64,000 nt of DNA. Source: Pseudoglutamicibacter cumminsii. Its GTDB lineage: Bacteria > Actinomycetota > Actinomycetes > Actinomycetales > Micrococcaceae. The stretch's first letter is position 1, and every line of letters starts with the position of its first letter. The notes beneath the pieces are model-generated. The model was given only the letters and a program-made list of their open reading frames with translations, was not told where the DNA came from and ran no database searches. The stretch is from NCBI RefSeq assembly GCF_016907775.1, contig NZ_JAFBCO010000001.1, positions 1,860,001-1,924,000 on the forward strand, read 5' to 3'. The translations under genes were made by a program, and so were the position numbers. Shown here in pieces: positions 1 through 64,000 of this stretch.

Positions 1-73
1 CCATCGTGATTTTCCATGCAATGCCACTCAGTGACCTGTTCCGGCACCTACTCCACGAAGGGAAGTAAGCACC

Positions 74-409
74 ATGAATACCAACTACGACAAGCTGGCC
101 GAACGCGCCGAGCGTGGCGAACTCAGCGTGAAGCCCGGCACTGTGCGCCGAGGCCCGAAGGCAGCCGAGGCAGCGCAGCGCCTTCTGATGGAAGCGACCG
201 GCGCGACGAGCGCCGACGAGCTGACGCACATCGCGCTCGGGCGGCCGACCTTGGGGTCGAAGGGTGGTGCGTCACCTGTGGTGCGCGCCCGTGTTCCGCA
301 GGCACTCAAGGAGCGCGTGGCGGAAATTGCCGAGCGCGAGCACCGCAAGGAATCTGACGTAGTACGCGACGCCCTCGCCGCATATGTCGAAGTTCGAGCG
401 GTGGGCTGA
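74..409 (+). CDS. Ribbon-helix-helix domain protein, plasmid-type
   Basis: A 111-residue protein. The C-terminal third (about residues 68-107: RARVPQALKERVAEIAE, then a second helix ending DALAAYVE) reads as a ribbon-helix-helix DNA-binding fold of the CopG/Arc type. The N-terminal two thirds are charged and contain a GRPTLG turn. I know this arrangement from short regulators on actinobacterial plasmids; the function is inferred, perhaps autoregulation or copy or antitoxin control. It lies upstream of a Fic toxin-antitoxin pair but is separated from it by 175 bases, so it is probably a separate transcription unit. The ATG start follows GAAGGGAAG with suitable spacing. Confidence 0.6.
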   Translation: MNTNYDKLAERAERGELSVKPGTVRRGPKAAEAAQRLLMEATGATSADELTHIALGRPTLGSKGGASPVVRARVPQALKERVAEIAEREHRKESDVVRDALAAYVEVRAVG

Positions 410-437
410 CTGCCCGTTAACGGTCGTTTTCGGGCAG
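410..437 (+). terminator. Short hairpin after the RHH gene
   Basis: CTGCCCG and CGGGCAG form a perfect 7 bp stem around a 14-base loop that begins one base after the stop codon of the ribbon-helix-helix gene. A run of T (TTTT) lies inside the loop rather than after the stem. It may be a weak terminator or an RNA structure at the 3' end. Confidence 0.35.
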
Positions 438-483
438 CCCGGCAGGGCAGCCCGCCGAGGCAGCGACACGCCGCTATCTGACC

Positions 484-508
484 GACCGAAACCTATGACC
501 GAAACCTA
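484..508. repeat. Two copies of GACCGAAACCTA upstream of the Fic module
   Basis: GACCGAAACCTA occurs at 484-495 and again at 497-508, a 13-base period, followed by the degenerate GACCCGAAACCCGACCTA. The repeats lie about 80 bases upstream of the antitoxin start, where an autoregulatory operator or a plasmid iteron would be expected. Neither role is shown. Confidence 0.45.
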
Positions 509-584
509 ACCCGACCCGAAACCCGACCTATACCGTTTGCGGGCAGGCCGGTAAAATCAGGAGTACACCAGGAGGTGCAGCATT

Positions 585-827
585 ATGTCGCAACCATCAT
601 TTGACGTAGAGGCCCGCTGGCCCGAGCTGTTTGACCAGCTCGACGCTGACAAGCGCCGAGCCGTTGTGCGCTCGCTCGCGGCAGGCTGGCATGAGGGATG
701 GGAGCCGAACCGCGAAGACGTGGCCGACCTCATCGACTACACGCGCGGCACGCTGACGTTCGAGGACTACCAGGCACGCTCGGCCGACAAGGCGGCGCGC
801 ATCGCCGGAGCGGCCGCCGCGCTCTGA
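585..827 (+). CDS. VbhA-like antitoxin of a Fic toxin-antitoxin pair
   Basis: An 80-residue protein just upstream of a Fic enzyme and overlapping it by one base (TGATG). After an N-terminal helix it carries AGWHEGWEP (residues 33-41) and then a helix ending DYTRGTLTFEDY. This matches the small class I Fic antitoxins (VbhA), whose inhibitory helix places a glutamate in the nucleotide pocket of the Fic active site. The family motif is [S/T]xxxE[G/N]. Here Glu37-Gly38 are present but residue 33 is Ala instead of Ser/Thr. A strong ribosome-binding site (AGGAGGT) precedes the ATG. The identity rests on the motif, size and partnership. Confidence 0.72.
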   Translation: MSQPSFDVEARWPELFDQLDADKRRAVVRSLAAGWHEGWEPNREDVADLIDYTRGTLTFEDYQARSADKAARIAGAAAAL

Positions 828-1687
828 TGCCGCAGCAGTTCGACTCGTGGGCGTCATACTTCTACCCGGAAACCTACGACGCTCAGACCGGCTACGGTGT
901 GCTGCGCAACGTGCCCGGCATCCGAGACTTCGAGGCGCTGCGCAGCTACGACTATCGCATGTCGTTCGCTCGGCGCACTGAGCTTGAGCTGCGCCCCGAG
1001 CTTGTGGCTCGCACGTTCGACGGCGAGCACATGAAGGCCCTGCACGGCCATATCTTTCAAGACGTTTTTGAGTGGAGCGGTTCTTACCGGACTGTGAACA
1101 TGGCGAAGGGTGGCACGGCCCCGTTCGCTGACGCTCACAACGGCTCGATAGACGCCTATCTGACCGACGTTCGTTCGATGGTCGAGCGCACCGATTGGGC
1201 GCAGCTCGACCACGCAGCGTTCGCGGAACGCTCGGCCGAAATCTTCTCCCACGTCAACCAGGCTCATCCGTTCAGGGAGGGCAACGGTAGGACGACCAAG
1301 GTGTTCATGGAACACATCGCGGAGCGGTCACCGTACACGCTTGAGTTCGAGCGTGTGCCCGAGGAAGTCTGGAACCTGGCATCGGCCGCCACGCGGCCGC
1401 CGATGGGGGAGTACGCCCCGAATCATCGGCCTATGGTGCCCGTGTTCGAGCACGCGGCCGTGCCGCGCTCGAACGTGCTCATGCACGAGGGCGGCCGCGT
1501 CACAGGCGACGCAGCGCCCGAGAAGCCGATGACGCTCGGAGAGCGCATCGAGCGCAAGATGAACGAGCTGCGCGAAGCTCGGCCGAGCAAGCCGAAGCAC
1601 GCAGCAGATCGCGGCCCGGATACGCCCGAGCTGGGCGACGGTACGAAGCCGAAGCCGTCCGAGCGCGGCCCGAGCTTAGGACGATAA
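827..1687 (+). CDS. fic: Fic-domain AMP transferase (toxin)
   Basis: A 286-residue Fic protein. The active-site loop HPFREGNGRTTK is at residues 147-158; His147 is the catalytic base of the family and EGNGR binds the nucleotide phosphates. Upstream are the usual Fic features HIFQDVFEWSGSYRTVN (about 74-91), which leads to the beta-hairpin flap. Fic enzymes transfer AMP from ATP to hydroxyl side chains of target proteins; VbhT-type toxins modify gyrase and topoisomerase IV. The last conserved position of the motif, usually Arg, is Lys158. The C-terminal 50 residues are Pro/Lys/Glu-rich and look disordered. The start was placed at 827 because the ATG overlaps the antitoxin stop; an earlier in-frame start would overlap the antitoxin by 129 bases. 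Target unknown. Confidence 0.85.
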   Translation: MPQQFDSWASYFYPETYDAQTGYGVLRNVPGIRDFEALRSYDYRMSFARRTELELRPELVARTFDGEHMKALHGHIFQDVFEWSGSYRTVNMAKGGTAPFADAHNGSIDAYLTDVRSMVERTDWAQLDHAAFAERSAEIFSHVNQAHPFREGNGRTTKVFMEHIAERSPYTLEFERVPEEVWNLASAATRPPMGEYAPNHRPMVPVFEHAAVPRSNVLMHEGGRVTGDAAPEKPMTLGERIERKMNELREARPSKPKHAADRGPDTPELGDGTKPKPSERGPSLGR

Positions 1688-1689
1688 CC

Positions 1690-1821
1690 GTGAAGCTCGG
1701 ATACACCCGTGTCAGCACCCGCGAGCAGAATGCAGACTCGCAGATCGCCCGCCTCGAACAGGCAGGCTGCGAACGAATTTTCGTTGACGTTGGCTATTCA
1801 AGTTGTGACTTTCGCTGTTAA
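1690..1821 (+). pseudogene. 5' part of a serine recombinase, interrupted by the transposon
   Basis: GTG at 1690 opens a frame reading MKLGYTRVSTREQNADSQ, the N-terminal signature of serine resolvases/invertases with the catalytic Ser in YTRVS. Codons follow the recombinase up to VDVGYS at 1797-1802, where the transposon begins; the frame then stops at 1819-1821 inside the element. It starts two bases after fic, so it was the last gene of the Fic operon. The remainder of the gene lies at 7565-7862. Confidence 0.85.
1797..1802. repeat. Left target-site duplication TTCAAG
   Basis: TTCAAG directly abuts the left transposon end (TTGTGAC) and recurs directly outside the right end at 7565-7570. Removing the element and one copy restores the recombinase reading frame. 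Confidence 0.9.
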
Positions 1822-1877
1822 ATGGCGGTGTTCTGTCGATGCTCAGTGGCGGTCTTTGTTCAGGTGGTGCCGATGAC
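1803..1877. repeat. Left terminal inverted repeat of the transposon
   Basis: The first 50 bases match the reverse complement of the right end at 46 positions, and similarity continues to GATGAC at 1877. TGGCGGT occurs twice within the repeat 24 bases apart, as expected for tandem transposase-binding sites. The repeat includes the last codons and stop of the ATPase gene. Confidence 0.85.
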
Positions 1878-2678
1878 GAGGGTGCTGGCGGCGGCTTCGA
1901 TGACGTCGTTGGTGATGGTGTCGAGCTCGTTGATCTTCAGGACGCGCTCGATCTGCGGGAAGAGCCGCTCCAGCAGTCGGAAGTTCCCGCGGGTGATGCG
2001 GGTGATGGAAGCGATGGCTTGCGCGTCGGTGAAGTCCTCGGGGTCGAGGGTCTTGCCCAGGGAGCGCCAGTGGCGCTGGAGGACGAACAGCAGCTCGTCC
2101 GTGCCCAGGGGCCGGTATTGGTGGGCGAAGCCGACACGACTGTAGAACTGCGGGTAGTGGCTGAACTGCTTCTCCAGGCCGGGCATGCCGATCAGGATCA
2201 AGGCGATGTTGTCGCGGTCGTAGCGATCGCGCAGCAGCTCCAGCGCGGTGGGGCGGAGCCGTTCGGACTCATCGACGATGACCAGCTGCACGTGGTTCCT
2301 GCCGTGCCGTCGGCCCCACGTCTGCGGGGTGATCTGACCGACTGCCTCCAGATGCTGCTCGATGCAGATATTGGTGCGGGTGATCGCCTGGTCGAGTTCA
2401 TCCTTCAGCACCCGTGGGGTGGTGAGCACGCTGGGGGTGTAGAGCACGGTACGACTCCGAGCGAGGGCGGCGTAGATCTTGGCGTCGCTGTCGGCGCGCG
2501 GACCCCAATAGGTCAGCAGGTCATAGGCCTTCTCCCAGTGGGCGTAGCGGCGCGCGGAGAGTGTCTTGCCCACCCCGGCCGGTCCGAAGCACAGACCGAT
2601 GGTGTGGCCGCGGCGGACAGCGTCGGCGAACTCGGTGAAGCGGCGGTGCTCTTTGGTCACGATGAAGCGCTGGCTCAC
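1860..2678 (-). CDS. tniB: Transposition ATP-binding protein (TniB/IstB-like)
   Basis: A 272-residue AAA+ ATPase with Walker A FGPAGVGKT (about residues 31-39) and Walker B LVIVDES (about 131-137), followed by the sensor region LILIGMPGLE. In Tn552, Tn5053, Tn7 and Mu such proteins select target DNA and activate the transposase. The start GTG overlaps the transposase stop (GGTGAGC), implying translational coupling. Its C-terminus STLVIGTT lies inside the left terminal repeat. Gene symbol by family resemblance only. Confidence 0.88.
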   Translation of the reverse strand: MSQRFIVTKEHRRFTEFADAVRRGHTIGLCFGPAGVGKTLSARRYAHWEKAYDLLTYWGPRADSDAKIYAALARSRTVLYTPSVLTTPRVLKDELDQAITRTNICIEQHLEAVGQITPQTWGRRHGRNHVQLVIVDESERLRPTALELLRDRYDRDNIALILIGMPGLEKQFSHYPQFYSRVGFAHQYRPLGTDELLFVLQRHWRSLGKTLDPEDFTDAQAIASITRITRGNFRLLERLFPQIERVLKINELDTITNDVIEAAASTLVIGTT

Positions 2679-4075
2679 CTCAAGTCCTCCTTGTAGACTT
2701 TCAGCTTCCGCTTCGGTGCTGGGGCTGGCGGCTCGGCTGTCGATGGCGTCTCAGTGGTGTGCGCGGCTACGACGGCAATGCGTTCATTGATGCCTTGGCG
2801 CAGGGCGCGACGGCGCGCGTTGCGGGCAGCCTGGATCTCCTTGAGACTGATCTTCTCGTCGTGATGGTCCTGGTTGACGGCCTTGCACAGGAACTCGTCG
2901 TGGTCGAACACGCGGATCTCAGTGATATCGCGCGGGTCGTAGCGGATCACCACCGGCCGTCCGACGTAGCCGGCCAGCGTCGGGGAGACGTAGCGCAGCC
3001 CCTGGAAGCGGATGCCATCACGGCGCACCACCCGGGACTGGGCGACCGTGAGCAGCAGCCCGTCGAGGTCTTCCAGGCTCTCGGGCATGCGCGGCAGCCA
3101 GCCCTCGGCGATCCACGCGGTGCGCGGCGAGGCACCGAGCTCGCTGTGGGTCCGGTCGTTGTAGGTGGCCACGAACCCCTCCACCGCGCTGTCGAGCTCG
3201 GCCAGGGACAGCTTCGGCGTCGGCGCGGGATGGCCCTCGGTGATGTGGCCGGGCAGGTCAGCGAGAAGCTCGGTGTTGACGGTGCCGAAGAACCGCTCGA
3301 TCTTGCCCCGGCCCTGGGGACGGGCGACGGTGGAGTGGATCAGCCGGATGTGCAGGTCAACAGCGGTGCCGGCGAGGTGGCGGCTGATGAAGTCACTGCC
3401 GTGGTCGACATAGAGCACGTCCGGCAGCCCGCACATCGGCCACGCGGGGTCGCTCTTGTGCCAGATAGCCTGCCGCAGCGCCAGGGCGGTGTTCATCGCG
3501 GACGGCGCACCCAGGAAGACGGTGTAGCCGCAGATCGCGCGGGAGCAGTCATCGAGGATCGTCGTCAGCCAGGGGCGGACTGGTTTGACGTCGGTGCCCA
3601 CCACGAGAATGTCGAGCAGCGTGTGGTCACTTTGCCACATCGCATTCGGTTGTTCGGCGTGCCGGCGCAGCACCAGTTCGTGCTTGTCCCGGTAGGACGC
3701 CGCGCCCTCCAGGGCTAGGGTGACCATGCCCGGATCGAGGGCACCCGCGATCGAGCGGACCACCCCGTAGGAAGGCACCGGCCACCCTCGGGTACCGCAG
3801 ATGTCGGTGACCTTGCGGTGGATCGTGGCGATCGCGGGCCGGGGCTTGCTGAGGGCCAGGCCCTCGATCAACCGCACGAGCTCCCTGGGCAGATGGTGGG
3901 CGCCGGCGTCCGAGCGCTGGCCTGTCTCCAGGCCCGCGTACCCGTCGGCACGGTAGCGGGCGTGCCAGCGCTCCAGGGTGCGCAGGCTGATCCCGGTCTC
4001 CCGGGCCAGGGCGCTCAGCGGGATACCGTCCTCGACGTGCAGCCGCAGGATGCGCCACCGCGCCGGCCCGTCCAC
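2675..4075 (-). CDS. tniA: Transposase with integrase core (TniA/Tn552 type)
   Basis: A DDE transposase of about 466 residues. After an N-terminal winged/helix-turn-helix region (LSALARETGISLRTLERWHARYRADG) comes the integrase core, with catalytic Asp in MWQSDHT, Asp in VLYVDHGSDF and Glu in QGRGKIERFFGT. A beta-barrel Mu-C-like domain and a Lys/Arg-rich tail follow. I chose the GTG at 4075, two bases after the resolvase stop, because the longer frame would overlap the resolvase by about 120 bases. It is middle gene of the module and overlaps the ATPase gene. Confidence 0.88.
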   Translation of the reverse strand: MDGPARWRILRLHVEDGIPLSALARETGISLRTLERWHARYRADGYAGLETGQRSDAGAHHLPRELVRLIEGLALSKPRPAIATIHRKVTDICGTRGWPVPSYGVVRSIAGALDPGMVTLALEGAASYRDKHELVLRRHAEQPNAMWQSDHTLLDILVVGTDVKPVRPWLTTILDDCSRAICGYTVFLGAPSAMNTALALRQAIWHKSDPAWPMCGLPDVLYVDHGSDFISRHLAGTAVDLHIRLIHSTVARPQGRGKIERFFGTVNTELLADLPGHITEGHPAPTPKLSLAELDSAVEGFVATYNDRTHSELGASPRTAWIAEGWLPRMPESLEDLDGLLLTVAQSRVVRRDGIRFQGLRYVSPTLAGYVGRPVVIRYDPRDITEIRVFDHDEFLCKAVNQDHHDEKISLKEIQAARNARRRALRQGINERIAVVAAHTTETPSTAEPPAPAPKRKLKVYKEDLR

Positions 4076-4076
4076 C

Positions 4077-4679
4077 TCACACCTGCTCGGCGACGGCCTC
4101 GCGGGCACGGGCCGCCTGCCGATGGCGATAGAGCGTCGCCCGGGACCAGCCGACGAGTCGGGCGGCGTCCTCGGCGGTGCGGCCCTTCGCGCGGGCATCG
4201 CCCGCGATTTCGAGCTTCTCCGCGATCACGGCCGGGTCGACCGGGGGTCGGCCGAAGCGGGTGCCGTTCTGCTTCGCCGCGGCGATCCCCGCATTGACGC
4301 GTTCGGTGATCAGCTCGCGCTCATACTCGGCCAAGGTCGCGAGCATGCCCAGCATCATCCGGCCCGATGTCGTCTCCGGGTCGATCCCGTCCGAGACCGA
4401 TCTGATCTTCACGCCCTGGCCGCGCAGCAGCGTGACCGTATTCAGGACGTCGAGCAGGGACCGGCCCAGCCGGTCGATGCGCCACACCACCACCGTGTCG
4501 CCGTCCTCGGCGTAGTCCAGCAGACGTTTCATCCCCGGTCGCTCGATCGCGGTCCGGCTACCCGAGGTCACATCGGAGAACACGTCCCGCTTCTGCACCC
4601 CGCCCTCCACCAGCGCATCGACTTGCAGCTGCGCGTCCTGCGTCGCCGTGCTCACCCGCGTATATCCCAGAAGCCTCAT
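4077..4679 (-). CDS. Serine resolvase of the transposon
   Basis: A 200-residue small serine recombinase. MRLLGYTRVSTATQDAQLQ carries the catalytic Ser. WRIDRLGRSLLDVL, DGIDPETTSGRMMLGMLATLAEYERELITERV and a C-terminal helix-turn-helix (TAEDAARLVGWSRATLYRHRQAA) complete the family pattern. It would resolve cointegrates at a res site, presumably in the 330 bases upstream. The ATG at 4679 was chosen because conserved sequence begins exactly there. It belongs to the same superfamily as the interrupted host recombinase but is clearly divergent from it. Confidence 0.88.
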   Translation of the reverse strand: MRLLGYTRVSTATQDAQLQVDALVEGGVQKRDVFSDVTSGSRTAIERPGMKRLLDYAEDGDTVVVWRIDRLGRSLLDVLNTVTLLRGQGVKIRSVSDGIDPETTSGRMMLGMLATLAEYERELITERVNAGIAAAKQNGTRFGRPPVDPAVIAEKLEIAGDARAKGRTAEDAARLVGWSRATLYRHRQAARAREAVAEQV

Positions 4680-5011
4680 ACCCCCAGCATGGTGCAGAAA
4701 GTCCTGGAAGTCACCGCCTTGAGGCACTTTCCGTCGAGACGACTTCGCAAGACAATCCCGAGAGCGCGTTCACGCAGGAAGCGAACCTGAGGCCGACCAC
4801 CCGCTGAAAGTCTCATAAACCTGTACCCAACTGAGGCACCAGCTCGTCCGGTTTTGCCTGCATCGAAGTGCCGCGCCTTCGCTCTAAAACCTTCCAAGCT
4901 TCGCCGCCCGCACGCCATGCATAGCGCGCGCCGTGAGTCTCTCCCTCCGTCGACTTAACTACACTATCCATCTGGTACAGTTATGTCGTTCACGACGAGG
5001 GGAAGACGCGC
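4680..5011. other. Intergenic region: presumed res site and divergent promoters
   Basis: This 332-base gap separates the divergent resolvase and exporter genes. It should hold the resolvase recombination site and the promoters of both units. I see an inverted repeat next to the exporter (listed separately) but could not define the three paired resolvase subsites by eye. An open frame on the minus strand across it has no recognisable protein features. Confidence 0.4.
4956..4983. promoter_or_regulatory. Inverted repeat over the exporter promoter, candidate TetR operator
   Basis: TAACTACAC at 4956-4964 and GTACAGTTA at 4975-4983 (reverse complement TAACTGTAC) match at 7 of 9 positions. The repeat covers possible -10 boxes TACACT (4960-4965) and TACAGT (4976-4981) and ends 28 bases before the exporter start. 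The downstream TetR protein is the likely binder; this is an inference. Confidence 0.45.
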
Positions 5012-6511
5012 ATGTCCGCGATGACGAAGAGGCGACGCTGGTCGCTGCTGGTGACGGTTGGAGCAGGTCTGCTGCTGATCACCTTGGATAACTCGATTCT
5101 CTACACGGCCCTGCCGACGCTGACTGAGGAACTGCAGGCTTCGAACACACAGAACCTCTGGATCATCAATGCCTACCCCCTGGTGATGGCGGGGCTGTTG
5201 CTGGGCAGCGGAACCCTGGGGGATCGCATCGGCCACACGCGGATGTTTGTTGTCGGTCTGGTGATCTTCGGACTGGCTTCCCTGCTGGCAGCGTTCGCTC
5301 CGTCACCCGAGGTCCTGATCGCTGCGCGTGCTGTGCTCGCTGTCGGTGCGGCAGCGATGATGCCGGCCACCCTGGCGCTGATCCGCACCACTTTCACGGT
5401 CGAGCGTGAGCGCAATATCGCCATCGCGGTCTGGGGAAGTATGTCGGTCATCGGGTTCGCCCTCGGCCCGATTATTGGCGGCACACTCCTTGAGTTCTTC
5501 TGGTGGGGCTCGGTGTTCTTGATCAACGTGCCCGTTGTGGTGCTGGCGCTGGTCGCTACCTGGCTGATCCGCCCGGCCAACGACCCGGATCCCTCGAAGC
5601 GATGGGATGCCATCTCCTCGATCTTGGTGATGATCGGGCTTGTCGGAACGGTGATGGCCATCAAAGAGATCGGCCACGCGCCGCCCTCGGCAACGACCAT
5701 CATTGTTGCGCTGCTCGTTGCTGCCATCGGGTTCTGGCTGTTCGTGCGCCGTCAGCGAGGTATGGAGCAACCTCTGTTGGAGTTCTCCATCTTCGGCAAC
5801 CCGGCGTTCACTGCCGGAGTGCTGGCCGCGTCGTTCGCGATGTTCGCGATCGGGGGCATCCAGCTCGTCACCACGCAGCGATTCCAGCAGGTCGCCGGAT
5901 TCAGCCCGCTGGAAGCTGGGCTCTTGGTCGCCGCGAGCGCCGTGGGCACGTTGCCGACAGCGCTCCTGGGGGGCGCGTTCCTGCACCGCACCGGACTGCT
6001 CGCGCTCATCACCGGCGGTCTCGCCTTCGCCACCGGCGGCGTCGTGGTGACGGTCATCGGATTCCAGTCGTCCTTCGGCGTGCTGATCCTCGGACTGCTG
6101 TTGACCGGAGCTGGTATCGGAGCCGTCTTGGCGGTCGCCTCCACCGCGATTATCGGGAACGTGCCGGTGCGCCGAGCAGGCATGGCCGCCTCGATCGAAG
6201 AAGTCTCCTACGAGTTCGGCAGCCTCATTGCAGTGTCCGTGCTCGGGAGCCTGCTCACGGCTATCTACGGCGCACGCGTCGTTCTACCCGACGGCGCCCC
6301 GGACGCGGCTGGCAACAGCATCGCTGAGGCACAGGCTGCTGCGCAGGGTGACGCAGAGATCCTCCAGGCGGCGGCGACGGCTTTCGACTCCGCCTACCTC
6401 GTTGTGATGCTGGTCGTCGCAGTCGTTCTCGCGGTGGGCGCAGTCATCACCGGAGTGCTTCTGCGCCGGTACCTGCCTGGCACCCAGTCACAGCTGCACT
6501 CCGAGCACTGA
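5012..6511 (+). CDS. MFS multidrug exporter, DHA2 (QacA/SmvA-like) family
   Basis: A 499-residue, 14-helix major facilitator of the drug:H+ antiporter-2 family. Visible signatures are LDNSILYTALPT in helix 1 (the family motif D1), GTLGDRIGHTRMF (motif A loop between helices 2 and 3) and GFALGPIIGG (antiporter motif C in helix 5). QacA and SmvA relatives export cationic antiseptics and dyes, so biocide efflux is the best guess; the substrate is not readable from sequence. Start ATG follows GAGGGGAAG. It is the first gene of the cargo operon, followed 17 bases later by a TetR regulator. Confidence 0.88.
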   Translation: MSAMTKRRRWSLLVTVGAGLLLITLDNSILYTALPTLTEELQASNTQNLWIINAYPLVMAGLLLGSGTLGDRIGHTRMFVVGLVIFGLASLLAAFAPSPEVLIAARAVLAVGAAAMMPATLALIRTTFTVERERNIAIAVWGSMSVIGFALGPIIGGTLLEFFWWGSVFLINVPVVVLALVATWLIRPANDPDPSKRWDAISSILVMIGLVGTVMAIKEIGHAPPSATTIIVALLVAAIGFWLFVRRQRGMEQPLLEFSIFGNPAFTAGVLAASFAMFAIGGIQLVTTQRFQQVAGFSPLEAGLLVAASAVGTLPTALLGGAFLHRTGLLALITGGLAFATGGVVVTVIGFQSSFGVLILGLLLTGAGIGAVLAVASTAIIGNVPVRRAGMAASIEEVSYEFGSLIAVSVLGSLLTAIYGARVVLPDGAPDAAGNSIAEAQAAAQGDAEILQAAATAFDSAYLVVMLVVAVVLAVGAVITGVLLRRYLPGTQSQLHSEH

Positions 6512-6528
6512 CCGAGAAAGGACCGCCC

Positions 6529-7101
6529 ATGCGGACCAGTAAACGGGACACGATCCTCAAGGCCGCCCTCAGCGTTGTCGAGACCGACGGCGTCACGGCG
6601 CTCACGTACGAATCCGTCGCCGCCGCCTCCGGACTCACCAAAGGCGGGCTGCTCTACCACTTCCCCTCGAAGGACGCCATGATGCTCGCGCTGCACGAAC
6701 ATCAAGCCCAGCACTGGGACGAGGAGATGATCCACGCACTGGGCAAGGACCCGGATGAGGCATCGCAGGATGAGCGACTCGCCGCCTATGCCCGAGTCAG
6801 CGCCCGCGGCGCCACCGGCGCGGAGTTACTGCTTATGCTCGAAGCGAGCACCCACAGCGAGCTCAGCAAGCCGTGGAAACGAGTCATCACTCGCTGGGTC
6901 CCCGACCCCGCCAGCATCGACCCGACCGACCCTCGGGCACTGCAGAAGATGGTCGCCTACCTCGCTGCCGACGGTCTTTGGCTCAGCGAATCCGTCGGCG
7001 CGATCCCACTACCCCACCAGCTGCGCGCCGCGCTGGCAGAGCACCTCGCCCGCTCCGTCGCGGACGCAGACGAACTCCCGAGCAACGAGGCGAACCAATG
7101 A
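6529..7101 (+). CDS. TetR-family transcriptional regulator
   Basis: A 190-residue regulator with an N-terminal TetR helix-turn-helix: TLTYESVAAASGLTKGGLLYHF-like sequence at about residues 22-45 (written here as read: ALTYESVAAASGLTKGG, then LLYHFPSKDAMM). The remainder is a ligand-binding, dimerising helical domain. It is co-transcribed with the exporter and most likely represses it until a drug binds. The ribosome-binding site GAAAGGA precedes the ATG. Confidence 0.88.
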   Translation: MRTSKRDTILKAALSVVETDGVTALTYESVAAASGLTKGGLLYHFPSKDAMMLALHEHQAQHWDEEMIHALGKDPDEASQDERLAAYARVSARGATGAELLLMLEASTHSELSKPWKRVITRWVPDPASIDPTDPRALQKMVAYLAADGLWLSESVGAIPLPHQLRAALAEHLARSVADADELPSNEANQ

Positions 7102-7427
7102 GCGCAAGCACCCAGCAGCGTTATGGACTTCCGCTTGTGGCAAGAGTCTCCATCGTCGCGGCCTTTCTCGAAGCCTTCACCTGGGCTGGTCTGCTCGCGG
7201 GGATGTTCCTCAAGTACGTGACGGGCACAACCGACGTCGGTGTCAGCATCTTCGGCGCCCTGCACGGCGGCATGTTCCTCATCTACCTCGCCATAGCGCT
7301 CATCACCGCCATCACCCTGCGGTGGCCATGGCGGGTCACTGCTCTCTCGATCATCGCCGCGGTACCGCCACTGACGACCATTCCCCTGGAGATCTGGCTA
7401 CGTCGACGAGGACACCTCAGCTGCTGA
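7098..7427 (+). CDS. Small membrane protein, DUF3817-like
   Basis: A 109-residue integral membrane protein with about three hydrophobic segments (VSIVAAFLEAFTWAGLLAGMF, GMFLIYLAIALITAITL and VTALSIIAAVPPLTTIPLEIW, each shortened here where needed). The pattern FLEAFTWAGLLAGMFLK, then GALHGGMFLIY, is that of the DUF3817 family often found beside MFS exporters and TetR regulators. Its ATG overlaps the TetR stop (ATGA), so it is coupled to it. Function unknown; its place in the cargo suggests an accessory role to the exporter. Confidence 0.75.
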   Translation: MSASTQQRYGLPLVARVSIVAAFLEAFTWAGLLAGMFLKYVTGTTDVGVSIFGALHGGMFLIYLAIALITAITLRWPWRVTALSIIAAVPPLTTIPLEIWLRRRGHLSC

Positions 7428-7491
7428 CGATGGCACTGCCGCCCTCGCATCGGCGGCAGGACTCTCGACCACGGACGGCCAGACCACGCTT

Positions 7492-7564
7492 GTCATCGGT
7501 ACCACCAACTAAAGCCGCCACGGAGCATCGACAGAACACCGCCATTTACCGGCGAAGGTCACAA
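7492..7564. repeat. Right terminal inverted repeat of the transposon
   Basis: Reverse complement of the left end with 46 of 50 matching bases in the outer part. On the plus strand, the frame through 7400-7512 ends LVIGTTN-stop, mirroring the STLVIGTT C-terminus of the ATPase encoded at the other end. It may be a remnant of a second, inverted ATPase gene end. Confidence 0.85.
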
Positions 7565-7570
7565 TTCAAG
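7565..7570. repeat. Right target-site duplication TTCAAG
   Basis: Second copy of the 6 bp duplication, directly outside the right transposon end GTCACAA. Confidence 0.9.
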
Positions 7571-7862
7571 TCGCGTTGAGGATCGCCCCGACTGGATCGA
7601 GTGCCGCAAGATTCAACGCCCCGGTGATGAGCTGGTGATTCCCTCGCTCGACCGCGTAGCAGGCACCGACAGCATCGCTATCTCGGTCATCCGTGACCAC
7701 GCAGCGCGAGGCGTGAAGCTGCGCAGCCTCGATGAACCGTGGATGGACATAGACCCGTCAACAGCGATGGGCGAAGCCATGCTCAAGATCATGGCGACGC
7801 TCGCGCAGCTCCGCGTCGATATGATCCGCGAGAACACCCGGCGAGGCGTCGAGCACGCACGC
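7565..7862 (+). pseudogene. 3' part of the interrupted serine recombinase, itself truncated
   Basis: From the right target duplication (7565-7570) the frame continues the recombinase: RVEDRPDWIECRKIQRPGDE, LDRVAG, then GVKLRSLDEPW, AMGEAMLKIMATLAQLRVDMIRENTRRGVEHAR. Joining position 1802 to 7571 gives YSSRVEDRPD in one frame. The helix-turn-helix end of the gene is missing: after VEHAR the sequence changes into an IS3-type element. Confidence 0.88.
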
Positions 7863-8857
7863 TCCCTAGCCTTCTTGTCGATAAGGCGGTGTTAGAGAAA
7901 GAACTCGAGCTAGTAAAAAAAGACGAGAGCGTCACTCCCGGAGCGCTGAGTAACAGAAATAAGGCCCGGGTCGTTGACGCTTTGCGAGAGTACTTTCCCC
8001 TTCCTGAGCTACTGCGGAGTACCGGTTTAAGTTCTTCTAGTTTTTACTATCAAATGGAAGCGATGTCCCGTCCGGACAAGCACGCGACCCTGAGGCAGCT
8101 GATCAAAGAGATAGCCAAGACAAGTTTTTACACGTATGGGTATCGCCGCATATGGTTCGAACTCAGGCATCGTGGAATTGTCGTTAGCGAGAAAATCGTG
8201 CGTCGTTTGATGAGCGAAGAAGGAATACGTGTCCGCTTCGCTAAGAAGAAGCTCCGGTATTCAAGCTATGAGGGAGAAATATCGCCAGCTCCTCCCAATC
8301 TTGTGCGGCGCTGCTTTCAGGCGGATCAGCCCAACAGGCTTTGGCTGACCGATATCAGTGTCTTTGCCGCTAATAATGGTCGTCTCTATCTTTCAGCAAT
8401 TATAGATTGTTATGACGGCATGGTGGTGGGATACCGAACCAGCCGCCACCCCACCATGGAACTAGCCGAAGACAGCCTCAAGGATGCTATCCGTTCTCAA
8501 GGCATCACTGCCCGATCACGGCTTGTTCTCCACTCAGATCGAGGTGCCCACTATCGTGGGCGTTCCTGGCTGGGCTTAACCAACCAGCTCAATATCACCC
8601 GTTCTATGTCACGCAAAGGCTGTTCTCCTGACAATGCTGCTTGCGAAGGATTCTTCGGACGAATGAAAGTCGAGATGTACCACGGCTACGTATGGGAAAC
8701 AACCGAGAAACTTGCCCGAGCAATCGATAAATACATCTCCTGGTACAACAACCGGCGAATCAAGACAAGCCTCGGCGGGCAATCCATAGCGAACCACAGG
8801 CTACAAGCAGTAGCCTAGGAAAACACTCCGAAAAACAGTCCGCGGCCCCATTTGACC
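7863..8857 (+). mobile_element. 5'-truncated IS3-family insertion sequence
   Basis: Only orfB and the right end are present; the left inverted repeat and orfA are missing and the sequence joins directly to the truncated recombinase. Base composition is visibly more AT-rich than the surroundings (for example GTTTTTACTATCAAATGG), consistent with a foreign source. The right boundary is approximate. Confidence 0.7.
7889..8818 (+). CDS. IS3-family transposase OrfB (IS150 group)
   Basis: About 309 residues from a GTG at 7889 (VLEKELELVKKDESV), the usual beginning of IS150-group OrfB. The DDE core is complete: Asp in LTDISVF, Asp in LHSDRGAHY and Glu in NAACEGFFGRMKVE. An HTH-like TYGYRRIWFELRHRG precedes it. 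Normally OrfB is made by frameshifting from orfA to give the active OrfAB; orfA is absent, so this copy is probably inactive alone. Confidence 0.82.
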   Translation: MLEKELELVKKDESVTPGALSNRNKARVVDALREYFPLPELLRSTGLSSSSFYYQMEAMSRPDKHATLRQLIKEIAKTSFYTYGYRRIWFELRHRGIVVSEKIVRRLMSEEGIRVRFAKKKLRYSSYEGEISPAPPNLVRRCFQADQPNRLWLTDISVFAANNGRLYLSAIIDCYDGMVVGYRTSRHPTMELAEDSLKDAIRSQGITARSRLVLHSDRGAHYRGRSWLGLTNQLNITRSMSRKGCSPDNAACEGFFGRMKVEMYHGYVWETTEKLARAIDKYISWYNNRRIKTSLGGQSIANHRLQAVA

Positions 8858-8867
8858 CTTAACCCGC
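8858..8867. repeat. Direct repeat CTTAACCCGC left of the IS256 element
   Basis: CTTAACCCGC recurs at 10310-10319 on the other side of the IS256-family element. A target duplication of 8-9 bp is usual for this family, so this 10-base repeat probably contains it. Confidence 0.55.
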
Positions 8868-10309
8868 GGTCAAGCCCCTGGAAGTGGTGTAACTGAATGG
8901 TGATCCTTCGTGGGTGGTCAGGCGGGTAGTTGCATCAGGTCGTCGGTGCTCACCTCCGTCGGCGAGCTGGTGGCGGGGTCGGTGGTCAGGGTGAGTCGGC
9001 AGCGGCTGAGGACTTCGAGACCGAGGTAGCGGCGGCCTTCGGCCCATTCGTCGGTCTGCTCGGCCAGGACGGCGCCGACGAGGCGAACGATGGCATCCCG
9101 GTTCGGGAAGATCCCGACCACGTCGGTGCGGCGGCGGATCTCCCGGTTGAGACGTTCGGTGGGGTTGTTGGACCAGATCTGCCGCCACACATCGTCGGGG
9201 AACCCGGTGAAGGCGAGGAGGTCCTCACGGGCATCGCCGAGGTGGTCAGCAACCTCGGGCAGCCTGCTGTCGGTGTACTCCAGCAGGCGGTCGAACTGCT
9301 CGTGCACGGCCGATGCGGTGGGCTGGTCGTACACGCTGTGCAACATCGCCTTCACCGCCGGCCACATGGACTTGGGGCACACGGCCATGAGGTTGGCGGC
9401 GTAGTGGGTGCGGCAGCGCTGCCAGGCGGCCCCGGGCAGGTGTGCCGCGATCGCCTCCACCAGCCCGGCGTGGGCATCGGAGGTCACCAGCCGCACTCCG
9501 CCCAGGCCACGGGCCACCAGGTCGGCGAAGAAGGTGTTCCACGAGGCCTTCGTCTCGCTGGTGGCGACTTGCATGCCCAGGACCTCGCGGTGGCCGTCAC
9601 CGTTGACGCCGGTGGCCAGCAGCACCGAGGCTTTGACGACCTGCTTGTTCTCGCGGACCTTGATCGCCAGCGCATCAGCGGTGACGAACGTGAACGGCCC
9701 GGCCTCGTCCAGACGTCGGTGGCGGAACGCGGCGACCTGCTCGTCGAGGTCGGCGGCCATGCGCGAGACCTGGGATTTCGACAGGGCGTGGATGCCGAGC
9801 GTCTTGACGAGCTTGTCCATCCGGCGGGTGGACACACCAGCGAGGTAGCAGTCCGCCACGACCGTGATCAGGGCGGACTCGGCCCGCTTGCGGCGCTCGA
9901 GCAGCCACTCCGGGAAATACGAGCCCTGGCGCAGCTTCGGGACGGCGACATCGATCGTGCCGACGCGGGTGTCCAGCGGGCGCTGGCGGTAGCCGTTGCG
10001 GCGATTCGTCCGCTGCTCGGAGCGGGCGTTCCATTCGGCCCCGCACACGCTGTCGGCGTCGGCGGAAAGCAGGGCGTTGATCATGGTCTGCAGCAGCTCG
10101 CGCATCAGATCCGGTGATGCATCGGCGAGGGCTTGGCCCAGCAGGCCGGCAGGGTCGACAATATGGGGTGCGGTCATCGTGATGACTCCGTTCGAGGATT
10201 CTTTGGAAGGTTGACTCGAAGGATCACGCGGTGGCCGCTCTACATCCGACAACGACACGAAGTCGGAGACGATCTCGGCCACCGCGTTACACCACTCTAT
10301 GGGGCACTA
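8868..10309 (-). mobile_element. IS256-family insertion sequence
   Basis: A mutator-type transposase gene flanked by related ends. The left end holds GCCCCtggaAGTGGTGTAAC (8874-8893) and the right end, reverse complemented, GCCCCatagAGTGGTGTAAC (10286-10305). Outer limits are taken from the flanking direct repeat CTTAACCCGC and may be off by a few bases. Confidence 0.75.
8918..10177 (-). CDS. IS256-family (mutator) transposase
   Basis: A 419-residue transposase beginning MTAPHIVDPAGLLGQAL. Family marks are CGAEWNARSEQRTNRRNGYR, the conserved block RLVTSDAHAGLVEAIAAHLPG with the second catalytic Asp, CRTHYAANLM and the C-terminal Glu region WSNNPTERLNREIRRRTDVV. The start at 10177 has a ribosome-binding site (GGAG) 8 bases upstream; a longer frame adds 35 residues without family similarity. 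The gene appears intact. Confidence 0.88.
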   Translation of the reverse strand: MTAPHIVDPAGLLGQALADASPDLMRELLQTMINALLSADADSVCGAEWNARSEQRTNRRNGYRQRPLDTRVGTIDVAVPKLRQGSYFPEWLLERRKRAESALITVVADCYLAGVSTRRMDKLVKTLGIHALSKSQVSRMAADLDEQVAAFRHRRLDEAGPFTFVTADALAIKVRENKQVVKASVLLATGVNGDGHREVLGMQVATSETKASWNTFFADLVARGLGGVRLVTSDAHAGLVEAIAAHLPGAAWQRCRTHYAANLMAVCPKSMWPAVKAMLHSVYDQPTASAVHEQFDRLLEYTDSRLPEVADHLGDAREDLLAFTGFPDDVWRQIWSNNPTERLNREIRRRTDVVGIFPNRDAIVRLVGAVLAEQTDEWAEGRRYLGLEVLSRCRLTLTTDPATSSPTEVSTDDLMQLPA

Positions 10310-10319
10310 CTTAACCCGC
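10310..10319. repeat. Direct repeat CTTAACCCGC right of the IS256 element
   Basis: Partner of 8858-8867. It marks the inferred junction between accessory DNA and the core chromosome. Confidence 0.55.
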
Positions 10320-10392
10320 ATGTTTCAAGAGCACTGCCATGACGAAGTTTCGTAGCTCTAAGTGCAGTATCTGATGCGCGTGAGCTGGGTTC

Positions 10393-10398
10393 TAGACT
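10393..10398 (+). promoter_or_regulatory. -10 box TAGACT, leaderless register
   Basis: TAGACT ends 7 bases before the ATG at 10406, so transcription would start on or next to that codon. The same string TAGACTTATGA precedes the gene at 38623. Confidence 0.55.
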
Positions 10399-10399
10399 T

Positions 10400-11782
10400 A
10401 TGAACATGTCAGACTCCGTGAGCAAGGCATCGGACACCGAGCCACGCTACTCAAGTGAACACGCCCCCGACGCACAGACGCGGGAGGCCCTCGATAAGGA
10501 AGTCGTGGACATCTGCCGCGACCTCATCCGCATCGACACCACCAACCTCGGCAGTTTCCCCGACGGAGCCAACGAGCGCCCCGCAGCGGACATGGTGATG
10601 GAGCTTCTCCAAGAGGTCGGTCTTGAACCGACCCTTTACGAAGCGGCACCAGGACGTGCCAGCGTCGTTGTGCGCATCGAAGGTCGGGAACCCGAACTAC
10701 CGGCACTCGTGGTCCATGGGCACCTCGACGTCGTACCGGCGCAAGCCGAAGACTGGTCCGTTGACCCATTCGCCGCCGACATCAAGGACGGCATGATTTG
10801 GGGTCGCGGAGCCGTCGACATGAAGAACATGAACGCGATGATCCTCACGGCGGTTCGTGACATGGCGCGCCGCGGGATCAAACCACGACGAGACCTCATC
10901 GTCGCGTTCTTCGCAGACGAAGAAGCTGGCGGCGAATACGGAGCTCTGTGGCTTGTGAAGAACCACCGAGAGGTCTTCGAAGGCGCAACCGAAGCCATCA
11001 GCGAGGTCGGCGGCTACTCGACCACGATCAACGGCGAGCGTGTCTACCTCGTCCAGACCGCTGAGAAGGGCCGCGCGTGGGGTGCGCTGACAGCCCACGG
11101 ACGAGCAGGCCACGGCTCGGCTGTGACCAACGAGAACCCCATCGTGCACCTGGCGAGCGCGATTGCGCGCATCGCAGGCGATGAGTGGCCGCGCGAATAC
11201 AACGAGGCCACCACGGCGCTGCTTGAAGGTATCGCGCACATCACGGGTACCGAGTTTGATCCGGAGAATCCTCAGCCGCAGCTCGACGCACTGGGACCGA
11301 CCGTGAAGTTCATTGCGAACACGCTACAGACCACGAGCAACCCGACCGTGCTCAAAGCGGGTTACAAAGACAACGTGATCCCGCAGGAAGCGGTTGCACG
11401 GCTCGATGTGCGTACGCTCCCTGGCCAGCACGAAGCGACCCTGGAACGCATTGCGGAGTTGGCGGGCGAGTACGTGACCTACAGTGTCGAGCATCACCGG
11501 CCGTCTGTGAGCGCGCCGATCGAGGCTCCGATTTTCGATGCGATGCGCGAAGCGCTCAACCGTCACGATCCAGGCTGTCATGTGCTTCCATACATGCTCG
11601 GCGCGGGAACCGATAACAACGCGCTGGCTGATCTGGGCATCAACGGCTACGGTTTCGCGCCACTCCTGTTGCCGGCCGAACTCGACTTCACCGGGATGTT
11701 TCACGGCATCGACGAACGCGTACCGATCGATTCGATCATCTTTGGCCGCGCGGTGCTCTCCGAGTTCCTCCTTGACTACTAG
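10400..11782 (+). CDS. M20-family metallopeptidase (dipeptidase/deacylase)
   Basis: A 460-residue zinc hydrolase of the M20 family. Metal and catalytic motifs are VVHGHLDVVPA, WGRGAVDMKNM, FFADEEAGGEYG (catalytic Glu-Glu) and GAGTDNNAL near the C-terminus. Members cleave dipeptides or acylated amino acids in the cytoplasm; the substrate cannot be fixed. Two ATGs (10400, 10406) are possible. The -10 box TAGACT sits 7 bases before the second, so a leaderless mRNA starting at 10406 is likely. It is the first core gene after the mobile region, followed by an acyl-CoA dehydrogenase 59 bases on. Confidence 0.85.
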   Translation: MNMSDSVSKASDTEPRYSSEHAPDAQTREALDKEVVDICRDLIRIDTTNLGSFPDGANERPAADMVMELLQEVGLEPTLYEAAPGRASVVVRIEGREPELPALVVHGHLDVVPAQAEDWSVDPFAADIKDGMIWGRGAVDMKNMNAMILTAVRDMARRGIKPRRDLIVAFFADEEAGGEYGALWLVKNHREVFEGATEAISEVGGYSTTINGERVYLVQTAEKGRAWGALTAHGRAGHGSAVTNENPIVHLASAIARIAGDEWPREYNEATTALLEGIAHITGTEFDPENPQPQLDALGPTVKFIANTLQTTSNPTVLKAGYKDNVIPQEAVARLDVRTLPGQHEATLERIAELAGEYVTYSVEHHRPSVSAPIEAPIFDAMREALNRHDPGCHVLPYMLGAGTDNNALADLGINGYGFAPLLLPAELDFTGMFHGIDERVPIDSIIFGRAVLSEFLLDY

Positions 11783-11841
11783 CGCCCAAAATGAGCGCCC
11801 TCACCTTTTAGAGACCTCACTCCGTAAGAAAGGACATCATC

Positions 11842-12993
11842 GTGTCTGATCGCGTCAATGCAATCTTGACCCCTGGCCTGCTCGCAACCCTGCGGGAGCG
11901 CGCACCAGAATTGGACCGGAACAACGAGTTCGCGTTCCAAGACGTGCACGACCTGGCCGAAGCCGGTTATTTCACAGCGACGCTGCCGGTTGAGGAAGGC
12001 GGTGCGGGCTGGACCTTCGCTGACCTCGTGCGTGCCGAGCGGATGCTCGCGGCAGCCGCGCCGGCCACGGCTTTGGCGGTGAACATGCACCAGGTGTGGT
12101 GCGGCGTCGACATGATCCTGCGTTCGTGGGGCGATGAGCGGCTTGCGTTCATGCGCAAGTGGGTTGCTGAAGGTGAGCTGTTGGCTTTCGGTGTCTCGGA
12201 GCCGGGTAACGATGCGGTTCTTTTGGATTCGTACACGGAGGCCACGCCTGTTGATGGCGGCTACAGCCTCAACGGCCTCAAGGTCTTCACATCGCTGGGC
12301 CCAGCGTGGACGCGCCTCGGCGTGATGGGTAAGCACGACGGCAAGCTGCTGTACGGCTTTGTTGAGCCTCAGGACGGCGTTCAGCGGGTCGGGGAATGGG
12401 ATGCCCTGGGCATGCGCGCTTCGGGTTCGTTCGCGACCAAGCTCACGGATGCTTTCATGAAGGACGAGACGATCCACACCCGCTTTGAGCCGTGGGATCC
12501 GACCGAGCCGTTGGTTTCCGCGATCTTCGCTTCGTTCTTGACGCTCACGGGTTCTGTGTATGTAGGTATCGCGGATCGCGCACTCGAGCTTGCTCGCCAG
12601 AGCGCGAGCGAACGCACGTCTCGCTCGACGGGTCTCGCATTGTCGCAGCAGCCTGCCGCACGTGCTCAGATCGCCGAAGCTGGCATGAAGCAAATTGCGC
12701 TCGATGCGGTGGTTGAGTCGGTCGTCAACGAGCTCGATAGGGGACTCGCCCCGAGCCCCGAGACCGTGGCACGGTGGGTGACGTTGCGCACTATGGCAAC
12801 GGATATCGCTCAGTCTCACATCGAGACCGCTCGGGCGCTCTCCGGTGGTGCGGGCTTCACTCGCACCTCCGAGATTTCGCGACTGTACCGCGACATCGCC
12901 GCGGGTATCCACCACCCGTCCCAGCGCCCATCGGCGATGGAATCTGTGGCCAACTGGCTGGTCGGTCCGGTGGAACACACCAAGAACAGCTAG
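11842..12993 (+). CDS. Acyl-CoA dehydrogenase family protein
   Basis: A 383-residue flavoprotein. The N-terminal helical domain includes LPVEEGGAGWTFADLVRAERML, the central beta domain has LLAFGVSEPGNDAV (FAD/substrate contact) and LNGLKVFTS, and the C-terminal helices include SGGAGFTRTSEISRLYRDI, near the usual flavin-contact loop. Such enzymes oxidise acyl-CoA thioesters, but several relatives are monooxygenases, and the substrate is unknown. A GTG start follows AAGAAAGGAC. The gene lies 59 bases after the M20 peptidase and 32 before uppP; a promoter in front of uppP suggests that gene can also be read alone. Confidence 0.8.
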   Translation: MSDRVNAILTPGLLATLRERAPELDRNNEFAFQDVHDLAEAGYFTATLPVEEGGAGWTFADLVRAERMLAAAAPATALAVNMHQVWCGVDMILRSWGDERLAFMRKWVAEGELLAFGVSEPGNDAVLLDSYTEATPVDGGYSLNGLKVFTSLGPAWTRLGVMGKHDGKLLYGFVEPQDGVQRVGEWDALGMRASGSFATKLTDAFMKDETIHTRFEPWDPTEPLVSAIFASFLTLTGSVYVGIADRALELARQSASERTSRSTGLALSQQPAARAQIAEAGMKQIALDAVVESVVNELDRGLAPSPETVARWVTLRTMATDIAQSHIETARALSGGAGFTRTSEISRLYRDIAAGIHHPSQRPSAMESVANWLVGPVEHTKNS

Positions 12994-13013
12994 GTTGCGT
13001 CCCTCTAGCGCGA

Positions 13014-13019
13014 TAGTCT
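13014..13019 (+). promoter_or_regulatory. -10 box TAGTCT, leaderless register
   Basis: TAGTCT lies 6 bases before the GTG of uppP; no ribosome-binding site of proper spacing is present. Confidence 0.5.
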
Positions 13020-13025
13020 GCAGAG

Positions 13026-13862
13026 GTGGAATGGTTATACGCAGCGATTCTCGGCCTCGTTCAGGGGCTGACTGAGTTTCTTCCGATCTCGTCGTCGGCG
13101 CACTTGCGCATCACGGGTTCCTTCCTGCCTGGCGGGTCTGATCCGGGAGCGGCATTCACCGCGATCACCCAGCTGGGTACAGAGACCGCGGTCTTGCTGT
13201 TTTTCTGGCGCGACATCGTGCGGATCATCAAGCAGTGGTGTCTCTCGCTCGTGGGGAAGATCCCTCGGAACGATCCCGATGCGCGCATGGGCTGGCTGAT
13301 CATCATCGGCTCGATCCCGATTGGTGTGCTCGGTTTGCTGCTCGAGAGCTACATCGACACGACCTTCCGTAGCCTCTGGATCGTCGCGTTCATGCTCGTG
13401 TTCTTTGGCTTGCTCTTGGCGGCCGCGGATGCGTTGGGCAAGCAGCGCCGTGAGCTGAAAGACCTCACCGTCAAGCACGGTATTCTCTACGGCTTCTTCC
13501 AAGCGCTCGCGCTGATCCCGGGTGTGTCCCGTTCGGGTGGAACCATCACAGGTGGTTTGGCGCTCGGGTACTCACGTGAAGCCGCAACGCGATATTCGTT
13601 CCTTTTGGCGATCCCAGCGGTCATGATCTCTGGCGGCTATAAGCTCGCGAAGGCGCTCAAGAACGGTTTTGACGGTCCGTACTCCGCAGGGCCAACCGCT
13701 CTCGCGACCGGCGTGGCGTTCGTCGTTGGCTTCGTCGTGATCGGCTGGCTGTTGCGTTACATCTCAACCCACTCGTTCCGCTTGTTTGTCTGGTACCGCA
13801 TCGCGCTGGGCTTCATCCTGTTCGTGTTGCTGGGGCTTAACCTCATCGACCCGATGGTCTGA
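13026..13862 (+). CDS. uppP: Undecaprenyl-diphosphate phosphatase
   Basis: A 278-residue polytopic membrane protein of the BacA/UppP family. Signatures are [17 protein letters not shown] near the N-terminus (catalytic Glu and the SSSAH motif) and [14 protein letters not shown] in the second repeat (catalytic Arg/Ser region). It dephosphorylates undecaprenyl diphosphate so the lipid carrier can be reused for cell-wall synthesis, and can confer bacitracin tolerance. Its substrate is made by the uppS product encoded at 55080-55922. GTG start. Confidence 0.95.
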
Positions 13863-13892
13863 TCGTCAGCGACACACGATAGCCTCACTTCA

Positions 13893-13912
13893 TGAACGTT
13901 TGTTGACGTTCA
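13893..13912. promoter_or_regulatory. Inverted repeat TGAACGT-n6-ACGTTCA upstream of mshC
   Basis: A perfect 7 bp inverted repeat lies between uppP and mshC, 25 bases before the mshC start. It could be the end of the uppP transcript or an operator for mshC; there is no T-run. Confidence 0.4.
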
Positions 13913-13936
13913 GATCCGTACCGTAAGGAGATCTCT

Positions 13937-15223
13937 GTGCAGTCTTGGCCACGTCCTCACGTCCCGCAGGTTCCCGGTCAACCACCCGTCATGCGGTTGT
14001 TCGATACGTCGTCGGGGGCTATCGAGGAGGTCAAGACGGCCGACCGCGCATCGATCTACGTATGCGGCATCACCCCTTACGATGCGACCCACCTGGGCCA
14101 CGCGTCAACGTACGTGACCTTTGACCTGCTGATCCGCCAATGGCTCGACGCCGGGCTTGAGGTCAACTACATCCAGAACGTGACCGATATCGATGACCCG
14201 CTCCTTGAACGTGCGGAAGCCACCGGCGTGGACTGGGAATGGCTGGCCGAGGACCAGACGAACCTGTTCCGCGGCGACATGGAGGCGCTGCGCGTCATCC
14301 CGCCACACCATTACATGGGTGCGGTAGCCGCGATCCCGTGGGTTGTCGAAGGCGTGGAAAAGATGCTCGCCGACGGCGTGGCCTATCGCGTGGACGGCAC
14401 CGACGGGGAACCGGACGGCGATGTCTACTTCGACTCTGCTGCAGCCGCATCGGATGCGTGGCGGCTTGGCGACGTATCCCACTACGACGCCGAAACCATG
14501 AACGAGTTTTTCGCTGAACGCGGCGGCGACCCGAAACGCCCCGGCAAGCGTGATCCACTGGATCCATTGCTGTGGCGCGTGGCACGCGAAGGTGAGCCGT
14601 CCTGGGACGGCGGAACCCTGGGCGACGGCCGCCCCGGCTGGCACATCGAATGTTCAGTGATAGCAGCTCGCCTCAACGACGGCCCGCTCACGGTCCAGGC
14701 CGGCGGTAACGACCTGATCTTCCCGCACCACGAGTTCTCCGCGGGGCACACCGCGGCTGTTTCGGGGCATCGCCTCGCGAACCACTATGCGCACACGGGC
14801 ATGGTCGGGCTTGAAGGCGTCAAGATGTCCAAGTCGCTCGGCAACCTTGTGCTGGTTTCGAAGCTGACGGCGGCGGGCCGTGATCCGCGTGCGATCCGTG
14901 CGGTCATCCTGGATCACCACTACCGTGACGATTGGTCGTTCGAACACAGCGACCTGGACCGCGCAGACCAGCGCCTCGCGGCGTGGGAGAAGGCCCTGGG
15001 CCACACGAGCCGGCATCAAGCCGAAGACGTGGTCGCTCACATTCGTACGGCCCTGGCGAACGACCTCGACGCGCCGGCTGCTTTGGTCGCGCTCGATGAA
15101 TGGGCCGGGGCTGCCGATGCGTCGGCTAAGGGTGCGGATGCTGCTGATGCGGAGGCCGCCGGCTTGGTTGCGGATGCCGTCAACGCGCTTCTGGGTATCG
15201 AACTCAAGCCAGCTCAGAGCTAG
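13937..15223 (+). CDS. mshC: Cysteine:glucosaminyl-inositol ligase, mycothiol biosynthesis
   Basis: A 428-residue relative of cysteinyl-tRNA synthetase that joins cysteine to 1-D-myo-inositol glucosamine using ATP, step 3 of mycothiol synthesis. The opening [13 protein letters not shown], the zinc/cysteine site [16 protein letters not shown] with the HIGH-type motif, the WHIECSVIA block and KMSKSLGN are diagnostic; the tRNA anticodon domain of CysS is absent, so it is MshC rather than CysS. GTG start with GTAAGGAGA at good spacing. An Ala/Asp-rich stretch near the C-terminus ([16 protein letters not shown]) is unusual and probably a flexible linker. Confidence 0.95.
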
Positions 15224-15285
15224 GAGCTAGAGGCGAGGGGCTAGGCCTAGGCGCCCGGCGCTAGGGCCTAGGAGCTAGGGTTCTC
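15224..15285. repeat. CTAG-rich intergenic segment between convergent genes
   Basis: Seven CTAG tetranucleotides fall within about 60 bases, including two copies of CTAGGAGCTAG-like sequence (at 15222 and near 15270) and a GC-rich imperfect hairpin around CGCCCGGCG. It separates the convergent mshC and PAC2 genes and may act as a two-way terminator. Confidence 0.45.
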
Positions 15286-16191
15286 GCGGCCTGAAAGGTA
15301 TCGACGGAGTTCCTCGGCGATCTTTTCGCCGTCAATCCGCTCGTGCGCCGGTGCCTGATCGTTTTCGGCCTGCCGCTCTTGCAGTTGCGCAACCAAGGCA
15401 GACATGCGCGGGTCGTCCTCGACCGCATCGTCAAGCGCTTCCTCCCATTCCTTGGCGTGCTCACGCAAACTATCTGTCGTCAGATCCAGGCCCAAGTGCT
15501 CATCGAGCGCCGCAATCAAAGCGAGCTGCGCCTTAGGCGACTGCGTCGCAGCAACATAGTGCGGCACATCGACCCACACATCCAAAACAGGCAGGCCCGC
15601 GGCCCACGCAGTATCGGAAAGCACCGACACAATACCTGCGGGACCCACGTCGTCGGACTGTTTCGCGTTCGTCAACGAACGCAAAACACGCGAATCCGAC
15701 GTCAGGCGAGCGGTCACGTCCGAACTGTGCGGGATCTGCTCGGCGGTCGCGTGAAGAGCGGCCACCATTACGACATTCAAGGCCTCAGCATGCATCAAGA
15801 CCTCCCCAACAAAGGAGATCCACTGCAAGTTGGGTTCGGGACCCAACGCGATCACGACGTCCAGGCCCGTAGGGGTGCGGAAACGGTGTAGGCGCGTCGT
15901 TGGCCACGAGAGTTTCAGGCTCCCGTTGGCTCCGGCCACGCGAGACGGGCGGTTGACGCGGAAATCGTAGTAGTCCTCGGGATTGAGCTTGGCGGCGACT
16001 GTCTGGTCGACGTGTTCCAAAATCCATTCAGCCGCACCGGTCGCGGCTTGACCCGCGTTTTCGAAACCACCGAAAGCCGCGATCAACACCGCGGGGCGCC
16101 GCTCGTCTGCGCTGGAACCTGAAACCGGCTGGGCACGCACCCATTCCTTGACCGAATTGAACGCTTCTGTGTGCTCGTGTTCGCTGTTCAC
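15268..16191 (-). CDS. PAC2 family protein
   Basis: A protein of about 307 residues with the PAC2 fold: VLIAAFGGFENAGQAATGAAEWI at the N-terminus, ALGPEPNLQWISFV, and DVWVDVPHYVA. PAC2 proteins of actinobacteria resemble proteasome-assembly chaperones but have no settled function. I placed the start at the GTG 16191 because GGAGG lies 8 bases upstream; a longer frame adds 48 residues of poor quality. The C-terminal quarter is rich in acidic residues. Convergent with mshC. Finding a PAC2 protein near a pupylation locus without visible proteasome genes is suggestive but not evidence of a link. Confidence 0.78.
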   Translation of the reverse strand: MNSEHEHTEAFNSVKEWVRAQPVSGSSADERRPAVLIAAFGGFENAGQAATGAAEWILEHVDQTVAAKLNPEDYYDFRVNRPSRVAGANGSLKLSWPTTRLHRFRTPTGLDVVIALGPEPNLQWISFVGEVLMHAEALNVVMVAALHATAEQIPHSSDVTARLTSDSRVLRSLTNAKQSDDVGPAGIVSVLSDTAWAAGLPVLDVWVDVPHYVAATQSPKAQLALIAALDEHLGLDLTTDSLREHAKEWEEALDDAVEDDPRMSALVAQLQERQAENDQAPAHERIDGEKIAEELRRYLSGRENPSS

Positions 16192-16363
16192 GTTTTCGGC
16201 CTCCTCAACCGGGTAGTAGTTTCGCGGTGCGTGTGGACGTAATGCAGTGGACGCCATGCAATGGAAGCAACGCAGGGGTTTAACGGCCTCTGTAATCGTT
16301 ACCCTAGTCACCCTGACGGCGAGTGAAAAGGGCAACCTTGCACAGAGCCGCCGTTTGAGCCCC

Positions 16364-16369
16364 TAAGAT
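16364..16369 (+). promoter_or_regulatory. -10 box TAAGAT, leaderless register
   Basis: TAAGAT lies 7 bases before the ATG at 16377, with no ribosome-binding site between. Confidence 0.55.
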
Positions 16370-16376
16370 ATGAGTC

Positions 16377-17519
16377 ATGCCTACCGAACGTGCCACGCAT
16401 CCGTGGTACAACCGCCCGCTCCCGCTCGGGAGTATCGGTGGCGTACCCGTTTCGTTGTCGACGTCATGGTTTTTCGTCGCAGTCGTGCTCGCTATCGCGG
16501 TTGCGGTGGTGGTTCAGGACTGGCTACCGGGAACGTCTACGCCTGTTGCGATTCTGATGGGACTTCTGCAGACCCTAGCGTTGATGTTCTCGGTGCTGAT
16601 CCACGAGGTGGCTCACGCTCTGGTCGCTAAGGCTTTGGGCTGGAAGACCACCGGCATCGAGGTCACGCTGTGGGGCGGACACACGAGCTTCACCACAACG
16701 AATCCGAAGGCTTCACAGTCTTTCCTTGTATCGATCGTGGGGCCTCTGACTAACCTCGCGCTCGCGGCCGTCATCTATTCGCCGGTGTGGTTTGGCGTTG
16801 ATCTTCCGGAAGGGCCGCTGCGCTTCTTTATTCTGATGACGGTGGTCGCGAATCTCGCGATCGGTGTGTTCAATCTGTTGCCTGGTCTGCCGCTGGATGG
16901 CGGCCGGGTTGTTGAATCGATTGTGTGGGGTCTCGCTGGCCGTCAGCCGATCGGGACGATCGTCGCCGGCTGGCTGGGTGGCATTCTGGCTCTCGCGGGT
17001 GGCGTGGGCGTCGTCGTGTTCTTGTTGCGGGCGGAGCAACGTGTCACGTTTGTGACGCTTTTGATGCTTCTGGTCATGATTGTCCCGTTGCTCGATGGCG
17101 CTATTAAGTCTGTGCGGATCGGCCGGTTGCGCTTGCGGATCGAGGGCATGCAGGCCGGACACTTGGTGAGCCCGGTGGTGCGGCTTGCTCCGCATGCTTC
17201 TGTTGCCGATGCGGTTGAAGCCGGCGTTTTTGAGGACACCGTGGTTGTGGTGTTGAGCGCGGATGGCACGCGTTTGTTGCGGGTGCGTCCGGATCCGTTG
17301 CGCAGGATGGTGCCGGCTGTGTACGCAGGTACGCCGGTGATGCATGTTGCGGTGGATGCGATGGATGCCCACGTTGTGTCCGCTGAGGCTGACGGTGATA
17401 TTTTGGCTCGGGCCGCGCTGGATTCGGAGACGGGGACGGTGCTGGTTGTGGATTCGCGGCAGCGGTGTATTGGTGCTGTTCGTCGCGAAAGCGTTGTTAA
17501 GGCGCTCGAAGGGCGCTGA
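16377..17519 (+). CDS. M50 site-2-protease-type membrane metallopeptidase
   Basis: A 380-residue polytopic membrane protein. HEVAH (in LIHEVAHALVAKALG, about residue 80) supplies the zinc-binding HExxH, and NLLPGLPLDGGRV supplies the LDG motif with the third ligand. The arrangement is that of Rip3-like proteases of actinobacteria, which cut membrane-anchored substrates such as anti-sigma factors. The C-terminal 130 residues resemble a degenerate CBS pair. trmI follows after 16 bases, so the two are probably co-transcribed. Substrate unknown. Confidence 0.85.
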   Translation: MPTERATHPWYNRPLPLGSIGGVPVSLSTSWFFVAVVLAIAVAVVVQDWLPGTSTPVAILMGLLQTLALMFSVLIHEVAHALVAKALGWKTTGIEVTLWGGHTSFTTTNPKASQSFLVSIVGPLTNLALAAVIYSPVWFGVDLPEGPLRFFILMTVVANLAIGVFNLLPGLPLDGGRVVESIVWGLAGRQPIGTIVAGWLGGILALAGGVGVVVFLLRAEQRVTFVTLLMLLVMIVPLLDGAIKSVRIGRLRLRIEGMQAGHLVSPVVRLAPHASVADAVEAGVFEDTVVVVLSADGTRLLRVRPDPLRRMVPAVYAGTPVMHVAVDAMDAHVVSAEADGDILARAALDSETGTVLVVDSRQRCIGAVRRESVVKALEGR

Positions 17520-17535
17520 ACGAAAGGACTGGATT

Positions 17536-18588
17536 GTGGCTGTTGGTGCTGAGCATCGTCGTGGACCGTTCAAGGTTGGCGACCGGGTGCAGGTCACGGA
17601 TGAGCGCCGGCGTGTGCACACCCTGACCCTCAAGGAGGGCGGGGAATTCCACACGCATGTTGGTGTGTTGTTCCACGATCAGTTGATTGGCCAGCCTGAG
17701 GGTAGCGTCGTCGAGAACACGGAAGGTGTTCGCTATCAGGCGCTTCGTCCGTTGCTGAAGGATTTCGTGTTGTCGATGCCGCGTGGCGCGACGGTCGTGT
17801 ACCCGAAGGACGCGGGGCAGATTGTGACGATGGGAGATATCTATCCGGGTGCACGCGTCGTTGAGGCCGGTGTTGGTTCTGGCGCGCTCACGATTTCGTT
17901 GCTGCGCGCGGTAGGTGACACGGGCATGGTGCATTCGTTTGAGCGTCGCGAAGAGTTCGCGGACATCGCCCGCGGTAACATTGCCGCGATGTTCGGTGAG
18001 GTTCCGCCGTCGTTCCGGTTGTCGTTGGGTGACTTCCAGGAGCGCGTGGTCGAGGAGCATGAGCCTGGCAGCGTGGACCGCGTGGTCTTGGACATGCTTT
18101 CGCCGTGGGAATGCATCGACGCCGTGGCGACCGTTTTGGCCCCGGGCGGGGTGTGGGTCAACTACGTTGCGACGGTGACTCAGCTTTCGCGCGTGATTGA
18201 GGCGATTCGCGCGGATGGCCGCTTCACCGAGCCTGAGGCCTTTGAGTCGATGGTGCGCGGCTGGCACGTTGAGGGTCTGGCCGTGCGCCCGGATCACCGC
18301 ATGGTGGCCCACACTGGTTTCTTAATGACGGTGCGCAGGCTCGCTGATGGCGCCGTCGGGATCCCTGGAGCTCGGCGCGTCAAGGAAGTGAACTTCCCTG
18401 CGGAGGATGTGTCTGCGTGGACCGCGGATCACGATCCCGAGGCCTGGACTCACGAGGGCTTGGGCGAACGTGGCTTGTCGGCTAAGAAGCTGCGCCGTTC
18501 AGCGCGCGATGCGGTGGCGATGGGGCGTGCCGCAGGTGCTGAACTTCCAGATGCCGGTAGCGGCACGGAAGTCACGAAGTCTGAGTAG
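17536..18588 (+). CDS. trmI: tRNA (adenine-N1)-methyltransferase, TrmI type
   Basis: About 350 residues. The N-terminal beta region (GPFKVGDRVQVTD) is followed by the Rossmann methyltransferase with SAM motif VVEAGVGSGALTISLLRAVG, FERREEFADIARGN, and DMLSPWECID. TrmI methylates A58 in the T-loop of tRNAs. The GTG at 17536 was chosen because GAAAGGA precedes it and the family begins there. In many actinobacteria this gene precedes the proteasome ATPase gene, as here. The C-terminal tail beyond the enzyme domain is long and basic. Confidence 0.9.
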   Translation: MAVGAEHRRGPFKVGDRVQVTDERRRVHTLTLKEGGEFHTHVGVLFHDQLIGQPEGSVVENTEGVRYQALRPLLKDFVLSMPRGATVVYPKDAGQIVTMGDIYPGARVVEAGVGSGALTISLLRAVGDTGMVHSFERREEFADIARGNIAAMFGEVPPSFRLSLGDFQERVVEEHEPGSVDRVVLDMLSPWECIDAVATVLAPGGVWVNYVATVTQLSRVIEAIRADGRFTEPEAFESMVRGWHVEGLAVRPDHRMVAHTGFLMTVRRLADGAVGIPGARRVKEVNFPAEDVSAWTADHDPEAWTHEGLGERGLSAKKLRRSARDAVAMGRAAGAELPDAGSGTEVTKSE

Positions 18589-18645
18589 TGGACTTCACCA
18601 TCAGGTAGCAGAGTCACGCTCGTGCTCGGCGTAGTTGCTAACGCG

Positions 18646-18651
18646 TAGGGT
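18646..18651 (+). promoter_or_regulatory. -10 box TAGGGT, leaderless register
   Basis: TAGGGT lies 6 bases before the arc ATG. The intervening GGAGGT looks like a ribosome-binding site but sits too close to the start to work as one. Confidence 0.4.
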
Positions 18652-18657
18652 GGAGGT

Positions 18658-20334
18658 ATGAGCGATCAAGCAACCACCCCGTCGTCCTCACCGGCTCTAG
18701 GTGCTGAAGTAGAGAGAGGTGCTGAGGTAGCGAGCGAGCTTGCAGAGGTTAGAAGCCGCAACATCGAGCTGTCCCGTCGAACCGAAGACTTGAACCGGCA
18801 GAACGCCCGGCTCGTGGATGCGTTGCGTCGTTCACGTGAGGCGATCGACGGGCTACGGGCTTCGCTGGAGCGGGACGGTGACTTTCCGCTGACGCATGCC
18901 GTGGTGGTGGCTCGCCATGAAGCGATCACTGACCGAACCCGTGCGATCCCGGGGGCATCCGGGGCAGGTGTGGACATCCTTCACGCTGGCCGAACCGTGC
19001 GCACCGGGATTTCGCCTTTGTTGGAAAGCGATCTTGTTGTCCCCGGCGCCGAGGTCTTGGTCAACGAGTCACTCATCGTGGTCGCGGTTCTTGGCCAGCG
19101 GGGGACCGGTGCCGTAATGACGGTGGTCGACACGGTGGATGCTGATCGTCTTGTTGTGTCGATGCGGACGGGGGAGCGGGTCGTCGTCCGGGTTGCGCAG
19201 GCTTTGGTGCGACGCGGTGTGCGGCCTGGTGAGCTCGTGCTAGTGGACGCCAAGACGGACATGGCGCTCTCGACGATCACGGTGGATTCGGGGACCTCTG
19301 GTTTGCAGTTGGCCGAGGTACCGCGGACGACGTACCAGATGATCGGTGGCTTGGATCAGCAGATCACGCAGGTGCGAGACGCGATCGAACTGCCGTTCAT
19401 CCACCGCGAGAAGTTCGAAGCGTACGGCCTCGAAGCCCCACGCGGCGTCCTGCTGTACGGCCCTCCTGGGACCGGTAAGACGATGATCGCGCAAGCCGTC
19501 GCCCATGCGCTCAGCGAGCAAACCGGTTCTTCCGCGTACTTCCTCAACGTCAAAGGTCCCGAACTGCTCGATAAGTTCGTGGGCGAAACCGAACGTCATA
19601 TCCGCCTGATCTTCGACCAGGCCCGCGAACAAGCGGCAGCAGGCCACCCCGTCGTTGTGTTCTTCGATGAGATGGATGCTTTGTTCCGCACCCGCGGAAC
19701 GGGTGTGTCCTCCGATGTTGAAACCACGATTGTGCCGCAGCTTCTCGCGGAAATCGATGGGGTAGAGAAGCTTTCGAACGTGCTCGTGATCGGCGCGACC
19801 AACCGCGCCGACATGCTTGACCCTGCCGTTTTGCGTCCTGGACGCCTCGACGTCAAGGTGCGCATCGAACGCCCGGATCGCGCGGCAACGCTCGACATCC
19901 TGAGCCGCTATCTCAATACAGAAACTCCGCTTACCGCAAGCGAGCTCAGCTGTCACACGGACGCAGCCGCGGCGACCGCCCACTTGCGCGACGTAGTCGC
20001 CCAGGAGGTCTTCGACGTTGACGCGCCGCTGTTCGAATGCCTGGATGACGACGGCAGAACCCACTACATCGGTAGGTCCCAGCTCATTTCGGGCGCGGTG
20101 ATCAAGGCAATCGTGGACCGCGCTAAGCGTGCCGCGATCAAACGCGACATCGAAGGCGGCGAGCCGGGCCTCGATGAGTCCGTGGTGCGCTCGGCCGTGC
20201 AGGGCGAGTTCGCGCACTCGGGCCACATGCCAACGCAAGGATCCCCGGATGAATGGGCCCGCATCCTGGGCCTCAGTACGCCAGCCGGAACCCGCATCGT
20301 GAGCGTGCGCCGCATCGAACACAGCGAGCAGTAG
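18658..20334 (+). CDS. arc: AAA ATPase forming ring-shaped complexes (Arc/Mpa)
   Basis: A 558-residue ATPase that unfolds pupylated proteins. Residues about 20-75 form the coiled coil that binds Pup, followed by two OB-type beta domains (to about 215) and one AAA module with Walker A GPPGTGKT (268-275) and Walker B VVFFDEMD (333-340). In species with a 20S core the protein ends in QYL, which docks into the proteasome. Here it ends RRIEHSEQ, so the docking tail is absent. dop starts two bases after its stop. No prcA or prcB lies in the locus. Confidence 0.95.
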   Translation: MSDQATTPSSSPALGAEVERGAEVASELAEVRSRNIELSRRTEDLNRQNARLVDALRRSREAIDGLRASLERDGDFPLTHAVVVARHEAITDRTRAIPGASGAGVDILHAGRTVRTGISPLLESDLVVPGAEVLVNESLIVVAVLGQRGTGAVMTVVDTVDADRLVVSMRTGERVVVRVAQALVRRGVRPGELVLVDAKTDMALSTITVDSGTSGLQLAEVPRTTYQMIGGLDQQITQVRDAIELPFIHREKFEAYGLEAPRGVLLYGPPGTGKTMIAQAVAHALSEQTGSSAYFLNVKGPELLDKFVGETERHIRLIFDQAREQAAAGHPVVVFFDEMDALFRTRGTGVSSDVETTIVPQLLAEIDGVEKLSNVLVIGATNRADMLDPAVLRPGRLDVKVRIERPDRAATLDILSRYLNTETPLTASELSCHTDAAAATAHLRDVVAQEVFDVDAPLFECLDDDGRTHYIGRSQLISGAVIKAIVDRAKRAAIKRDIEGGEPGLDESVVRSAVQGEFAHSGHMPTQGSPDEWARILGLSTPAGTRIVSVRRIEHSEQ

Positions 20335-20336
20335 CC

Positions 20337-22055
20337 ATGCGTGAGGCACAGCATCCAGTTCCAGAAGGGCTGACCGCGACCGGACTCGTGGGGCGAACCC
20401 CGGGCGAACGCGTCATGGGCACCGAGACCGAATACGGGATCATCGCGCCCGGCTCAGAACTCACGCCAACACAGCTCTCCGCTGCGGTTGTCACGGCGAT
20501 GGGCGAGGCGCTTGAAGAGCTTGACTCGGCGAGCGCTGCGGCACCGTGGGATTACCTGCACGAGCGCCCTCTGGATGATGCTCGCGGATTTTCGATGCGA
20601 CGCGCAGACGCGCACGAATCGCAGCTGACGCACGAGGGCACCTCTGTCGCTGCTGGAGCTTCGGCAGCTGGTGACTGTGCCGGCGCTGGAACGGGCGCTG
20701 CCGGAGCGCGGTCGGCGAGCGGCCGTATCCTCATGAACTCGGTTCTCGGCAATGGGGCACGGTTTTATGTTGACCACGCGCACCCCGAGTACTCCTCACC
20801 CGAGACCACGAACTCCTATGATGCCGCGGTGTGGGATCAAGCGGGGGATCGCCTCGCAAGCGCGGCCGCCCGCTACGCGAGCGAGCGCATCGGACACGAG
20901 GTGATCTTGCATAAGAACAACGTTGACGGCAAGGGGGCCTCGTATGGGACCCACGAGAACTACCTGACGCCGCGGGCTTTGCCGTTCGATGCTCTGGTTG
21001 CGGGGCTGTTGCCGTTCTTCGCGTCGCGGCACATTGTGTGCGGTTCGGGCCGCGTTGGGCTCGGGCAATTCGGGGAACAGCCAGGTTTTCAGATTTCGCA
21101 ACGTGCTGATTATTTTGAACAACGCGTTGGGCTGGAGACGACATTGCGGCGGCCTCTCGTCAATACGCGCGATGAGCCCCACGCCCAGCAACATCGTTTC
21201 CGCCGTTTGCACGTGATCGTGGGGGACGCGAACTGTTGGGGTGTTTCGACCCACGTTCGGTTGGGCGCAACGAATTGGGTTTTGCGGCTCATCGAGGCGG
21301 GGCATGCACCACGCATCGGGCTCGCCGATCCTGTGGCAGCCGTCAAGGCTTTCTCCCACGATCCATCTCTTCGCGCAACAGTTTCCACTGTTGATGGCCG
21401 GAGCCTCAGCGGCCTGGACATCCAGGAAATGTTCCTCGAAGCCGCAGAGAGGTATGCAGGAGAGAACTGGGCGGCAGAAGAGGCGGCGTCCGATGCGGTC
21501 AGCTCTGGCGCTGAACGCGGTGCGCTGGTCTTGTGGCGCCGGATCGTCGATACGTTGCGCGCAGACGATCCGGTGGCCGACCGGCTGGTTGAATGGCGCG
21601 GCAAATACTCGTTGTTGCGTGCCTATGCGGCTAGAGCCGGCCTTGACGCCGCGGACCCCGCAACGTGGGATGCAGACCAGCTGAAACTGATCGACCTTCA
21701 ATGGTCTGACCTGCGGGCAGGCAAAGGGCTTGCGTGGGCGCTCGAACGCGCCGGCAAAGCAGAAACCGTACTCGCTGGTGCCGACATCCAAGCCGCACTC
21801 ACCACGCCTCCAGCGACGACCCGGGCATGGGCACGCGGCCAGGCTGTGACCACATTCGGAAGCCAACTGACATCTGCATCGTGGGACAGCCTGACCTTCG
21901 ATGTTGACGGCCGCATCGAACGCGTCGACATGCCTGTGCCGTGGGCCGCAACCAAGCACGAGGTTAGCACCACATCGCTGGCCGAATTCTGCGAGAGCAT
22001 CGAGGCTTCGGAACACACGAACGCGCCGACCGCGAGCGATCCCCACGCCCTCTAA
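20337..22055 (+). CDS. dop: Deamidase and depupylase of the Pup system
   Basis: A 572-residue carboxylate-amine ligase-like enzyme. It converts the C-terminal Gln of Pup to Glu and also removes Pup from substrates. MGTETEYGI (27-35) carries the metal-binding Glu pair; NGARFYVDHAHPEYSSPE carries the catalytic Asp (146); KNNVDGKGASYGTHENY and NTRDEPHA are conserved family blocks. The Dop-specific loop (about residues 77-132) has an extra Ala/Gly/Ser-rich segment (AAGASAAGDCAGAG). The start ATG at 20337 lies two bases after arc; a later ATG at MGTETEYG is also possible. Confidence 0.93.
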   Translation: MREAQHPVPEGLTATGLVGRTPGERVMGTETEYGIIAPGSELTPTQLSAAVVTAMGEALEELDSASAAAPWDYLHERPLDDARGFSMRRADAHESQLTHEGTSVAAGASAAGDCAGAGTGAAGARSASGRILMNSVLGNGARFYVDHAHPEYSSPETTNSYDAAVWDQAGDRLASAAARYASERIGHEVILHKNNVDGKGASYGTHENYLTPRALPFDALVAGLLPFFASRHIVCGSGRVGLGQFGEQPGFQISQRADYFEQRVGLETTLRRPLVNTRDEPHAQQHRFRRLHVIVGDANCWGVSTHVRLGATNWVLRLIEAGHAPRIGLADPVAAVKAFSHDPSLRATVSTVDGRSLSGLDIQEMFLEAAERYAGENWAAEEAASDAVSSGAERGALVLWRRIVDTLRADDPVADRLVEWRGKYSLLRAYAARAGLDAADPATWDADQLKLIDLQWSDLRAGKGLAWALERAGKAETVLAGADIQAALTTPPATTRAWARGQAVTTFGSQLTSASWDSLTFDVDGRIERVDMPVPWAATKHEVSTTSLAEFCESIEASEHTNAPTASDPHAL

Positions 22056-22114
22056 CACGGCGGTTTGTAGCATGGAAGCTAACGAGAACCGGCCCACGAG
22101 CTAAGGAGAACAAC

Positions 22115-22306
22115 ATGGCTCAGGAACGTATTAACCAGCAGAGCTCAGCGCCTGCTGAGCAGAGCAACGAAACCGTCGACGCCCCGCAGATCAACACCCA
22201 GGGGCAAGACGCGGGCGTTGACTCGATCCTTGACGAAATCGACGGCCTCCTGGAAACCAACGCCTCCGAATTCGTCTCCGGCTACGTCCAAAAGGGCGGG
22301 CAGTGA
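22115..22306 (+). CDS. pup: Prokaryotic ubiquitin-like protein Pup
   Basis: A 63-residue protein ending in GGQ, the form that must be deamidated by Dop before ligation to lysines. The C-terminal half (DSILDEIDGLLETNASEF, then VSGYVQKGGQ) contains the coiled-coil Arc-binding helix and the ligase-binding end; the N-terminal half is Gln/Ser-rich and disordered. A clear ribosome-binding site (AAGGAGA) precedes the ATG. The stop overlaps the pafA start (GTGA). Confidence 0.97.
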   Translation: MAQERINQQSSAPAEQSNETVDAPQINTQGQDAGVDSILDEIDGLLETNASEFVSGYVQKGGQ

Positions 22307-23796
22307 GCCTAGACAATGTAGCCGCGAACCGCATCGTAGGCCTGGAGACCGAATACGGGCTCGCTTACAGTGCCCGCAGCGGCCGCACACCTGACGTTGA
22401 CGACGTCGCTAAGCACCTGTTCCAGCCGGTGATCGATTGGGGGAGGGCCACGTCGGTGTTCCTCCCGAACGGTTCGCGGCTCTACCTCGATGTGGGGTCT
22501 CACCCCGAGATCGCGACCGCGGAATGCTCGCTGCTGAGCGAAGTCCTGGAGCAAGACCGAGCGGGAGCGCGAACTCTCGAACGGCTCGCACAGATAGCGC
22601 AAGGCGCGTGGGAGGATTCTCCGCACCCTGGAAGCATCCACCTGCTGCGCAACAATATGGACTCGGCAGGTAACGCGTTCGGTTGCCACGAAAACTATAT
22701 GATTCCGCGCAAACTCGGTGCCGCACGTCTTGCGCACACGCTCATCCCGTTCTTGGTGACTCGCCCGCTGATTTGCGGGGCGGGCCACATCCGCTTGATC
22801 GATGACCGGCCGCGGTACGTGCTGTCGCCGCGCGCCCGGCACATGTGGGAAGCCGTGTCATCTGGTTCGACGCGCTCCCGCCCGATGATCAACACGCGCG
22901 ATGAACCACACGCGGATGCCGCGAAGCATCGCCGCCTGCACGTGATCGTGGGGGACACCAATGTCTCTGAAGCGTCAACGTTGCTCAAGGTCGCCTCGAC
23001 GTGGCTTGTGCTGGATTGGCTCGAGGCCGGCGGAAGATCGGAACTCGGCGAGATTGACCAGCCCGTGGATTCGCTGCGTGCCGTGTCTGATGACGCGGAC
23101 GGCCACACGATGCTGACCTTCGACACGGGGCGCCGCATGAGCGCGGTTGACGTTCAAGACTATTTCTATGAACAAGCCGCAGCACACGCTCAACGTAGCG
23201 GTGCAATCGAGCGGGATCCGCTGATGCGTACCGCGCTGGATCTGTGGCGCCGGACGCTCGATGCGTGGCATGCCGAAGACCTCAGCAGCGTCGCGACGAC
23301 GCTTGACTTTGAAGCGAAGCGGCGCCTTCTGGACCGCTACGCGCAACGCCGAGGAGTCGACTGGGACGATGCCTCGGTACGCCGCCTCGAGCTCGCCTAT
23401 CACGAACTCGCTCAGCCTCATGCCGCGTCACTCCAGGAAAAGCTCGAGACATCCGGGCTGCTTGAACGCATCACAACGCCCGATGCGGTTGAGATTGCAC
23501 GTGTACGTCCTCCTCACACGACGCGAGCGCTTTCACGCGGCGCCTTGATCGCGGCGAGCCACGCAAGCGGGGCAAGCTATAAAGCGGACTGGATGACGTT
23601 CCGGCTCAGCGACGCAACCGAGACCAAAGTCCTCATGCCAGACCCACTTGAGGCCGCATCGTCTGCTGCATCCGAGCTCATTGGCACGCTTCCTGGGAGC
23701 CATAAGCTCACGGAGCCTGGAGCGAGTGCCGCCGCGATCGTCGACGAGGTTTTCGCAAGCCTTGACGAAGACTCTATGGTCCCCGGCGGACTGTAG
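22303..23796 (+). CDS. pafA: Pup-protein ligase
   Basis: A 497-residue homologue of Dop that activates the C-terminal Glu of Pup with ATP and joins it to substrate lysines. Motifs: IVGLETEYGL (metal-binding Glu), NGSRLYLDVGSHPEIATAE (catalytic Asp), NNMDSAGNAFGCHENY, and INTRDEPHAD. It lacks the Dop loop, which separates it from Dop. The GTG start overlaps pup by four bases. In proteasome-bearing relatives prcB and prcA lie between pup and pafA; here they are adjacent. Confidence 0.95.
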   Translation: MSLDNVAANRIVGLETEYGLAYSARSGRTPDVDDVAKHLFQPVIDWGRATSVFLPNGSRLYLDVGSHPEIATAECSLLSEVLEQDRAGARTLERLAQIAQGAWEDSPHPGSIHLLRNNMDSAGNAFGCHENYMIPRKLGAARLAHTLIPFLVTRPLICGAGHIRLIDDRPRYVLSPRARHMWEAVSSGSTRSRPMINTRDEPHADAAKHRRLHVIVGDTNVSEASTLLKVASTWLVLDWLEAGGRSELGEIDQPVDSLRAVSDDADGHTMLTFDTGRRMSAVDVQDYFYEQAAAHAQRSGAIERDPLMRTALDLWRRTLDAWHAEDLSSVATTLDFEAKRRLLDRYAQRRGVDWDDASVRRLELAYHELAQPHAASLQEKLETSGLLERITTPDAVEIARVRPPHTTRALSRGALIAASHASGASYKADWMTFRLSDATETKVLMPDPLEAASSAASELIGTLPGSHKLTEPGASAAAIVDEVFASLDEDSMVPGGL

Positions 23797-23812
23797 AGTT
23801 AACCCACAAGAC

Positions 23813-23854
23813 GTAACGTCACGCATTCTGTAACGTCACGGCGGCCCCGCCGTG
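23813..23854. promoter_or_regulatory. 11-bp direct repeats and hairpin upstream of the FKBP lipoprotein
   Basis: GTAACGTCACG occurs at 23813-23823 and 23830-23840, 17 bases apart. The second copy merges into a hairpin CACGGC-GGCCCC-GCCGTG at 23837-23854. Repeat spacing and position between pafA and the FKBP gene suggest a protein-binding site or promoter element. Confidence 0.45.
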
Positions 23855-23879
23855 TGCAAACTGAGAAGGAAGGTTTTCA

Positions 23880-24866
23880 GTGCGCAAATTAGCTGCTGCA
23901 ACCCTGGCCGGTGTGCTGGCCTTGTCCCTGGCCGCATGCTCAGGTTCGAAAGAAGAACCAGAGAATTCCACATCGGGGGATGCGCAACTTCAAACCCCTT
24001 CACAGAGTGCTGACAAGGGCGACGCAAGCAAGCCCGTCGACTTGAGCTCGGTCAAGATCACTCATGACGGCAAGGACTCCGTATCTGCTGAGTTCGATAC
24101 CCCGCTCAACGGCAACAAGCCGCTAGCGAAGGTCATCAACAAGGGCGACGGCCCCAAGGTCAAGGACGGCCAGAGCCTCCAGCTGCGCATGGCGACGTTC
24201 GATGCAGCCACCGGCAAGGAACTCCAGCCGGGTAGCTATGAGCAGGCACAAGGTCTGACCTTGGAAAAGGATGCTCTGGCTGGTGTCGAAGGGCTGTACG
24301 AGGGTCTCAAGGAAGCCACGGTAGGCTCCGATATCGCTTACTTCATCACGACCCCTAACCTGGATAGCCCGCAGCTGTGGGTCATCCACGTTGAGGAAGC
24401 GAAAGACCCTTCCGTGCAGTGGAAGAAAGCCACGATGCGCGGCGATAAGCCAACGGTCGACAAGGGCAAAAACGACACCTACACGGTCAACATTCCTAAG
24501 TCGGATGCGCCTAAGAAGCTGATCGTCGATGTCATTGAGGAAGGTAAGAAAGGTCCAAAGGCCACCAAGGAATCCAAGGTGACCGTCCGGTACGCCGGCG
24601 CGAAATGGTCTGACGCTAAGCAGTTCGACGGCAACTTCGATGCTCCAGAGTCCACTTCCTTCGGCCTCAACCAGGTCATCGAAGGTTGGACGGAAGGCCT
24701 CGAGGGCCTCAAGGCTGGCACGACCGTGTTGCTCACGATCCCGGGCGAGAAGGCATACGGCGAAGAAACCCCGGGCCAGCAGAGCAGCTCGCCAATGGGC
24801 ACGCTCGTATTCCTCGTGACCATCGAGAAGGTCGAAGACCAGGGCGACCCTCGCGACAACGACTAA
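23880..24866 (+). CDS. FKBP-type peptidyl-prolyl isomerase lipoprotein
   Basis: A 328-residue secreted protein. The signal peptide MRKLAAATLAGVLALSLAAC ends in a lipobox with lipidated Cys20. After a Ser/Asp/Lys-rich linker there are two halves; the C-terminal one (from about 220: KVTVRYAGAKWSDAKQFDGN, VIEGWTEGLEGLKAGTTVLLTIPG, AYGE) is a typical FKBP domain. It probably helps fold proteins outside the membrane. The first half looks like a second, diverged FKBP-like repeat. GTG start after AAGGAAGG. Paired with a cytoplasmic FKBP downstream. Confidence 0.88.
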   Translation: MRKLAAATLAGVLALSLAACSGSKEEPENSTSGDAQLQTPSQSADKGDASKPVDLSSVKITHDGKDSVSAEFDTPLNGNKPLAKVINKGDGPKVKDGQSLQLRMATFDAATGKELQPGSYEQAQGLTLEKDALAGVEGLYEGLKEATVGSDIAYFITTPNLDSPQLWVIHVEEAKDPSVQWKKATMRGDKPTVDKGKNDTYTVNIPKSDAPKKLIVDVIEEGKKGPKATKESKVTVRYAGAKWSDAKQFDGNFDAPESTSFGLNQVIEGWTEGLEGLKAGTTVLLTIPGEKAYGEETPGQQSSSPMGTLVFLVTIEKVEDQGDPRDND

Positions 24867-24897
24867 CCAGCGGGCGATATAGCCTCGCTGATCACAC

Positions 24898-24923
24898 GTG
24901 CCAGAACAGGGTGCCAGAACAGG
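24898..24923. repeat. Perfect 13-bp tandem duplication before the second FKBP gene
   Basis: GTGCCAGAACAGG is present twice in a row, ending 11 bases before the ATG. The second copy contributes the ribosome-binding purines (CAGGAGAG). Confidence 0.85.
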
Positions 24924-24934
24924 AGAGAATCACC

Positions 24935-25336
24935 ATGTCATTCGGACAGCGAAACTTCGACCTCGACCGGGAAAAGCCAGAAATCGATTTCCCGGGAGCC
25001 GATGTTCCTACTGAGTTGAAGATCATTGACGAGATCGAGGGCACCGGCTCCGAGGTCAAGCGTGGATCCCACGTCACGACCCACTACGTCGGCGTCGCGT
25101 TCTCTTCGGGTGAAGAGTTCGACGCATCGTGGAACCGCGGCCAGCCGCTCGAATTCACGGCGGGCATTGGCCAGGTCATCCAGGGATGGGACGAAGGCCT
25201 GCTCGGCATGAAGGTCGGTGGCCGTCGTCGCCTCGAGATCCCAGCGAACCTCGCATACGGCGAGCACGGAGCGCCTCCAGCGATCGGCCCTAACGAAGCC
25301 CTCATCTTCGTTGTCGACTTGCTGGCCGTCCGCTAA
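24935..25336 (+). CDS. Cytoplasmic FKBP-type peptidyl-prolyl isomerase
   Basis: A 133-residue single-domain FKBP: VTTHYVGVAFSSGEEFDASW, FTAGIGQVIQGWDEGLLGMKVGG, LAYGEHGAPPAIGPNEALIFVVDLL. All positions of the classical active site (Tyr, Phe/Asp, Val-Ile-Gln-Gly-Trp, Tyr) are visible. No signal peptide, so it acts in the cytoplasm. The ATG follows AGGAGAG. Confidence 0.92.
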   Translation: MSFGQRNFDLDREKPEIDFPGADVPTELKIIDEIEGTGSEVKRGSHVTTHYVGVAFSSGEEFDASWNRGQPLEFTAGIGQVIQGWDEGLLGMKVGGRRRLEIPANLAYGEHGAPPAIGPNEALIFVVDLLAVR

Positions 25337-25388
25337 ATCCACGTACCCGATGCGCGCGAGCTAAGCGCGTAGCGTAGAGATACAGCCC

Positions 25389-27494
25389 GTGAGCAAAAGC
25401 AACATCAAGCCTGTGAGCCCTGCGGCGAAAGCCGTGGGGCTCATGCGCGTGCTCACATCAACCCGCATCGGGCTCACAGCAGCCATGCTCCGCGATCGCA
25501 TCCCCGATTATCAGGGCTTAAGCGACGCAGCTTTCGAGCGCGCATTCGAACGCGACAAGAGCCGGCTACGTTCCCTCGGAATCGAGCTTACGGTCGAAAA
25601 GCTTGAGGCAGACGCCCTCGGGGAGGTGCGGTACCGGATCGACCTGCCCGCGCATCGGCTGCCTGAACTGCATCTGAGCGATCAAGAACGTCTTGTGACC
25701 GCGCTAGCCGCGGCCGCTGTGGGCGGTAGCGGATGGGGATCCCACGCGCGTCGGGCATCCGTGCGGCTTGGGGGAGTGAGCGCATCATCGCCTGGTGCTG
25801 CCGCTGGTGCGCGCGCTGAGCTGTCAAGCCCGCCCGACGCGGCCGAGGCGCTCATCCTCGCGGCATTGTGCGAGTATCCAGTCTCTTTCGATTACCGCGC
25901 GGCCAACGGCGAGCATACCGAACGCCGGATCCTGCCGTGGGGTGTTGGCCAGCAGGCTGGCCGCTGGTACGTGTTCGGGGGCGACATCGAGCGCGGCGGC
26001 GAGCGCATGTTCCGTCTGGATCGAATCCAGGGGAGTGTTGCGCAAGCAAATGTTCGCAAAGCGGAGATGGTCCACGAGATCTATGGACGCCCAGACAAGT
26101 TTTCGATGCGGGACGAGCTCGCCCGGCTCACGCATCGTGACCTGCTCCAGGAGGTGTGGGTTGCTCTGGCGGAAGGGGCAGGCGCTGAGCTGAAAGCCCG
26201 CGGCCGATCCATGGTGGAGGACCGTGGTGTTGAGGTTGTCGCGGTCAATGGCGTGTATTCCGATGTGGTTCGCGAGTGCGCGGCCGTTGGTGCCGCTGTT
26301 GTGGGCCCCGGTGATGTCGCTCAGGACGTCGCGGATACCGCGCTGATTGAGGCAGCACTGGCCGCACATGATTCGGCTGGCGAGGATCAGTCGTCGCCTC
26401 GTTTGCGTTTATCTGCAGGCGGAAGGCCGTCGACTGATCAGGTTTTGGCAGACGTCATCAGTTTGGCTTCGGTGATTCAGTCTGAAGGGGCCCAAGATAT
26501 TGACGAGCTTGCTACGCGTTTTGCGGTGCCTCGTTCTGAGATTGAGCGGTGGCTCGCCACACTCGAGTTGGGTGCGCACATCGTAGAAGACGTTTCAACC
26601 GATCAGGCGAGCTTCGGGCTACGCCTTGATGGCAATACCGTTGAGCTTTCCGCCGATGAGGCGCTCACGTATCCGCTGAACGTTTCACTTCAGGAAGCTA
26701 CGGCTTTACTGCTGGGTTGTGAGCTGTTGATGTCCGTCCCTGGCCTCGAACCGTCAGTGCACGATGCGGCGGACGCCGTGGTTGAAAAGCTCACGCAGGC
26801 GCGTGCGCAACTCAACGATTTCAGCGCGATCGTGGCGATCGAATCCGGACAGCTTCGCGGTGAAACCTTGCGGCTTGCTGAGATGCTGGGGCAGGCGATT
26901 GCTGAACAGCGCACGGCGCATATGCGTTACGCGAGTTTCGAAGCGACGACCGAACGGAACATCGACCCGCTCACGCTTGTCCGCTTTGACGACAAGCTGT
27001 ATGTGAGGGCGTGGTGTCACCTGCGTGGTGGGGAACGCACGTTCAACGTTGAGCGGATCGTCAATCTGGAAGTGACTGACAAGCAGGCAACCCACACGTT
27101 GTCCGATGAGCACCCAGCGACCTCTACCGGCTTTGCAAGCGGCGGTGGCTTTGTAGGCGGCGGTCGCGGTACCGAAGCGTTGCTTGGGTTCGGGCGGGAT
27201 TCCCAGTGGATGGTTTCCTCGTTCCGGCCGAGCGTGACGCGGCGGACGGACACGGAGGTCATTGCTCGAGTTAACGTTGTGAGCGCCGAATGGATTGCCC
27301 AAACTGTTGCCGAAACCGGCGGTGACGTTCGGATCGTCTCGCCTCCGCATCTGCGTGATGACGTCCGTGAGGCGCTTGAAGACCTGCTGGAGAGTTCACG
27401 CCGTTGCCGTACAGTGGGCACTGAGCTGGTTTCTCAACTAGCTGTTACACCCACAAAGAATCTCAACCCCACAAGCAAACAGGAGCAAAAGTGA
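25389..27494 (+). CDS. pafBC: PafBC transcriptional activator (fused PafB and PafC)
   Basis: A 701-residue protein formed of two tandem units, each with an HTH domain and a WYL domain. Unit 1: LMRVLTSTRIGLTAAMLRDRIP (HTH) and VSFDYRAANGEHTERRILPWGV (WYL). Unit 2: QDIDELATRFAVPRSEIERWLATLE (HTH, residues about 362-386) and AHMRYASFEATTERNIDPL (WYL). PafBC is the RecA-independent DNA-damage regulator linked to pup loci; in mycobacteria PafB and PafC are separate, and a fused form is known from Arthrobacter. Gly-rich inserts (GFASGGGFVGGGRG) occur in unit 2. GTG start; the next gene overlaps its stop. Confidence 0.9.
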   Translation: MSKSNIKPVSPAAKAVGLMRVLTSTRIGLTAAMLRDRIPDYQGLSDAAFERAFERDKSRLRSLGIELTVEKLEADALGEVRYRIDLPAHRLPELHLSDQERLVTALAAAAVGGSGWGSHARRASVRLGGVSASSPGAAAGARAELSSPPDAAEALILAALCEYPVSFDYRAANGEHTERRILPWGVGQQAGRWYVFGGDIERGGERMFRLDRIQGSVAQANVRKAEMVHEIYGRPDKFSMRDELARLTHRDLLQEVWVALAEGAGAELKARGRSMVEDRGVEVVAVNGVYSDVVRECAAVGAAVVGPGDVAQDVADTALIEAALAAHDSAGEDQSSPRLRLSAGGRPSTDQVLADVISLASVIQSEGAQDIDELATRFAVPRSEIERWLATLELGAHIVEDVSTDQASFGLRLDGNTVELSADEALTYPLNVSLQEATALLLGCELLMSVPGLEPSVHDAADAVVEKLTQARAQLNDFSAIVAIESGQLRGETLRLAEMLGQAIAEQRTAHMRYASFEATTERNIDPLTLVRFDDKLYVRAWCHLRGGERTFNVERIVNLEVTDKQATHTLSDEHPATSTGFASGGGFVGGGRGTEALLGFGRDSQWMVSSFRPSVTRRTDTEVIARVNVVSAEWIAQTVAETGGDVRIVSPPHLRDDVREALEDLLESSRRCRTVGTELVSQLAVTPTKNLNPTSKQEQK

Positions 27495-27904
27495 ATTGGT
27501 TCATGTGGACCTTGTTATGGCTCGCGCTTTCGTTGGACCTGATTGCGATGCTCGCGTGGGGTGTCCTGCATCTGTGGCGTAAGTTCCGCGCGTCGATGGT
27601 GGATGTTGCACAGGCGGGCGACAAGGTTGCCGATGCGCTACAGACTGAAGCCGATGAGGTTCCTTCTTTGCCAGCTGAAGATCGTCACGGAACCCCAGTG
27701 GGCTGGGACGCTACGTTCGCTGACCCAACCGTGGTACGTGCTGGACGCGCCATCAAGCGTGACGAACGTGTTGAAGCCCGCCGGAAGCGGCGCATCGACA
27801 TGCTGTGGGCCACCGGGCGTCCACGCCGCTGGGGTGACATCCATGACAATGATGAGGCGGCTGTGGATGGGACTGCCGTCGCGGATGAGCCTCGCGGCGT
27901 GTGA
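27491..27904 (+). CDS. Hypothetical single-helix membrane protein
   Basis: A 137-residue protein with one N-terminal membrane segment (WTLLWLALSLDLIAMLAWGVLHLW, within residues 6-30) and a long charged cytoplasmic tail, ending in an acidic stretch. I do not recognise a family. It overlaps the pafBC stop by four bases, so it is translationally coupled to it, and its tail VRAGRAIKRDERVEARRKRR is strongly basic. Confidence 0.65.
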   Translation: MNWFMWTLLWLALSLDLIAMLAWGVLHLWRKFRASMVDVAQAGDKVADALQTEADEVPSLPAEDRHGTPVGWDATFADPTVVRAGRAIKRDERVEARRKRRIDMLWATGRPRRWGDIHDNDEAAVDGTAVADEPRGV

Positions 27905-27980
27905 ATTCAACGGCCCAGCCTCCGGTGCCGTTGCTCACGGGGACGAAGGTACCCCTGCACTAGAATAAGAGAAGCTAGCT

Positions 27981-28005
27981 GACAACCCATGTTTGGCGGG
28001 TTGTC
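27981..28005 (+). promoter_or_regulatory. Hairpin in the tatA 5' region
   Basis: GACAACCC and GGGTTGTC form a perfect 8 bp stem with a 9-base loop, 28 bases before the tatA ATG. TAGAAT at 27961-27966 is a possible -10 box, so the hairpin would lie in the 5' leader. Confidence 0.4.
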
Positions 28006-28033
28006 TCACCGAACACTATAAGGAGCAGCAACT

Positions 28034-28306
28034 ATGCATCCGCCGTCACCCATGGCCTGGGCGATCATCATTGTCGTCATTCTTGTGCTCTTCGCGTTGC
28101 CCAAGTTGCCGAAGATCGCGCGCAGCCTGGGTGAATCTACCCGCATCTTCAAGTCGGAAATGCGGCAGATGAAGAAGGACGAAGAAGCGGAACGTAACGC
28201 CAGCAAGGACGGCGCCGCGGAGTCCGGCACGGCTGAGAACCAGGCGAAGGAACCTCTCGAAGGCCGCATCGTAGACACCCCGCAGGCTCGGGAAGACAAC
28301 AAGTAA
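28034..28306 (+). CDS. tatA: Twin-arginine translocase subunit TatA
   Basis: A 90-residue protein with an N-terminal membrane helix (AWAIIIVVILVLFALPKLPKI), an amphipathic helix (ARSLGESTRIFKSEMRQM) and a polar tail, the TatA pattern with the hinge FALPKLP. TatA forms the export pore for folded proteins. The ribosome-binding site AAGGAG precedes the ATG; tatC follows after 9 bases. Confidence 0.93.
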   Translation: MHPPSPMAWAIIIVVILVLFALPKLPKIARSLGESTRIFKSEMRQMKKDEEAERNASKDGAAESGTAENQAKEPLEGRIVDTPQAREDNK

Positions 28307-28315
28307 TTCTTAGCG

Positions 28316-29137
28316 GTGTCGAGTACTCGGCGGAAGAATACCGGCGGGCATATGCCCTTAAAGCGGCACTTTAAAGAGTTCCGCAACCGGCTCATCGTTT
28401 GTGTTATTACGCTACTGATCACGTCCATCGTCGGCTTTTTCCTCTATAAGCCGGTGATGGCGTTCCTGATCGAGCTTGTTTCCGACCTCGGCGGAATCAT
28501 TAACTTCGGTTCGGCGATCGCTCCGCTCGATGTGATGATCAGGGTTTCGCTGTGGATCGGCATGGTCCTGGCGGCGCCGATGTTCATTTGGCAGATCTGG
28601 GCGTTCATTGTCCCGGGTCTGCTACGGAAGGAAAAGCGGCTCACGATCTCGTTTATGAGTGCCGCGATCCCACTGTTTTTGCTGGGTGTCGCGCTGGGTA
28701 TCTATGTGATCCCTCACGCGCTGCGGTTCTTCCTTTCGCTGACTCCTGACAACGCGGGCAACATCATCCTGGTTAATGATTTCCTCCCGTTCGTGACGCG
28801 ATTGACGATCGCCTTCGGTATCGCGATGGTCCTGCCAGTAGGCATGGTGGGGCTCAACGTGGCCGGTATTTTGCCGGCGAAATCGATCCTGAAACACTGG
28901 CGCATCACGGTATTCCTCATCACCGTGTTTTCTGCGATTGCGGCCCCGGGCGGCGATGCGCTGAGCATGTTCTTCATCGCAGGCCCGATGCTGGTCTTGT
29001 TTATCGCGGCGACGTTCTTCTGCTGGGTTCTTGACCGGCGGCGTGCAAAGCGTGAAGCGAAGGCTCGCGCGGATGGACCTAGCGCGGTTGAAGCGCCGCG
29101 TACCGTGTCCGCGCCCAAAGGAAGTGATGATCTTTAG
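28316..29137 (+). CDS. tatC: Twin-arginine translocase subunit TatC
   Basis: A 273-residue protein with six membrane helices. Family marks: PLKRHFKEFRNRLI (N-terminal signal-peptide-binding segment), IAPLDVMIRVSLWIG, FIWQIWAFIVPGLLRKEKR, and FLPFVTRLTIAFGIAMVLPVG. TatC recognises twin-arginine signal peptides and recruits TatA. The Rieske protein encoded at 42453 is a likely client. GTG start. Confidence 0.95.
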   Translation: MSSTRRKNTGGHMPLKRHFKEFRNRLIVCVITLLITSIVGFFLYKPVMAFLIELVSDLGGIINFGSAIAPLDVMIRVSLWIGMVLAAPMFIWQIWAFIVPGLLRKEKRLTISFMSAAIPLFLLGVALGIYVIPHALRFFLSLTPDNAGNIILVNDFLPFVTRLTIAFGIAMVLPVGMVGLNVAGILPAKSILKHWRITVFLITVFSAIAAPGGDALSMFFIAGPMLVLFIAATFFCWVLDRRRAKREAKARADGPSAVEAPRTVSAPKGSDDL

Positions 29138-29263
29138 AAGACACCGTGATTGAGGCGTGCATTTGCGCAGCAAACATCGTCCGTATGTAACTCTTTGAGA
29201 CCGCCACCATGGGTTCCTCTGTGAGAGGCCCAGCCCGAGTCAAGAATGTATCGAGGACAAGAC

Positions 29264-32200
29264 GTGTCATCTGAAGTAGAGGGGCTCAGCCCCGCCGAAC
29301 GTTTCCAAGCAGCCGCGGAAAGGCAGCGTCGGAGCCGGACCGAAGTGGGCAGGTTCGCATCAACGTTTTCGTTCGATTTGGATGAGTTTCAGCTCTCGGC
29401 CTGCGAAGCCCTTGAAGAGGGCCGCGACGTGCTGGTGGCGGCACCTACGGGAGCCGGCAAGACCATCGTGGGCGAATTCGCGGTTCATTTGGCGCTTGCC
29501 CGTGGAACTAAGGCTTTCTACACGACGCCGATCAAGGCGCTATCGAATCAGAAGTTTTCTGACTTCGCCCAGACGTATGGCGCACACAACGTCGGCCTGC
29601 TGACGGGTGACACGAGCATCAATTCGGAAGCGCCCATCGTTGTCATGACCACCGAGGTTCTCCGCAACATGCTCTATGCGGGGTCGACGACGCTCGATGG
29701 ACTCGAGTATGTGGTCATGGATGAGGTGCACTATTTAGCGGATAAGGACCGGGGTGCTGTCTGGGAGGAAGTGATTTTGCACCTGCCGCAGCGGGTTCAA
29801 GTTGCCTCGCTATCGGCCACGGTTTCGAACGCGGAGGAGTTCGGCGGTTGGTTGAACTCGGTGCGTGGAGCCACCGACGTTGTGGTGACCGAGCACAGGC
29901 CAGTCCCGTTGAGCCAGCATGTTTTGGTGGGTAAGCAGCTGGTAGATCTGTTTGCTGAGGATGTTTCTTTCGACGAGACCGCGGGTGTCGATCAGCTCGT
30001 GAATCCGCACTTGATGCGGTTGGCACAACAACAGAATTCTCGCGATGGTTTGCGGGACTGGCGTTCGCCTCGCGGCGGTTCACATGGGCGTGATGAGCGT
30101 GGACGCCGCGATCAGAAGGGGCGCCGCGGCGGCCGTCATGGCCGCGGGCGCGGGCGTCAAGGTGGACGTTCGCGGCGTGCCAAGGAATTCAAAGAGGATG
30201 CGCTGCGCTATAGCCGCGGGGAGACATACGCGGCTCACCGGGCTGACCGCAGCGAGCATGGACGCATCGGGCATGAGCAACATGAGGAATATCATCTGGT
30301 GCCGTCGCGGGCGCAACGCCCCGACGTTGTGATGACGCTCAAGAAAGCTCAGCTACTTCCTGCGATCGTGTTCATTTTCTCGCGTAAGCAGTGTGATCTC
30401 GCGGTTCAGCAGTGCATCAACGCGGGTCTTCGGCTTGCAGATAAGCATGAGCAACGGCTGATTCGCGAAGAGCTCGATGAGGTGGCCCAGAACCTGCCAG
30501 CTGAAGATCTCGATGTGCTGGGTTACTGGCAGTTGCGTGAGGGTCTGCTGCGAGGTGTCGCGGCCCACCACGCGGGGATGGTTCCGGTGTTCAAGGAAGC
30601 CGTTGAGCGGTTGTTTGTCCGTGGCTTGATCAAGGTCGTGTACGCGACCGAGACCCTTGCGCTCGGTATCAATATGCCGGCGCGCTCGGTGGTACTTGAG
30701 AAGCTCGACAAGTTCAACGGCGAAACCCACGTGCCGATCACCCCGGGCGAGTACACCCAACTCACGGGCCGTGCTGGCCGCCGAGGCATCGATGTCGAGG
30801 GTCACGCTGTTGTGACGTGGCATCGCGGCATGGAGCCGGGCGAGGTTGCTGGTTTGGCTTCTAAGCGTACGTATCCGCTGAACTCTAGTTTCCGCCCGAC
30901 GTACAACATGAGCCTCAACCTCGTGCGACGCTTGGGTGCTCCGAAGGCACGTGAGGTCCTCGAACGTTCATTTGCCCAGTACCAGGCCGACGCATCGGTT
31001 GTTGGTCTTGCTCGCCAACTCGATTCACGTGAAGAGTCCCTCGATGGCTACGCGGAGGCGATGGCTTGCCACCTGGGCGACTTCAAGGAGTACGCGCAGC
31101 TTCGCGCCGAGCTTTCGGCGGCGGAGAAGGCCGCATCGTCGGGTCGGAATCGGGCGCGCAAGAGCGCGATCGAGATGTCCTTGGATTCGCTGATGCGCGG
31201 TGACATCATCGAGGTCGGGGGACGCCGTGGGCTTGGCGTGGTCGTTGTGACGCAGCCGAGCCCATCTTTGCGGGATCCGCGGCCATTCGTTGTCACGATG
31301 GAAGGCGCGGGCCGCCGCTTGAGCGTCAACGACCTGGACACGCCGGCCGAGGTGCTGGCTCGTGTCAAGGTGCCTAAATCCTTCAAGGGAGCCTCACCGA
31401 AGGAGCGGATCGAGCTGGCGCGCCGCGCACGTAACGCTGTCGCTAACAGCTCTCAGAAACATCGTCAGGCGTCAGTGGGCTTCGCATTCCCTGGACAGCA
31501 GGATGCGACAGAGCGCATCGAGGAGTTGCGTTCTAAACTCAAGGCTCATCCGTGCCATCAGTGCCCCGAGCGGGAACAACACGCGCGCTGGGCCGAACGG
31601 TATCAGCGTCTCAAGCGGGATACGGACCGGATCCACGGCGAGATCCAGGCGCGAACCAATTCGATCGCGCGGACTTTCGACCGTGTGCTGCACGTTCTTG
31701 AAGAAGTCGGCTACGTCAAGGGCAGGGGCCAAGAAGCTCGGGTCACGGATGCCGGCACAGTGATGTTGCGCATGTACGGCGAACGCGACCTGCTGACGTG
31801 CCTCGTGGCCAACACGGGCCTGTTTTCTGGTTTGTCTCCGGCCGCGATGGCGGCCGCCGCGACGATGTTTGTTTTCATGCCTAAGCGCGATGCGGATGTG
31901 GTTCCGCACGTATGGCCGACCGCTGTGCGTCCCATCTGGGATGAAGCCGTCAGCATCGCTGAGGAGCTCACTCATCTCGAGAAGAAGCACCACATCGAAC
32001 CCACGCCGGCACCGGACTGTTCGCTCGTTCAGCCGATGCACAGCTGGGCGATGGGCGAAGACCTCGCTGACGCGCTGTTCGCCTCGCCGATCGAGGCCGG
32101 CGATTTTGTGCGTTGGGCTAAGCAGACCATCGATTTTCTGGGTCAGATCGCGAGCAACGAGGCGATCGCACCAGATGTGTGTGCGACCGCATCGGCCGCC

Positions 32201-32281
32201 GCAGACCTGATCTCGCGAGGCATCGTGGATGCGTCATCGGTGATTGAAGAAGCGTTAGAAGAAGAGGAAACAGGTGACTAA
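29264..32281 (+). CDS. DEAD/DEAH-box RNA helicase, HelY/Ski2-like
   Basis: A superfamily 2 helicase of about 1,005 residues. Motif I AAPTGAGKT, motif Ia TTPIKALSNQK, motif II DEVH, motif III LSATVSN, motif VI GRAGRRGID are all intact, followed by the helical DSHCT-like C-terminal domain. HelY is an actinobacterial relative of Ski2/Mtr4, presumed to unwind RNA for decay. An Arg/Gly-rich low-complexity insert (30044-30191, many RG and GR pairs) interrupts the two RecA lobes and could bind RNA. I chose GTG 29264, preceded by GAGGA; an ATG at 29246 in the same frame lacks a binding site. Confidence 0.85.
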   Translation: MSSEVEGLSPAERFQAAAERQRRSRTEVGRFASTFSFDLDEFQLSACEALEEGRDVLVAAPTGAGKTIVGEFAVHLALARGTKAFYTTPIKALSNQKFSDFAQTYGAHNVGLLTGDTSINSEAPIVVMTTEVLRNMLYAGSTTLDGLEYVVMDEVHYLADKDRGAVWEEVILHLPQRVQVASLSATVSNAEEFGGWLNSVRGATDVVVTEHRPVPLSQHVLVGKQLVDLFAEDVSFDETAGVDQLVNPHLMRLAQQQNSRDGLRDWRSPRGGSHGRDERGRRDQKGRRGGRHGRGRGRQGGRSRRAKEFKEDALRYSRGETYAAHRADRSEHGRIGHEQHEEYHLVPSRAQRPDVVMTLKKAQLLPAIVFIFSRKQCDLAVQQCINAGLRLADKHEQRLIREELDEVAQNLPAEDLDVLGYWQLREGLLRGVAAHHAGMVPVFKEAVERLFVRGLIKVVYATETLALGINMPARSVVLEKLDKFNGETHVPITPGEYTQLTGRAGRRGIDVEGHAVVTWHRGMEPGEVAGLASKRTYPLNSSFRPTYNMSLNLVRRLGAPKAREVLERSFAQYQADASVVGLARQLDSREESLDGYAEAMACHLGDFKEYAQLRAELSAAEKAASSGRNRARKSAIEMSLDSLMRGDIIEVGGRRGLGVVVVTQPSPSLRDPRPFVVTMEGAGRRLSVNDLDTPAEVLARVKVPKSFKGASPKERIELARRARNAVANSSQKHRQASVGFAFPGQQDATERIEELRSKLKAHPCHQCPEREQHARWAERYQRLKRDTDRIHGEIQARTNSIARTFDRVLHVLEEVGYVKGRGQEARVTDAGTVMLRMYGERDLLTCLVANTGLFSGLSPAAMAAAATMFVFMPKRDADVVPHVWPTAVRPIWDEAVSIAEELTHLEKKHHIEPTPAPDCSLVQPMHSWAMGEDLADALFASPIEAGDFVRWAKQTIDFLGQIASNEAIAPDVCATASAAADLISRGIVDASSVIEEALEEEETGD

Positions 32282-34004
32282 GCCGGTCATGTACGTCGGC
32301 GCTGCGATTTACGCGCCGGAGGACCCGTTCGCCACAGCGATGTTGGTTGAGAACGGAACCATCGCGTGGATGGGAACCCACGCTGCCGCGAAGAGCATCA
32401 TGTCGGACGCGATGACCGTGGTCGATGTAGAGGGGGCGCTGATCGCTCCGGCGTTCGTGGATTCGCACGCGCACATCACCGAGACGGGCCGGCACTTGGC
32501 AACCCTCCAGCTGGATCATGTCCGCTCCAAGCAGGAGTTTCTCGACGAATTGTCCCGCTACGCTAAGGGCCTTGATCCCAAGCAACGCGTGCTGGCTTCC
32601 GGTTGGGACGAAACCCTGTGGGACGATCCAGGGGCACAGGACAGCTCCGATGCTGATGCGGATGCCGACGCGAATGCTGCAGTCTTGCCGACTGTCGCGG
32701 AGCTGGACCGTGCTGTGGGCTCGCGCCCGGCGTACGTGCTTCGCCGGGATCTGCACACGGCTCTCGCTTCGAGCGCGGCGCTGACTGCGGCCGGGCTTGA
32801 GGTTCCATCCGGGGATCTTGACGGTGCATGGATGAGCGAGCATGAACATCACGTTCTGCGCGAGTGGGCGCTCACTGCAAGCGACGACGAACTCCGCTTA
32901 TGGCAACGCGCAGCTCTGAGCAGCTTCGCGAAAACCGGGCACGCGCTGGTCACGGAGATGTCGGCGCCGCACGTGTCGGGCCGCCGGGACCTCGATGTTC
33001 TGCTCGCCGCGGGAGAGGAAGAAGCGCAGGCGCTCCCGTCGGTACATGCGTTCTGGGCGCAGCTTGTCGAGACCGAAGCGGAAGCGCGCGAGCTTGCCGA
33101 CTCTTTCACCTCCAACAGCCGCTACCGGTGTCTGGCGGGCATCGGCGGGGACTTGTCGATGGACGGCTCGATCGGCGCCTACACGGCGGCTTTGCGGCAC
33201 GACTATGCGGATGCGCCGGGGGAGAAGGGGCAACTACTGTTGACCCCGCAACAGGTTGCTGCGCACGTGATTGCGTGCGTCAACGCTGGCATTCCAACCG
33301 GTTTCCACGCGATCGGTGACGCCGCTTTGGACGCTTTGCTCGAGGGGTACAGGTGCGCCGCTGAGGAGGTGGGCGCGCGGGCTATCCGTCAGCAGCGTCA
33401 CCGCATCGAACACGCTGAGATGTTGGAGGCCCATCACATCGAGGCGATGTTGGAGTTTGGCCTGACCGCGAGTGTTCAGCCTCGTTTCGATGAGTTGTGG
33501 GGCCACGCGGGCGACATGTATGAGGCTCGCCTTGGCGTTGAGCGTGCGGCAAGCATGAACCCGTTCGGTTCGCTATCTGCGGCAGGCGTGCCGCTCGTGT
33601 TTGGCTCGGATGCGCCGGTGACTCACGCTTTGCCGTGGAAGACGATTCGGTCCGCTATGCATCACCACGATGCGGGACAGACTCTTCCCGCACGCGCAGG
33701 TTTCCTCGCGCACACGCGCGCCGGCTACCGTGCACTCAACATCCCTGACCCAACCGCTGGTGTATTGCGTTGGGGTGCCGCTGCGACGTTCGCGATCTGG
33801 GAGCCGAGCGAGCTCATCGTGGGGTCGACTGACCTTTCACGAACCAGTTTCTCGACGGACGCGAGAGCCCGTACCCCGATGCTTCCGGACCTTGAAGCCG
33901 ATTCCTTGCCGGAATGCTGGGCTACCGTTCGTCACGGCGAGATCCTGTGGGACGGCAAGGGCTTGCACGGTGAACTTCACAGCGGATCGGAAGGGCTAGA
34001 ATGA
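32274..34004 (+). CDS. Metal-dependent amidohydrolase, YtcJ-like
   Basis: A 576-residue amidohydrolase-superfamily protein. DSHAHITETGR gives the first metal-binding pair; GFHAIGDAALDALLEG, QRHRIEHAEML and FGSDAPVTH provide the remaining TIM-barrel ligands (His, His, Asp). Substrate unknown; relatives act on amides and formamides. Residues about 123-133 form an acidic repeat (DSSDADADADAN). The GTG start overlaps the helicase stop, and its own stop overlaps ppm1 (ATGA), so three genes are read as one unit. Confidence 0.85.
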   Translation: MTKPVMYVGAAIYAPEDPFATAMLVENGTIAWMGTHAAAKSIMSDAMTVVDVEGALIAPAFVDSHAHITETGRHLATLQLDHVRSKQEFLDELSRYAKGLDPKQRVLASGWDETLWDDPGAQDSSDADADADANAAVLPTVAELDRAVGSRPAYVLRRDLHTALASSAALTAAGLEVPSGDLDGAWMSEHEHHVLREWALTASDDELRLWQRAALSSFAKTGHALVTEMSAPHVSGRRDLDVLLAAGEEEAQALPSVHAFWAQLVETEAEARELADSFTSNSRYRCLAGIGGDLSMDGSIGAYTAALRHDYADAPGEKGQLLLTPQQVAAHVIACVNAGIPTGFHAIGDAALDALLEGYRCAAEEVGARAIRQQRHRIEHAEMLEAHHIEAMLEFGLTASVQPRFDELWGHAGDMYEARLGVERAASMNPFGSLSAAGVPLVFGSDAPVTHALPWKTIRSAMHHHDAGQTLPARAGFLAHTRAGYRALNIPDPTAGVLRWGAAATFAIWEPSELIVGSTDLSRTSFSTDARARTPMLPDLEADSLPECWATVRHGEILWDGKGLHGELHSGSEGLE

Positions 34005-34744
34005 CCACTGTGCGTGTACTGACTATCATCCCTACCTACAACGAGATCGAGACGCTCGAAAGCATTGTCAAGCGGGTCCGTTCAGCTGTACCGGACGTCG
34101 ACATTCTGATCGCTGACGATAATTCCCCGGACGGTACCGGCAAACTTGCCGATGAGATCGCGGAGCATGACTCTCAGGTTTTCGTTCTGCATCGTCCTGG
34201 TAAGCAGGGCCTCGGCGCTGCTTACCTTGCAGGTTTCGAGTGGGGCAAGGAACGCGGCTACGACGTCTTGATCGAGTTGGATGCGGATGGCTCGCATCAG
34301 CCGGAACAGTTGCCTCGTTTGCTCCGTGCGATTGAGCGCGGCGCGGCTGCAGTGATCGGTTCCCGTTGGGTGCCTGGGGGAGAGGTCAAGAACTGGCCTG
34401 CGTCCCGCAAGGTTCTTTCGAAGGCGGGATCGTTTGTTTCCCGTTTCTTCTTGGGGCTCAATCTCAAAGACATCACTGCAGGCATGCGTGCCTACAAGGC
34501 TGAGATTCTTACGGATGAGTTGCTCGGTTCGATCGAGTCCGTGGGCTACGGATTCCAGATCGATATGACGTTCCAGATTGCGTTAGCTGGCCACAAGATC
34601 GTGGAGGTTCCCGTGACCTTCATCGACCGTGAGCTGGGTGAGTCGAAGATGAGCGGCAACATCATCGTTGAGGCGCTACTGAACGTGGTCAAGTGGGGTT
34701 TGAAGGCTCGCGCCAAGAAGCTCGCGAGCTTGCTTAGAGGTTAG
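34001..34744 (+). CDS. ppm1: Polyprenol-phosphate mannosyltransferase (Ppm1/DPM1-like)
   Basis: A 247-residue family 2 glycosyltransferase. PTYNEIETLESIVKRV opens the fold, LIADDNSPDGTG and ELDADGSHQPEQLPRLL give the nucleotide- and metal-binding Asp residues, and RDGE-like GELGES and the block DITAGMRAYKAE complete the DPM1 pattern. It transfers mannose from GDP-mannose to polyprenol phosphate, supplying lipoglycan and protein mannosylation outside the membrane. The acyltransferase half found fused in mycobacterial Ppm1 is absent. Confidence 0.9.
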   Translation: MTTVRVLTIIPTYNEIETLESIVKRVRSAVPDVDILIADDNSPDGTGKLADEIAEHDSQVFVLHRPGKQGLGAAYLAGFEWGKERGYDVLIELDADGSHQPEQLPRLLRAIERGAAAVIGSRWVPGGEVKNWPASRKVLSKAGSFVSRFFLGLNLKDITAGMRAYKAEILTDELLGSIESVGYGFQIDMTFQIALAGHKIVEVPVTFIDRELGESKMSGNIIVEALLNVVKWGLKARAKKLASLLRG

Positions 34745-34777
34745 AAGTCCACGGCTAGAAGCCTGCGACTTGTAACG

Positions 34778-34830
34778 TTAAGCGTGTGGGCGGTGTCGAC
34801 ATCCAATGTCGACACCGCCCACACGCTTAA
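34778..34830. terminator. Perfect 25-bp hairpin between convergent ppm1 and rbpA
   Basis: Two 25-base arms (TTAAGCGTGTGGG... and its exact complement) surround a 3-base loop CCA. It lies 33 bases after ppm1 and 29 bases after rbpA on the other strand, so it can end both transcripts. No T-run follows. Confidence 0.9.
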
Positions 34831-34859
34831 GTTCAGGGGAAGCGTTTACTTCTTTGAAT

Positions 34860-35207
34860 TCACTTTTTTGGCTTCTCTCCGCGGGCTTCGCGGAGCTGGT
34901 TCAAGCGGTCCTTGAGGATCACTTCAAGCTCGTCGAACGAGCGGCGTTCAAGCAGCATATCCCAGTGGGTGCGGACAGGCTTTTCCTTGGTCGGTTCCTC
35001 TTCGCCACCGTCAATCCGCTTAGCCTTCTTGCCGGTCTTGGTGTACCAGACGGTAGGTACTTCGGCTTCGAGGGCGAATACGACGTCCATGCGTTCGCCG
35101 TCTTCGGTCTCGTATGTCACGGTCTGGCGTGCTGCAGGTTCAACGCCTGCTTCGGACTCCATCGACTGAGACCCAAGACGCATACCGCGTAGGCTGCGAT
35201 CGCTCAC
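34860..35207 (-). CDS. rbpA: RNA polymerase-binding protein RbpA
   Basis: A 115-residue protein that binds RNA polymerase and the housekeeping sigma factor and stabilises open complexes. SLRGMRLGSQSMESEAGVE is the conserved N-terminal tail, and PVRTHWDMLLERRSFDELE the basic linker plus sigma-interacting domain. The core domain (VPTVWYTKTGKKA) lacks the cysteines that hold zinc in Streptomyces RbpA; this variant is common in Micrococcales. GTG start with GAGGAG. Confidence 0.95.
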   Translation of the reverse strand: MSDRSLRGMRLGSQSMESEAGVEPAARQTVTYETEDGERMDVVFALEAEVPTVWYTKTGKKAKRIDGGEEEPTKEKPVRTHWDMLLERRSFDELEVILKDRLNQLREARGEKPKK

Positions 35208-35258
35208 ACATTCTCCTCAGTGTTAGCTTGTCGTGATGATTCATTCTCCGGGTTCAAC

Positions 35259-35294
35259 AACGGTGAGTGCGAGATTATTCCCGCACTCACCGTT
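35259..35294 (-). terminator. 13-bp hairpin after the SPFH gene
   Basis: AACGGTGAGTGCG and CGCACTCACCGTT pair perfectly around a 10-base loop, 52 bases downstream of the SPFH gene stop (minus strand) and upstream of rbpA. Confidence 0.8.
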
Positions 35295-35314
35295 ATACCT
35301 GGAAAAGTAATGCC

Positions 35315-35362
35315 TTAGTTCTTCTCGGCGTTAGTTTTTCTCGGCGTTAGTTTTTCTCACCG
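35315..35362. repeat. Three 16-bp tandem repeats over the SPFH stop codon
   Basis: TTAGTTCTTCTCGGCG, TTAGTTTTTCTCGGCG and TTAGTTTTTCTCACCG follow one another. On the minus strand each unit contains GAGAA-AACTAA, so the true gene end GEKN-stop has two copies behind it. Confidence 0.9.
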
Positions 35363-36324
35363 GGCTCGGCAGAGCCATCCGTGTCAGCAGAGTCTGCGCC
35401 GAACGCGCTACCGAAGCTCGCCCCAGTCGCACCGAACGCGTTGCCGAGGCCCTTCATGGCGTCGGTCACGTCGGTCGGGATGAACCACAGCTTGTTGGAC
35501 TCGCCTTCGGCGATCTTAGGCAGCTGCTGCAGGTACTGGTAAGCAAGCAACTTAGGCGACGCATCAGCCGAGTGGACGGCCTCGAAGACGTTGCGGATCG
35601 CTTCAGCTTCACCCTGCGCGCGCAAGACAGCGGCTTTCGCTTCACCTTCAGCCTTGAGGATCTGAGCCTGGCGCTCACCTTCAGCGGTCAGAATCTGGGA
35701 CTGCTTGACACCCTCAGCGGTGAGGATCGCGGCGCGGCGGTCACGTTCAGCGCGCATCTGCTTTTCCATCGAGTCCTGAATCGACATTGGCGGGTCGATC
35801 GCCTTGAGCTCTACGCGGGATACGCGGATGCCCCACTTGCCGGTCGCCTCGTCGAGGACGCCACGGAGCTGGCCGTTGATGCGGTCACGGGAGGTCAGCG
35901 CTTCTTCAAGGTTCATGCCACCCACGACGTTACGCAGGGTAGTGGTGGTCAGCTGCTCAACCGCGCGGATGTAGTTCTCGATCTCATAGGTCGCGTCCTT
36001 CGCGTTGGTCACCTGGTAGTAGACGACCGTGTCGATGTTGACCACGAGGTTGTCTTCGGTGATGACAGGCTGCGGCGGGAAGGTCTGGACCTGTTCACGC
36101 AGGTCGATGACCGGGCCGAGGCGGTCGATGAAAGGAACCACAAGCGTCAGGCCGGCTTTAGCTGTGCGGTGGTAGCGACCGAGGCGCTCAACAATGCGTT
36201 CGCGGGCCTGCGGGATGATGTGGATGGACTTGACGAGGACGATGAGCGCAATGATCACGACCACGAGCGCAACAACGAGCGCCGGGGAGATGAATGGCTC
36301 CGAAGAGGATTCAAACGGTGACAT
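35347..36324 (-). CDS. SPFH/stomatin-like membrane protein (QmcA type)
   Basis: A 325-residue protein with one N-terminal membrane helix (LVVALVVVIIALIVLVKSIHI) followed by an SPFH domain (RERIVERLGRYHRTAKAGLTLVVPFIDRLG) and a long alpha-helical coiled coil with repeated EGE/KQSQILTAEGERQAQILKAEG motifs. Such proteins form ring or cage assemblies that organise membrane domains and chaperone membrane proteases. It lies 3 bases downstream of an NfeD gene, the usual pairing. Confidence 0.9.
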   Translation of the reverse strand: MSPFESSSEPFISPALVVALVVVIIALIVLVKSIHIIPQARERIVERLGRYHRTAKAGLTLVVPFIDRLGPVIDLREQVQTFPPQPVITEDNLVVNIDTVVYYQVTNAKDATYEIENYIRAVEQLTTTTLRNVVGGMNLEEALTSRDRINGQLRGVLDEATGKWGIRVSRVELKAIDPPMSIQDSMEKQMRAERDRRAAILTAEGVKQSQILTAEGERQAQILKAEGEAKAAVLRAQGEAEAIRNVFEAVHSADASPKLLAYQYLQQLPKIAEGESNKLWFIPTDVTDAMKGLGNAFGATGASFGSAFGADSADTDGSAEPGEKN

Positions 36325-36327
36325 GTT

Positions 36328-36789
36328 TTAGCTTTCGTATGTCCGGACAGGGGAGATGTAGGCGGTTGCACCCTGGACACGATCGATGACGACGTGTTCG
36401 CCGGGTGCGATGCCTTGAGCGAGGGTCGTGCGGGCGGTCCAGGTGTCGCCGTGAATGCTGATCAGCCCGGTGTGGTGGGTGACACGCTCTAACACGACGG
36501 CGTGGCTGTTGATGAGGCGGTCAACATTGGAACGCCCGTCTGACGTTCGTTTACGCAACATCCGCATCGCGAACGGACGTAGCGTCAACATGAGGATCAG
36601 CGAAACCGCGCTGAACACGATGAGCTGGAGCCAGAACTCGGCATCTGCCAGCGCAGTGAAGGTCGCGACGAGGGCGCCCCCTGCAAGCATCGCGAACCAT
36701 AAATCGAGCGATAGCATTTCGATGCCCAGCAACAGGAGCATCACGACGAGCCAGAAGGCCCACCCGTTTTCGAGGATCCATTGCATCAT
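36328..36789 (-). CDS. NfeD-like membrane protein
   Basis: A 153-residue protein with three to four membrane helices (AFWLVVMLLLLGIEMLSLDLWF, LVATFTALADAEFWLQLIVF, LILMLTLRPFAMRML) and a C-terminal OB-fold domain (INSHAVVLERVTHHTGLISIHGDTWTAR shortened to its features: a beta barrel beginning after the last helix). Short NfeD proteins work with SPFH partners, here the next gene. First gene of the pair. Confidence 0.88.
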   Translation of the reverse strand: MMQWILENGWAFWLVVMLLLLGIEMLSLDLWFAMLAGGALVATFTALADAEFWLQLIVFSAVSLILMLTLRPFAMRMLRKRTSDGRSNVDRLINSHAVVLERVTHHTGLISIHGDTWTARTTLAQGIAPGEHVVIDRVQGATAYISPVRTYES

Positions 36790-36837
36790 GGCTTTATTTT
36801 GGCATGAGTCGATCTTTTATGGGAGGTTATGCGGGCC

Positions 36838-37791
36838 TTATGCGAGATTTTGCGTAAAGACGCTGACTTGAACGTTGCACGTGACGCTCAGCTGAGCCAG
36901 CTCGGTTTCGTCAGGCGTGAGCTCGATCGATTCTCGTTCAATGCGTTGGGTGATCTCAGCCCGGCTCTGGTGGTGGCCGGCAGGTCCCATGTGCGCTAGC
37001 GCGGCAACCGCATCGTGAGTCAGCTGCATCGAACGTTTGATGGTGTATTCGCCGGACAGCGCGAAGCCGTGGCGGTCGGCTTCCTCAACAAGCTGTTGTT
37101 GCTTGTGTTCGTGAATCTGTAGAAGGCCCGCGAGCTCTCGTACTTCCACGAGGTGTTCGGGTAGGGGAGTCACTACGATCAGAGCGCCCTCGGCCTTGAG
37201 GACTCTGTGAAACTCTGCCCAGTTGCGCGGCGCAAACACGCTGAGGATTGCGTCGGCACAATGCGAAGCCACGGGCCACGCGCGCCACACGTCCCACACG
37301 AGCGACAATGTGCCCTCGACCTGCGCGGCACGCTGGGCGGCCGCCGGCGACATATCGAATCCGAGCCCACGCGCGTATCCTGCAAGCCCGTCCAAAGCGT
37401 GCTTGAGGTAATAGCCCGTGCCGCATCCGGCGTCGAGCACGAGGGGAGAGGCGCATGAATCATTATTCGCGATGGTGTGACCCGCGTGTTCCGCGATGGC
37501 GGTGCGGATGGTTTGTGCGATGGGTTCGTAGTGCCCGGAATCGAGGAACTCGACCCGTGATGCGACCATCTCGCGGGTGTCCGGCGTGAATGAGGTGCCG
37601 CGTCCCGTCAGTAGGTTGATGTGGCCTTGGCGCGCCGCGTCGAATCGGTGGCCCTCAGCGCACGATGCGAAGGTCGGCTTACCGTTTTCCTTGCGGTGAA
37701 CGGTTAGCGGCGCTGAGTCGGTGCCGCATACGGGGCACGTGAGTGGCCAGGGAGCGGTGCTCGCTGCAGTGTTTGTATTATCTATTGTCAT
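36838..37791 (-). CDS. 23S rRNA guanine-N1 methyltransferase (RlmA-like)
   Basis: A 317-residue protein. The N-terminus has an RlmA-type zinc site CPVCGTDSAP ... CAEGHRFD, then HINLL, and a class I methyltransferase domain with LDAGCGTGYYLKHAL and VFAPRNWAEFHRVL. RlmA proteins methylate 23S rRNA G745 or G748 near the exit tunnel; TlrB-type relatives give tylosin resistance. The ATG at 37791 starts the conserved part; a longer frame adds 31 residues with no family likeness. Confidence 0.85.
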   Translation of the reverse strand: MTIDNTNTAASTAPWPLTCPVCGTDSAPLTVHRKENGKPTFASCAEGHRFDAARQGHINLLTGRGTSFTPDTREMVASRVEFLDSGHYEPIAQTIRTAIAEHAGHTIANNDSCASPLVLDAGCGTGYYLKHALDGLAGYARGLGFDMSPAAAQRAAQVEGTLSLVWDVWRAWPVASHCADAILSVFAPRNWAEFHRVLKAEGALIVVTPLPEHLVEVRELAGLLQIHEHKQQQLVEEADRHGFALSGEYTIKRSMQLTHDAVAALAHMGPAGHHQSRAEITQRIERESIELTPDETELAQLSVTCNVQVSVFTQNLA

Positions 37792-37835
37792 CAATTGAAC
37801 CCTTGTGTAAGGGGAGTGGGAGCGATAGAATCGCT

Positions 37836-38459
37836 TTAGAAGTGCAACGCTTCCCGGGCTTCGTCGGCCGTTGGTGAAGCCCACATGTGCGCGTAGTTCT
37901 CATCGGTGCAGATACTGCGGATATGGGCCTTGTCGATGTAGATGATGCCGGCGAGGTGGTCGGTTTCGTGTTGGAAGATGCGGGCTTGCCAGCCTGAGAG
38001 TTCGCGCGTGTGTCGTTCTCCGTCAAGGCCAAGCCAGGTCGCGCGGATATCGGCTGGGCGTTCGACCGCCGCGGTGTAACCGGGCATCGAGAGGCAACCT
38101 TCGTAATGTGTCGCGGTGCGGGTTCCGATTGGCTCATAGGACGGATTGAGTACGACCATGAGTTCGAGCTTTTCGCGCTCGCGCGCTTGAGCGAAACCTT
38201 CTGGGATGTCGCACATGTCCTCAAGGACCGCTAGACGCAAGTTCACGCCAACTTGAGGTGCTGCGACACCAACGCCTGGCGCATCGTGCATTGTGGCAAC
38301 CATGCGGTCGACGAGCTCACGCAACTCAGGTGTATCGTTGCCGTCCCAGTCGTTGCAAAGCTGACGTAAAACTGGATCGCCGACGTGCACGAGTGGCAAT
38401 GGCTGTACGGTCTCGTCGTGTGTTTCGTCGTCGCGTGTTTCATTGAGTTCAGAGGACAT
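37836..38459 (-). CDS. def: Peptide deformylase
   Basis: About 207 residues. The three family motifs are GVGVAAPQVG, EGCLSMPG (metal-binding Cys) and QHETDHLAG (metal-binding His pair and catalytic Glu). It removes the formyl group from nascent proteins. The ATG at 38459 (MSSEL) was chosen because a -10 box GATAAT lies 7 bases upstream, consistent with a leaderless mRNA; in-frame ATGs up to 38492 would lie inside the promoter. Confidence 0.93.
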   Translation of the reverse strand: MSSELNETRDDETHDETVQPLPLVHVGDPVLRQLCNDWDGNDTPELRELVDRMVATMHDAPGVGVAAPQVGVNLRLAVLEDMCDIPEGFAQAREREKLELMVVLNPSYEPIGTRTATHYEGCLSMPGYTAAVERPADIRATWLGLDGERHTRELSGWQARIFQHETDHLAGIIYIDKAHIRSICTDENYAHMWASPTADEAREALHF

Positions 38460-38466
38460 GTGCATC

Positions 38467-38472
38467 ATTATC
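38467..38472 (-). promoter_or_regulatory. -10 box GATAAT for def, leaderless register
   Basis: GATAAT on the minus strand is 7 bases from the ATG at 38459. Confidence 0.55.
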
Positions 38473-38615
38473 GCACTGTGTGTACGCATCATCGGCGCGT
38501 TCTCGGCATCCTATATGAAACGCCGATAATCTACATTATGTCAAGTAGTGCTGAGAGGCGCGCCCCGGCAACGAGATGTTCCCTCATGTGACGCTCCGTG
38601 CGCCCCTCTCCCGCA

Positions 38616-38621
38616 TAGACT
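38616..38621 (+). promoter_or_regulatory. -10 box TAGACT, leaderless register
   Basis: TAGACT is 7 bases before the ATG at 38629 and sits in TAGACTTATGAGTATG, almost identical to the M20 peptidase start region at 10393. Confidence 0.55.
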
Positions 38622-38622
38622 T

Positions 38623-38994
38623 ATGAGTATGCAACGTTTCGTGTGGATCCTGTGGCTCATTGTTGACCTCGCGCTCATGGTTGTCTTTGCAACCACTGGT
38701 CGTAGTTCGCACAACGAGGAACTCAGCGCAGGCGGCATTTTCAAGGTCGCATGGCCGTTCATGGTTGCCGTACTGATCGCATTCGCTGTGACGCGTGGTT
38801 GGGAAACTTACTGGAAAATCTGGCCGCACGGTTTTATCTATTGGGGCCTCGTCGTCATCCTGGGCATTTTGCTACGTGTTATCGCCGGCTCGACCGCGGC
38901 CTTGCCATTCATCCTCGTCACCGCAGGTGTGCTTTTCTTGTTCCTGATTGGCCGGCGCATGATCAGCGGTCTGTTTATGCGCCACCGTGTCTAG
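38623..38994 (+). CDS. DUF3054-like small membrane protein
   Basis: A 123-residue protein with four predicted membrane helices (FVWILWLIVDLALMVVFATTGRSSH, VAWPFMVAVLIAFAVTRG, FIYWGLVVILGILLRVIAG, ALPFILVTAGVLFLFLIG, each contiguous part under 26 residues as read). The opening D-x-x-xx-VF-x-x-x-GR-SSH pattern is that of DUF3054, found across actinobacteria with unknown role. Starts at 38623 or, more likely with a leaderless mRNA, at 38629. Divergent from def. Confidence 0.75.
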   Translation: MSMQRFVWILWLIVDLALMVVFATTGRSSHNEELSAGGIFKVAWPFMVAVLIAFAVTRGWETYWKIWPHGFIYWGLVVILGILLRVIAGSTAALPFILVTAGVLFLFLIGRRMISGLFMRHRV

Positions 38995-39007
38995 TAAGAA
39001 CTGTCTA

Positions 39008-39069
39008 GTAGGGAATGTCGTCTAGCGGGCGAGACCGTCTCGCGCACAACACACCCGCCACTTCCCTAC
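39008..39069. terminator. Nested stem structure after the DUF3054 gene
   Basis: GTAGGGAA (39008-39015) pairs with TTCCCTAC (39062-39069), GCGGG (39025-39029) with CCCGC (39054-39058), and GCGAGAC with GTCTCGC (39029-39043). It probably ends the upstream transcript, although a structured small RNA cannot be excluded. Confidence 0.45.
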
Positions 39070-39122
39070 CGTTTCCCATAATTTACGTGTCTATGCGCCG
39101 CGTTCGTTTTTCGCGCGTAAAG

Positions 39123-39148
39123 TGGCTAACAGGACTTGGCTAACAGGA
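39123..39148. repeat. Direct repeat TGGCTAACAGGA upstream of the RAM-domain gene
   Basis: TGGCTAACAGGA is at 39123-39134 and 39137-39148, a 14-base period, 18 bases before the ATG at 39166. It lies where an operator or start-proximal promoter would be expected. Confidence 0.6.
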
Positions 39149-39165
39149 TTTAGATAAGGATTGTC

Positions 39166-39447
39166 ATGATTACTGCATTCGTCATGATCGACGTTGAAGC
39201 CGATCGCATTCCAGAAACGGCTCAGGAGATTTCTGAGCTCGAGGGCGTATCTGAGGTTTATTCCGTTGCAGGTGGCGACTGGGACCTCATCGCGATCGTC
39301 CGTGTCATGAACCACGAAGACCTCGCCGAGGTTATTCCGAACCATCTCAACAAGGTTCAGGGTGTCGTGTCCACGACCACAAACATCGCCTTCCGTGCTT
39401 TCTCGCAGCACGATCTCGAAGCCGCGTTCTCCCTTGGCCTCGAGTAA
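39166..39447 (+). CDS. Stand-alone Lrp/AsnC effector-binding (RAM) domain protein
   Basis: A 93-residue protein corresponding to the C-terminal domain of Lrp/AsnC regulators (AFVMIDVEADRIPETAQEI, EVYSVAGGDWDLIAIVRV, VVSTTTNIAFRAFS) without any DNA-binding part. Such proteins form rings that bind amino acids and may tune full-length Lrp members. It is convergent with trpD, which is suggestive of an amino-acid link but no more. Confidence 0.85.
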   Translation: MITAFVMIDVEADRIPETAQEISELEGVSEVYSVAGGDWDLIAIVRVMNHEDLAEVIPNHLNKVQGVVSTTTNIAFRAFSQHDLEAAFSLGLE

Positions 39448-39478
39448 ATCGAATAAGCGCTATTCCCATTAACGCGTG

Positions 39479-39516
39479 GAGGCGTGGCTAGCTCCGGAAC
39501 GAGCTAGCCACGCCTC
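39479..39516. terminator. 16-bp hairpin between convergent genes
   Basis: GAGGCGTGGCTAGCTC and GAGCTAGCCACGCCTC pair perfectly around CGGAAC. It lies 32 bases after the RAM-domain gene and 69 before the trpD stop, so it can serve both strands. Confidence 0.85.
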
Positions 39517-39584
39517 ACTGTTTGCTAGGCCATTTGTTCCTAGGTCTTATCCCCTAGGTCTGCCGTTGAGCTTTCCTAAATTGC

Positions 39585-40634
39585 TTAGCTTTCTTGGGTT
39601 GCAGATACCCATGCTTCGAGCACCTTCTGAGCGGCGCCCGAATCGATCGATTCCTCTGCGGCGGAGTACTTCGCTGCAATCCGATCTTTGAAAGAGCCTG
39701 TTGCGTCCTGATCGAAAGCAACCAGTGCGGCAGCTGCGTTGAGCAGAACCGCATCGCGAATAGGGCCCTTCTCCCCCGCCAAGACATCGCGCACCACCTG
39801 AGCATTGTGATCAGCGTCCGCGCCGCGCAAGTCGTCCAGGGTGGCCCGCGGAACACCGATGTCCTGAGCATCAAACATAAAGGTTTCGATGTTGCCGTCA
39901 CGGACTTCCCACACCTTATTAGACGCGGTGGTTGTGAACTCATCGAGGCCATCTTCGCCGCGGAACACGAGCCCCCGCTTACCGCGCTTGGCCAGAACGC
40001 CAGCCATGATCGGCGCCATTGGAGCGATCGCGCAACCAATCACAGACGCGCTCGGGTCCGATGGGTTGGTGAGCGGACCCATGAAGTTAAATGCCGTCGG
40101 CACGCCAAGTTGCGCTCGTGCAGGAGCGGCAAACCGCATCGATGGGTGGAATACCTGAGCGAAGCAAAACGTCAGTCCAGCCTTCTCCAGAACAGATAGG
40201 AGCTTCTCCGGTTCGATGTCGAGCCGGACTCCGAGCGCCCCGATCACGTCAGCTGAGCCCGACGAGCTGGATGCTGCACGGTTACCGTGCTTGACGACGC
40301 GCGCGCCCGCACCAGCGCAAACCAGCGAAGCCATCGTCGAAATATTGACGGTGTTCTGGCGGTCACCGCCGGTGCCGACGATGTCGAGGGTCTCACCCGT
40401 TACATTGAGCGGACGAGCGGCCGCGACCATCGAATCAACGAGGCCTGTGAACTCATCAACCGTTTCACCTTTCGACCTCAATGCGGTCAAGAAGCCTGCA
40501 ACCTGAGCGTCGGTTGCGGAACCTTGCATAATCTCCCGCATCGCCCAGGCGGCCTGACTTGTCGAAATGTCACGACCATCAATAAGGGGTGCGAGGATCT
40601 CGGGCCAGGTGAAAGTTTCATTAGTCATCGTCAC
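39585..40634 (-). CDS. trpD: Anthranilate phosphoribosyltransferase
   Basis: A 349-residue enzyme of tryptophan synthesis that joins anthranilate to PRPP. Motifs: DIVGTGGDRQNTVNIST (PRPP loop), KHGNRAASSSSGSADVIGALG and FMGPLTNPSDPS. The GTG at 40634 is favoured over the ATG two codons later because a -10 box TAATCT lies 6 bases before it, giving a leaderless mRNA. It stands alone, away from other trp genes in this window. Confidence 0.95.
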   Translation of the reverse strand: MTMTNETFTWPEILAPLIDGRDISTSQAAWAMREIMQGSATDAQVAGFLTALRSKGETVDEFTGLVDSMVAAARPLNVTGETLDIVGTGGDRQNTVNISTMASLVCAGAGARVVKHGNRAASSSSGSADVIGALGVRLDIEPEKLLSVLEKAGLTFCFAQVFHPSMRFAAPARAQLGVPTAFNFMGPLTNPSDPSASVIGCAIAPMAPIMAGVLAKRGKRGLVFRGEDGLDEFTTTASNKVWEVRDGNIETFMFDAQDIGVPRATLDDLRGADADHNAQVVRDVLAGEKGPIRDAVLLNAAAALVAFDQDATGSFKDRIAAKYSAAEESIDSGAAQKVLEAWVSATQES

Positions 40635-40660
40635 GTGGCCAGATTACAAGGTCACGTGGC
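40630..40660. repeat. Direct repeats GTCACGTGGC around the trpD promoter
   Basis: GTCACGTGGC occurs at 40630-40639 and 40651-40660, 21 bases (two helical turns) apart, enclosing the trpD -10 box. A related inverted GAACGTGAC follows at 40671. The spacing fits a dimeric regulator. Confidence 0.55.
40641..40646 (-). promoter_or_regulatory. -10 box TAATCT for trpD, leaderless register
   Basis: TAATCT on the minus strand lies 6 bases before the GTG at 40634. Confidence 0.55.
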
Positions 40661-40849
40661 AACAAGCGGTGAACGTGACGACAATCATGTAACTCTTTCC
40701 GGTTAATGGCCACCTAGTGCTTTATAAGACTGACAGCGACATGCCGGAGCCTATGTTGCGAAACCTTCAAAAGCCCGTGAGTAAGCGGTTAAACGGTCAT
40801 GCAAGACATCTGAAGCGGCGTGCCGTTGGGCAAAATCGATCTAAATAGG

Positions 40850-40855
40850 GATAAT
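40850..40855 (+). promoter_or_regulatory. -10 box GATAAT for ctaE-qcrCAB
   Basis: GATAAT is 6 bases before the GTG of ctaE; TTGGGC at 40826-40831 is a possible -35 box at 18-base spacing. Confidence 0.6.
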
Positions 40856-40861
40856 GGATCC

Positions 40862-41512
40862 GTGACCACTGCGACTTCATCACTCAGCAAGCAGGGGCAG
40901 GCCATTCCTCGCCGCCCCAACATGGTGGCCGTCGGAACCATCGTTTGGCTGTCGTCCGAACTGATGTTCTTCGCGGCTCTCTTTGCCATGTATTTCACCC
41001 TCAAGGCCACAAGGCCAGACGTCTGGGCTGCGGATACCCAGCACCTGGCCTTCCCTCTTGCCTTGATTAACTCGACGATCCTCGTGCTTTCGTCGTTCAC
41101 GTGCCAGATTGGTGTGAACAAGGTTGAAGCACACGGTAAGCCTGCGGTTCCGCGGCGTACCGGTGGAATCTTCGAGATCAGCAAGTGGGGGCTGGCGGAA
41201 TGGTTCATCCTGTCGTTCCTGATGGGTGCCATCTTCGTTGCCGTGCAGTCCTTCGAGTACGCCGAACTTGTACAGGCAGGCGTGACGTTCTCGTCGTCGG
41301 CCTTCGGCTCCGCCTTCTTCATCACCACGGGCTTCCACGGCCTTCACGTGATCGGCGGTTTGATTGCCTTCCTGATCGTCATTGGACGTACCTACATGGC
41401 ACGCAACTTCGGTGCCCATGAAGCGTCCTCTGCCATGGTCGTCTCCTACTACTGGCACTTTGTCGACGTAGTGTGGGTGGCCCTGTTCATCATCATCTAC
41501 ATCCTGAAGTAG
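40862..41512 (+). CDS. ctaE: Cytochrome aa3 oxidase subunit III
   Basis: A 216-residue membrane protein with five helices, the actinobacterial form of subunit [40 protein letters not shown] and [21 protein letters not shown] are its recognisable blocks. It joins the proton-pumping terminal oxidase that forms a supercomplex with cytochrome bc1. First gene of ctaE-qcrCAB. GTG start next to a promoter, no ribosome-binding site. Confidence 0.95.
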
Positions 41513-41570
41513 TACGCGGCGTAGCCCGTCATCACTTCATTGCCCACAAACCCGAATTGAGGATCCGCAC

Positions 41571-42371
41571 GTGAAGGCTTTGTCCCAGCGCCGGCGATCG
41601 CCCCTCGCTCTCCTCGCCTTGCTTGTGCTCGGCTTGGTAGCGACCGGTGGTGTATACACAATTGCCGGTTCCGTAACTTCCGCCAATGCTGACGCCCAGG
41701 CTGTCGCCGAGGGTGACGTAGAAAACGGCGGCAAGCTTTTCTCTGCTAACTGCGCAACCTGCCACGGCGTTAACGCCGAAGGCACCCCTGCTGGCCCAAG
41801 CCTGATTGGTGTAGGTGCAGCATCAGTTGACTTCCAGGTTGGCACCGGCCGTATGCCTATGCAGATGCAGGGCCCACAGGCTCAGATCAAGCCAAAGCAG
41901 TTCTCCGAGCAGCAGACCGCCGACCTCTCGGCTTATGTCGCTTCCCTCGGTGCAGGCCCAGCTATTCCGTCTGACGACGTTCTGGACCACTCCAACCTGA
42001 CTTCAGAAGAGATCGCTGACGGCGGTACGATCTTCCGCGTCAACTGCGCTATGTGCCACAACGCTGGTGCATCCGGTGGTGCTCTGACCCGCGGTAAGTA
42101 CGCACCAACCATTCACGGCGTTTCCGAGAAGCACATCTATGAGGCCATGGTCACTGGTCCTCAGAACATGCCAGTCTTCAACGACACCAACCTCCCGCCT
42201 GAGCAGAAGCGCCAGGTTCTCGGTTACCTCAAGATGCTTGAGAACGAGGGCAACCCAGGCGGCTTCCCACTCGGTGGTTTGGGTCCTGTGGCTGAGGGTC
42301 TGTTCATCTGGACAGGCGGCCTCGCCCTGATCATCTCGTTCACCATCTGGATCACGTCGCGTCGCGCCTAA
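41571..42371 (+). CDS. qcrC: Cytochrome bc1 complex diheme cytochrome c subunit
   Basis: A 266-residue protein with two c-type heme sites, CATCH (near residue 62) and CAMCH (near residue 160), between an N-terminal helix and a C-terminal anchor (GLFIWTGGLALIISFTIWI). In actinobacteria it replaces both cytochrome c1 and soluble cytochrome c, passing electrons from the Rieske protein straight to the CuA site of the oxidase. GTG start. Confidence 0.96.
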   Translation: MKALSQRRRSPLALLALLVLGLVATGGVYTIAGSVTSANADAQAVAEGDVENGGKLFSANCATCHGVNAEGTPAGPSLIGVGAASVDFQVGTGRMPMQMQGPQAQIKPKQFSEQQTADLSAYVASLGAGPAIPSDDVLDHSNLTSEEIADGGTIFRVNCAMCHNAGASGGALTRGKYAPTIHGVSEKHIYEAMVTGPQNMPVFNDTNLPPEQKRQVLGYLKMLENEGNPGGFPLGGLGPVAEGLFIWTGGLALIISFTIWITSRRA

Positions 42372-42452
42372 TGATCCACGTGCTCCCCGGCTCCGGCCGG
42401 GGACGCATACGTCATCTCCACTTGCACATCTAAGAGAAGGTAGTAAGCCACT

Positions 42453-43508
42453 ATGAGCGACGAACGTCACGGCAACCCGCACACGTCGGGTGCCGTCGAT
42501 CCGGTCGGTCAGGGGGGAACTTCTAAGGAGTTCCAGAACCCCGGTCTACCGCCGCACACCCCGCGTATCACCGACGTTGATCCGAAGGCTGAAAAGCGAG
42601 CATCTCGCCAGGTCTTCGTTTTGTTCCTGATCTCGATCCTGGGAACAATCCTGTTCTTCTTCGGTTACTTCGGTGTCGGCCACACCGGCATCGAAATCGG
42701 CACCAAGCTGCGTCTGCAGAACACCCTCATCGGTCTGGGTACCGCATTCGCGATGCTCGGCATCGGTCTCGGCATCATCCACTGGGCTAAGTCCCTCATG
42801 CCAGACCACGAGGTCATTGAAGAGCGCCACGAGCTTGCCCCAGAAGCTGGCCGTGCTGAAGCTCAGCAGATGATGGAAGAGATCATTGAAGAGTCCGGTA
42901 TGAGCCGCCGTAAGGTCCTCACCGGTACCCTCATCGGTGCAGCAGCAATCGCACCGCTGCCAGCGATCTTCATGTTCCGCGACCTTGACCGCAGCAAGAA
43001 GACCGCAAACCAGATGGTCGACCAGCTTCGTCACACGATGTGGCACGAAGGTGTTCGCCTGGTTCGTGACCCTTCCGGTCTGCCAATCAAGGCTTCCGAC
43101 ATCCAGATCGGCTCCGCAGTACACGTCATCCCTGAAGGCCTCAACGAGCTCAAGGAGAACAAGCTCAACGAAAAGGCCAAGGCTGTTGTGCTGGTCATGC
43201 GCCTGTCTGAAGAGAAGATGCACATCTCCCCTGGCCGTGAAGACTGGCACGTCAACGGCATCGTTGCATACTCCAAGATCTGCACCCACGTCGGTTGCCC
43301 GATCGCACTGTACGAGCAGCACACGCACCACCTGCTGTGCCCATGCCACCAGTCGACGTTCGACCTCACGCAGGAGTGCAAGGTTGTCTTCGGCCCGGCG
43401 TCGCACGCTCTGCCGCAGCTTCCAATCACCGTTGACGATGAAGGCTTCCTTGTCGCCCGTAGCGACTTCCAGGAGCCTGTCGGCCCGAGCTACTGGGAGC
43501 GTGGTTGA
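42453..43508 (+). CDS. qcrA: Cytochrome bc1 complex Rieske iron-sulfur subunit
   Basis: A 351-residue protein with the large actinobacterial N-terminal region of three membrane helices and a Rieske domain with cluster ligands in CTHVGCP and CPCHQSTFD. A basic SRRKVLTGTLIGAAAIAP segment precedes the third helix and resembles a twin-arginine-type signal, in line with Tat/Sec dual insertion known for this protein. TatA/TatC are encoded at 28034-29137. Confidence 0.96.
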   Translation: MSDERHGNPHTSGAVDPVGQGGTSKEFQNPGLPPHTPRITDVDPKAEKRASRQVFVLFLISILGTILFFFGYFGVGHTGIEIGTKLRLQNTLIGLGTAFAMLGIGLGIIHWAKSLMPDHEVIEERHELAPEAGRAEAQQMMEEIIEESGMSRRKVLTGTLIGAAAIAPLPAIFMFRDLDRSKKTANQMVDQLRHTMWHEGVRLVRDPSGLPIKASDIQIGSAVHVIPEGLNELKENKLNEKAKAVVLVMRLSEEKMHISPGREDWHVNGIVAYSKICTHVGCPIALYEQHTHHLLCPCHQSTFDLTQECKVVFGPASHALPQLPITVDDEGFLVARSDFQEPVGPSYWERG

Positions 43509-43513
43509 TCACT

Positions 43514-45181
43514 ATGACCAACACAGTGACTGAATACCAGGCAAAGACCAAAACTGGTCGCATTGCCAACTTCGTTAACACCCGTACCGGCGCTCAGGCG
43601 CTTGTCAAGGAGTTCGGCCGCAAGGTCTTCCCAGACCACTGGTCATTCATGTTCGGTGAGGTTGCCCTCTACTCGTTCGTGATCCTCCTGCTGTCCGGTA
43701 CGTTCCTGACGTTCTTCTTCGATCCATCGATGACGCACGTCACCTACACCGGCTCCTACCCTGGTCTCCAGGGCATCGGCATGTCGGCGGCCTACCACAC
43801 CGCACTCGACCTCTCGTTCGACGTTCGCGGTGGCCTGTTCATGCGCCAGCTGCACCACTGGGCTGCACTGCTCTTCGTAGCTGCAATGTCCGTTCACATG
43901 CTGCGCGTGTTCTTCACCGGCGCGTTCCGCCGTCCACGTGAACTGAACTGGGTTGTCGGTTGCGTACTGCTCATCTTGGGCCTCGCGGCAGGCTTCACCG
44001 GCTACTCCCTGCCAGACGACCTCCTCTCCGGTAACGGTCTGCGCATTATCGACGGTGTTATCAAGGCGATCCCGGTCGTCGGTACCTACATCTCGATGTT
44101 CCTGTTCGGTGGCGAGTTCCCAGGCGAACACATCATTCCTCGCCTCTACGTGCTGCACATCCTCGTGGTTCCAGCGATGATCCTCGCAATGATCGTTGTC
44201 CACTTGATGATGGTCGTAGTGCACAAGCACACCCAGTACCCTGGCCCAGGCCGCACCAACAACAACGTTGTCGGCTACCCAGTTGGTCCTGTTTACGCAG
44301 CAAAGGCTGGCGGCTTCTTCTTCGTCGTCTTCGGTGCGTTGGCATTCATCTCGGGCGTGTTCCAGATCAACGCGATCTGGCACTACGGTCCATACGACCC
44401 ATCGCCGGTCTCCGCTGGTACTCAGCCTGACTGGTACATCGGTTGGGTTGACGGCGCGCTGCGTCTCATGCCAGGTATGCTCGGCGACTTCTCGTTCGAG
44501 CGCGTTGTATCGCTCCCTTGGGGTGACAACACCTTCGCATTCGCAGTGCTCTTGCCAGCGCTCGGCCCGGCACTGTTCCTGTTCGCCCTGATGTTCGGCT
44601 GGCCATGGATCGAACGCTGGATCACCAAGGACAACCGCGAGCACCACATCCTCGACCGTCCACGTAACGCTCCGTTCCGTACGGCCGTCGGTGTTGCAGG
44701 TGTGATTTTCTACTGCGTCATGTGGGCGGCAGCGTCCTCTGACCTCGTAGCAACGCACTTCAAGGTTTCGCTCAACGACGTCACCTACTGGCTACGCGTC
44801 CTGTTCTTCCTGGGCCCAATCCTCGGCTTCATCATTACCCGCCGTATCTGCCTCGCGCTTCAGCGCAAGGACCGCGAGACCGTCCTGCACGGTAGCGAAT
44901 CCGGCATCGTACTGATGAGCCCAGAGGGCGGCTTCCACGAGAAGCACACCCAGCTCAGCGAGTACGACCGCTGGCAGCTGGTCTCCTACAACTCGCCTGC
45001 CTACATCCCGGCTCAGCCTGATGAAGACGGCAAGATCACCAAGAAGGAGCGCCGCCGCGCCAAGTGGGCCAAGTTCTTCCTCGAGGACCGCGTCGCACCG
45101 GTCACCCCGGCAGAACTCGAAGCAGCTCACGAACACCACGATGAGATCGAAGGATCTGATCACCGTTCGGTAGAGAAGTAA
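43514..45181 (+). CDS. qcrB: Cytochrome bc1 complex cytochrome b subunit
   Basis: A 555-residue protein with eight core helices and paired heme-binding His in HHWAALLFVAAMSVHMLRVFF and HILVVPAMILAMIVVHLMMVVVH; the quinol-site motif appears as PYDPSP/VSAGTQPDWYIGW. The C-terminus has the long polar actinobacterial extension. Oxidises menaquinol and pumps protons. The ATG at 43514 is used; a TTG three codons earlier overlaps qcrA. The target of Q203-like inhibitors in relatives. Confidence 0.96.
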   Translation: MTNTVTEYQAKTKTGRIANFVNTRTGAQALVKEFGRKVFPDHWSFMFGEVALYSFVILLLSGTFLTFFFDPSMTHVTYTGSYPGLQGIGMSAAYHTALDLSFDVRGGLFMRQLHHWAALLFVAAMSVHMLRVFFTGAFRRPRELNWVVGCVLLILGLAAGFTGYSLPDDLLSGNGLRIIDGVIKAIPVVGTYISMFLFGGEFPGEHIIPRLYVLHILVVPAMILAMIVVHLMMVVVHKHTQYPGPGRTNNNVVGYPVGPVYAAKAGGFFFVVFGALAFISGVFQINAIWHYGPYDPSPVSAGTQPDWYIGWVDGALRLMPGMLGDFSFERVVSLPWGDNTFAFAVLLPALGPALFLFALMFGWPWIERWITKDNREHHILDRPRNAPFRTAVGVAGVIFYCVMWAAASSDLVATHFKVSLNDVTYWLRVLFFLGPILGFIITRRICLALQRKDRETVLHGSESGIVLMSPEGGFHEKHTQLSEYDRWQLVSYNSPAYIPAQPDEDGKITKKERRRAKWAKFFLEDRVAPVTPAELEAAHEHHDEIEGSDHRSVEK

Positions 45182-45199
45182 GCTTCAACACCACACAGT

Positions 45200-45241
45200 C
45201 AAAGGGTGGGTTCGAAACTATGGTTTCGAACCCACCCTTTG
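45200..45241 (+). terminator. 19-bp hairpin after qcrB
   Basis: CAAAGGGTGGGTTCGAAAC and GTTTCGAACCCACCCTTTG pair perfectly around TATG, starting 19 bases after qcrB. Ends the ctaE-qcrCAB operon. Confidence 0.92.
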
Positions 45242-45300
45242 CGTTACCCGGGCTCTGTCGACAGCATCCTTCCTTCCAAGACTCGCGCTCAACTGGTGTG

Positions 45301-45306
45301 TATAGT
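45301..45306 (+). promoter_or_regulatory. -10 box TATAGT for the ABC-F gene
   Basis: TATAGT would start a transcript near 45313, leaving a leader of about 100 bases before the ABC-F ATG. Confidence 0.45.
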
Positions 45307-45322
45307 CGTTAAACGTGAACAT

Positions 45323-45367
45323 GTGATCTCCACCCCGCTTCTAACGGCAGCAGTCGGCACGCTATAG
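45323..45367 (+). CDS. Possible 14-codon leader peptide before the ABC-F gene
   Basis: GTG at 45323 opens VISTPLLTAAVGTL followed by TAG at 45365-45367. It is in the same frame as the ABC-F gene, whose ATG follows 46 bases later. Resistance ABC-F genes are often controlled by stalling on such leaders. No ribosome-binding site is evident, so this is a candidate only. Confidence 0.3.
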   Translation: MISTPLLTAAVGTL

Positions 45368-45412
45368 GTGCCCATTGTGTTGCTAGAACCTAGCAATGCT
45401 CAGGAGATCACT

Positions 45413-47029
45413 ATGCCTTCCATCAAGCTCGATCATATTTCTTTCGCATACGGTTCACACCAGGTACTAGATGAGGTGTCACTCAACGTTGGTGATGGTG
45501 AGCGAGCCTTCCTTGTGGGACCCAATGGCTGTGGCAAAACCACGCTCTTGAACGTCGCCTCGGGGCTACTTAAACCAGACAGCGGTCGTTTCACCTCCGG
45601 GGTTGTTGGCGCACCGATTCCAGAACCGGAACGCTTCAACGGTACTGTAGCGGAGTATTTTGCGACCGCGTTGGCACCGTTGCATGAACTGTCGCGACGC
45701 TTCGAAGAAACCACTGCATCGCTATCTACTGGCGACACCGGCGTCGAGCGCGAATATGACCAGCTTTTGGCAGCGATGACCGCACGCGATGTCTGGTCAC
45801 TCGAAGCACGCCTAGATGAAACACTTGAAGGCCTAGGTCTAGGGGCGCTTTCTGGTTCTTCGGAGCGTCTGCTCACGAGTCTCTCCCCCGGTCAGCGTGC
45901 ACGCCTTCACTTAGCTGCGCTGCTCACGCTACGACCAGACGTGCTGGTACTCGATGAACCGACAAATCACCTGGACCGTGAGGCGATCGACTTCCTCACC
46001 GCGATGGTCTCCAAGTGGCCCCGCCCTGTGCTTGCAAGCAGTCACGACCGTTTGTTCATTGAGAACGTTGCGACTGTCATCTACGACATGGACATCACGG
46101 TTTGGCAAGAGCTGGCCAGAGCCGAAGGCCAAGAGCTTACAGGTGGACTGTTCCGTAACGCTGGCAACTACTCGCAGTATCTAGCTGCGAAAGAAAAAGC
46201 TAGGCAATCACATCGTCAAATTCATGCGGAGCAGCAAGCAGATAAACGGCACATACGTGAGCACCGTAACGAGAGCATGAAGATTGCGGGCGGCGGGGTA
46301 CGCCTCAAGACCGCGACGGGAAAGGCAAAGAAGTTCTTCGCCGACCGCGCAGCCGCGACATCCGTCAAACGCACACGCAACGATGACGTCAAGCTAAAGC
46401 GTCTAGAAGAGCGCGAAGTCCGTAAGCCACGAGACTATCAACTCGAACTCAGCATCCCAACTCCAAAGCCACAAGAAGGCCTAGCTCTCAGCATTCGGCA
46501 CGTTGCTGTCGAGCACCGGCTGACACCGTGCGACCTCGACCTATCTGCCGGTGAACATCTTCTTGTAACTGGCGAAAACGGTGCCGGAAAATCGACTTTG
46601 CTGCAGTGGATCGCCACCGCTCAGCCGCCCGAGGGCGTTCTCTCGTCAGGGAGCATAACTCGCAAAGAGTCCGTGACTATGGTTCCGCAACGACTTCCAA
46701 TGGAAAACGACCCGGGGTTCAATGCTGACATGTGGTGCAACGGTGTGGGCGAGCTCGGTAAGGGCTTCATCCACCCAGCAATGTGGTCTACCCCGATTCC
46801 TGAGTTGTCGGACGGAAACCAACGCAGAGCGCAATTAGCTGTTGCCATGTCAGCCCACCCGACAACACTGATCGTGGATGAGCCAACCAACTATCTGGAT
46901 CTCGACACCATCGAGTCGTTGGAACGAGCCTTACGTGACTGGCCGGGAACACTGATCATAGCTAGCCACGATCGGTGGCTGATAGAGCATTGGCAGGGCC
47001 GCCATCTCCACCTGCAGTCATGCAGGTAA
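45413..47029 (+). CDS. ABC-F family ATPase, possible antibiotic-resistance type
   Basis: A 538-residue protein with two ABC ATPase domains and no membrane helices. Domain 1: Walker A GPNGCGKT, signature LSPGQRARL, Walker B LVLDEPTNH. Domain 2: GENGAGKS, LSDGNQRRAQL, LIVDEPTNY. Between them is a charged linker of about 90 residues (KEKARQSHRQIHAEQQADKR), the arm that reaches into the ribosome in ABC-F proteins. Members either regulate translation or displace macrolides, lincosamides or phenicols from the ribosome. Isolation, a long 5' leader and the adjacent regulator favour a resistance role; the substrate is open. AGGAGA precedes the ATG. Confidence 0.85.
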   Translation: MPSIKLDHISFAYGSHQVLDEVSLNVGDGERAFLVGPNGCGKTTLLNVASGLLKPDSGRFTSGVVGAPIPEPERFNGTVAEYFATALAPLHELSRRFEETTASLSTGDTGVEREYDQLLAAMTARDVWSLEARLDETLEGLGLGALSGSSERLLTSLSPGQRARLHLAALLTLRPDVLVLDEPTNHLDREAIDFLTAMVSKWPRPVLASSHDRLFIENVATVIYDMDITVWQELARAEGQELTGGLFRNAGNYSQYLAAKEKARQSHRQIHAEQQADKRHIREHRNESMKIAGGGVRLKTATGKAKKFFADRAAATSVKRTRNDDVKLKRLEEREVRKPRDYQLELSIPTPKPQEGLALSIRHVAVEHRLTPCDLDLSAGEHLLVTGENGAGKSTLLQWIATAQPPEGVLSSGSITRKESVTMVPQRLPMENDPGFNADMWCNGVGELGKGFIHPAMWSTPIPELSDGNQRRAQLAVAMSAHPTTLIVDEPTNYLDLDTIESLERALRDWPGTLIIASHDRWLIEHWQGRHLHLQSCR

Positions 47030-47034
47030 AAGCT

Positions 47035-47922
47035 CTAGTGGCGCCTGAGATCAAGCCTGATCGGGAATGTCTCAGGCCTGTAGAACGTACCGCTGAAGAT
47101 CACCACGTTATCGCCTGAGAACTGGTGACGCACGATCTGCAGGAGTGCCGCCTTAGAGTTCAGGTTGAGCATCCGCTCCTGCAACAGCGTTGCTGTTACA
47201 GCCTCTATCTGCTCCAATGAGCGATCCAACGAAACATTGCATCGTTCCGCTAAGTGCTTTTCGATCTGAGCGCTCGGGCGGCCCTCCAAGAGGCCTGGCA
47301 CGCGGCGCAATGCCACATACATCTCCTCGACTGCAGCAGGCGCCTCATCGGTGCTATGGAGGCGCTGCAGATACAGGATCTCCTCCCCCGGCTCAATACG
47401 TAGCTCACGAGCGAGAAGATTCGTTGCCTTGACAACCTCATGACGGATCAGGCGAACGCTCGGAGTGCGGTGCCGTAAACGCATCTCCTCAGCGAACGTG
47501 CGCAACCCGTAAGTAGGCGGTGTTGCTTGAGGCCGGGCTGAACGGGTCCCCCTACCAGGCTGTACCCGCACGTAACCTTCCCGCTCCAACGTCTCTACCG
47601 CAGTTCGTAGCGTGGTGCGGGAGACCTGGAGTGCCTCAGCCAGTGGCCGCTCCCCCGGTAGCCGCACACCGGGAGGTATTTGCAGTAGTACACCGCGTAG
47701 AGCTTCTGTGAGGCCATCTGAGCGCTTATACGCTTCTCGACTGCGCTGACCACGCTGTGCCGGGCCTTGAGCCCCCATGGGGTGGTGCCGCCACGCGTCA
47801 ACAAATGCTTGCAGAATCAGGTCAGTGCTTGTGACGACTGATTGAGTATCGTCTCGACGTGAAGCAGAGTCGCTATGTGGATTGTCCGTTGTGCTCTCGG
47901 TGATAACTGACGAGTTCTTCAT
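47035..47922 (-). CDS. GntR-family regulator, HutC subfamily
   Basis: A 295-residue repressor: after a 70-residue polar N-terminus comes a winged HTH (PGVRLPGERPLAEALQVSRTTLRTAVETLEREGYV) and a UTRA effector domain (EEILYLQRLHSTDEAPAAVEEMYV). It is convergent with the ABC-F gene, 5 bases apart, and may control it or itself. It separates the ABC-F gene from the ctaF end. Confidence 0.88.
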   Translation of the reverse strand: MKNSSVITESTTDNPHSDSASRRDDTQSVVTSTDLILQAFVDAWRHHPMGAQGPAQRGQRSREAYKRSDGLTEALRGVLLQIPPGVRLPGERPLAEALQVSRTTLRTAVETLEREGYVRVQPGRGTRSARPQATPPTYGLRTFAEEMRLRHRTPSVRLIRHEVVKATNLLARELRIEPGEEILYLQRLHSTDEAPAAVEEMYVALRRVPGLLEGRPSAQIEKHLAERCNVSLDRSLEQIEAVTATLLQERMLNLNSKAALLQIVRHQFSGDNVVIFSGTFYRPETFPIRLDLRRH

Positions 47923-48022
47923 GGAACGTCCTGCCGCAGAAGGTCTGACACGTGAAGATAAGAAACGACGAGGGCTTACGTCTCAACTATATCCACTAAG
48001 GCGCGTTCGCATGGTTAAACAG

Positions 48023-48058
48023 CTGCGGGCTCCCACACCGTAGTGTGGAAGCCCGCAG
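48023..48058 (-). terminator. Hairpin after ctaF
   Basis: CTGCGGGCTCCCACAC and GTGTGGAAGCCCGCAG pair with one mismatch around CGTA, 18 bases downstream of the ctaF stop on the minus strand. Confidence 0.85.
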
Positions 48059-48075
48059 TCTGAATCAGCTAATGC

Positions 48076-48477
48076 TTAGTGGCGGTAGGAGCCACGGTTC
48101 AGCTCGAAAGCCCAACCAATGACGCCAACTGCTACAGCGCCCAGGCCGATGTAGAAAACCCACCAGCCGATAGCCAGGCCCGCGAAGCCGATAGCTACGC
48201 CAGTACCGAGCATGAGCGGCCACCAGGACCATGGGGTGAACTGGCCGTAGATACCAGCACGGTCAGCGATCTCGCCGTCATTGTTGTCTTCAGGAAGATC
48301 GTCAGAGAGCTTGGCGTGCTTGTTGAAGTAGTAACCGATCATGCCGGTCATCAGACCGAGCAGCACGAGTGCTGGGAAGCCAACCCACTCTTCAAAGTTG
48401 GTCAGGAAACCGTAAACGATTCCGACCGGGATGAAGAAGAAGATGCCAGCAAGGAAAAAGTAACCGCTAGTTTTCAT
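48076..48477 (-). CDS. ctaF: Cytochrome aa3 oxidase subunit IV (actinobacterial)
   Basis: A 133-residue protein with four helices: GYFFLAGIFFFIPVGIVYGF, FPALVLLGLMTGMIGYYFN, MLGTGVAIGFAGLAIGWWVF, IGLGAVAVGVIGWAFELN. The pattern matches the small actinobacterial subunit IV that follows ctaD. Ends in NRGSYRH. Confidence 0.92.
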   Translation of the reverse strand: MKTSGYFFLAGIFFFIPVGIVYGFLTNFEEWVGFPALVLLGLMTGMIGYYFNKHAKLSDDLPEDNNDGEIADRAGIYGQFTPWSWWPLMLGTGVAIGFAGLAIGWWVFYIGLGAVAVGVIGWAFELNRGSYRH

Positions 48478-48484
48478 AACCTAA

Positions 48485-50206
<1,722 letters not shown>

Positions 50207-50212
50207 GAGTCA

Positions 50213-51112
50213 TCACTTCCCTTCTCGGCTCGGCTCTTCTTCGCCGGTCAGACGGTGGTAGGAAGGGTCGTTAGTCGGAGTAACCTCAAGGCGGTTGTAC
50301 TCCTCCTTCAGGCTGCCCTTCTCCATCTTCGCGAGCTGCTTCTTGAATTCTTCCTCAGAAACAACCTTCACCTGGAAGATCATCTCGGAGTGGTATTCAC
50401 CACAGAGCTCAGCACACTTACCTGGGTAGGTGCCTTCCTTCTGCGGGGTGAGCCACATGTGGTTCTGCTTGCCTGGGATCATGTCCATCTTCTGAAGGAA
50501 CGCAGGAATCCAGAACGAGTGGATCACGTCACGCGAGTTCAACTGGAAGTGAACCGGAACGTTAACTGGGAGGTAGAGCGTTGGGAGCTTGGACTCGTCA
50601 ACGACCTTGCCTGGCTCGTGCACCTGGGTCGTGACCTGGTAGCGCTGTTCGCCCTCGTAGTCGTAGTTGAAGTCCCAAGCCCACTGCTTGCCGTAAACGT
50701 TAACGGTCAGCGGAGAGTCAACTGGAGTGTCGACCTTCTGCTGGGTGCGGTGGGTGAAAATAAAGAAGGTCATGACAATGGCGATCGGGACCGCCGTGTA
50801 GAAGACCTCGAGTGGCAGCGAGTAGCTCAGCTGCTTTGGATAGCCGGTATCGCCCTTGCGGCGGCGGTAGGCAACGATGCACCACAGAGCCAAGCCCCAG
50901 GTAATCACACCGATTACCAGCGAGGCGATCCAGGAGTGATTCCACAGCTCAGCGAGTGCGCGAGTGTGGTTGGTCGTGTCCAGATCTTCCAGGGGCAGGA
51001 AGCCATTCTTGGACACGGGGGTGCATCCCGCGAGGGCTAGTGCCCCAACGGCAAGGATCCCGCCGAAGACCTTAGTCTTGACGCGACCGCTGGTCCGAAC
51101 TTGCGAACTCAC
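50213..51112 (-). CDS. ctaC: Cytochrome aa3 oxidase subunit II (lipoprotein)
   Basis: A 299-residue protein. The signal peptide KVFGGILAVGALALAGC has a lipobox; two membrane helices follow, then the CuA domain with ligands in CAELCGEYHSEM. Its CuA centre accepts electrons from QcrC. The GTG at 51112 has AGGAAGGG 7 bases upstream; a longer frame adds 45 implausible residues. Start of the ctaC-ctaD-ctaF operon. Confidence 0.96.
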   Translation of the reverse strand: MSSQVRTSGRVKTKVFGGILAVGALALAGCTPVSKNGFLPLEDLDTTNHTRALAELWNHSWIASLVIGVITWGLALWCIVAYRRRKGDTGYPKQLSYSLPLEVFYTAVPIAIVMTFFIFTHRTQQKVDTPVDSPLTVNVYGKQWAWDFNYDYEGEQRYQVTTQVHEPGKVVDESKLPTLYLPVNVPVHFQLNSRDVIHSFWIPAFLQKMDMIPGKQNHMWLTPQKEGTYPGKCAELCGEYHSEMIFQVKVVSEEEFKKQLAKMEKGSLKEEYNRLEVTPTNDPSYHRLTGEEEPSREGK

Positions 51113-51214
51113 AGACGGCCCTTCCTCTTGAGTGTATGCGGATGACGTGATGTGTAAGCGGCGGCCAGTCCTAGAACTGGCACACCTACTCTTATAAGAG
51201 AGTACCGCTCTTTG

Positions 51215-51245
51215 GCTTTCGGCGCACAGTTGGCACGCCGAAAGC
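51215..51245 (-). terminator. Hairpin after erpA
   Basis: GCTTTCGGCG and CGCCGAAAGC form a 10 bp stem around an 11-base loop, 13 bases downstream of the erpA stop on the minus strand, ending the transcript before the ctaC promoter. Confidence 0.75.
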
Positions 51246-51258
51246 ACTTAATAGTTGG

Positions 51259-51609
51259 TCAGTGGAACGAGTCGCCGCATGCGCATGAGCCTGCAGCGTT
51301 CGGGTTGTCGATCGTGAAACCGACTTTCTCGATAGAATCCTCGAAATCGACGGTCGATCCCGCAAGATATGGGGCCGACATCTGGTCCACGATGAGTTCA
51401 ACGCCGTCGAAATCGCGGATGGCGTCGCCGTCCAGGACTCGCTCGTCGAAGTACAGCTGGTAAATCAGTCCAGAGCAGCCGCCCGGCTGAACAGCTACAC
51501 GCAGACGAAGGTCATCGCGACCTTCCTGCTGAAGCAGTTCACGAACCTTACCGGCAGCGCCGTCGGTCAAAGTGACCTCGTGGCTTGCAGTTTCTGCAGC
51601 AGTTGTCAT
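51259..51609 (-). CDS. erpA: HesB/ErpA-type iron-sulfur cluster insertion protein
   Basis: A 116-residue A-type carrier with conserved Cys in VQPGGCSGLIYQL and CACGDSF, the three ligands for a bound Fe-S cluster. It delivers clusters to apoproteins, such as the Rieske protein and other respiratory enzymes encoded nearby. GGAGG precedes the ATG. Confidence 0.93.
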   Translation of the reverse strand: MTTAAETASHEVTLTDGAAGKVRELLQQEGRDDLRLRVAVQPGGCSGLIYQLYFDERVLDGDAIRDFDGVELIVDQMSAPYLAGSTVDFEDSIEKVGFTIDNPNAAGSCACGDSFH

Positions 51610-51662
51610 GAGAAAACCTCCATACCCGACACGCAGTGTCTCAGCGTGCCGTGTTTTGTGCG

Positions 51663-51698
51663 GTGTTCGATGGCGGTTTTTCTACCGCCATCGAACAC
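51663..51698 (-). terminator. Perfect 15-bp hairpin after the M20 dipeptidase
   Basis: GTGTTCGATGGCGGT and ACCGCCATCGAACAC pair perfectly around TTTTCT, between the dipeptidase end (51730) and the erpA start (51609), both minus strand. Confidence 0.88.
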
Positions 51699-51729
51699 TC
51701 AGTGTTGTCTCTAGTGTAGACCTCGGGTC

Positions 51730-53145
51730 TTAGCGGTTTGAGGCGCTTGAAGCGAGGTGCGCGAGCAGCAATGCTTCGGAAAGCGTGGCCTTGTAGAAGT
51801 CTTCAATGTGAAGTGATTCGTTGGCCGAGTGTGCTCGCGTGTCTGGGTCCTCGATACCTGTGACGAGAATCTCAGCGTCTGGGAAGACTTCCTGCAGATC
51901 ACCGATGAATGGGATCGATCCACCCAAGCCCATTTCTACCGGCTTGACGTTCCACGCCTGCTCGAGCGCCCACATCTTCGCCTGAGCTGCCGGGGACGAT
52001 GTGTCGGTTGCAAACGATGGACCAACCTCGGTGGTCTTGTAGGTGATCTGTGCGCCAAAGATGTTCTGCTTTGCGAAGTGATCTTCCATTGCCTTCGCTG
52101 CTTGTGCTGGATCCTGTCCTGGGGCCAGACGCACCGATACCTTGCCGCGCACCATCGGGATGATTGTGTTCGAAGACAACGAAACGTTGGTGATGTCCAT
52201 ACCGATGAGCGAAATGGCTGGCTTACGCCACAAGCGGTCTGCGATCGAACCGGTACCAGCGAGCTGCAAGCCATCGAAGACGTTGGCGTCGGCACGGAAA
52301 TCAGCTTCCTCGTAATCGATCTCAGCGCTGGAAGCGGTCGCGAGTCCCTCTACCGCCACGTCGCCGTTCTCATCGTGAAGGGTTGAGACCAAGCGGGCCG
52401 CGATCGTCGGGGCATCCAAAACAGGCCCGCCGAATACACCCGAGTGAACCGCATGCTCGAGTACGCGTACCTCGAACTCACCTGCAGTCAGGCCGCGCAG
52501 CGACGTGGTCAGTGCGGGCTGACCTACCTTCCAGTTGCTGGAATCGGCCACGATAATGACGTCGGCCTTGAGGGCATCGCGGTTTTCCTTCAGGAAGTTA
52601 GCGAAAGACGGCGAACCGGCTTCCTCCTCCCCCTCGATGAAGTACGTGAGGCCCAAGCCCGTTGCAGCTGCAACCTGATCGACAGCACGCAACGCGCCGA
52701 GATGGACCATGATGCCGGCCTTGTCGTCGGCGGTTCCGCGTCCGTACAGACGCCCATCAACCTCAGTTGCCTTCCAAGGGTCCGTGTTCCACAAGTCCAG
52801 ATCGCCGGTTGGCTGCACGTCGTGGTGTGCGTACATCAGAACAGTAGGCATGCCCTCAGCGGCTTCGCGGCGCGCGATGACCGCAGGGCGGCCCTCTACC
52901 CCATCGGGACGGGCGGCCGAAAGGATGCGGACATCATCCAGGCCAGCGGAACGGAAAAGCTCCGCGACAGCCTCGGCCGAGTCAATAACAGGCTGTGGAT
53001 CGAGGTCATCCCACGCGATCGATGGGATCTCAACGAGTGCGCTGAGCTCATTGATGAGCTGCTCGCGTTGGCCGTCAACTGCGGCGCGAAGCTGATCGAT
53101 GATCTCAGAAGGCACAGCGGAATGAGTTGGGTTTGTAGGTGTCAT
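51730..53145 (-). CDS. M20-family dipeptidase
   Basis: A 471-residue zinc peptidase. Motifs: VLMYAHHDVQPTG, YGRGTADDKAGIMVHLGAL (bridging Asp), FIEGEEEAGSPSF (catalytic Glu), VSVRLAPGQDP and GGSIPFIG near the C-terminus. It belongs to the PepV/CPG2-like dipeptidase group, distinct from the M20 protein at 10400. The ATG at 53145 was chosen because the longer frame (103 codons more) runs over the divergent DUF3043 gene, and TAGTGT lies 7 bases before it. Confidence 0.9.
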   Translation of the reverse strand: MTPTNPTHSAVPSEIIDQLRAAVDGQREQLINELSALVEIPSIAWDDLDPQPVIDSAEAVAELFRSAGLDDVRILSAARPDGVEGRPAVIARREAAEGMPTVLMYAHHDVQPTGDLDLWNTDPWKATEVDGRLYGRGTADDKAGIMVHLGALRAVDQVAAATGLGLTYFIEGEEEAGSPSFANFLKENRDALKADVIIVADSSNWKVGQPALTTSLRGLTAGEFEVRVLEHAVHSGVFGGPVLDAPTIAARLVSTLHDENGDVAVEGLATASSAEIDYEEADFRADANVFDGLQLAGTGSIADRLWRKPAISLIGMDITNVSLSSNTIIPMVRGKVSVRLAPGQDPAQAAKAMEDHFAKQNIFGAQITYKTTEVGPSFATDTSSPAAQAKMWALEQAWNVKPVEMGLGGSIPFIGDLQEVFPDAEILVTGIEDPDTRAHSANESLHIEDFYKATLSEALLLAHLASSASNR

Positions 53146-53152
53146 AGAACCA

Positions 53153-53158
53153 ACACTA
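53153..53158 (-). promoter_or_regulatory. -10 box TAGTGT, leaderless register
   Basis: TAGTGT on the minus strand is 7 bases before the dipeptidase ATG. Confidence 0.45.
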
Positions 53159-53214
53159 ATACGAGCAACGTGTGCAAGAACACGTCGCTGTTCGGTAAAC
53201 AGTGCAAAGACCGA

Positions 53215-53220
53215 TAAGAT
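53215..53220 (+). promoter_or_regulatory. -10 box TAAGAT, leaderless register
   Basis: TAAGAT is 7 bases before the GTG of the DUF3043 gene; the same box precedes the M50 gene at 16364. Confidence 0.55.
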
Positions 53221-53227
53221 AAGGGCC

Positions 53228-53827
53228 GTGTTTGGTCGTAAAAGGAATGAACAGGCGGGGAACACCCCGGAACCTGTAGTGGAAGAAGACAAGGGCAAGG
53301 CACCTGGCGCCAAGAAGGGTCCTACCCCATCGCGCCGAGAACAGGAAGCAAAGAACCGCCGCCCTTTGGTGGGCGGTTCCCCGGCAGTCTCGAAGCAACG
53401 GGACCGTGAGCGCCGCGCCGCTGAAGCCGCACGCATCCGTGAAGGCATGCGCACCGGCGATGAGCGTTACCTGCTGGCCCGCGACAAGGGTCCGCAGCGT
53501 CGCTATGCCCGCGAGTTCATCGACGCGCGCACATCCATCGGTGAGACGTTGCTCATCGTTGTGGTGCTGTTCCTCGTGACCTCGCTGCTGATGTCTTCGA
53601 TCCTTCCACCTGAAGCGCAGGCCAACATGGTCTTCATCATGTGGATCTACCTGTTCATCGTGATCGTGGACGGGATCTGGGCTAGCCGCCAGCTCAAGAA
53701 GCGCTTGCTCGCGAAGTTCGGCGAAGTCCAAAAGGGGACGATGTGGTACGCGTTCATGCGTGCGCTGCAGTTCCGTCCGATGCGCCAGCCTAAGCCGCAG
53801 AATAAGCGCGGCCACTACCCAGAGTAA
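53228..53827 (+). CDS. DUF3043 membrane protein
   Basis: A 199-residue protein: a long basic, Pro/Lys-rich cytoplasmic N-terminus (KGPTPSRREQEAKNRRPLVGG), then two membrane helices (TLLIVVVLFLVTSLLMSSIL and VFIMWIYLFIVIVDGIWAS) and a basic C-terminus. This is the DUF3043 family, nearly universal in actinobacteria and of unknown function. GTG start. Confidence 0.88.
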   Translation: MFGRKRNEQAGNTPEPVVEEDKGKAPGAKKGPTPSRREQEAKNRRPLVGGSPAVSKQRDRERRAAEAARIREGMRTGDERYLLARDKGPQRRYAREFIDARTSIGETLLIVVVLFLVTSLLMSSILPPEAQANMVFIMWIYLFIVIVDGIWASRQLKKRLLAKFGEVQKGTMWYAFMRALQFRPMRQPKPQNKRGHYPE

Positions 53828-53877
53828 AGCTCTCGAATCGAGTAGAACTCACCAACTAAGGAGAGCTCACGAGGTAG

Positions 53878-53920
53878 AAACGGTTCGGGACCCACCTGCA
53901 TGGTGGGTCCCGAACCGTTT
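53878..53920. terminator. Perfect 19-bp hairpin between DUF3043 gene and pyrD
   Basis: AAACGGTTCGGGACCCACC and its exact complement surround TGCAT. It lies between convergent genes and can end both transcripts; AAA before and TTT after give a T-run on either strand. Confidence 0.93.
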
Positions 53921-53952
53921 AAGGAGCCTGCTATCGACGCGTGTGCCGAGTT

Positions 53953-55023
53953 TTACTTCCGGCCATAGGCTTTCTTGAGGGCACGGTTGATGCGGTGCAC
54001 CCAGAACGGCCCCTCATACAGGAAAGCCGTGTAACCCTGAACCAGATCCGCGCCAGCCTCGATGCGCTCAATGACGTCGTCGCCAGACGTCACGCCACCA
54101 ACGGAGATGATTGCGATATCTTTCGGAAGGGACTCTCGCAGGATCTCTAGGACCTCGATCGAGCGCTCGCGCAGTGGGCGGCCGGACAAGCCACCCGCGC
54201 CGAGAGCCGCAACCTCATTCGTTGGCGTCGAAAGTGGCTCACGCTTGATCGTCGTGTTGGTAGCGATGACCGCATCCAGGCCCAGATCCTGAGCCAAACG
54301 GGCTACATCGCGAACGTCTTCGTCCGCGAGGTCCGGGGCGATTTTGACCGCCAGCGGCACGTGGCGATCAGTGACCACCGCATCGGCCTCTTCACGCACC
54401 GAGGTGAGCAGCGGACGCAACGATTCGATGTCCTGGAGCATCCGTAAGCCCGGCGTATTCGGCGAGGAAACGTTGACAACCATGTAATCGGCGTACGGAG
54501 CCAGCGTGCGAGCCGAAAGACGGTAATCGTCAACCGCGTTCTCGAGCTCAACAACCTTGGTCTTGCCTATGTTCACGCCGATGATCGGGCGGATGCCCGC
54601 GCGGCGACTCAAAACCTCACGCGTGCGCGCCAAACGCGGTGCGATCGCGGCCGCGCCTTCGTTATTGAAGCCCATGCGGTTGATGAGCGCCTTGTCCTCC
54701 ACCAGACGGAACAGACGAGGCTGAGGGTTGCCGTCTTGTGCCTGGCCCGTCACCGTTCCGACCTCGATGTGGCCGAAACCAAGGTTCGTGAGCGCGGTGG
54801 TGCCGTCTCCGTGCTTATCGAAGCCAGCGGCCAGACCAAACGCCGAAGGGAACGTCAGCCCCATGACGCGCACAGGCGTCGATGGGCGGGTCCAGCGCCG
54901 CAGGACCGCGCCGAGGCCGCACTTCTCGGCCAACTTGATCATCGAAAAACCGATGTGGTGTGCCTTCTCGGCATCCATGCCCGAGAAGGCAAGCTTAAAA
55001 AACGTAGGGTAAAAACGCATCAA
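53953..55023 (-). CDS. pyrD: Dihydroorotate dehydrogenase (quinone), class 2
   Basis: A 356-residue flavoenzyme of pyrimidine synthesis. The N-terminal helices (MRFYPTFFKLAFSGMDAEKAH) for membrane association mark class 2. FMN and substrate motifs: LAAGFDKHGDG, RMGFNNEGA, VNVSSPNTPGLR (Ser base), IATNTT, and SVGGVTSGDDVIERIEAGADLVQGY. Electrons go to menaquinone, linking it to the bc1 branch. Confidence 0.95.
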   Translation of the reverse strand: MMRFYPTFFKLAFSGMDAEKAHHIGFSMIKLAEKCGLGAVLRRWTRPSTPVRVMGLTFPSAFGLAAGFDKHGDGTTALTNLGFGHIEVGTVTGQAQDGNPQPRLFRLVEDKALINRMGFNNEGAAAIAPRLARTREVLSRRAGIRPIIGVNIGKTKVVELENAVDDYRLSARTLAPYADYMVVNVSSPNTPGLRMLQDIESLRPLLTSVREEADAVVTDRHVPLAVKIAPDLADEDVRDVARLAQDLGLDAVIATNTTIKREPLSTPTNEVAALGAGGLSGRPLRERSIEVLEILRESLPKDIAIISVGGVTSGDDVIERIEAGADLVQGYTAFLYEGPFWVHRINRALKKAYGRK

Positions 55024-55079
55024 GCAACTTCCTGATCAACACAACTGCTCGGATCACAACAACGCTCACAATGCATGAG

Positions 55080-55922
55080 CTAAACCTCTGTCCCACCTGA
55101 GTTGGCCGGCGCCGCATCATGCGGAGAATTCAACGAAACCGGCTTATTCACCGCACCACCAAACCGGCGATCCCGCGAAACATACTGCTCTAAGGAATCC
55201 CAGAACACTTCGCGGTTCATGTCCGGCCACAACGTATCTAGGAAAACCAATTCGGCGTACGCGGACTGCCACAGCAAGAAGTTCGAGATGCGCTGCTCCC
55301 CTGAGGTACGCAAGAACAAGTCGACGTCGGGCAGGTCCGGCTGATACATCCGCGCTCCCAGCGCTTTCTCCGTGATCCCTCGCGCAGAGACCGCACCGGA
55401 AGCGTAATCGGATGCCAAAGCCTGGACTGCGTGCATGATCTCGGAACGGCCGCCGTAATTGACGCACATCACTAGATCCATCACGGTGTTGTTCCGTGTC
55501 ATCTCTTCGGCAGTCTGCAACTCAGAAATGACGGACTTCCACAACCGGCCAGGTTCACCGGACCAGCGGACACGAACACCCCACTCGTTCAACGTGTCAC
55601 GCTGCCGACGCAAAACATCGCGCGAAAAGCCCATCAGGAAGCGGACTTCTTCAGGGCTGCGCTTCCAGTTCTCCGTAGAAAACGCGTACACCGAAACATG
55701 CTTGATGCCGGCCTCAATAGCGCCAGCAACAACATCCAGAAGCGCCTGCTCCCCCGCCCTGTGCCCCTCTGTGCGTGGCAGGCCCCGCTGATTCGCCCAT
55801 CGGCCGTTGCCATCCATCACGATGCCCACATGACGAGGCAACAAAGACTTCTTATATCCCGGAGCGAAGCGGACAGGCCCCTCGCCAGGGGCGGGAACCG
55901 AAGCGGAAGAAACATCAGCCAC
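55080..55922 (-). CDS. uppS: Isoprenyl diphosphate synthase (UppS family)
   Basis: A 280-residue cis-prenyltransferase. VGIVMDGNGRWANQRGLPRTEGHRAG holds the catalytic Asp and substrate loop; later blocks are SVYAFSTENWKRSPEEV and DLFLRTSGEQRISNFLLWQSAYAEL. It makes polyprenyl diphosphate carriers for cell-wall synthesis. recO lies 20 bases upstream in the same operon. Confidence 0.95.
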   Translation of the reverse strand: MADVSSASVPAPGEGPVRFAPGYKKSLLPRHVGIVMDGNGRWANQRGLPRTEGHRAGEQALLDVVAGAIEAGIKHVSVYAFSTENWKRSPEEVRFLMGFSRDVLRRQRDTLNEWGVRVRWSGEPGRLWKSVISELQTAEEMTRNNTVMDLVMCVNYGGRSEIMHAVQALASDYASGAVSARGITEKALGARMYQPDLPDVDLFLRTSGEQRISNFLLWQSAYAELVFLDTLWPDMNREVFWDSLEQYVSRDRRFGGAVNKPVSLNSPHDAAPANSGGTEV

Positions 55923-55942
55923 TATGAGCGCAAACCTCCGAC

Positions 55943-56707
55943 CTAAACTTCCTGCGCGCGATCCAGCACGCTCAACGACTTAACAGACCGTTCGAGGTGC
56001 CACTGCACATATTGTGTCACGATCTCACCGGCCTGCCGCATCGTTGCCTGATCGGCGCGCTGAACCCTTTCCCACTCCCCCGTGTTCAAGGCATCCAGCA
56101 GGTCCATGACCTCAGGCGAGGGACTGCGGGAGCCAGCGGGACGGCAATCGGGGCACACAGCTCCACCCAGCGGAACGTTGACGCTGCGATGAGAGCCAGG
56201 CATACCGCATCGAACGCATTCAGCGAACGACGCCGCCCAGCCAGCCACGGCCAGCGAACGCAGAATATAGGAATCCAGCACAGCGAACGGATGCAATTGG
56301 CTGTTCGCCAACGCGTTAAGCGCCCCGTAGAGCAGCGTGAACTGCGTGTGGGTCGAATCCGCATCATCACGCGTGAGCTTTTCGGCGACCTCAACCATGA
56401 CGGCGGCGCAACTGTAGCGAACATAGTCCGCGCTCAACGCAGCGCCGTAAGCCTCCACGATTTGAGCCTGTGTCACGGTGTCCAGGTTCCGGCCCTTAGC
56501 GAACTGAGCGTCGATGATCATGCCCGGTTCCAGCACCGCACCGAACCGCGAGGACGTCCGACGGACACCCTTCGCGACAGCCCTTACCTGGCCGTGCGCC
56601 TGCGTCAGCAACACCACGATGCGGTCAGCCTCCGCGAGCTTGTAATGGCGCAACACAACAGCGCGATCCCTGAAGGATCGCGCCGAGAAAGTTGAACCAC
56701 GGGCCAT
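55943..56707 (-). CDS. recO: DNA repair protein RecO
   Basis: A 254-residue protein with an N-terminal OB fold (DRAVVLRHYKLAEADRIVVLLTQ, GQVRAVAKGVRRTSSRFGAVLEPG) and a zinc-ribbon-bearing helical domain with CVRCGMPG and CPDC. It loads RecA onto single-stranded DNA with RecR. The recO-uppS order is conserved in actinobacteria. Confidence 0.93.
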   Translation of the reverse strand: MARGSTFSARSFRDRAVVLRHYKLAEADRIVVLLTQAHGQVRAVAKGVRRTSSRFGAVLEPGMIIDAQFAKGRNLDTVTQAQIVEAYGAALSADYVRYSCAAVMVEVAEKLTRDDADSTHTQFTLLYGALNALANSQLHPFAVLDSYILRSLAVAGWAASFAECVRCGMPGSHRSVNVPLGGAVCPDCRPAGSRSPSPEVMDLLDALNTGEWERVQRADQATMRQAGEIVTQYVQWHLERSVKSLSVLDRAQEV

Positions 56708-56737
56708 ATCTACACCCTATATACAGGAGCTGACACA

Positions 56738-56781
56738 CGTGCGGGTGGGGTGCGCGGTTGAATACGCACCCCACCCACACG
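56738..56781 (-). terminator. 17-bp hairpin after leuA
   Basis: CGTGCGGGTGGGGTGCG and CGCACCCCACCCACACG pair with one mismatch around a 10-base loop, 15 bases after the leuA stop. Confidence 0.85.
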
Positions 56782-56795
56782 GACTCAATGATTGA

Positions 56796-58559
<1,764 letters not shown>

Positions 58560-58621
58560 TTAGCTCCTGTAGACAACGTAGGTGCAACGGCCGGGCGCGA
58601 AAGTTTCCGCAACAAAAGACT

Positions 58622-58709
58622 CCGCGACGAGATTCGGCCGAAACGTTGATCTACAACGTGCCTACCGAGCATGATTGCTCAGGTTCAGGACTCTGGCATC
58701 TCGTCGCGG
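58622..58709 (-). promoter_or_regulatory. leuA attenuator: 12-bp inverted repeat and nested hairpins
   Basis: On the transcript, CCGCGACGAGAT (58709-58698, inside the leader peptide codons) is exactly complementary to ATCTCGTCGCGG (58633-58622), which is followed by AGTCTTTT. Between them lie GAGC-n6-GCTC and ACGTTG-n4-CAACGT. Ribosome stalling at the leucine codons just upstream would block the long pairing, so leucine supply can decide the structure. Confidence 0.75.
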
Positions 58710-58741
58710 CAAGCAAGAAGAAGCATGCGCACCGTGATCAT
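58685..58741 (-). CDS. leuA leader peptide with three consecutive Leu codons
   Basis: ATG at 58741 opens MITVRMLLLACRDEMPES followed by TGA at 58687-58685. Codons 7-9 are CTT CTT CTT. A -10 box TAGGTT lies 7 bases before the ATG, so translation begins at the mRNA 5' end. It lies 128 bases upstream of leuA. Leucine leader peptides before leuA are known in actinobacteria. Confidence 0.75.
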   Translation of the reverse strand: MITVRMLLLACRDEMPES

Positions 58742-58748
58742 GTTTACA

Positions 58749-58754
58749 AACCTA
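58749..58754 (-). promoter_or_regulatory. -10 box TAGGTT for the leu leader transcript
   Basis: TAGGTT on the minus strand, 7 bases before the leader peptide ATG. Confidence 0.5.
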
Positions 58755-58817
58755 ACACTCGCCTCAAGTGCGTCGCATATTCATGACGAAACAGCGTTAG
58801 AACCCGAAGCGATCCCT

Positions 58818-59747
58818 TTAGAAGCCGAAACGATCTAGGTGTCGGGCGTCGCGCTGCCAGTCCTTGGCGACCTTAACCCGGATGTCGAGGTAGACCTTGG
58901 TTCCGAGCATCGCTTCGATCGAGCGGCGGGCGCGTTGCCCAACGTCGCGCAACCGCGAGCCACGCTTTCCGATCACGATGGCCTTCTGCGAGTCGCGCTC
59001 AACGTACAGCGTCGCGTAGATGTCGGTCAGCGGGTTGTCTTCGGGGCGGTCTTCGCGCGGTTCCATCTCTTCGATGGTCACAGTCAGGGAGTGCGGAAGT
59101 TCCTCGCGGACACCCTCAAGAGCCGCTTCGCGAATGAACTCCGAAACGAGCTTGAGCTCAGGCTGGTCCGTGACATCGCCGTCAGGATACAGCGGCGGAG
59201 AAACCGGCATGTGTTCAGCCATTACGTTTTCAAGCGCGTCAAGCTGTTCGCCCTTAACCGCGGAGACAGGCACGATGTCCTTGAAACCGCCGGGCAACAG
59301 CTCGTCCCCCATCGCCTGGACCTCGAGCAAGTGGTTCGCGACCCTCGCCTTGTCAACCGTGTCAGTCTTAGTCACGATCGCGATGACCGGCGTGCGCTTA
59401 ACCTTGGCGAGCTGTTCAACGATGAACCGATCCCCCGGTCCTACAGCCTGATTTGCGGGCGTGCAGAAACCGATGACATCGACTTCCCGCAAAGTGTCTT
59501 CAACAAGGTTGTTGAGCCGGTGCCCCAACAACGTCCGCGGGCGGTGAATACCCGGAGTATCAACCAGGATGAGTTGAAAATTCTCGCGATGGACAACACC
59601 GCGGATCGTGTGCCGGGTTGTCTGTGGCTTATTCGACGTGATCGCGATCTTCTGCCCCACCAACGCGTTAGTCAGCGTCGACTTTCCTGCATTAGGGCGG
59701 CCAACAAGGGAAATAAAACCTGCGCGGAAATCGGAACTTGAAGTCAT
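58818..59747 (-). CDS. era: GTPase Era
   Basis: A 309-residue GTPase acting in 16S rRNA processing and 30S assembly. G motifs: GRPNAGKST (G1), PQTTRHTIRG (G2), DTPG (G3), TKTD (G4), SAVKG (G5). The C-terminal KH domain appears as IVIGKRGSRLRDVGQRARRSIE. It overlaps nothing; corC ends one base upstream. Confidence 0.96.
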   Translation of the reverse strand: MTSSSDFRAGFISLVGRPNAGKSTLTNALVGQKIAITSNKPQTTRHTIRGVVHRENFQLILVDTPGIHRPRTLLGHRLNNLVEDTLREVDVIGFCTPANQAVGPGDRFIVEQLAKVKRTPVIAIVTKTDTVDKARVANHLLEVQAMGDELLPGGFKDIVPVSAVKGEQLDALENVMAEHMPVSPPLYPDGDVTDQPELKLVSEFIREAALEGVREELPHSLTVTIEEMEPREDRPEDNPLTDIYATLYVERDSQKAIVIGKRGSRLRDVGQRARRSIEAMLGTKVYLDIRVKVAKDWQRDARHLDRFGF

Positions 59748-61220
59748 CTAGTGGCGCTCGCTTTCACGGTTCGTCGAAGTCCGCGGAGCTTTCCTAACGG
59801 ACCCATCTTCACTGTCCAGTGTGCCACGCGATGCCTTGTGGCCTTCCCTCGCATCATGCTCATCTGTTCGCTCGGCACGCAGGCGTTCATAGCGTTGCAT
59901 CGTGGACTCGTCGTCATCCCCGCCAAAGTCATCAACGAACTCATCGGCAGAGCCCTCCGGATCAAAGCCACTCGAAACTCGCGGCTCGACCTCGGTAACC
60001 CTGATCTTGCCGGGACGGTTGCGGCGGCCTTCAAGGGTCATGACTTCTAGACGCAAACCATCGATTTCAGCAACGGAACCCACAATCGGGACCTTGCCGA
60101 TGAGCTTGCCGATCAAGCCAGCCACTGTGTCGACATCCTCATCGCGCAACTCGCGGTCAAACAGCTCACCGAGGTGCTCAATCTGGAAGCCCGCATCGAC
60201 TTCGTAGCTGCCGTCCTCGAGTTGCGTGTAATCCGGTGTATCCGTGTCGTATTCGTCGTCGATGTCGCCGACAAGTTCCTCAAGCAAGTCCTCGAGGGTG
60301 ATCAGGCCGGCCGTGCCGCCGTACTCATCCACGACGATCGCGAAGTGGGTGGATTCGCGCTGAAACTCTTGCAACAGTTCGTTCACGTGCTTGGAGTCCG
60401 GCACGAAACGCGCGCGCCGAGCAACCTCGAGAACGTTCGTCGCGTTGAGTTCATCCGAATAAAGGTTGCCGATCACATCTTTGAGGTGAACGACGCCGCG
60501 AACGTCGTCGTTGTCTTCACCGATCACCGGTACACGTGAACAGCCCGAACGCATGAACAGCCGGATCGCGTCTTCAGCGGAAGAGTCGGCAGAGATCGTG
60601 ACCATGTCAGTGCGAGGGACCATGAGGCTGCGAACCAGCGTGTCATCGAGCTCGAAAACCGAGTGGATAAGTTCCGCTTCGGCATCGTCGATCTGATGAG
60701 TTTCCGATGCCCGCTCCAGCATGTCGCGGAAGTGCTCCTCCGTGAAGAAGGTAGCGCCGGGGCGGGCGCCCTTCGGGGTCGCCATCGAAACAAGCCACGA
60801 GGACACCGGACCGAGCAACCACGTCACGAAACGCACAATCCACGCCGTAAAGAGAACGGTTTTCTCTGCGTGCCGCTGACCGTACTGACGCGAGGCAAAA
60901 CCAACGACGAGGATCGAAAGAACCGCTGTCACGAGCGCTGCAAGACCTGCAGCGGCCAAAGGGTGCGGGAAAACGTAGAAGAATGCACAAGCCAGCGCGA
61001 TGCCCGCCAAAGATTCAGTCCAGACGCGCCAGAACCTGATGGCGTAGGTGTGCTGAGTCGGCTTTGCGAGGATTTTCCGCAAAAGATTGCGGCGCGGATG
61101 GTCAGTGAGCTCTTCAGCCGCCGGGCGAGATAGCGCCAAAAAGGCGGCCTCCGCTGTGCTCAATAGCCACGCCAGAGCAAAGAAAAGGCTCGCGGCGCAG
61201 AACAATAAAACGCTGGTCAT
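59748..61220 (-). CDS. CorC/HlyC-type membrane protein with CBS domains
   Basis: A 490-residue protein: N-terminal DUF21 membrane domain with four helices, CBS pair (DTLVRSLMVPRTDMVTIS, FMRSGCSRVPVIGEDNDDVRG, VNELLQEFQRESTHFAIVVDEYGGTAGLITLEDLLEELVGDI shortened in meaning) and a C-terminal transporter-associated domain. Family members are proposed magnesium or cobalt exporters. The C-terminal 60 residues are acidic and disordered. Part of the conserved phoH-ybeY-corC-era order. Confidence 0.9.
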   Translation of the reverse strand: MTSVLLFCAASLFFALAWLLSTAEAAFLALSRPAAEELTDHPRRNLLRKILAKPTQHTYAIRFWRVWTESLAGIALACAFFYVFPHPLAAAGLAALVTAVLSILVVGFASRQYGQRHAEKTVLFTAWIVRFVTWLLGPVSSWLVSMATPKGARPGATFFTEEHFRDMLERASETHQIDDAEAELIHSVFELDDTLVRSLMVPRTDMVTISADSSAEDAIRLFMRSGCSRVPVIGEDNDDVRGVVHLKDVIGNLYSDELNATNVLEVARRARFVPDSKHVNELLQEFQRESTHFAIVVDEYGGTAGLITLEDLLEELVGDIDDEYDTDTPDYTQLEDGSYEVDAGFQIEHLGELFDRELRDEDVDTVAGLIGKLIGKVPIVGSVAEIDGLRLEVMTLEGRRNRPGKIRVTEVEPRVSSGFDPEGSADEFVDDFGGDDDESTMQRYERLRAERTDEHDAREGHKASRGTLDSEDGSVRKAPRTSTNRESERH

Positions 61221-61223
61221 AAG

Positions 61224-61700
61224 TTAGTGGGTTTCAGTTTCTTTCGGTGCTGGTCGGTTCAAGAACTTTTCAAGCAGCTCACGTTGCAAGCCGAACATTT
61301 CCGCCTTAGCTTCAGGCTCATCGTGATCGAAACCGAGCAGATGTAGGAACCCGTGGGTCAGCAGAAGGCAGATCTCATCTTGTGTTGAATGACCATGATC
61401 CTTTGCCTGCTTTGCCGCAACGGTTGGGCTGATCACGATGTCGCCCATGACTCCCGGCGGTGTCGGACGTTGCGGTGTTCCCGGGCGAAGCTCGTCCATA
61501 GGAAAGCTCATGACGTCAGTTGTATCCGGGAGGTCCAGCCAGTCGATGTGGAGCTGTTCCATCGCCTCATCATCGATGAGGGTCACCCCGAGCTCAGCAT
61601 CCGGGTGGATATACAGCTCATCCATCAGGAACGCGGCGAGCGAGCCAAGTTGTTCGAGATCGCATTCGTGTTCGGTCTCGTTGTGGATCTCAACGCTCAT
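61224..61700 (-). CDS. ybeY: Endoribonuclease YbeY
   Basis: A 158-residue metallo-endoribonuclease of rRNA maturation. The zinc motif HGFLHLLGFDHDEPEAK (HxxxHxxxxDH) is intact; DVMSFPMDE is the other family block. Its ATG overlaps the phoH stop. Confidence 0.95.
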   Translation of the reverse strand: MSVEIHNETEHECDLEQLGSLAAFLMDELYIHPDAELGVTLIDDEAMEQLHIDWLDLPDTTDVMSFPMDELRPGTPQRPTPPGVMGDIVISPTVAAKQAKDHGHSTQDEICLLLTHGFLHLLGFDHDEPEAKAEMFGLQRELLEKFLNRPAPKETETH

Positions 61701-62851
61701 GCCGTTTCAGGCTCCTCTGTTGTCGTCTGGCGGTGCTGTGCCTGCTTGTGTTGTGCGTGATGATTGTGATCGTTGCGAGGCTCGCGCGCCCTCTTAGCCT
61801 TGCCGGTGCTCAAGCGCTGATGGTCTTCATCCCACTTCTGGTAGGCGTCCACGATCTTGCCGACCAAGCGGTGACGTACGACGTCCTCAGCTGAGAGCTC
61901 GCAGATTGCGATGTCATCGATGCCGTCGAGGATGTCCAGAACCACACCGAGACCCGAGGTTTTCCCGCCAGGGAGGTCGATCTGCGTGATGTCGCCCGTC
62001 ACGACCATGTGTGAACGGAAACCCAGACGCGTCAGGAACATCTTCATCTGTTCGGCGGTCGTGTTCTGAGCTTCATCGAGGATCACGAACGCATTGTTCA
62101 GCGTACGGCCACGCATATAAGCCAGCGGGGCAACCTCGATGGTTCCCGCGGCAATCAAACGCGGAATCGACTCGTGCTCGACCATGTCATGCAGAGCGTC
62201 ATACAGAGGCCGCAGGTACGGATCGATTTTGTCTGAGAGCGTTCCCGGCAAGAAACCGAGGTTCTCACCGGCTTCGACCGCGGGGCGAGTCAAGATGATC
62301 CGGTCAACCTCACCGGACTGCAACGCTGCAACCGCGCGTGCCATAGCCAGATACGTCTTACCTGTACCGGCCGGCCCCACCCCGAACGTGATCGTGTGGG
62401 CGTCCATAGCCTCAACATAAGCCGCTTGGTTATTCGTCTTCGGGCGGATGCTCTTGCCGCGATGACGCAAAATCTCACCCGTCACCGCAGGATCAGGATT
62501 AGCGGCAGCTTGCTGACGCTCAGCCATAATCCAGCGCTCAATAAGCGTTGCCGTGACCGCGTTGCCTCCGGCCGCTGCTGCACGAGCCTGCTCGACGACG
62601 CGGCGCACAGCCTTAACATCATCGACCGGCCCAGCAACGTCGAGGGAATCACCGCGAGGAATCAACGTGACCTCGGGCCACACCCCGCCAACAATCCGTA
62701 AGAGCGTGTCTGCGGGACCGAGGCTCGCAACCATAGCCTGGTCAGATTCGAAATCGATGCGTGCGCGCGCGATACCGGCGTCCCCAGCGGAACCAGTCGC
62801 GGACGGTTTTGCTGAGCTGTTCTTAGATGTGAAGGGCACGTGCGTGCTCAT
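61697..62851 (-). CDS. phoH: PhoH-like ATPase
   Basis: A protein of about 384 residues. An N-terminal KH-like region precedes a PhoH ATPase: Walker A GPAGTGKT, TRPAVEAGENLGFLPG, Walker B FVILDEAQNT and VVTGDITQIDLP. The family is linked to RNA handling, usually with YbeY. The His/Gln/Asn-rich tail (HNHHAQHKQAQHRQ) is an unusual low-complexity end. The start is uncertain: ATG 62851 or GTG 62878. Confidence 0.92.
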   Translation of the reverse strand: MSTHVPFTSKNSSAKPSATGSAGDAGIARARIDFESDQAMVASLGPADTLLRIVGGVWPEVTLIPRGDSLDVAGPVDDVKAVRRVVEQARAAAAGGNAVTATLIERWIMAERQQAAANPDPAVTGEILRHRGKSIRPKTNNQAAYVEAMDAHTITFGVGPAGTGKTYLAMARAVAALQSGEVDRIILTRPAVEAGENLGFLPGTLSDKIDPYLRPLYDALHDMVEHESIPRLIAAGTIEVAPLAYMRGRTLNNAFVILDEAQNTTAEQMKMFLTRLGFRSHMVVTGDITQIDLPGGKTSGLGVVLDILDGIDDIAICELSAEDVVRHRLVGKIVDAYQKWDEDHQRLSTGKAKRAREPRNDHNHHAQHKQAQHRQTTTEEPETA

Positions 62852-62987
62852 CCTCGCTTCGGTAGATATGAAGTTCACGCCAGACCCGGCCGAGCCGGAA
62901 TCTATCTTCAGTTTAGGACGCCTCGCATGTGTTCTCTATAGAAACCAAAGCGAGGCTTGCAAACGGTTCAGAACTTCGCTGACAGCT

Positions 62988-63836
62988 TTATTCATCCGCG
63001 AGGACGTGACGAGTTAAGACAGTTCCGACAGCACCCGCGGTGGACGCACGCAGAATATGCGGCCCCAGCGACACCAAAACCGCACCTGCCTGCGTGAGCG
63101 AGGCAACCTCGTCGGGAGAAATGCCGCCTTCCGGGCCCACCGCAAGCATCACATCGACATCCCACTCCGGCGCAACATCGCCAGTTTTTTCAGGGGCCTC
63201 GTCGTTAGCTTCACCTTCCGATGGGGTTGCCGGCTCGGTCTGAACGCGGGCAGCGTTCGCGGCATGAAACGTGGCTAGAACCGTGGCGAGATGGTCGCTT
63301 GCGTCCTCATGGCACACGGCAACAAGGACTCCGCGCTCGCTCGCTTCAGATACCGCCTTCACGAGCTGCTTGGTGGTCACCATCGAACCCACAACGGGCT
63401 GTTCAGCCCGACGCGACTGTTTAGTCGCGCGAACGGCTGTATCGACCCACTTTTGATGCGCCTTCGCAGCGCGGTCCCCACGCCAGCGGACAATCGAGCG
63501 GTCCGCTTGCCAAGGAATGAACGCGTCGGCCCCGATCTCGACGCACGTCTCGACAGCCTGCAGATCGCGGTCATTCTTCGATAACGCCTGAATCAGCCCA
63601 ACACGTACCCCGGAGGATGTGTGCAGGATCTGCTCAACCTTGACTGAGACAGCCTCTGTATCCACGCGTTCCAGCGTCACGACCGCCGCGCGCCCCGCTC
63701 CATCGACAACCTGGATCGACTCGCCAGGCTCGAAACGCATCACGCGCACGTGATGAGCCTCAGACTCACACAGCTCATAAACGCCGCCCGGCTCCCAGTG
63801 CGAGACCGCCGGGTCCATGAACGATTTCAGCGACAC
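62988..63836 (-). CDS. rsmE: 16S rRNA (uracil-1498-N3) methyltransferase
   Basis: A 282-residue SPOUT enzyme. An N-terminal PUA-like domain (SEAHHVRVMRFEPGESIQVVDGAG) precedes the knot: QALSKNDRDLQAVETCVEIGADAF, RSIVRWRGDRAAKAHQKW, VGPEGGISPDEV, SLGPHILRASTAG. An insert rich in Glu/Pro (QTEPATPSEGEANDEAPEKT) around residues 200-220 is longer than usual. GTG start; lies 3 bases after dnaJ. Confidence 0.94.
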   Translation of the reverse strand: MSLKSFMDPAVSHWEPGGVYELCESEAHHVRVMRFEPGESIQVVDGAGRAAVVTLERVDTEAVSVKVEQILHTSSGVRVGLIQALSKNDRDLQAVETCVEIGADAFIPWQADRSIVRWRGDRAAKAHQKWVDTAVRATKQSRRAEQPVVGSMVTTKQLVKAVSEASERGVLVAVCHEDASDHLATVLATFHAANAARVQTEPATPSEGEANDEAPEKTGDVAPEWDVDVMLAVGPEGGISPDEVASLTQAGAVLVSLGPHILRASTAGAVGTVLTRHVLADE

Positions 63837-63839
63837 CGT

Positions 63840-64000
63840 CTAGCCTCGGAACTTATCGCGCAAACGGCTCATGAAACCCCGCTGGGCGAGCTTGCCCTGG
63901 GTGAACTGCTCGTCACGGGCTTCAGCGAGCTTCTCCAACAGCTCGCGCTGATTCTCGTCGAGGTTCTTAGGCGTCTCAACGTTGACCGTGACCTTCAGAT
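63840..64000 (-). CDS. dnaJ: Chaperone DnaJ, C-terminal end only
   Basis: The last 53 codons of a gene that continues beyond the window: LKVTVNVETPKNLDENQREL, then LLEKLAEARDE and RGFMSRLRDKFRG. The block P-xNLD-xxQRELLEKLAE is the C-terminal end of DnaJ. It lies directly before rsmE, as in the hrcA-dnaJ-rsmE order of many actinobacteria. Partial at the window edge. Confidence 0.8.
   Translation of the reverse strand, partial: LKVTVNVETPKNLDENQRELLEKLAEARDEQFTQGKLAQRGFMSRLRDKFRG

Follow-up and report, generated by a model that had tools for sequence, protein, structure and literature searches.

In Actinobacteria, a regulatory element upstream of leuA has been described under the name LEU element, in which a leader with a run of leucine codons is accompanied by a pseudoknot downstream of these codons (Seliverstov et al. 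2005, PMC1262725). Translation of the leader was judged an unlikely sensor in that study, which proposed a binding protein instead and left the mechanism open (PMC1262725), its judgement resting on mutations in the leuA leader of Streptomyces coelicolor that were recounted as having effects inconsistent with classical attenuation (Craster 1999, as told in PMC1262725). Short leuL leaders with leucine runs are also reported before leuA in S. lividans and Corynebacterium (PMC8079986, PMC4046766, PMC5784534), with no start site assigned to the leuL of C. diphtheriae. The S. lividans leuL1, MRFGLLLLSCRGEGL, is reported to be transcribed as a leaderless RNA with no typical Rho-independent terminator (PMC8079986). 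In addition, a ribosome-protected ORF is reported before leuA in Mycobacterium abscessus (PMC4974804). Across these sources, comparable leuA leaders are known from Streptomyces, Corynebacterium and Mycobacterium (PMC1262725, PMC8079986, PMC4046766, PMC5784534, PMC4974804). Two neighbouring types of leaderless attenuator are also known: the mycobacterial polycysteine attenuators, in which downstream genes are controlled by a short ORF containing consecutive copies of the sensed codon (Canestrari 2020, described in PMC9031893), and the ilvBNC attenuator of C. glutamicum, whose leaderless leader peptide works through a transcription terminator hairpin (PMC11857589).

Here, we analysed a leader located in a 64,000-nt stretch of the Pseudoglutamicibacter cumminsii genome (hereafter the window, meaning this whole stretch), for which a first-pass annotation had proposed a leucine attenuator. 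On the minus strand of the window, leuA (56796-58556, GTG start at 58556) encodes a 2-isopropylmalate synthase of 586 amino acids, as identified with Pfam and NCBIfam. Directly upstream lies leuL (58685-58741, minus strand), a predicted leaderless ORF of 18 codons, MITVRMLLLACRDEMPES, whose ATG at 58741 follows a predicted promoter -10 box, TAGGTT (58749-58754), after a spacer of 7 nt (TGTAAAC). The sensor codons CTT CTT CTT occupy positions 58723-58715 of the same strand, and both this run and the spacing of the -10 box from the leader start could be read from the sequence as the annotation had claimed. A repeat search likewise bore out its statement that leader codons form one arm of a perfect 12-base inverted repeat, hereafter helix P1, of which the 5' arm CCGCGACGAGAT (58698-58709, minus strand) lies within the leader ORF and the 3' arm ATCTCGTCGCGG at 58622-58633. 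These arms of 12 nt each are 100% complementary, are separated by 64 nt enclosing a small hairpin (recovered by the repeat search and the MFE fold, and also announced by the annotation), and the second arm is directly followed by AGTCTTTT. A second helix, P2, would join CGGCCG at 58635-58640, directly 5' of the P1 3' arm, to CGGCCG at 58588-58593, these two strands forming the best contiguous helix between the two segments in the window copy (L002 among the loci below). With its short leader holding a leucine run directly upstream of leuA, this feature is a leuA copy of the actinobacterial LEU element (Seliverstov 2005), and neither the element nor its leaderless leader is new to the literature. 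The presentation of the locus as a distinctive new version of attenuation is thus not supported, as the element was published in 2005 and a leaderless leuL is already in print.

A second small ORF of 20 codons was also observed at 58615-58553 (minus strand), with a TTG start shortly after GGAG and a TGA overlapping the GTG start of leuA; the same ORF is open in P. cumminsii L003. It could reflect translational coupling to leuA, or chance.

To describe the relatives of this element, upstream DNA was taken from 136 leuA loci, numbered with L, of which five duplicates were removed (L001, L032, L033, L037, L117). A strict filter recovered the leader and the P1 helix before leuA in 124 of the 131 non-duplicate regions, amounting to 108 distinct sequences, and rejected seven for P1 (L017, L024, L036, L067, L083, L135, L136), among which L083 is an incomplete region while L067 and L136 do show an element that was rejected by the leucine filter. 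At the leuA loci L017, L024, L036 and L135, two different anchors found no LEU element. L118 and L134 were dropped as badly anchored, as was L115 in later counts, including the set of 105 distinct sequences. In most relatives, a short ORF is present in which the leucine run precedes x-(C/R)-R and then residues that vary. Three genomes of the genus encode LeuA proteins with 95-98% identity to that of the window.

The annotation had put forward covariation of the paired arms as its check, and the arms do covary in relatives: in an alignment of 45 sequences (row L018 being kept despite a misaligned arm 2), P1 comprises 11 pairs, 7 of them with two-sided changes, and 96.4% of the cells are paired. 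P2, which joins the segment 5' of arm 2 to the segment 3' of it, displays two-sided changes in 5 of 6 pairs, with only 71.7% of the cells paired. The joint covariation score of P1 and P2 was matched by none of 500 shuffles and every slid version scored lower; on one other covariation measure, that of further pair types, 3 of 500 shuffles did as well and slide -3 did better. RNAalifold alone predicted P1, with 10 pairs of which 6 had two-sided changes. Pairing energies of own against swapped strands, compared in 135 elements (129 leuA and 6 leuC), gave z scores of 16.0 for P1 and 5.1 for P2 (uncorrected for relatedness, as are all those below), the position of P2 being searched freely. Since P1 and P2 cross, they define a pseudoknot. 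No helix besides P1 was revealed by a fixed-column covariation scan of 87 rows, in which P2, floating in position, was not prominent. Pairing, folding and fixed-column analyses left out loci with uncertain gene starts (L049, L094, L123, L125-L129, L148, L183, L195) as well as short tails.

The geometry of the leader is conserved together with its structure. A TAnnnT motif precedes an in-frame ATG or GTG by 6-9 nt in 103 of the 105 distinct relatives, the other frames yielding 1/105 and 0/105. In the window, this promoter spacing would place the transcription start at the A of the leader ATG, and the leader is probably translated from its very first base; a scan of 58500-58850 returned no full sigma-70-type promoter, the -35 side being weak and without a match. 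The last leucine codon is CTT in 90 of the 105 leaders, and CTT represents 107 of the 3995 leucine codons in the leuA sequence of the same loci (some with the gene start only). From this last codon to P1 there are 5 nt in 137 of 145 elements and 2 nt in 8 (leuA, a few leuC and one leuB), in an anchoring that demanded leucine codons no more than 18 nt away, and in all 145 the leader stop lies upstream of arm 2. That stalling would free the downstream arm, as the annotation had supposed, is doubtful: the helix begins 5 nt after the last leucine codon in those 137 elements but 11 or 14 nt after the first one of the run in 136 of the 145, so that, given the size of the ribosome footprint, stalling on the first codon would keep most of the upstream arm free.

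The leader most likely reads leucine supply. We hold, with moderate confidence, that it is sensed by the ribosome, leuA being open when the ribosome is stalled and its start being closed by the P1/P2 pseudoknot when leucine is replete. A ribosome would start at the 5' end of the RNA, on the leader ATG; where leucine is scarce, it would halt on the rare CUU codons and cover the first half of the leader, which is the complement of the leuA ribosome-binding site and start codon, so that leuA would stay open. Where leucine is plentiful, the ribosome would instead read through P1, reach the stop codon within the P1 loop and leave; the freed RNA would then fold into the P1/P2 pseudoknot, bringing the 5' half of the leader to the leuA start and closing the gene. 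At the sequence level, this explanation builds on the leader, the leaderless promoter geometry, P1 and P2 as established by covariation, the lack of an intrinsic terminator and the target-dependent sensor codons; from them we infer that the ribosome stalls, in which direction the switch works and that the output is translational.

In the window, the duplex between the leader and the leuA start would be made of two parts: TCACGGT (58737-58731) is the perfect complement of ACCGTGA (58553-58559, minus strand), which contains the leuA start codon, and GCTTCT (58724-58719) can pair, with one G-U, with the leuA Shine-Dalgarno sequence AGGAGC (58563-58568, minus strand). Its energy is -18.0 kcal/mol, a value also reached in 2.6% of cases when the leader is shuffled and in 2.9% when the target is. 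Given the size of its footprint, a ribosome halted on the leucine codons would cover both leader segments of this duplex. Among relatives, for which loci without a leaderless start were further dropped, pairing of the leader 5' half with its own rather than a swapped leuA start reached a z of 4.5 (n=131), with 2.9 in the window's family and 1.5-1.6 in the other groups; the controls gave -1.1 with promoter DNA and 2.6 for leader-to-ORF pairing. The native duplex outperformed 95% of its shuffles in only 16 of 131 cases when the leader was shuffled, and in 27 of 131 when the target was. The base stem, in which the leucine codons pair with the Shine-Dalgarno sequence, reached a z of 4.0 when pooled and of about 2 in each of the two other groups, but vanished in the window's family (-0.1). 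The control pairings of arm 1 and arm 2 with the Shine-Dalgarno sequence attained 4.2 and 4.0, so that a z of about 4 by itself is no proof. Shuffling the leucine segment produced no significant change of predicted accessibility in any group, these family groups having been labelled by hand for the pairing and accessibility analyses. Pairing with the Shine-Dalgarno sequence was near zero for the P1 loop (z 0.2) and inconsistent for the P2 5' strand (1.8 and -0.7 in two analyses). The connection between the leader and the leuA start is weakly supported by these pairings; the output probably lies in access to that start, and not in termination.

A different use of the ribosome signal, which we consider rather unlikely, would involve either Rho-dependent termination or a pseudoknot that represents the ON state. 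In the latter case, a stall on the first leucine codon would let P1 and P2 form, and a ribosome at the stop codon would cover arm 1 while the P2 3' strand or other RNA closes the leuA start. The spacing of the first leucine codon (11 or 14 nt from P1 in those 136 elements) is compatible with this reading, and the stop begins at most 8 nt after arm 1 in 103 of 145. However, it begins at least 11 nt beyond arm 1 in the 42 others, where a ribosome would hardly cover the arm. In constrained folds, the mean openness of the Shine-Dalgarno sequence was higher in the 'stall' state (0.58) than in the 'stop' (0.47) and 'free' (0.42) states, which also fits the direction of our main reading, but the constraint itself raises accessibility. 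Pairing of the P2 3' region with the Shine-Dalgarno sequence reached a z of 2.7 in one analysis and 0.7 in the other.

Classical transcription attenuation, in which P1 would act as terminator or anti-terminator and stalling on the leucine codons would prevent termination, appears improbable. The leader peptide, its leucine codons and the P1 arm within the leader are all compatible with it, and AGTCTTTT follows arm 2 in Pseudoglutamicibacter sequences (L002-L005, L032), which is the arrangement that the first-pass annotation had taken for a terminator. By contrast, a run of at least 4 T occurs within 12 nt after the helix in only 6 of the 105 distinct sequences, so that AGTCTTTT does not represent a conserved U-tract, the P1 loop of these relatives measures anywhere between 13 and 82 nt, and a scan of 58500-58850 detected no intrinsic terminator, on which grounds we rejected an intrinsic terminator between the leader and leuA. 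The S. lividans leuL1 is also reported to be without a typical one (PMC8079986). The interpretation that accompanied the locus is therefore partly supported: a leucine-linked leader-peptide attenuator, probably leaderless, is upheld, but its terminator is not.

To delineate the range of the element, a covariance model, R1, was built from 45 rows, none of them from Pseudoglutamicibacter. R1 scored the window copy at 44.2 bits (E 1.3e-6), the next best place in the genome reaching 17.6 bits, and thus revealed no second element there. This genome has one LeuC and one LeuB locus, and no leucine-run leader of this kind was found in the 350 nt before either. R1 matched 287 of 296 sampled genomes of the class, many of them with two or three matches. 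In a sample of the phylum, 15 of 119 genomes matched, 10 in the class and 5 outside, the kinship of 84 unmatched genomes not being listed. Four of the five outside matches were weak (E above 8e-4). The other, at G500:C191:4069-4164 (minus strand), was strong (E 1.7e-8) and belongs to a genome assigned outside the class, which may reflect transfer or misassignment. Widespread as it is in the class, the element has no relevant family in Rfam 15, which returned only two chance-level matches to unrelated families for the window region and ten other loci.

In genomes with several copies, the extra R1 matches that were retrieved precede further leuA, leuC and leuB genes (genes located by tblastn; reference LeuB, IlvE and LeuC identified by Pfam and NCBIfam). 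In a Microbacteriaceae-like family, LEU elements precede leuC at L176-L180, L192 and L196-L225; the element was present at 28 of 30 leuC loci (L196-L225), which were the best 30 of 60 LeuC matches, with matches in 57 of 60 genomes. In another family, 30 loci encoding LeuB or a paralog were examined, of which 9 hold a copy, in 2 cases on the strand opposite to leuB. Elements before leuB, mostly before leuB-ilvE, are found at L181, L183, L231, L233, L238, L240, L242, L244, L285-L287, L290, L299, L302, L307, L309-L314, L317 and L320. Within the fetched stretch, ilvE, encoding an aminotransferase for valine, leucine and isoleucine, lies downstream of leuB for 18 of the 20 distinct leuB leaders. 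Furthermore, two copies in family f22 (L318, L321) precede a stand-alone protein with a LeuA_dimer domain (Pfam PF08502), their leaders reading ILVV and LVLVV. Six further matches have no leuA, leuB or leuC downstream (L305, L308, L318, L322, L323, L324). Among these, L305 is a LEU-like element before a short ORF, L308 (G286:C277:1940-2035, minus strand) has a leader broken by TGA before the leucine run and is apparently a decayed LEU element, and L322-L324 are probably chance matches.

The leader codons of these copies match the end product, being leucine for leuA and leuC and valine, leucine or isoleucine for leuB-ilvE. The leuB leaders carry valine, leucine and isoleucine codons in place of the leucine run (e.g. 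MRQVLVLITCRGGA and MRSVLVLIDRRGEA), and each of the 20 distinct leaders has valine or isoleucine among the three codons preceding the spacer codon. This count omits L321, L316 and L319, where another gene lies between the element and leuB; the last two are weak LEU-like matches before a transcriptional-regulator-like ORF followed by leuB, and their leader frame does not fit. At the same three codons, valine or isoleucine appears in 0 of 33 leuC leaders and in 1 of 16 further leuA leaders of multi-copy genomes. It is likewise absent from all 138 leuA leaders chosen with the leucine filter, a result that is partly built in, as the leuA anchoring demanded leucine codons next to the helix (two adjacent ones in one variant, another also allowing isoleucine before leucine). 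When the count was repeated with P1 and a leaderless start but no leucine filter, valine or isoleucine was seen in 2 of 135 leuA leaders (L067 and L136, both LVL) and 0 of 6 leuC leaders; 13 leuA regions, one of them incomplete, fail this leucine-free anchor. This weakens one figure but leaves our assessment as it was. Since the model that detected the leuB leaders had been trained on leuA elements, any bias would be toward leucine. Lineage alone does not explain the difference in codons either, since the genomes G217, G163, G328, G259, G275, G074 and G037 contain leaders of both types. A leaderless start is less evident for the leuB copies: of 20 distinct leaders, 13 have TAnnnT 6-9 nt before a start (at 9 nt in nine of them), and 7 show none within 5-9 nt; the latter may have a few bases of 5' UTR.

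We regard this exchange of codons according to target as the strongest argument for reading of the leader by the ribosome. It also weighs against the LEU element being the site of a regulatory protein (orthologs of ML1624) with the leader peptide incidental, as argued in 2005 from mutants and phylogenetic pattern (Seliverstov 2005, PMC1262725): sensor codons that follow the target, a conserved leaderless start and a conserved spacing between codons and P1 would be needless for one protein, and we find this proposal very improbable. Least credible is a leucine riboswitch, or else an unrelated structural RNA in which an ORF is present by chance, since, for all the compactness of the pseudoknot and the possibility of an undescribed class left by the absence of relevant Rfam 15 families, the consensus has in our reading few conserved unpaired positions, whereas reading frame, codon position and codon identity are conserved.

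Beyond ribosome sensing at leuA, we consider it likely that the LEU element is a modular sensor, in which a leaderless or near-leaderless pseudoknot chassis is retained and only the 3-4 codons ahead of the helix are swapped according to the target, with leucine runs for leuA and leuC and valine, leucine and isoleucine codons for leuB-ilvE and the stand-alone LeuA_dimer (allosteric-domain) protein. If true, the 2005 question of what reads leucine would be settled in favour of the ribosome, and leuC, leuB-ilvE and the LeuA_dimer protein would be additions to the candidate regulon. The exchange of sensor codons between targets within the same genomes would provide a direct and cheap test of ribosome sensing. 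The open-access literature that we searched yielded no mention of LEU elements before leuB or leuC; the wider target set and the sensor-codon exchange are what is new here, and both lie outside the window.

Compared with the LEU element of Seliverstov 2005, the window copy has the same place before leuA, a leader with a leucine run and a pseudoknot just 3' of the leucine codons, a likeness drawn at the level of overall architecture. The base stem of the LEU element, between the leucine codons and the leuA Shine-Dalgarno sequence, is weak in the window (6 pairs with one G-U), where it is joined by another stem, of 7 pairs, formed by leader codons 2-4 with the start codon of leuA. Loop 1 is long in the window (64 nt), unlike that of the element of 2005. 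The leuL of S. lividans is leaderless by report, whereas leaderless initiation in the window is predicted from its sequence. The polycysteine attenuators share with the window a leaderless start and a run of the sensed codon, but theirs is cysteine and they serve other operons. Finally, the ilvBNC attenuator of C. glutamicum and the window element, the latter by prediction, are both leaderless leaders of branched-chain amino acid genes, with a terminator hairpin seen only in ilvBNC.
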